Translations under genes and position numbers: made by a program
In this document: positions 1-23,789 of the stretch, one piece after another
Position numbering within the stretch: position 1 is the stretch's first letter
Layout: each line of letters begins with the position of its first letter
The notes under the pieces: model-generated
Seen by the model: the letters and a program-made list of their open reading frames with translations, nothing else
The model's database searches: none
Told to the model about the DNA's origin: nothing
NCBI GenBank assembly: GCA_030549815.1
Contig: JAUQQQ010000003.1
Location: 1-23,789 of the forward strand
Source of the DNA: a bacterium
GTDB taxonomy: Bacteria > DRYD01
Direction of reading: 5' to 3'
Length of the DNA: 23,789 nt

Positions 1-112
1 AAAAGTAAAAAAAATGTTAAAATTTGGTAATAAAAGAAAGTTTGAGTTAATGGAGGCTTTTGTTAATTTTTATCTAAATATTATCAATAGAATATCTGGG
101 AAGGTGTCTTTT

Positions 113-2719
113 ATGCAAGAAGTGGTTGAGAAAAACTATAATTTTAAGGAGATTGAAGAAAGGGTATTGGAAGAATTTTATAGTTATCCTATAGTTCCTA
201 AATTTAGAAGACCAACGTTTTCTATTGTTATCCCTCCTCCAAATGTAACAGGCTCTTTGCATATGGGACATGCTCTGAATTCAACTATTCAAGATTTTCT
301 GATAAGGTATAAGTTATTAAAAGGTTTTGATGCTGTTTGGTTTGTTGGAACTGACCATGCTGGGATAGCTACTCAAAATGTTGTTGAGAAAAAACTTTTA
401 AAAGAAGGTATAAAACGTTCAGATTTAACACGAGAGGAGTTTTTACAAAAAATTTGGGAATGGAAAAATGAATACGGAAACATAATATTAGAACAATTTA
501 AAAGATTGGGATTGTATGCTAATATAAATAATGCAAGATTTACGATGGATGAAGAATACACTGTTGCTGTAAGGAAAGCTTTTGTGGAATTGTACAACAA
601 GGGATATATCTATAAGGGGAAGAGGGTTGTGAATTGGTGTCCCAGATGCTTAACAAGTTTATCTGATTTGGAAGTTGTTTATAAGCCTACAAAGACCAAA
701 CTTTATTTTGTAAGGTATAGGATTTTTGATAGGGATGAGTATTTGGTTGTTGCTACAACAAGGCCAGAGACGATAATCGCCGATACCGCAGTAGCTGTTA
801 ATCCACAGGATCAGAGGTATACCAAATACATAGGTAGTCAGGTTGTTGTTCCTGTGGTTAATAGGTTAGTACCTGTTATAGCTTCTGAAGAAGTGGATAT
901 GGATTTTGGGACAGGAGCATTGAAAATTACCCCTGCTCACGATTTTAATGACTACAAGATATATCAAAAAAATAAAAATATCGAAATTATCAATGTATTT
1001 GATCAATTTGCAAAAATAAATTTAAGTGAATTGGAAAATAAGGAAGTGTTGCAGGAATTTGAAAGTTTGGATAGATTTGAGGCGCGTGAGAAATTTGTCC
1101 AGAAACTTGAAGAACTTGGACTTGTGGAAAAAATAGAGGATTATACTACTAATGTTGGGCATTGTTATAGGTGTGATACAGTAATAGAGCCTTTCTTTTC
1201 TGATCAGTGGTTTATCTCAATGAGAGATTTGGTAAGAGAGCCGAGGAAAGTTGTTGAAGAGGAGAAAGTAAGGTTTTATCCTTCTACTTACAAGAAAGTT
1301 GTTTTAGATTGGTATGACAGGATAGAGGATTGGTGTGTATCAAGGCAAATTCTATGGGGGCATAGAATACCGGTTTTTAACTGTAGGAAATGCGGTAATC
1401 AGTGGGCTTCTGAAAAAGATGAGAATGTATGCCCAAGGTGTAAGTCTGTGGATATTTTCCAGGAGGAGGATGTTTTAGATACCTGGTTCAGTTCTGCTCT
1501 CTGGCCTTTTGCCGTAATGTACTGGCCTAATAATTTCGAAAAATATCATCATTATTACTACCCAACTGATGTTTTAACTACTGCTCGTGAGATTGTTTTT
1601 CTTTGGGTTTCAAGAATGATAGTAATGTCTATGTTTTTCTTAAATGAAATACCTTTTAAAGATGTGATAATTCATGCGGTTATTCTGGCTCCTTCTGGTA
1701 AGAGGATGAGCAAATCATTGGGAACAGGGATAGATCCTTTGGAATTGATAGAAAAATATGGTGCTGACTCTGTAAGGATGGGACTTATCATACAAACTGC
1801 AGAATCTCAAGATGTTAAATTCAGTTTCGAAAAAATTGAAATGGCAAGAAATTTCATAAACAAATTATGGAACGCTATTCGATTTTTCCAAATTAAAAAA
1901 GAACAAAGAATAGAAAATAGAATAAATAAAGATAGTTTTCAAAAAATAAATTCATGGCTTATTTATCAACTTTTTGAGTTGATGGAAAACTTGGAAAGAT
2001 GTGTTGAGGAATATAGATTTTTCGATTACTGTATGTCTCTTTATCACTTTGTTTGGAATGTATTTTGTGATTGGTATATTGAATTTTCTAAATTTGTTGA
2101 TTATAAGGAGATAGAAGAAATTGTTGAGAATGTCATAAAGGTTATCCTTCTTTATTTGCACCCTATTATTCCCTTTGTCACTTACCATCTTTTTTATAAG
2201 TTGTTCAATCAGAAGATAACAGAGCAAAATTTAGATAGTTTAATAAATTTTGTTAAAACCAAGTTTTCTTATGTAAAGGAAGATTATGAATATGTTCAAA
2301 ATTTTGTGGATAGCGTGAAAGAGGTTAGGCCATTTGTTAATGATGTTTTGCAAGTTATCAAGAAGAATGTGGAGGTAAGGTTGGACAGTAATTATTTTAA
2401 TAACGATTTTTCCAATTTGTTTTTCTTTTTCACAAAAACATCTAATAATTCGTCTAAGCAAGATAAATTTTTTGTAATAAAAACTAAGTTAGGGGATGTT
2501 AGTATTTTTGTAGATGAAGAAAATATAGGAAAATTTAAGGAAATAATTGAAAAGAAAATTTCAGATTTACAGAAACAGATTGAAAAAATGGAAAAATTGT
2601 TGAATAATCAAGATTTTGTAAATAAAGCGGATAAAGAGGTTATACGTAATTATCAAGAAAATTTACAAAAAGTAAAGGAAATGTTAAATATTAATGAAAG
2701 AATATTAAAAGAAATATGA
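113..2719 (+). CDS. valS: Valyl-tRNA synthetase
   Basis: Class I aminoacyl-tRNA synthetase that charges tRNA-Val in the cytoplasm. Visible motifs are the HIGH-type HMGH (residues 50-53, after PPPNVTGSL), the [10 protein letters not shown] segment, the editing-domain region with VATTRPET, the [10 protein letters not shown] block and RMSKS (531-535). Several Cys pairs (CPRC, CYRC, CRKC, CPRC) suggest zinc knuckles. The C-terminus is a Lys/Glu-rich helical coiled coil typical of the ValS tRNA-binding arm. I chose the ATG at 113 because AAGGTG lies six bases upstream and the product begins like other ValS proteins (868 aa). The frame is open back to an ATG at 14, but those extra 33 residues look unlike a ValS N-terminus and that ATG has no clear ribosome site. 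The stop overlaps the clpX start (ATGA), implying translational coupling. Confidence 0.97.
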
Positions 2720-3924
2720 TTTGTGATTTTTGTGGAAAGGAAGTAGAAAATAAAATTGTATTAAAGGGTAAGAATTCAAATATTTGCGAAAATTGTATTT
2801 TAGAAGGTTATAAAACTCTTGAGCTGGTTAAAGAGAAAAAGAGTAATGATAAGAGCATCAAATTATTAACTCCTTCTCAGATAAAAAAACATTTGGATGA
2901 TTATGTTGTGGGTCAGGAAAGAGCAAAGAAGATTATTTCGGTTGCTGTGTATAATCACTATAAGAGGGTATTGACGGGTGGTAAGAATGATTTAGTTTCT
3001 AATTTAGGTTTAGATGATGTCCAGTTGCCAAAATCCAATGTTTTATTGATAGGGCCTACGGGGTCTGGGAAAACTTATTTAGCAAGCACTTTAGCAAAAA
3101 TATTGAACGTACCTTTTTCTATTTCTGATGCAACATCTTTAACTGAGGCGGGGTATGTGGGGGAAGATGTTGAGAACATACTCTTAAGATTGATCCAAGC
3201 AGCAAACTGGGATTTAGAATATGCTCAAATTGGGATATGTTATATAGATGAGATAGATAAGATAGCACGTAAGAGTGCTGATAATCCGTCGATAACAAGA
3301 GATGTTTCAGGTGAAGGTGTTCAACAGGCTCTGTTAAAAATATTGGAAGGAACGGTTGCTAATGTCCCTCCTCAAGGTGGAAGGAAACATCCTCATCAGC
3401 AGTTTATACAATTTGATACAACTAATGTTTTGTTTATTGCTGGTGGAGCTTTTAGTGGTATAGAGGATATAGTTAAAAATAAAGTAAAGACTTCCACTCT
3501 TGGATTTAGGGTTAATCCTGTTAAGCAAGAAGAAATAGATTACATGCTTTATGTGGACAATGAGGATTTATTAAAGTATGGTTTTATTCCTGAATTTGTG
3601 GGTAGATTTCCTGTAATAGCAACGCTATCGAAATTAACTTTGCAAGAATTGGAGGATATACTTATTAAACCAAAGAATTCTATAATAAAGCAGTATCAAA
3701 AATTATTGGCATTAGATGGGATTATTTTAAAAGTAGATGATAAAGCTATATCTTTGATAGCCAAGAAAGCTTATGAAAGTAAAACCGGAGCAAGGGCACT
3801 TAAATCGATTGTGGAAGGAATATTGTTAGATATAATGTTTGAAATACCTAGCTCTGAAAACATTACAGAAGTAATAATTACTGAAGATGTCATACTTAAT
3901 AATAAACAGCCTATAGTGAGGTAA
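2716..3924 (+). CDS. clpX: ATP-dependent Clp protease ATP-binding subunit ClpX
   Basis: AAA+ unfoldase that delivers substrates to ClpP. The N-terminal zinc-binding domain has Cys3, Cys6, Cys24 and Cys27. Walker A is GPTGSGKT (113-120), the pore loop GYVG is at 146-149, Walker B ICYIDEID is at 174-181 and the RKH pore loop is at 223-225. Length (402 aa) is normal for the family. It overlaps valS by four bases and is followed after one base by the HD-GYP gene. No clpP lies in the window, so the peptidase partner must be encoded elsewhere. The only apparent start is the ATG embedded in the valS stop overlap, so translation is probably coupled. Confidence 0.98.
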
Positions 3925-3925
3925 A

Positions 3926-5710
3926 ATGCAAGACGTAATAAAATTAAAGAAAAAATTACTGTTTTTTGACTATTTGTTTTTTATTGTTGTCATTATTTTT
4001 AACATTATTTTATATGTAAAATTCAAGACGATAGATTTTATTTTTGTGAGTGTAAGTTTAGTTGTTTTATTTTTTTCTACTATACCTTATTTTAGAGATT
4101 TTAGTGTTGAGAATTTTAAGCTTACTTTTTTTATTCAGGCTTTAGGATTAATAGTTCTTTCATTTTTAGCATCCTTAAAATCACCATTGTTTTTATTTGT
4201 AGTTTTGCTTTCTTCAATTTATATCTCTGTCTTATCTATATTTAAGGATAGTTATAAATATATTATTCCGTTGGTTGTTTTGAGTTTTATATCTTTAAGT
4301 TTATTATTTTTGTATGGTGATTTATTTAATGTTCAAGTAGCTAAAAAGCTTTTTAATGTTGGTTTTTTGAATGATTATCCTTTGTTTTTGATATTTTCAT
4401 TGGTTTTAGTTTTATTTGGGATTTATTTAGCAAACGAAATAAGATCGTTTATAATGGATTATTACAAATCTCAGGTTATGTCAATTGTTCATAGTAAAAT
4501 TGAAGAGATCAATAAAATTGCTCAAGAAAAGGCTAAAGAAGCAGAGGAAAAACATAGAGAGTCTGTAATAATGAAAGAAAAACAGGAAAAAATATTTGAA
4601 ATAAATGCTAATTTAGCAAGAAAGGTAAGGAATATAAAGGCACAGCTGCAATACATAGCAACAGAATTGAAAGAGATGCTTTATGCTACTGGCGTTGTAA
4701 TTTTGCTTGATAAATCAGGATTGGTTAGCGCTGATTACTATATTGATGTTCCTTTGCCTGTTGTTGAAATGTTAAAAGTTTCACCCCGAAGTAATGAAAA
4801 TATTAGGAAAATAATAAGTTATGCAATGAAAAATAAAGAAATTGTACATATTGATAAGAGAAGAAATATATTCCCGCAGCAATTCTCTATGGAAGAATGT
4901 GCAAAGTTCTTGCAAGAGATTTCCAAACTTACTTTTGAAGTTTATGAAATTCTTCTTATACCTATAATTAATAGTTTTGGAGATGTAATGGGATTATTTG
5001 TGGTATTTAACAGTAAATATGAAGGGTTTGGTGATATTGATAAAAAATTGGGAGAGTTGATGGGGGTTCAAGCAGGAATAATAATACATAATTCAATACT
5101 TATTAAAAGACTTGAAGATACATTTTATGAAACTATTAACGCTTTTAGTAGTGCTATTGAGGCTAAGGATAAGTATACGCCAGTTCTACATACCTATAGG
5201 GTTGGTGAATTAGCTTATAAGGTTGCTTTGGAGATGGGATTGAGTGAAGAAGAAGCTGAAAGAATAAAAATAGCAGGTATATTACATGATGTTGGGAAAT
5301 TAGCTATACCAGATAGTATATTGGCAAAACAGGGTCCTTTAACTGAAGAAGAAAGAGAAATTATTAAAACTCACTCTGAAGAAGGTAGTAAGATACTTTC
5401 AAAAATATCGTTTTTTAGAGAAAAAGGTATTCATATATATGTTTTGTATCATCATGAAAGAGTAGACGGCAAAGGATATCCTAAGGGGCTTAGGGGAAGA
5501 GAAATACCTTTGGCTGCTAATATAATATCTATTGCTGATACTTATGATGCTATATCTACACCAAGACCATATAATAAACATTATGCTTCTGAACAAAAAG
5601 CTATAGAGATAATTAAGAATGAGAGAGGCAGGCAATTCTTTGAAGAAGTCGTCGATGCTTTCTTTAGAGTCTTAGAAAAAGAAAAAATGAAAAAAAGAGC
5701 AACAGGATAA
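3926..5710 (+). CDS. Membrane GAF/HD-GYP domain protein, probable cyclic-di-GMP phosphodiesterase
   Basis: Residues 10-172 form about five to six hydrophobic segments. They are followed by a charged coiled coil (about 180-250), a GAF-like sensor domain (about 250-395) and an HD-GYP domain (about 400-585). HD-GYP landmarks are His422, the HD pair 454-455 in GILHDVGK, His483, the HH pair 509-510, GYP 517-519 and Asp538 in ADTYDA. All expected metal ligands appear present, so the enzyme is likely active; the family hydrolyses c-di-GMP at the inner face of the membrane. It starts one base after the clpX stop, with GAGGT in the clpX end as ribosome site, so it is co-transcribed with valS-clpX. The signal sensed by the GAF domain cannot be read from sequence. 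Confidence 0.93.
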   Translation: MQDVIKLKKKLLFFDYLFFIVVIIFNIILYVKFKTIDFIFVSVSLVVLFFSTIPYFRDFSVENFKLTFFIQALGLIVLSFLASLKSPLFLFVVLLSSIYISVLSIFKDSYKYIIPLVVLSFISLSLLFLYGDLFNVQVAKKLFNVGFLNDYPLFLIFSLVLVLFGIYLANEIRSFIMDYYKSQVMSIVHSKIEEINKIAQEKAKEAEEKHRESVIMKEKQEKIFEINANLARKVRNIKAQLQYIATELKEMLYATGVVILLDKSGLVSADYYIDVPLPVVEMLKVSPRSNENIRKIISYAMKNKEIVHIDKRRNIFPQQFSMEECAKFLQEISKLTFEVYEILLIPIINSFGDVMGLFVVFNSKYEGFGDIDKKLGELMGVQAGIIIHNSILIKRLEDTFYETINAFSSAIEAKDKYTPVLHTYRVGELAYKVALEMGLSEEEAERIKIAGILHDVGKLAIPDSILAKQGPLTEEEREIIKTHSEEGSKILSKISFFREKGIHIYVLYHHERVDGKGYPKGLRGREIPLAANIISIADTYDAISTPRPYNKHYASEQKAIEIIKNERGRQFFEEVVDAFFRVLEKEKMKKRATG

Positions 5711-5737
5711 TTAATTAACAAGAAAAGGGGGAATAGT

Positions 5738-6286
5738 ATGAAAATAACATTCTATACAAGAGGTGTAGAAATCGATGACCAAATGAGGTTAAAAATAAAA
5801 GAAAAATTTGATAGGTTAAATCGATACTTTGTAAAAATTGAAAAATACGATAGCGAGGATTCATTGGAAACTGATATACACATAGATTTTCAGCGAGGAA
5901 TATACAACGTTAAAGTTATTTTGGATCTTGATGGACAAGAAATAGTTATTAAAGACTCTGCCAATAATCTAATGGATGCTATAAACTCTGTCGTGGATTC
6001 TATGGAAATAAAATTATCAAAGTATAAAGACAAAATAGTAACTGGGCATAGGCATAGAATAAGAGTGGTTGAATTACAGGAAAATGAAGAAAATGATACC
6101 AATAAGGAAGTCGATATAATTAGGAAAAGGTTAGAGGTCCCAGTTATATCTGAAAAGAAAGCTATAAATGCTATGCTAAATGACAAATCTTTGTCCTACC
6201 TTATTTTCTACAATAGAGATACTGATAAGATAAATCTATTAACTAAATCGGACCAAGGATTGATATTGACAGAGTTAGTTATATGA
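5738..6286 (+). CDS. hpf: Long-form ribosome hibernation promoting factor (HPF/RaiA family)
   Basis: The N-terminal domain (residues 1-105) has the beta-alpha-beta pattern of HPF/YfiA, opening with MKITFYTRGVEIDD. The C-terminal part (about 130-182), ending in TKSDQGLILTELVI, fits the short dimerisation domain of long HPF. The total of 182 aa matches the long form, which in other bacteria pairs 70S ribosomes into inactive 100S dimers during slow growth. AAGGGGG upstream is the ribosome site. It sits 27 bases after the HD-GYP gene and its TGA overlaps the secA ATG, so it belongs to the same operon. The hpf-secA neighbourhood is common in bacteria and supports the call. Confidence 0.93.
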   Translation: MKITFYTRGVEIDDQMRLKIKEKFDRLNRYFVKIEKYDSEDSLETDIHIDFQRGIYNVKVILDLDGQEIVIKDSANNLMDAINSVVDSMEIKLSKYKDKIVTGHRHRIRVVELQENEENDTNKEVDIIRKRLEVPVISEKKAINAMLNDKSLSYLIFYNRDTDKINLLTKSDQGLILTELVI

Positions 6287-8784
6287 TAAAACTTATAGAA
6301 AAGATAGTAAAATTATTTGATCCTAATGAACATGAATTAAAAAGAATAAGACCATTGGTTAGTAGAATAAATGATTACGAAAGTGTTGTTTCTAAACTAT
6401 CTGATGAAGAATTAAAAAATAAGACAATAGAGTTTAGGGAGAGGATAAGCAAAGGGGAAAGTTTGGATTCTATTTTAGTAGAGGCTTTTGCTGTTGTAAG
6501 AGAGACTTCAAAGAGAGTGTTGAAAATGCGCCATTTTGATGTCCAGTTAATCGGTGGTATTGTTTTGCATCAAGGTAGGATAGCAGAAATGAAGACAGGT
6601 GAAGGGAAGACATTGGTTGCTACCTTGCCTGCTTATTTAAATGCTTTAACGGGTAAAGGTGTACATATTGTTACTGTTAACGATTATTTGGCTAAGAGAG
6701 ACGCAGAATGGATGGGACCTATATACTCTTTCTTAGGGCTTAAAGTAGGGTTTATCCAACAATTGATGGATAAAAACACAAGGAAAGAAATGTATGATTG
6801 TGACATAACATACGTAACTAATTATGAAGTGGGTTTTGATTATTTAAGAGATAACCTTGTGTATAGAGTGGAAGATCGAGTTTTAAGAGGATTAAATTAT
6901 GCTATCATTGATGAAGTTGACTCTATTTTGATAGATGAAGCAAGAACACCATTGATAATTTCTGGGCCTACTGAAGATAAACCTGAACTTTTTACTAAAT
7001 TCGCTAAATTAGCTAAAATTATGGAAAAAGATAAGCATTATACTGTTGAGGAAAAATCTCACTCTATAGCACTCACTGAAGAAGGCATAGATTTCTTGGA
7101 GAAAGAGCTAAAGATAGATGATCTTTACAGTAATGAAAATTGGATATATGCTTTCCATATTAATGCTGCTTTAAAGGCAAAGGAATTTTTCCAAAGGGAT
7201 AGGGAATATATTGTGGAAAATGGAGAGGTAATTATTATCGATGAATTTACTGGTAGAAAGATGTATGGCAGAAGGTTTTCTGGTGGTATTCACCAGGCTA
7301 TAGAAGCAAAAGAAGGTATAGAAGTAAGGCATGATAATCGAACACTTGCTACCATAACTTATCAAAACTTTTTCAGGATGTATTCAAAATTGGCTGGAAT
7401 GACAGGAACTGCCGCAACCGAAGAAGAAGAATTTAAGCAAATATACAATATGGATGTTGTAGTTATACCTACTTATAGACCAACTCGTAGGAAGGATCAT
7501 CCTGATAAAATATTCCAAAATGAGAGAGGGAAATTTGAGGCTTTAGTTGATTTTGTAGAAAATCTTCATAAGCAAGGAAGACCTGTATTGATAGGAACAA
7601 GAAACATAATAAAAAACGAAATAATTTCTCAAATGTTAAGTAAGCGAGGGATCCCTCATAATGTTTTAAATGCTAAAAACCACGAAAAGGAAGCAGAGAT
7701 AATAGCTCAAGCCGGTAAAATTGGTGCTGTTACTGTAGCAACCAATATGGCAGGAAGGGGAGTCGATATAATACTTGGTGGAAAACCACTTAGTGACCAA
7801 GAATTGTGTGATTTACCAGATTGTAAGGTAGAATTCAAGCATACCAAAGAATACCATAAGGTTGTTGAATTAGGCGGGCTTTATGTGATTGGAACTGAAA
7901 GGCATGAATCGAGAAGGATAGATAATCAGTTGAGAGGAAGAGCTGGTAGGTTAGGTGATAATGGGGATACAGTTTTTTATATTTCTATCGAAGATGAACT
8001 ATTTAAGATTTTTGGCGGAGAAAGCTTTATTAATTTTGCACAGACCCTGTTTTCTAAGCTCGATGAAAAGGATAATATTTCTAATCCTATTTTAGCTAAG
8101 CAATTGGACAGTGTTCAGAAAAAAATAGAAGCCACTCATTTCCAAATAAGAAAAACCCTATTAGCTTATGATGATGTTGTTAATAGACAAAGGGAAGTTT
8201 TTTACAAAGAAAGAGATAAAATATTGTATAAAAAAGAAATTTTCGATGTTATTGCTTCTACAGTTTCCGAAATTATCGAAAGAATACTTAACTTTGTTTT
8301 ATCATTTGAAGAAAATATTTATACTAAGTCATTCGTATTAGAAAAAGTAAAGGATTTCTTAAATAATTATAATTTAGAGAAAGATCTTTTAGAAAAAGTA
8401 TTAATGGTAGTGCAGGAAAAGTTACCAGAAAGTATAACGAAGGAAGGATTGAGTAAAATTTTTGATGACCTTGATAATAGTGTTGTAACTGTGATGATGT
8501 TTGAATTAAAAGAAAGGTTGCAGTTGAGTAATGTCCCTGAGGAAATAGTTTTGGAGATATTGAAGAATGTAATACTGGAAATAATGGATAAACATTGGAT
8601 TGAACATTTGCATAATATTGAATATTTGAGAGAAGGTATAAAATTGAGGGGATGGGGAAATATCGACCCGCTGACTGCTTTTAGAAGTGAAGCAAATGAA
8701 TTATTTAGTGAAATGATAACAAATATACACGATGATATTATGAGAACTGTATTCAAATTGATGATCGTTGTAAGGTATAATTAA
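6283..8784 (+). CDS. secA: Preprotein translocase ATPase SecA
   Basis: Motor ATPase that drives unfolded proteins through SecYEG. Walker A is MKTGEGKT (103-110), followed by the VTVNDYLAKRDAEWMGP segment, the DEVD box with IDEARTPLIISG, and the second motor domain with GTRN, VATNMAGRGVDI and the QLRGRAGR motif. The length is 833 aa. The C-terminal tail with the CxCx8C(H/C) zinc motif seen in many SecA proteins is absent; the protein ends shortly after the helical wing/scaffold region. Such tail-less forms exist in several lineages, so this is not evidence of truncation. The start overlaps the hpf stop (ATGA), indicating coupling. Confidence 0.98.
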   Translation: MIKLIEKIVKLFDPNEHELKRIRPLVSRINDYESVVSKLSDEELKNKTIEFRERISKGESLDSILVEAFAVVRETSKRVLKMRHFDVQLIGGIVLHQGRIAEMKTGEGKTLVATLPAYLNALTGKGVHIVTVNDYLAKRDAEWMGPIYSFLGLKVGFIQQLMDKNTRKEMYDCDITYVTNYEVGFDYLRDNLVYRVEDRVLRGLNYAIIDEVDSILIDEARTPLIISGPTEDKPELFTKFAKLAKIMEKDKHYTVEEKSHSIALTEEGIDFLEKELKIDDLYSNENWIYAFHINAALKAKEFFQRDREYIVENGEVIIIDEFTGRKMYGRRFSGGIHQAIEAKEGIEVRHDNRTLATITYQNFFRMYSKLAGMTGTAATEEEEFKQIYNMDVVVIPTYRPTRRKDHPDKIFQNERGKFEALVDFVENLHKQGRPVLIGTRNIIKNEIISQMLSKRGIPHNVLNAKNHEKEAEIIAQAGKIGAVTVATNMAGRGVDIILGGKPLSDQELCDLPDCKVEFKHTKEYHKVVELGGLYVIGTERHESRRIDNQLRGRAGRLGDNGDTVFYISIEDELFKIFGGESFINFAQTLFSKLDEKDNISNPILAKQLDSVQKKIEATHFQIRKTLLAYDDVVNRQREVFYKERDKILYKKEIFDVIASTVSEIIERILNFVLSFEENIYTKSFVLEKVKDFLNNYNLEKDLLEKVLMVVQEKLPESITKEGLSKIFDDLDNSVVTVMMFELKERLQLSNVPEEIVLEILKNVILEIMDKHWIEHLHNIEYLREGIKLRGWGNIDPLTAFRSEANELFSEMITNIHDDIMRTVFKLMIVVRYN

Positions 8785-8855
8785 GAAATTCGTATAATTA
8801 AAAAATTCAAAGGTTTGGAATATTCATTACTTTATGAAATTGGGGGTGTTAAGAT

Positions 8856-10923
<2,068 letters not shown>

Positions 10924-10928
10924 AATTT

Positions 10929-10995
10929 GCCGCTTGTTGGGGATGCGGTATATAAATACCCTGACCTATGAAAATAGTAAAAACTATTTTCATAG
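10929..10995 (+). other. Structured spacer with three hairpins between ligA and the hydrolase gene
   Basis: Three adjacent inverted repeats can be read. TGCCGC (10928-10933) pairs with GCGGTA (10945-10950), including one G-U pair, around an 11-base loop holding GGGG. GGTAT (10947-10951) pairs with ATACC (10956-10960) as an alternative to part of the first stem. CTATGAAAATAGT (10966-10978) pairs perfectly with 10983-10995 around an AAAA loop. No T-run follows, so it is not a standard intrinsic terminator on either strand. The last stem ends 12 bases before the next start codon, so it could act on translation or be an operator. Confidence 0.5.
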
Positions 10996-11007
10996 TTAAA
11001 GAGTGTT

Positions 11008-11745
11008 ATGAAAGTAGGTTTGTTAGTTGGATCAAATTTAAATCCTGTTGTTTTTGATGAGTACGTTAATTTTGCTAATTTAATCCAAAAAAGTATAAAT
11101 GAGAAAATGTCTAAAAATAATCAAGTTGAAGTTATTGAGATTAATAAAGAAACATTGGGTAAGGTTGAAGGTGTTGATGTGGTTGTTTTATCGGGTGGAG
11201 AGGACGTTCATCCTGAGTATTATAATAGCAAGGTAAAATATAATGATGATTTATATGAATTTAATAGACAGAGGGATGAAATAGAATTAGAGTTACTGGA
11301 AAAATTTCATAAGGTTAAACCGATTTTTGGGATATGTAGGGGTATTCAAGTAATAAATGTTTTTTTTAAGGGAACACTTTTTCAGCATTTACCTTATGAT
11401 TTGAGGGGTATTGTTATAGAGAACGCTCATAAGATCTATCCTGATGTTAAAAGATTTGAAGACAAAAGAAAGTTAAGGCATATTATAAAAGGAAAAGTTT
11501 TCGAGTTATTGAATTTTAAGACAAATTTGGAAATTAATAATTTTAGAATGGTTAATAGTAGGCATCACCAGGCTGTTGCGAAATTAGGTAACTCCCTGGA
11601 AATTTTAGCAATAAGTAGGGATGGTATAGTTGAGATTTTAAAGCATTCATCTTTACCTATTTTGGCTGTTCAATACCACCCTGAGCAAAAGGAGATAGTG
11701 GATTATCAGTATCCTCTTATAGATTATTTTGTAAATATTTTTTGA
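11008..11745 (+). CDS. Class I glutamine amidotransferase-like hydrolase (peptidase C26, gamma-glutamyl hydrolase family)
   Basis: A 245-residue stand-alone class I GATase fold. The nucleophile is Cys110 in GICRGIQVIN and the His-Glu pair is His224 and Glu226 in QYHPE. The SGGEDVHPEYY (62-72) and NSRHHQAV (183-190) motifs are characteristic of the C26 group that includes gamma-glutamyl-GABA hydrolase (PuuD); the usual GGTL is KGTL here. The likely reaction is hydrolysis of a gamma-glutamyl amide, with substrate unknown. No putrescine-pathway genes are nearby, so a PuuD name is not justified. Its stop is directly adjacent to the stop of the convergent pilin-like gene, with no bases between them. 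The ribosome site is weak (GAGTG), and a strong hairpin lies just upstream. Confidence 0.88.
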   Translation: MKVGLLVGSNLNPVVFDEYVNFANLIQKSINEKMSKNNQVEVIEINKETLGKVEGVDVVVLSGGEDVHPEYYNSKVKYNDDLYEFNRQRDEIELELLEKFHKVKPIFGICRGIQVINVFFKGTLFQHLPYDLRGIVIENAHKIYPDVKRFEDKRKLRHIIKGKVFELLNFKTNLEINNFRMVNSRHHQAVAKLGNSLEILAISRDGIVEILKHSSLPILAVQYHPEQKEIVDYQYPLIDYFVNIF

Positions 11746-14151
11746 TTACTTGTTTATTACGAATTGTAAAATATCATAGAGAATAATTGGTCTTCCATTT
11801 ATTAATACTCTGTAATCTTGCCTTGTTGTTCTGGGTAGATTATTATTTATTCCAGTTCCGTTTATAGTTACATTACTAAAGCCTCTGATTGTGTTTTCAT
11901 CTATTGCTACACCTTCTATATTAGCGAAATTTCCTATGTATTTACCGTTCCAGTATAGAGTATCATTAGTTGTTATATTATTGAAAAGTTGGTTTACTTC
12001 AGTTCTTCTAAATCTTCCGTGATCTAGTAAGAATCTATAGGAATCTTCATCTATTATTTGTAGGCTACCTCTGTAGGATATTATATCAGCATCTAAACCT
12101 GCTTGAGTTGTTTGCCTTTGGTTTTGTCTTGTTTGATAGTTAAGGATTACAAAGTTATGGCTGAGGATTGTAAGGTGTCCTCCTTGTTTTTGGAGTCTAT
12201 TTTGTTGATCAGGTACAAATCCTATATATCCTGATCTTTCTCCATTATCTCTAATTCCATTGAAATTTTGATCATTAAAGTCTTGGATTATAACGTTTCC
12301 TTCAAGCGCTCTAACTACTTGTCTTCTCCTGTCGAACTGATTATCTGTTTTTGGTATAACATATCGTGCTCCATTGTTACCAAGATCTATTGTGAAATTA
12401 GAAGGTTGTTGTGTAAATATCCATCCGCCTATCGATGGATCTATTCCATTTTGGTTTTGGTATCTTGTGTAAAAATTTCTCCTTTGTAAGTTTGGATCGT
12501 CTAAGTTGTCATTGTTATTCAATCTTGTTGCTATTATTGTCAAATCAAAAGGTATTTGTTGATTTTGGTTATTATTAAGATTATAGAATAGAGTTGGGTT
12601 ACCGTTTTGTGGAGGCATTAGTATTACATTTCCACCCTCTACGCTGATTGTTGATAGCTGAGCTCTTTGTGTGTCATCAAGTTGGTTAAGGTTTATTACT
12701 ATATCATTACCATTACGTTGGTGTGGTATTTCACTGTTTTGAATTGTTGGTATTGCTGATATTAATTCGTCGTAGGGTACTTTTTGACCACTGTATTTTC
12801 CTACAGCGAATATTCTCAATTGATTTCCTTCTGGTACTACATATACATTAGCGTATCCCGGTGGGTAACTGTTGAGTATTTGTCTATTTGGATCATTAGG
12901 ATTATTGGGATCTATTCTGACTGGATTACCGTTATTATCTAATGGCCACAATACTTCAACTAATCCTCCTCCTTGAGGTCTTGTTCTGATTTGTCCTAAG
13001 TTACCATTTTGATCTACTGTTTGCCCAACTACAACTGCTGTATTTGAGTTAATAGTGATTCTGACCCCGTTAGGCACACTTTGCAAATCAATAACTTGCG
13101 CTTGATTGTCACTTTCACCTGGTATTCTACCTTGGATATTTGAGTTTGATGTTCCATTATTAACTTGTGAAAATCTATTTGTTCTTATTGAGTATTCATT
13201 GCTATTATTTTGGAATACTCTTAAGTCATTTGGATTTATAGTTGCATATCCTGTTGTTGCGTTTCCTCTTATTAGAGCGTTACTTTGTGTTTCTTTCCAG
13301 ATCGTAGTTATACCAGATTTATTGTTATTAAATTGCCCATCAAAGGCGGTTACGAAACTTTCATTTTGTGCTGCTTGTGGAGTGGATAGGTCACCTAATA
13401 TGTTGTATCCATCTGTTATTCCAACGCAGCTATCTATTCCTTGATCAAGTAAGGTTTGTTTAAATGGGTTGGCTCCGAAAGGTACCCATAAACCTGCATA
13501 TTTAACGAATAGAGCAGAATTTTGGGCTAAATTAAATGGTGTTCTTTGGATTATTTCAGCTTTTGCTCTTCCTTGCCATACTATGTTATTAATGTTATTT
13601 GTTACAAGGTTTGAAAAGTTTCCTATGTTTGCTTGTACATTATTAAATCTACCTATTACTGAAGTAATGTTTAGTTTATATCTTGGTACTGGTTCTACAG
13701 GGATTCTTCTTGCATAATCTGCGTCTATTTGGACTTGACTGACTGCCCATAATGGTGAGTTTGGTTCTAATCTTCTTGCAATATTGATGATTAATAGTAG
13801 ATTATTTTGTGGGTCGTCTGTATTATCTATTGCAATCATTGGATTGATATTACTTGGTGGTATATTAATATTTGGTTGGCTTCTGAAGTGGATTATAAAT
13901 TCATCCCTCGGATCAGTTATGCTTTTTATAGGCGGTTGAATTATTCGATTTCCATCTCCCATAAGTAGTGGGCTAATGGTTATATCGAGTGCTTCTTTAA
14001 GGTATTGGTTATATTGTGATTCTTTTTGTATGGAAGAATTCAAAGAGATATCATTTTTAGCTGTCAAGAAGATTAAGCTAATAAAAACTGATACTATGAT
14101 GAGCATGAAGAGAACCATTATTAAAGCTGCACCTTTTTTACTTTTCTTCAT
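11746..14151 (-). CDS. Large PilX-like minor pilin/pseudopilin, Asn/Gln-rich
   Basis: The N-terminus MKKSKKGAALIMVLFMLIIV has a basic leader, a Gly before the hydrophobic helix and no Glu at +5, as in PilX/GspK-type minor pilins. It should be cleaved after the Gly by a prepilin peptidase and held in the inner membrane by the helix. At 801 aa it is several times longer than ordinary PilX. The extracellular part is rich in Asn, Gln and Pro (for example a DPNNPNDPN segment), with beta-rich C-terminal sequence (GGHLTILSHNFVILNY). It is the third gene of a minus-strand operon with two pilin-like genes upstream (14-base gap, ribosome site AAGGGGGTG). Large pseudopilins can cap a filament and bind ligands; the ligand is unknown. 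Confidence 0.8.
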   Translation of the reverse strand: MKKSKKGAALIMVLFMLIIVSVFISLIFLTAKNDISLNSSIQKESQYNQYLKEALDITISPLLMGDGNRIIQPPIKSITDPRDEFIIHFRSQPNINIPPSNINPMIAIDNTDDPQNNLLLIINIARRLEPNSPLWAVSQVQIDADYARRIPVEPVPRYKLNITSVIGRFNNVQANIGNFSNLVTNNINNIVWQGRAKAEIIQRTPFNLAQNSALFVKYAGLWVPFGANPFKQTLLDQGIDSCVGITDGYNILGDLSTPQAAQNESFVTAFDGQFNNNKSGITTIWKETQSNALIRGNATTGYATINPNDLRVFQNNSNEYSIRTNRFSQVNNGTSNSNIQGRIPGESDNQAQVIDLQSVPNGVRITINSNTAVVVGQTVDQNGNLGQIRTRPQGGGLVEVLWPLDNNGNPVRIDPNNPNDPNRQILNSYPPGYANVYVVPEGNQLRIFAVGKYSGQKVPYDELISAIPTIQNSEIPHQRNGNDIVINLNQLDDTQRAQLSTISVEGGNVILMPPQNGNPTLFYNLNNNQNQQIPFDLTIIATRLNNNDNLDDPNLQRRNFYTRYQNQNGIDPSIGGWIFTQQPSNFTIDLGNNGARYVIPKTDNQFDRRRQVVRALEGNVIIQDFNDQNFNGIRDNGERSGYIGFVPDQQNRLQKQGGHLTILSHNFVILNYQTRQNQRQTTQAGLDADIISYRGSLQIIDEDSYRFLLDHGRFRRTEVNQLFNNITTNDTLYWNGKYIGNFANIEGVAIDENTIRGFSNVTINGTGINNNLPRTTRQDYRVLINGRPIILYDILQFVINK

Positions 14152-14165
14152 TATTTTTCACCCCC

Positions 14166-14966
14166 TTATATTATGCTTTTATGTCTTATGTAAAAATTCA
14201 TTATTTTTGTATAAAACAATCTTCTTCTATTGTTTTGATATAGGCCAACTCTTATTTCTGCATACAAAAGATTGGGATTTGTAATGGTTTGGTTTGGTAC
14301 TAGATTTGTGTCTCTTATATTGCCATGTGTTTGGTATATAATGTCTTGTATTTCTGGTGGTATTGGACCATTTTGGGCTACTATTTGTCTACGAAATATT
14401 AGAGATACCATGTAGTTTGAGTTATTGAATGCAGGTCTATCAAAAATTATAGTTTCTCTTCTATTGTTGTTCCAAGTATTTTCTGGAATGGGGTTTGATA
14501 GAGTAAAGTAGTAGAAAAAGGATTGTGAATAGCCAGGGGGAATGACAACAAATCTTAGGTTACTGTTAAATGTTCCTGAACCTTCGATAACTACCCTGTT
14601 TTGTGTTCCTCTTACTCTTATGTAAGTATCAGGGGTATAGTTGTAAAAAAGTATTAATTGGTCAGATTGAGTTTCATAAATTGCTGGGACTATAACAGCA
14701 GTTGGTACATAGTATGGACGTATGAAATTAAAATTGGAATTTATATTATCAACTGAATTAGAATCTAAATAGAGATTTGAGCTACTTATATAATCACGGA
14801 TATCTTTTTCTATTATTGTTACTAATTGATTAATTTTTAATTTTTCTGTAGAAATTTTCCTTTCTGTATTTATACTGTTAAAAAAACTTATTACTATCGT
14901 TATTATTAATCCAAAAATCACCACAGCAACTAATATTTCGATTAATGTAAATCCTTTTCTTTTCAT
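14166..14966 (-). CDS. Type IV prepilin-like protein (PilW/GspJ-like)
   Basis: The N-terminus MKRKGFTLIEILVAVVIFGLI is a textbook class-A prepilin signal: basic leader, Gly-Phe cleavage site and Glu at +5, then a hydrophobic helix to about residue 28. The 266-residue length and beta-rich, Asn-rich head resemble the PilW/GspJ class of minor pilins, but the head is too divergent to name further. The ribosome site AAAGGTGG overlaps the stop of the upstream pilin gene, so translation is coupled. It probably forms part of a minor-pilin complex with its two operon partners. The prepilin peptidase and assembly ATPase are not in the window. Confidence 0.88.
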   Translation of the reverse strand: MKRKGFTLIEILVAVVIFGLIITIVISFFNSINTERKISTEKLKINQLVTIIEKDIRDYISSSNLYLDSNSVDNINSNFNFIRPYYVPTAVIVPAIYETQSDQLILFYNYTPDTYIRVRGTQNRVVIEGSGTFNSNLRFVVIPPGYSQSFFYYFTLSNPIPENTWNNNRRETIIFDRPAFNNSNYMVSLIFRRQIVAQNGPIPPEIQDIIYQTHGNIRDTNLVPNQTITNPNLLYAEIRVGLYQNNRRRLFYTKIMNFYIRHKSII

Positions 14967-14979
14967 TTTTACACCACCT

Positions 14980-15525
14980 TTAGAAGACTATCATTCTACT
15001 AACTCTTATGACTCTTGATCTTCTATTGGGAGAGATGTAGTATAATTCGACTGTTATAGTGTAGATATTATTTGTTGTTCTTGTTAAGGTTACTCTGCTT
15101 CTATTATTATTTTGGTTTTGATTATTAAGAAAAGATATTATAACTCCTTTTTTGCTTCTTATATTTTGATCTGGATTATCTGTAACTTCGTATTTTAGAT
15201 TTCTAAAGTAATTTAATAGTATTTGATTAGTTGATCTTAATATATTTAATGCATTGGCTGAGTTTGGTTGATCTAAATCTCCTAGAGATAAAATATTATT
15301 AATTGGTGAATTTGGGATTACTGAATAGATATAACTATCTGTTGGTGGTAGGGTAGAAAGATAATCCAGTATAGTTTCTCCGCCTCTCTGAATTTCTGCT
15401 CTTATTTGTGCATTTAATCTAAGTCTTTCTACTGCTAAGAAGCTCAATCCTAATGTTGCTATTATCAATCCGATTAGTGAAACGCTTATTACTACTTCCA
15501 TTATAGAGAACCCTTTTTTTTTCAT
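14980..15525 (-). CDS. Type IV prepilin-like protein (PilV/GspI-like)
   Basis: First gene of the three-gene pilin operon. The N-terminus MKKKGFSIMEVVISVSLIGLI carries the Gly-Phe prepilin peptidase site and Glu at +5, followed by the membrane helix. At 181 aa it resembles PilV/GspI minor pilins, which usually start such operons and pair with the following PilW/GspJ-like protein. GGAGGT precedes the ATG. The head ends in a beta-strand-rich stretch (YTITVELYYIS). The upstream 155-base region is shared with a divergent plus-strand gene. Confidence 0.87.
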   Translation of the reverse strand: MKKKGFSIMEVVISVSLIGLIIATLGLSFLAVERLRLNAQIRAEIQRGGETILDYLSTLPPTDSYIYSVIPNSPINNILSLGDLDQPNSANALNILRSTNQILLNYFRNLKYEVTDNPDQNIRSKKGVIISFLNNQNQNNNRSRVTLTRTTNNIYTITVELYYISPNRRSRVIRVSRMIVF

Positions 15526-15590
15526 TACCTTACCTCCTCATTATATATTTTAATCAATTTCTATATTTCTCCTAAAAAAATTTACCTTTT

Positions 15591-15618
15591 TTAACATTTT
15601 TTTTACATTTTTTATACA
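15591..15618 (+). promoter_or_regulatory. Possible sigma-70-type promoter for the small gene at 15681
   Basis: TTAACA (15591-15596) and TATACA (15613-15618) are separated by 16 bases in a very AT-rich divergent region. The matches are fair, not strong, and in such AT-rich DNA chance matches are frequent. Confidence 0.3.
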
Positions 15619-15680
15619 GGTTAATAAAAATAAAATGAATAAATTAAAAGTAGAAAGAATACAAAAGAGAGGTGTTAAGT

Positions 15681-16004
15681 ATGACAAAGATAAATGATTT
15701 TAATAATCCAATCGATAAAACTTTTATCAACTACTTTCCTAATTACTTAAAGAAAGATCAAATAAAGGAACAACAAGACATAGAAGACGTATACTTGATA
15801 AACGAAAATAAAAATTTAACTGTAAAGGAAGAAGTAAAGAATAATGTTAATAAAACGGTAGAAAAAAACGAGCAAAGTGTGCCAGTTAATTTGTTTATGG
15901 AAGATAACATAAATAAAGTTAGTAGTACCAAGAATTTACCTTTTGGACCAACTAACCTACCCAAAAATGTTGAAGAACTTTACATAAACCCGAGATACCT
16001 ATAG
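15681..16004 (+). CDS. Small hydrophilic protein of unknown function
   Basis: A 107-residue Lys/Asn/Glu-rich protein starting MTKINDFNNPIDK. It has no signal peptide or membrane segment and no recognisable motif, so it is probably cytoplasmic and partly disordered; the tail contains LPFGPTNLPKNVEELYINP. I preferred ATG 15681 over GTG 15672 because GAGAGGTG lies about six bases upstream of the ATG and covers the GTG. It is transcribed divergently from the pilin operon. The stop is TAG followed directly by TAA. The same frame later contains more stops and then a 33-codon open stretch (16035-16136), which may be remnant coding sequence. Confidence 0.55.
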   Translation: MTKINDFNNPIDKTFINYFPNYLKKDQIKEQQDIEDVYLINENKNLTVKEEVKNNVNKTVEKNEQSVPVNLFMEDNINKVSSTKNLPFGPTNLPKNVEELYINPRYL

Positions 16005-16463
16005 TAAAACTTTCCCTAAAAAACAAGATTATAAAGTAGAATAGTTCATGATAATGTAGAAAAAATAAATAGGTTAGCTAATGTTCCTGTTAAGATTAAA
16101 GCCTTTTGCACCCAGGTGTTATCATACATTGAATAAAATCTATAAATTATTCTATAAATTATGCTTATATTAATGTATTTTGGTTTTTTCTAGTTAGTTT
16201 TGAAAAAGGAAAAAAAATTGAAAATCTTGTCATAATTTGATTAAAAATTCATGTTTAATGATTAGAAAAAAATGCAATTTTGAGTTTTTTCTTCACGCTT
16301 GCGAAAAGGATTTATCTACAACATGTCAAAACTTTTTGAAATATAATTAAATGAAATAGAAATTATGTATGTTTTTAGAGTATAATGTTAGAAATATGTG
16401 GTTAAGATCCTAACGAGAATGATATGAAAATTTAATACAAGTAAGACTATAGGAGAATTAAGA
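16005..16463. other. Gene-poor AT-rich intergenic region
   Basis: I see no convincing gene on either strand. Noticeable items are a 33-codon open stretch at 16035-16136 in the frame of the preceding gene, and two perfect tandem copies of TCTATAAATTAT at 16139-16162. There are also isolated TATAAT boxes at 16342-16347 and 16381-16386 without good -35 partners. A short less AT-rich patch (about 16090-16125) stands out in base composition. Confidence 0.5.
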
Positions 16464-16535
16464 AGCGGTAGACGGGACTCGAACCCGCGACACTCAGCTT
16501 GGGAAGCTGACGCTCTTCCTCTGAGCTACTACCGC
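16464..16535 (-). tRNA. tRNA-Gly (anticodon CCC)
   Basis: A full cloverleaf is readable on the minus strand: a 7-bp acceptor stem GCGGTAG/CTACCGC, D stem GCTC/GAGC, anticodon stem TCAGC/GCTGA with loop TTCCCAA (anticodon CCC, reads GGG), a 5-base variable loop, and a T stem with loop TTCGAGT. The discriminator base is T, as expected for bacterial tRNA-Gly. The 3' CCA is not encoded. It stands alone between plus-strand genes. Confidence 0.97.
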
Positions 16536-16607
16536 ACCCATCTATATTTTTTTACACTAAACTATACCACTCCTCTTCATTTTTTCGAATTCGATTAAAT
16601 ATAAAAA

Positions 16608-16636
16608 TTGAAAAGGAATTTTTTTTTGAATATAGA
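16608..16636 (+). promoter_or_regulatory. Sigma-70-type promoter for the Thr/Gln-rich lipoprotein gene
   Basis: TTGAAA (16608-16613) and TATAGA (16631-16636) are spaced by exactly 17 bases, with the start codon 43 bases after the -10 box. This is the best promoter match I found in the window. Confidence 0.5.
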
Positions 16637-16679
16637 ATCTTTTATATTGTAAAGTAATCTAAAAAAGGAGGTAACTAAA

Positions 16680-16937
16680 ATGAGTAAAAAAATAATAGCA
16701 TTAATAGCAATAATCCTTATAATGTTTGTTTTACAAGCATGTAATCAACCACAAGAACAAAATCAAACCACTACAACGGTAACAACAGTTGAAACAACTC
16801 AACAAAATGTTAATACCCAAGAAACTACTACCGCAACCACTGCAGCAACTCCTGAAACAACAACCTCTGGTACAACTATGCAGGAAACTAACCAAACAAC
16901 AGGTAATGAAACAACAAAACAAGAAACTACAATGTAA
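16680..16937 (+). CDS. Small Thr/Gln-rich lipoprotein
   Basis: An 85-residue protein. Residues 1-20 form a lipoprotein signal peptide with Lys3-Lys4, a hydrophobic core and the lipobox LQAC, so Cys21 should be lipidated after signal peptidase II cleavage. The mature 65 residues are almost entirely Thr, Gln, Glu, Asn and Ala with no fold. Such a chain could be an O-glycosylated or extended surface tether. Its composition resembles the TTTQQ linker of the Hint-bearing pseudopilin encoded at 18790-20082. A perfect AAGGAGGT ribosome site and a plausible promoter indicate real expression. The function is unknown. A 7-bp inverted repeat (16931-16937 with 16945-16951) spans its stop but has no T-run. 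Confidence 0.75.
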   Translation: MSKKIIALIAIILIMFVLQACNQPQEQNQTTTTVTTVETTQQNVNTQETTTATTAATPETTTSGTTMQETNQTTGNETTKQETTM

Positions 16938-17035
16938 ATTACCGTTACATTATAATTAAATAATTTGTTTTGGAGTGCCTCTACTGGTTTAAGTAAATTC
17001 AACTATTCTATAAGGTGGGGGCAGTGGGAATATAA

Positions 17036-17803
17036 ATGAGAATATTGGTTTTATTAAAATTGGTCATTGACCCAGAGATACCACAAAGTAAATTTAAAAT
17101 AGATTTTGAAAATAAAAACCAAGTGGTTGATGATAATCCTATAGTTATAAGCACATACGATGAAAATGCATTGGAAGTAGCACTGAAACTTAAAGATAAA
17201 CATAATTTTGAAGTTAATGTGTTTTCTATTACTCCTTATGATTACCAACAGCCTATAAAGAAAGCTTTGGCAATGGGAGCTGATAAAGCTTTTGTCCTAA
17301 AAATTCCTAATTCCTTTATTGACTCCATTAACTTAGCAAGGTTAATTTATGATTACATAAAGCAGGAGGACTATAATTTAATATTAACTGGTTATGAATC
17401 AGCAGATTGGGGACATAGAAGCATTCCTCCTGTTATCTCCTCTCTTCTTGATTATAAACTAATTACTTATTCTTATTCGGTCGAGTATGAACAGAATAAT
17501 TGGATAATTAGAAAGCTGATTGGTAATGGATTTGTTGTTTTGAAAACAAATAAAAATTTGGTTGTAAGTATAACTACACATCAAGAGAACCAACCTCGAT
17601 ACCCGAAAGTAAAAGATATAATGATGGCATCCAAAAAGCCTATAGTTGTTAATGAAGTTAATCCTAATTTTGAAAGTAATTTAATCATTGAGAAAATAGA
17701 ACAACCAACAATCAAAAAGGAATGTCAATTCATAGATGGTAAAGATGCCCATGAAAAAGCGCAAAAACTATATAATAAACTAAAGGAATTGAAATTAGTA
17801 TGA
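17036..17803 (+). CDS. etfB: Electron transfer flavoprotein subunit beta
   Basis: The N-terminal sequence MRILVLLKLVIDPEIP, the DDNPIVISTYDENALEVALKLKD segment and KKALAMGADKAFVL are typical of EtfB (255 aa). The place where EtfB proteins usually carry the AMP-binding DGDTAQVGP motif reads YESADWGHRSIPPVIS (residues 120-135), so AMP or second-FAD binding may be altered. The stop overlaps the etfA start (ATGA), so the two subunits are coupled. As a heterodimer with EtfA it passes electrons from dehydrogenases through FAD; no dehydrogenase or quinone oxidoreductase partner is encoded nearby. The ribosome site is a G-rich stretch (GGTGGGGG) farther upstream than usual, so start strength is uncertain. 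Confidence 0.9.
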   Translation: MRILVLLKLVIDPEIPQSKFKIDFENKNQVVDDNPIVISTYDENALEVALKLKDKHNFEVNVFSITPYDYQQPIKKALAMGADKAFVLKIPNSFIDSINLARLIYDYIKQEDYNLILTGYESADWGHRSIPPVISSLLDYKLITYSYSVEYEQNNWIIRKLIGNGFVVLKTNKNLVVSITTHQENQPRYPKVKDIMMASKKPIVVNEVNPNFESNLIIEKIEQPTIKKECQFIDGKDAHEKAQKLYNKLKELKLV

Positions 17804-18789
17804 TTTTAGGGTTGGTAACTTTAGAAAACAATCAAAAAGAATTAAAAACTATTTCTTCTTTTGTGCAAAAGTTAAAGGAAGAAATAAATAAGGAAGCAGA
17901 ATTATGGGTATTCAATTTCGAATTCTTCAATAACTTTGAGAATTTTGATAATTATATTGAACAAAACAAAAATTTGCTTTCCTCATTCGATAAAATCATC
18001 AATTTTAAAGTATTATTTGAGGCAGGGGAAGGGGCTGCTGCTACAGATGTTTATATACCTGAAATTATAGAAAATATACTTTTGAAAGAAAAAATAAACG
18101 AATTTGAGTATATTGTAAGTGTCGGAGATATAATCTTTTCTGAAGTTATACCTTTTGTTGGTGCCAGGTTTAACGGAAGTATTGTAACACAAGTTGAAGG
18201 TATTGATGAAAATTTACTATTTTTAACTCCTTCCTTTGGAGGAAAATGTATTTCCTATTTTAAACCTGCTAAAAAACCTGTATTTATAACGATTAGATCT
18301 TTTGACTATGAAATAAAGGAAGGAAATAAAATACCTGAAGTTAATAGTAAAGAAGTAGAAATAAAAAGTTACGATATAGAGTTGATTGATAGAGTAAAAC
18401 AAGAAGAAGGTGTAAAATTGGAGGAAGCAAGGATTGTGGTTAGTGGAGGAAGAGGAGTTGGAGGAAAAGAAGGATTTGAACTAATTAAAAAAGTTGCATC
18501 TTTGTTGGGAGCATCAATAGGGGCATCAAGGGCTGCTGTTGATGCGGGATGGATAGATCCTCAATATCAGGTTGGACAAACGGGTAAAACTGTATCACCA
18601 GATTTATACATAGCTGTTGGGATATCAGGAGCAAGCCAACATATTGCTGGCATGAATAAATCAAAGTTTGTTGTTAGCGTAAATACAGACCCCGACGCAC
18701 CTATATTCAATTATTCTAACATCGGAATTATCCACGACTACAAAGAATTTTTGACCGAGTTTATTAAGTTATTGGAAGTTTCTAATTAA
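17800..18789 (+). CDS. etfA: Electron transfer flavoprotein subunit alpha
   Basis: The C-terminal FAD domain is clear: SGGRGVGG (215-222), [11 protein letters not shown] (241-251), [23 protein letters not shown] (259-281) and [12 protein letters not shown] (292-303). The N-terminal half is the usual, less conserved EtfA alpha/beta domain. At 329 aa it has normal length, and there is no N-terminal ferredoxin extension. It overlaps etfB by four bases, which gives a standard etfBA unit. Its stop is directly adjacent to the stop of the convergent Hint-pseudopilin gene, leaving no room for a terminator. Confidence 0.96.
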
Positions 18790-20082
18790 CTACATTTTTT
18801 GAGAAACTGCAAAAGAGGGGGAAGTATTTTTTATAATAAATGTTCCTAAAAGTCCTAATGTTCCAACTATTCCTAAAAGTATCGATTCTTTTGATTGCTT
18901 CATATATCCGCAATGAACGAGCATGTATGTATCTTGGTTTCCTATGAAATGATTAAAACAGAAATATTTGTTTTCTTGTAATTCGATAGCATATACTTTA
19001 CAATTTTTTTCATCAATAGATTTAGCTGTTATTTTTTCTTGAATTATAGTGTTATTATGGAATAGGGTTAGTGTGTCACCGATTTGTAAATGTTCAAACT
19101 TTTTGATTTTACCATTAATGATAGCAGGGTGGTTAGAAGTGGCTCTAAATATTCTACCAGATTCTGTTTGGATTTGAATAATCTCAAAAATGCCATCGTG
19201 TTCATGTAGTTTTTCGACTTTAAGAGCTAATAATTGTTTATTATCAAAAGAAAGGATAAAATCATTTGATTGTATTTCTTCAATTTTTTTGGGAACAATT
19301 TTTCCTTCTTCATAGGTTAAGATAAGTGTTCCTTTTTCAAAACATCCTCCTCCGCCACCACCGCCTCCACTGCTTCCTTGGGTTGTAGTAGTTGTTTGTT
19401 GAGTAGTTGTTTGTTGAGTAGTTGTTTGTTGAGTAGTTGTTTGTTGAGTAGTTGTTTGTTGAGTAGTTGTTTGTTGAGTGGTTGTTTGTTGGGTAGTTGT
19501 TGTTTGTGTAGGAGGAGATGGGGGGGGAGGGGGAGGAGTAACAAGTGCTGTCATTATTGGCGCATAATAGTTATCTGGTAGATTAACGGATAAATCAGTA
19601 TCGTTAATTGGTTGTCCTGATGTAATTTTTTTAAGGCTATAACTACTTATAAAGAAATCAGTTTTATATTTTTTTATATTTCCTTTGTGTTCCCATTCTA
19701 CTTCGATTGTTACCCGATAAATATTTTCAAAATTACCTGCAATGATACCTGGTTTTCTTTCTCGTTGGAAGTTAAGTAGTCTGATATTTCTAATAATAGG
19801 ATCATTTAGTTTAGATTGTTCTAATCTGGTTTGGATTATGTTGTTAATATTGGTTTTGTATGTCATAGAGCTGTCTTGTAGTAATTCAAAATATAGGGGT
19901 GTATTATTAAGCATATCTTGTTGGATAAAGGTCATTACGTTGTTGATTTTTGTTATTTTGTTGTTAATAGTGTTAATATCTGTTCCCCAATAGACTATCA
20001 TATAGAGAGCCATAATAAGAATTATAGCTATAGTGAAACTAATAATAACTTCAACAATTGTAATCCCTTTTCTTAATGTCAT
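18790..20082 (-). CDS. Pseudopilin with a C-terminal Hint (Hedgehog/intein) domain and membrane tail
   Basis: A 430-residue four-part protein. (1) A prepilin signal, with cleavage expected between Gly6 and Ile7, Glu at +5 and a hydrophobic helix to about residue 31, then a PilW/GspJ-like head to about 180. (2) A linker of Pro-rich sequence, seven TTTQQ repeats (195-229) and eight glycines (239-246). (3) A Hint domain from Cys247: block A CFEKGTLILTY, block B TSNHP (His318), and the final strands ending YMLVHC (His390, Cys391). (4) A hydrophobic segment of about 17 residues (400-417) and a short tail. Cys first, TxxH and terminal His fit Hint chemistry; the usual Asn after the last His is missing. 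I chose ATG 20082 over GTG 20091 because the GTG lies inside the ribosome site GAGGTG. It is coupled to the upstream pilin gene. Confidence 0.88.
   Translation of the reverse strand: MTLRKGITIVEVIISFTIAIILIMALYMIVYWGTDINTINNKITKINNVMTFIQQDMLNNTPLYFELLQDSSMTYKTNINNIIQTRLEQSKLNDPIIRNIRLLNFQRERKPGIIAGNFENIYRVTIEVEWEHKGNIKKYKTDFFISSYSLKKITSGQPINDTDLSVNLPDNYYAPIMTALVTPPPPPPSPPTQTTTTQQTTTQQTTTQQTTTQQTTTQQTTTQQTTTQQTTTTTQGSSGGGGGGGGCFEKGTLILTYEEGKIVPKKIEEIQSNDFILSFDNKQLLALKVEKLHEHDGIFEIIQIQTESGRIFRATSNHPAIINGKIKKFEHLQIGDTLTLFHNNTIIQEKITAKSIDEKNCKVYAIELQENKYFCFNHFIGNQDTYMLVHCGYMKQSKESILLGIVGTLGLLGTFIIKNTSPSFAVSQKM
19396..19500 (-). repeat. 15-bp tandem repeat array (seven units) encoding TTTQQ
   Basis: Seven nearly identical 15-bp units lie head to tail inside the Hint-pseudopilin gene, each encoding Thr-Thr-Thr-Gln-Gln. 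Units at one end carry single-base changes. Unit gain or loss keeps the frame and would only alter linker length. Confidence 0.95.
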
Positions 20083-20092
20083 ATAAATCACC

Positions 20093-21067
20093 TCATTTAT
20101 TAATAATTTCTATGCCAAGAACACTGATTTTGTTAATATAGGTATTATTGTCGATATTGTCGAGAATAGTAGATAGAGTGGGGTCGATGGTGGTTAATCT
20201 GCCATCGAGTAAGTATTTTTCCTGGAAATTGGATGTTGTAAATCCTTCCCTTTGACAAAATTGGATGGATCCAAAAAGATAAATTCCTTGTATATTATCA
20301 GGATTGGAAATGGTAATTTTACTGTTAGAGTCGTACATTGTTACAAATTGACCATTTAAACATAGTTTATTTTTTTGTGAATCTGTTGATGAAAACTGTG
20401 ATGTATCAAGAGTTATTTGAGGAGCGATTACTCTAAGTAGGCCATTATCATTAGAGATTGATAGTTTGTTTTGTGTTTCTATTTGATTGATGTAATCTTG
20501 TAAATTGGAGAAATTGCTATAGATAATGTTGTTTTTTATTGTTACTGGTTCTATTGATACTATTGTTATTTTTGTATCGATTACTGCATTAGTAATACTA
20601 TTAGGGGAATCACTACCTAGTATTAGTGGAACTTCACTGTAAATGATAGTATTGAAATCGGGGGTGTATGTGTAGATAGTGACAATGTTAGGATAGTATC
20701 TTAGAATTTTTGAGAAGGGTTTAACGTTGATATTAAGATTATAGTTATTTGCGGCATTGATTATGGATGAATCATTGGATATCACTTTGTCTCCATTTTG
20801 TAGTTTTATAGTTGTAGGGTTTTTAGTGAGGTGGATAAAAGTTGCGATAAGAGTATTGTCAGTTTTTCTGAATTCTATTACTTGACCTCCTGCATTAGTT
20901 GAAAAGTTTAATTTAATTGGGGATGGAGCTGTTGATCTTATCCAAATGCTTCCATAAGGTGTTAGAACGATTTCACCACTGTTGGAATATTGTTGGCTGT
21001 AAGTAGAATTCATTGGATCAACTATTTTAGTTTTTGCGTTGTCTCTGAAGGATCTATAATATTGCAT
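20093..21067 (-). CDS. Distal part of a PilX-like pilin gene, downstream of an in-frame TAG
   Basis: This 324-codon stretch from the first ATG lacks any signal peptide, although its beta-rich, Asn/Ser-rich sequence looks like an extracellular pilin head (for example LRVIAPQITLDTSQF). The frame is open a further 83 codons upstream to the TAG at 21317-21319, and those codons read as normal protein (ESTGDFAFITAKNYEQF). No ATG, GTG or TTG occurs in them, and the ATG at 21067 has no ribosome site. It is therefore best read as the C-terminal 407 residues of the gene that starts at 21676. Its TGA lies within the ribosome site region of the Hint-pseudopilin gene. Confidence 0.7.
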   Translation of the reverse strand: MQYYRSFRDNAKTKIVDPMNSTYSQQYSNSGEIVLTPYGSIWIRSTAPSPIKLNFSTNAGGQVIEFRKTDNTLIATFIHLTKNPTTIKLQNGDKVISNDSSIINAANNYNLNINVKPFSKILRYYPNIVTIYTYTPDFNTIIYSEVPLILGSDSPNSITNAVIDTKITIVSIEPVTIKNNIIYSNFSNLQDYINQIETQNKLSISNDNGLLRVIAPQITLDTSQFSSTDSQKNKLCLNGQFVTMYDSNSKITISNPDNIQGIYLFGSIQFCQREGFTTSNFQEKYLLDGRLTTIDPTLSTILDNIDNNTYINKISVLGIEIINK

Positions 21068-21316
21068 AATAGCGTTGAGATAGTTACTGATTTCAACAAA
21101 TTGAGCAAATTGTTGGATTTCTTGAATATTATCAGGGAAATTTTTCCCATTAACTATCAGATTTTCATCAATTGTAACTTTGGAAAAGATGAAATTTTTA
21201 GTGGGAGGTATGGATATGTTATTTGAAAATATAGCAGCAGAAGAGTAGAAGGAATTTGCTTTAAACTGTTCGTAATTTTTAGCAGTAATAAAAGCGAAAT
21301 CGCCGGTACTTTCTCT

Positions 21317-21319
21317 CTA
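21317..21319 (-). other. In-frame TAG interrupting a PilX-like gene
   Basis: A single TAG separates codons 1-119 from the 407 codons that follow in the same frame. One base change from AAG, CAG or GAG would create it. TAG also ends three other genes in the window. Confidence 0.8.
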
Positions 21320-21676
21320 TTTAACAATACCCCTTGCCCATAGATTCCCATTTTTTGACAATTGGATGAGAAGATGGGTTTGATTAAGAGGAGTTATATT
21401 ATAATTCACAGAATAACGTTGAAGTCTATTTTGGTATTCATATGTTCCATTTTTAATAGAACTATCATTAGGGTTATTTAAGTTTCTTTCTCTGTAAATT
21501 TCAGTAATTGCAGTGAGGATAGATTTTATGTCATAATAGAGTCGAGAATCTTTGTATATGCTTCTGGTTACTTTGATGTCGGTGGAAACATAATTAAAGA
21601 GGATGATACTAAAAAAACTAATGAAAATAGTGAAAAGGGCGAGCCAAAGATACATATAAAGCCCTTTTTTATTCAT
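21317..21676 (-). CDS. PilX-like minor pilin, N-terminal fragment ended by TAG
   Basis: The N-terminus MNKKGLYMYLWLALFTIFIS has a short basic leader, a Gly cleavage site and a hydrophobic helix to about residue 28 without Glu at +5, as in PilX/GspK-type pilins and in the 801-residue protein of the other operon. The fragment continues through an alpha-spine (DIKSILTAITEIYRERN) and the first strands, then stops at 119 aa after NLWARGIVK. A strong ribosome site (AGGAGGGGGTG) precedes the ATG, so translation does begin here. Full length without the TAG would be 527 codons, ending at 20093. It opens the operon that continues to the Hint-pseudopilin gene. It is either a pseudogene, an assembly error or a read-through gene. 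Confidence 0.75.
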   Translation of the reverse strand: MNKKGLYMYLWLALFTIFISFFSIILFNYVSTDIKVTRSIYKDSRLYYDIKSILTAITEIYRERNLNNPNDSSIKNGTYEYQNRLQRYSVNYNITPLNQTHLLIQLSKNGNLWARGIVK

Positions 21677-21694
21677 AACACCCCCTCCTACTTT

Positions 21695-21700
21695 ATTATA
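21695..21700 (-). promoter_or_regulatory. Possible -10 box of the second pilin operon
   Basis: A consensus TATAAT on the minus strand lies 18 bases before the ATG at 21676 and downstream of the terminator at 21733-21769. No convincing -35 box is visible at the right distance, so this is tentative. Confidence 0.3.
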
Positions 21701-21732
21701 CTAAAAAATTATTATGTATTCCCTATCGAATT

Positions 21733-21769
21733 AAAAAAAATTAACAAAATTTTTACATAATTTTGTTAA
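21733..21769 (-). terminator. Intrinsic terminator after the glycine-rich membrane protein gene
   Basis: On the minus strand TTAACAAAAT and ATTTTGTTAA form a perfect 10-bp stem (21760-21769 with 21741-21750) around a 9-base loop, followed immediately by a run of eight T. It lies about 150 bases past the 21917 stop and should separate that unit from the pilin operon downstream. Confidence 0.75.
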
Positions 21770-21916
21770 ATCTTGAATGAAGATTACTGATGCAAGCTAT
21801 TTTGATGCAAACTATTTTTAGGATGAAATTTTTTATATCAGTTAAGCTTTTTCTATAGATGTGGGGTAAATTTGACCGAATAGAAATAATTCTTGTTTCT
21901 GTTGGTTTGTTTTATA

Positions 21917-23317
21917 CTAATTGGTTTGATTTTTTTTATTATTGTTCAATTGTTGTAAATAGTATTCAATATTTTGTAATATTTGTTGACTTGGTATTTT
22001 ATCTATTTGTTCTTTTGCTTTACTATATTCTTGCCCATTAAATACTTGTTGTAAAATTATTAATTTTCTAAATTCTTCTACTGCTCCTGTAGTATTCTTA
22101 TTTATGTAGTATTTGATTGAGTTTGATAGGAATATGTTTGATAATTCTTGGAATAATGCTTGCTTTAGTTGTTCTTCATTTAGGCTGTTAAGTTGTTTGA
22201 TGGTTTCTTCTTTTTGTTCTTTATTTATTTCTGATAGTTCTAAATTTTTGATGATTAATTCTTTATAGAGTTTGGAGGCTTCAGTTAGATTATTTTGTTC
22301 GATCGCTGTTTGGATTTTTTGCAGGTATTTATCTGTATTTTCTTGTATTTCGTTAATATTATTTATTTTATTTGCTACGGAAAAAGATGTTAACAAAAAT
22401 ACTGACAAAGGTATGCCAAGAGCCAGAGGTCCGATCATTGGAAAAAGTATTGTTGCTAAAGTAGACGCACCTAAGGTTGATACTCCACCTATTAATATTC
22501 CTGCAACTACACCTTTCAGTTTTTTAGGAAGTTTTGAAAGAAAAGATAGATGTGGAGTTAAAAAATTTGAAATTTTTGAGGACAAAAAGTTTGACACTTT
22601 TTCAAATAAATTTTCGGTTTTTGGGGAAAACTTATGATTTATGATGGTTAATATTGTATTTAGGAATGCAAAAATCGCTGCATTTATGGGACCACCTATT
22701 ATACTTAGACCAAAACCTAATCCTAATGATGTTAATATTCCTATTAGCAATTTTTTATTTTCATCTGCTTCAAATATATTTGGTAGTTGTGAGGAAAATG
22801 TCGATGTTGTTATTAAAGTTGCAGGTAAGTTGAAAGCGAGAGCCAGTGGTAAAAGTTTAAAGGCAAAGGAATTGTTATTATTTATTTCTTTTGATGCTGT
22901 TGATGTTAGATTTCCTATGTTGGATGCTATTGCAGCAGATATTGCACCAACTATTATGGATAGTGGATTGTTTATCCCCATCCCTAAACTTAATGCAGAA
23001 AAAGCGGCTGACGATATGAGTGTAGATGTAATTAATGATAGTATTGGGTTTTGTGTTTTTTTACCTACTAAATTACCTATGACTGATCCTGTGATCGATG
23101 ATGCTCCTGTTATTGGGCCACCTATGATGGAACCCCATAAGCCTGCGTTTATTGCTCCCCTTAAAGCGGAAACGTTGTATTTATCACTTATCGGTATTGA
23201 ATCAAATTCTTCTTTTATTTTTTGTAAATTTTCTTTGATATTTTCAAAGAGTTTTTGAATGTAGTTTTTGTCAATAGTTAAAGAATGAGGTTTATTTTGT
23301 AGATTGGTAGTATCCAT
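21917..23317 (-). CDS. Glycine-rich multi-pass membrane protein of unknown function
   Basis: A 466-residue protein I do not recognise. Residues 1-50 are a charged helical head. Residues about 52-325 hold many hydrophobic Gly/Ala/Ser-rich segments with glycine-zipper character; the phrase IIGGPI occurs twice (IIGGPITG and IIGGPINA), hinting at internal duplication. Residues about 330-466 are a Lys/Glu/Gln-rich helical tail with TPR-like spacing (AIEQNNLTEASKLYKELI). Such layouts occur in pore-forming or membrane-scaffold proteins and in some phage tail tape-measure proteins, but nothing proves either. AAGGAG sits 9 bases before the ATG and the gene follows the M15 peptidase gene by 13 bases, so the two form an operon. 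The gene ends with TAG and its unit with a clear terminator. Confidence 0.75.
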   Translation of the reverse strand: MDTTNLQNKPHSLTIDKNYIQKLFENIKENLQKIKEEFDSIPISDKYNVSALRGAINAGLWGSIIGGPITGASSITGSVIGNLVGKKTQNPILSLITSTLISSAAFSALSLGMGINNPLSIIVGAISAAIASNIGNLTSTASKEINNNNSFAFKLLPLALAFNLPATLITTSTFSSQLPNIFEADENKKLLIGILTSLGLGFGLSIIGGPINAAIFAFLNTILTIINHKFSPKTENLFEKVSNFLSSKISNFLTPHLSFLSKLPKKLKGVVAGILIGGVSTLGASTLATILFPMIGPLALGIPLSVFLLTSFSVANKINNINEIQENTDKYLQKIQTAIEQNNLTEASKLYKELIIKNLELSEINKEQKEETIKQLNSLNEEQLKQALFQELSNIFLSNSIKYYINKNTTGAVEEFRKLIILQQVFNGQEYSKAKEQIDKIPSQQILQNIEYYLQQLNNNKKNQTN

Positions 23318-23330
23318 TTGGTTTTACTCC

Positions 23331-23789
23331 TTATGGTAGTTGTATGTGCATGTGTGGTCCTGTTTTATATGGGCTATCATAGATATACTCGTTATAAACT
23401 TTGAATCCTGCTTTTTCTGCTAATTTTTCTACTATTTTGGATTCTTCTTGGGTAAGTGGTTCGACGACGAAGTCGAGAGCTTCTCCTCTGTAGTGTGCGC
23501 TATTTGGCATATGTTGTCCATCCATTCCTGAGGTTATAGTTATTTCTCTGCCAGGGAAGTACTGTTTTATCATTTTTTCTAATTCCATAAATTTTGCTGC
23601 GACTTCTGCTTTCATTTTGAAACCCCTAAATTCTATGATCGAATCTTTATTTATTGAGTCAAGTATGTTATTATTTATGCCAAACTTGTTGTTTGATAGA
23701 AAATTAAGTAAATTTTCTACATTGGATTGTTCAGTTTTTGTATTATTATCCGTATTTATATTTTTTTCAAATATTTGGGAAAATTTGGT
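23331..23789 (-). CDS. M15-like zinc peptidase domain protein (5' end outside the window)
   Basis: The C-terminal domain has the pattern of D-Ala-D-Ala carboxypeptidase/M15 metallopeptidases: SGMDGQHMPNSAHYRGEALDF gives the first His and Asp zinc ligands, and GPHMHIQLP gives the last HxH. Likely substrate is peptidoglycan cross-bridges or stem peptides, but a non-catalytic or other peptidase role is possible. An internal ATG at 23615 would give 94 aa, but the frame stays open for 58 more codons to the window edge (TKFSQIFEKN to EFRGFK). No ribosome site is seen at 23615, so the real protein is longer with an Asn/Lys-rich N-terminal part. It is co-transcribed with the glycine-rich membrane protein gene. 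No BLAST-level identity is claimed. Confidence 0.75.
   Translation of the reverse strand, partial: TKFSQIFEKNINTDNNTKTEQSNVENLLNFLSNNKFGINNNILDSINKDSIIEFRGFKMKAEVAAKFMELEKMIKQYFPGREITITSGMDGQHMPNSAHYRGEALDFVVEPLTQEESKIVEKLAEKAGFKVYNEYIYDSPYKTGPHMHIQLP

Follow-up and report, generated by a model that had tools for sequence, protein, structure and literature searches.

Results

A pilin–Hint gene and its surroundings

In the 23,789-nt stretch of DNA analysed here (the window), positions 18790–20082 hold a gene on the minus strand that encodes, in order, a prepilin, a linker, a Hint domain and a hydrophobic tail. The open reading frame runs from an ATG at 20082 to 18793 (430 aa) and ends in TAG; a plus-strand reading of 18790–20082 was rejected because of stops throughout. 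A Shine-Dalgarno-like sequence (GAGGTGAT, 20087–20094, with GAGGTG at 20094–20089) lies ahead of the ATG, and an alternative GTG at 20091 falls within it. A first-pass annotation had proposed the prepilin–Hint–tail layout for this stretch, and the layout is confirmed on the minus strand and by four more complete copies described below. The other window features discussed here are on the minus strand as well.

The upstream gene (20093–21676) encodes a homologue of GspK/ComGG-type minor pilins. The protein is full length by homology and 58% identical to the intact protein of G000:C9, and carries a single in-frame TAG (21317–21319) at a position where the G000:C9 paralogue has Trp. A frameshift was rejected, the lesion being this one codon, as was reassignment of TAG, since the pilin–Hint gene itself stops at TAG. 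Given the stop in the GspK-like gene, the operon may be decaying. Searching for a plasmid, phage or viral origin gave no match.

The window also contains a second minor-pilin set (11746–15525) with two prepilins and an 801-aa GspK-like protein. Farther upstream of the Hint gene lies a 466-aa Gly/Ala-rich protein (21917–23317), probably a multi-helix membrane protein. A stand-alone 94-aa protein (23331–23615) scores 23.7 bits against the Pfam profile of the Hedgehog N-terminal signalling domain, where the cut-off is 22.1. It is probably an M15-type peptidase (HxxxxxxD...HxH), and its location about 3 kb upstream of a gene with a Hog-like Hint domain is possibly a coincidence.

The pilin part

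The protein starts with a class III leader, MTLRKG (20065–20082), followed by ITIVE, such that Gly-1 and Glu+5 are present and prepilin peptidase is predicted to cut after Gly6. A hydrophobic α1 segment follows (residues 12–30, 19993–20049; Kyte-Doolittle hydropathy 2.89), and AlphaFold2 predicts a long α1 helix (residues 5–59) and then strands for the window pilin (pLDDT 78.6). The Pfam profile N_methyl gives 13.7 bits for the window protein, below the cut-off of 21.2, and 21.0 bits against the same cut-off for the homologue L006. A search with a profile of the head (19537–20064; about 150 residues, α1 and β-sheet by profile and predicted structure) in seven genomes placed the protein in a pilin family found in six of them, to which Hint-less pilins also belong. 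The prepilin N-terminus recognised in the first pass is borne out by the leader, the predicted α1 helix and this family membership. The description of the head as PilW-like fared less well: a fold search against the PDB returned no confident match, and the sole secretion-filament structure among the matches, the GspI/GspJ pseudopilin pair, scored Z 5.4, within noise.

Between head and Hint domain is a low-complexity linker (19345–19536) made up of a Pro run, seven TTTQQ units and SSGGGGGGGG, the eight Gly of which directly precede Cys247. The residue before the Hint Cys is Gly in five of six copies and Lys in L007, so that a Gly C-terminus is non-essential to the pilin–Hint family. The genome of the window contains a prepilin peptidase gene and two secretins. 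The Hint pilins adjoin GspK-like and other minor-pilin genes, and this neighbourhood suggests that they are minor pilins.

A Hint domain with Cys or Ser in place of the terminal Asn

Residues 247–393 (18904–19344) make up the Hint domain, as judged from profile, AlphaFold2 model and structure alignment. The NCBIfam profile TIGR01445 (intein_Nterm) matches residues 247–319 with 31.0 bits, over the cut-off of 24.5; Pfam Intein_splicing, PT-HINT and Hint are each sub-threshold for the window copy. The PT-HINT matches lie at 17.5–20.1 bits, under a cut-off of 27.7. An AlphaFold2 model of the domain was built from six homologues and compared with solved structures by Foldseek and VIA-align. Its pLDDT is mostly above 90 in the Hint domain and below 50 in the tail. 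In the top 20 comparisons with solved Hint structures, Z is 18.2–19.6 and the rmsd 1.5–2.3 Å over 126–144 residues, and the model groups with the bacterial intein-like (BIL) domain 2lwy from C. thermocellum, inteins and Drosophila Hedgehog 1at0. From profile and model together, the predicted Hint fold of the window protein can be regarded as secure; the domain claimed at the outset was found by both routes.

Cys247 (19342–19344), the first residue of the domain, is the predicted nucleophile of the N–S acyl shift by profile and alignment. Block B TxxH is T315-S-N-H318 (19129–19140), part of TSNHP at residues 315–319, with T and H invariant in the alignment. Counted within the domain, C1, T69, N71, H72, H47 and H49 are invariant in all six complete Hint domains. 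At the other end, VHCGY (residues 389–393, 18904–18918) places His390 at the penultimate-His position and Cys391 at that of the intein terminal Asn and of Hedgehog Cys400, by sequence and structure alignment. The terminal-Asn position is Cys or Ser in 6/6 domains; the residue before it is His in five and Asn in L002, and Gly follows at +1 throughout. In the structural superposition, model Cys147 (Cys391 of the protein) faces the C-terminal residue of the inteins 2in0 (440), 2keq (137) and 1zd7 (159); residue 402 of 1at0 pairs with model residue 149, which puts Cys400 opposite Cys391.

Replacement of Asn by Cys or Ser makes Asn cyclisation impossible at this site, and splicing is not expected. 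Judging from the conserved residues, the N-side thioester chemistry should be intact in the family, and N-side cleavage without splicing is the chemistry expected of the pilin Hint. The first-pass interpretation is thus supported in part: the Hint fold and the N-terminal catalytic residues bear it out, and of the Hint reactions that it listed (splicing, cleavage and transfer), splicing is not expected with Cys391 in place of the terminal Asn.

The hydrophobic tail

Residues 399–417 (18832–18888) form a hydrophobic segment (hydropathy 1.93), a candidate transmembrane helix, which is followed by a short Lys-containing tail. Across copies, 37–39 largely hydrophobic residues come after the Hint domain; these tails are 10–39% identical over all pairs, yet all are hydrophobic. 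The membrane tail that had been proposed holds up as far as the hydrophobic segment goes, as a candidate helix, and not in its structure, which is not confidently predicted (pLDDT <50). Signal-peptidase-like motifs (SFA-V, VFA-A, IFA-A and AWA-D) occur after the tail in four of six copies, those of the window, L005, L006 and L007. A tail whose end lies on the cytoplasmic side would not account for them, and they could mean another topology.

Distribution, copies and selection

The window comes from a hot-spring bacterium (Candidatus Calescibacterium), and its relatives include Candidatus Calescibacterium sp. SKYB25. Members of this candidate phylum, Calescamantes/Calescibacterota, live in hot springs and are considered Gram-negative on the basis of gene content (PMC4791363). 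Among the seven genomes of the phylum that were compared, four from two genera encode the Hint domain; the other three are 71–79% complete, which leaves its absence there unproven. Four further complete copies have the identical order of parts: G000:C9 (425 aa), G004:C20 (455 aa), G005:C15 (415 aa) and G005:C5 (418 aa). Recurrence of the order prepilin–linker–Cys–Hint–tail in four independent complete copies is far beyond chance, and the search for other such fusions that had been suggested for this protein was answered by the same layout in relatives from two genera. A search for the intein-splicing family in the seven genomes found every Hint match on a pilin. No further pilin–Hint was found among 386 genomes that included other phyla, in a first look that is insensitive to distant Hint domains; the only other Hint match was a secreted non-pilin pair in a 9-Mb genome (G034:C33), where L021 and L022 are tandem exported proteins with a Cys-initiated Hint domain mid-protein.

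Two copies are damaged. In that of G001 (L004) the reading frame is interrupted within the linker; PGTDPGTGPGTDPGGGGGGCFEP is still encoded there in a different frame. In G000:C18, a third genomic copy, a pilin is followed by a stop and then by a remnant Hint domain without its N-terminal part; this deletion indicates that the cassette is dispensable.

The two pilins of G005 have heads that are 27% identical (unrelated) and Hint domains that are 79% identical. By this comparison, the Hint cassette is portable between pilin heads and takes the same position each time. For the Hint domain, copies of the second genus have dN 0.11–0.15 vs dS 0.50–0.64, and the values for the G004/G005 head pair are similar (dN 0.20 vs dS 0.79). 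With dN well below dS, the Hint domain is kept by purifying selection.

Hint-less members of the head family are G000:C14, G001:C22 and a group located beside tsf in four genomes. The G003 member ends in TTTTSQGGGSGGGGGGGYIKPPQVM and then a stop, GGGSGGGGGGGYIKPPQVM being its bare Gly-run end, and no Hint domain was found downstream of it in any frame. A free linker with a Gly run is thus a natural end state, and from its sequence this C-terminus resembles the product expected from cleavage at Gly-Cys. Another module grafted at the C-terminus is seen in a broken pilin of the same family in G005:C11 (L031, 1749–2093), where a short Cys/His tail, CGYVLPGGYTCARPKGHKGPHAF, accompanies a linker rich in Thr. 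In both genomes of the second genus, the gene immediately downstream of the Hint pilin is PLD-like, with two HxK-type stretches (L018, 4877–6181; L019, 7352–8548).

Discussion

Self-cleavage as a proposed maturation step

Pilins sit in the membrane via α1 with the head outside and are then extracted into the filament. We propose, with a probability of about 0.6, that the protein belongs to the modular minor pilins of type IV and carries a Hedgehog-like autoprocessing cassette of Hint domain and C-terminal membrane anchor, in which self-cleavage on the N-side of the Hint domain licenses the pilin for the filament. The prepilin would enter the cytoplasmic membrane by its N-terminal helix, head outside, and the prepilin peptidase encoded in the genome would remove the leader at the motif present. 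The hydrophobic tail would anchor the C-terminus as a helix and hold the Hint domain just outside the membrane. Cys247, aided by Thr315 and His318, would turn the Gly246-Cys247 bond into a thioester, as expected for these residues in a Hint fold. Opening of the thioester by water or another nucleophile would separate the pilin and its Thr/Gln/Gly stalk from the Hint stump, which stays anchored, and the subunit, now held by α1 only, could then be drawn into the filament. Since extraction should fail for a pilin that has two helices in the membrane, cleavage would act as the licensing step.

Conjugation of the pilin is the leading rival of this model, possible though doubtful. Here, a specific nucleophile of the envelope (a lipid headgroup, a glycan, or an amine of peptidoglycan or protein) would attack the Hint thioester and the stalk would become covalently attached, as is cholesterol in Hedgehog. 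The Hog-like residue at the terminal-Asn position is consistent with such a transfer, as are the scores of L005 and L006 above the Pfam cut-off for the Hedgehog Hint module and a membrane tail located where Hedgehog has its membrane-interacting sterol-recognition region. Hog-Hint domains are said to be characterised by an Asp or His that activates cholesterol (PMC7765530), and hhalign pairs the invariant His49 with Asp303; however, this alignment is unstable, MAFFT giving a gap. Also against conjugation, there is no adduct-recognition domain beyond the tail of about 40 residues, and the Gly at -1 is not universal. Tentatively, and with odds well against it, such a reaction might be a bacterial counterpart of Hedgehog conjugation, in which a Hint domain anchored in the membrane would hand over the Gly-ended pilin stalk covalently to a molecule of the envelope, as a Hint-based surface anchoring parallel to that by sortases.

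The two hydrophobic segments in one pilin also fit a role as base anchor, in which the second helix of the uncleaved protein would prevent full extraction and hold the filament at the membrane, Hint cleavage being a timed release switch or rare. We consider this unlikely, because GspH–K-type minor pilins initiate the filament at its tip (PMC10191384) and the GspK-like neighbours favour a tip over a base position. That the domain is a functionless intein or BIL, decayed after landing at the end of a pilin gene, would account for the lost Asn, the pseudogene-like remnant and the frame break in L004. This too is unlikely when C1 and TxxH are kept in six complete Hint domains, dN is well below dS, and the cassette sits on two unrelated heads, in the same place each time. 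HINT domains commonly precede toxin domains (PMC3482391), and there is the sub-threshold PT-HINT match; release of a C-terminal toxin is nevertheless scarcely credible, since the largely hydrophobic tail of 37–39 residues leaves no room for a toxin domain.

Few Hint domains other than those of inteins, Hedgehog and toxins have, to our knowledge, been assigned a physiological role. In the pilin–Hint proteins, the substrate (a pilin), the extracytoplasmic compartment and a reason for cleavage (the block that a second membrane helix would put on filament assembly) can all be read from the gene, and the arrangement suggests that, once exported, these pilins have to release themselves by self-cleavage or become attached to something. 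If our self-cleavage model is true, self-processing joins the list of pilin maturation steps. The proteins also offer a bacterial example of a Hog-type Hint domain with an exported protein on one side and a membrane segment on the other, and a source of thermophilic Hog-like domains for protein engineering. The layout, described in the first-pass annotation as unlike any standard type IV pilin, is indeed absent from the searchable pilin literature, and no published pilin–Hint fusion was found in the searchable literature, outside of which most subscription journals lie. Hint domains in toxins (PMC3482391) and modular pilins with grafted domains (PMC10191384) are known; pilin–Hint joins known parts in a new way, with a reaction that is clear and testable.

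Comparison with known Hint and pilin systems

The pilin Hint shares its fold and blocks A, B and F with inteins (MJ KlbA, 2JMZ; Npu DnaB, 4O1R). Inteins have a C-terminal His-Asn and Cys/Ser/Thr at +1, whereas the pilin Hint has no terminal Asn and has Gly at +1. Unlike inteins, it is not inserted in a conserved enzyme, has no endonuclease and is followed by no C-extein beyond the hydrophobic tail. BIL domains, already described (PMC4031507), are likewise bacterial and found in non-conserved surface proteins, and 2LWY is the best Foldseek match (profile E 3.5e-4). However, type A BILs end in His-Asn and the pilin Hint in His-Cys/Ser. Type B BILs cleave on the N-side and have no block G similarity; the pilin Hint has lost the Asn but keeps the block G His in 5/6 copies. 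It also differs from BILs in its fusion partners, a prepilin ahead of it and a hydrophobic segment at the C-terminus. Identity as an intein or a type A BIL was rejected on the absence of the terminal Asn.

Secreted bacterial Hint proteins (the group of Burglin, 2008; L021/L022 of G034) are also exported and Hint-bearing, but have no pilin, and a hydrophobic tail is not seen in them. Modular pilins such as S. sanguinis PilB and PilC (PMC10191384) resemble the present proteins in that a linker connects the minor pilin to an additional C-terminal domain; here, in contrast, the graft is not an adhesin but serves autoprocessing and has a membrane tail.

The likeness to Hedgehog is found at several levels. 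The model superimposes on 1AT0 with Z 19.0 and an rmsd of 1.9 Å over 134 residues, and the spacing from C1 to T69/H72 equals that from C258 to T326/H329, as checked in the 1at0 sequence; the matching Thr and His, equivalent to T315 and H318, are required for the Hedgehog reaction (PMC9163320). D303 and C400 are Hedgehog-specific residues (PMC9163320), and motif J of Hedgehog, the counterpart of intein motif G, has a Cys that is replaced by Ser or other residues in protists and algae (PMC2362128). The pilin family has Cys or Ser at the Cys400 position, and invariant His49 or a gap at that of Asp303, depending on the alignment program. In both systems, the Hint domain, predicted to be extracytoplasmic in the pilins, is C-terminal to its substrate and followed by a membrane-interacting stretch, a candidate one in the pilins. 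The differences are a sequence identity of 14%, a pilin as substrate, the bacterial origin, and a short hydrophobic tail without motifs of the sterol-recognition region. The Pfam profile of the Hedgehog Hint module (PF01079, cut-off 29.7) gives 35.3 bits for L005 and 33.9 for L006, which pass whether the full protein or the isolated Hint is scored, a score just above the cut-off for the isolated Hint domain of L007, and 14.8 for the window copy. By analogy, the pilin Hint would work like a Hog domain without being classed as one.
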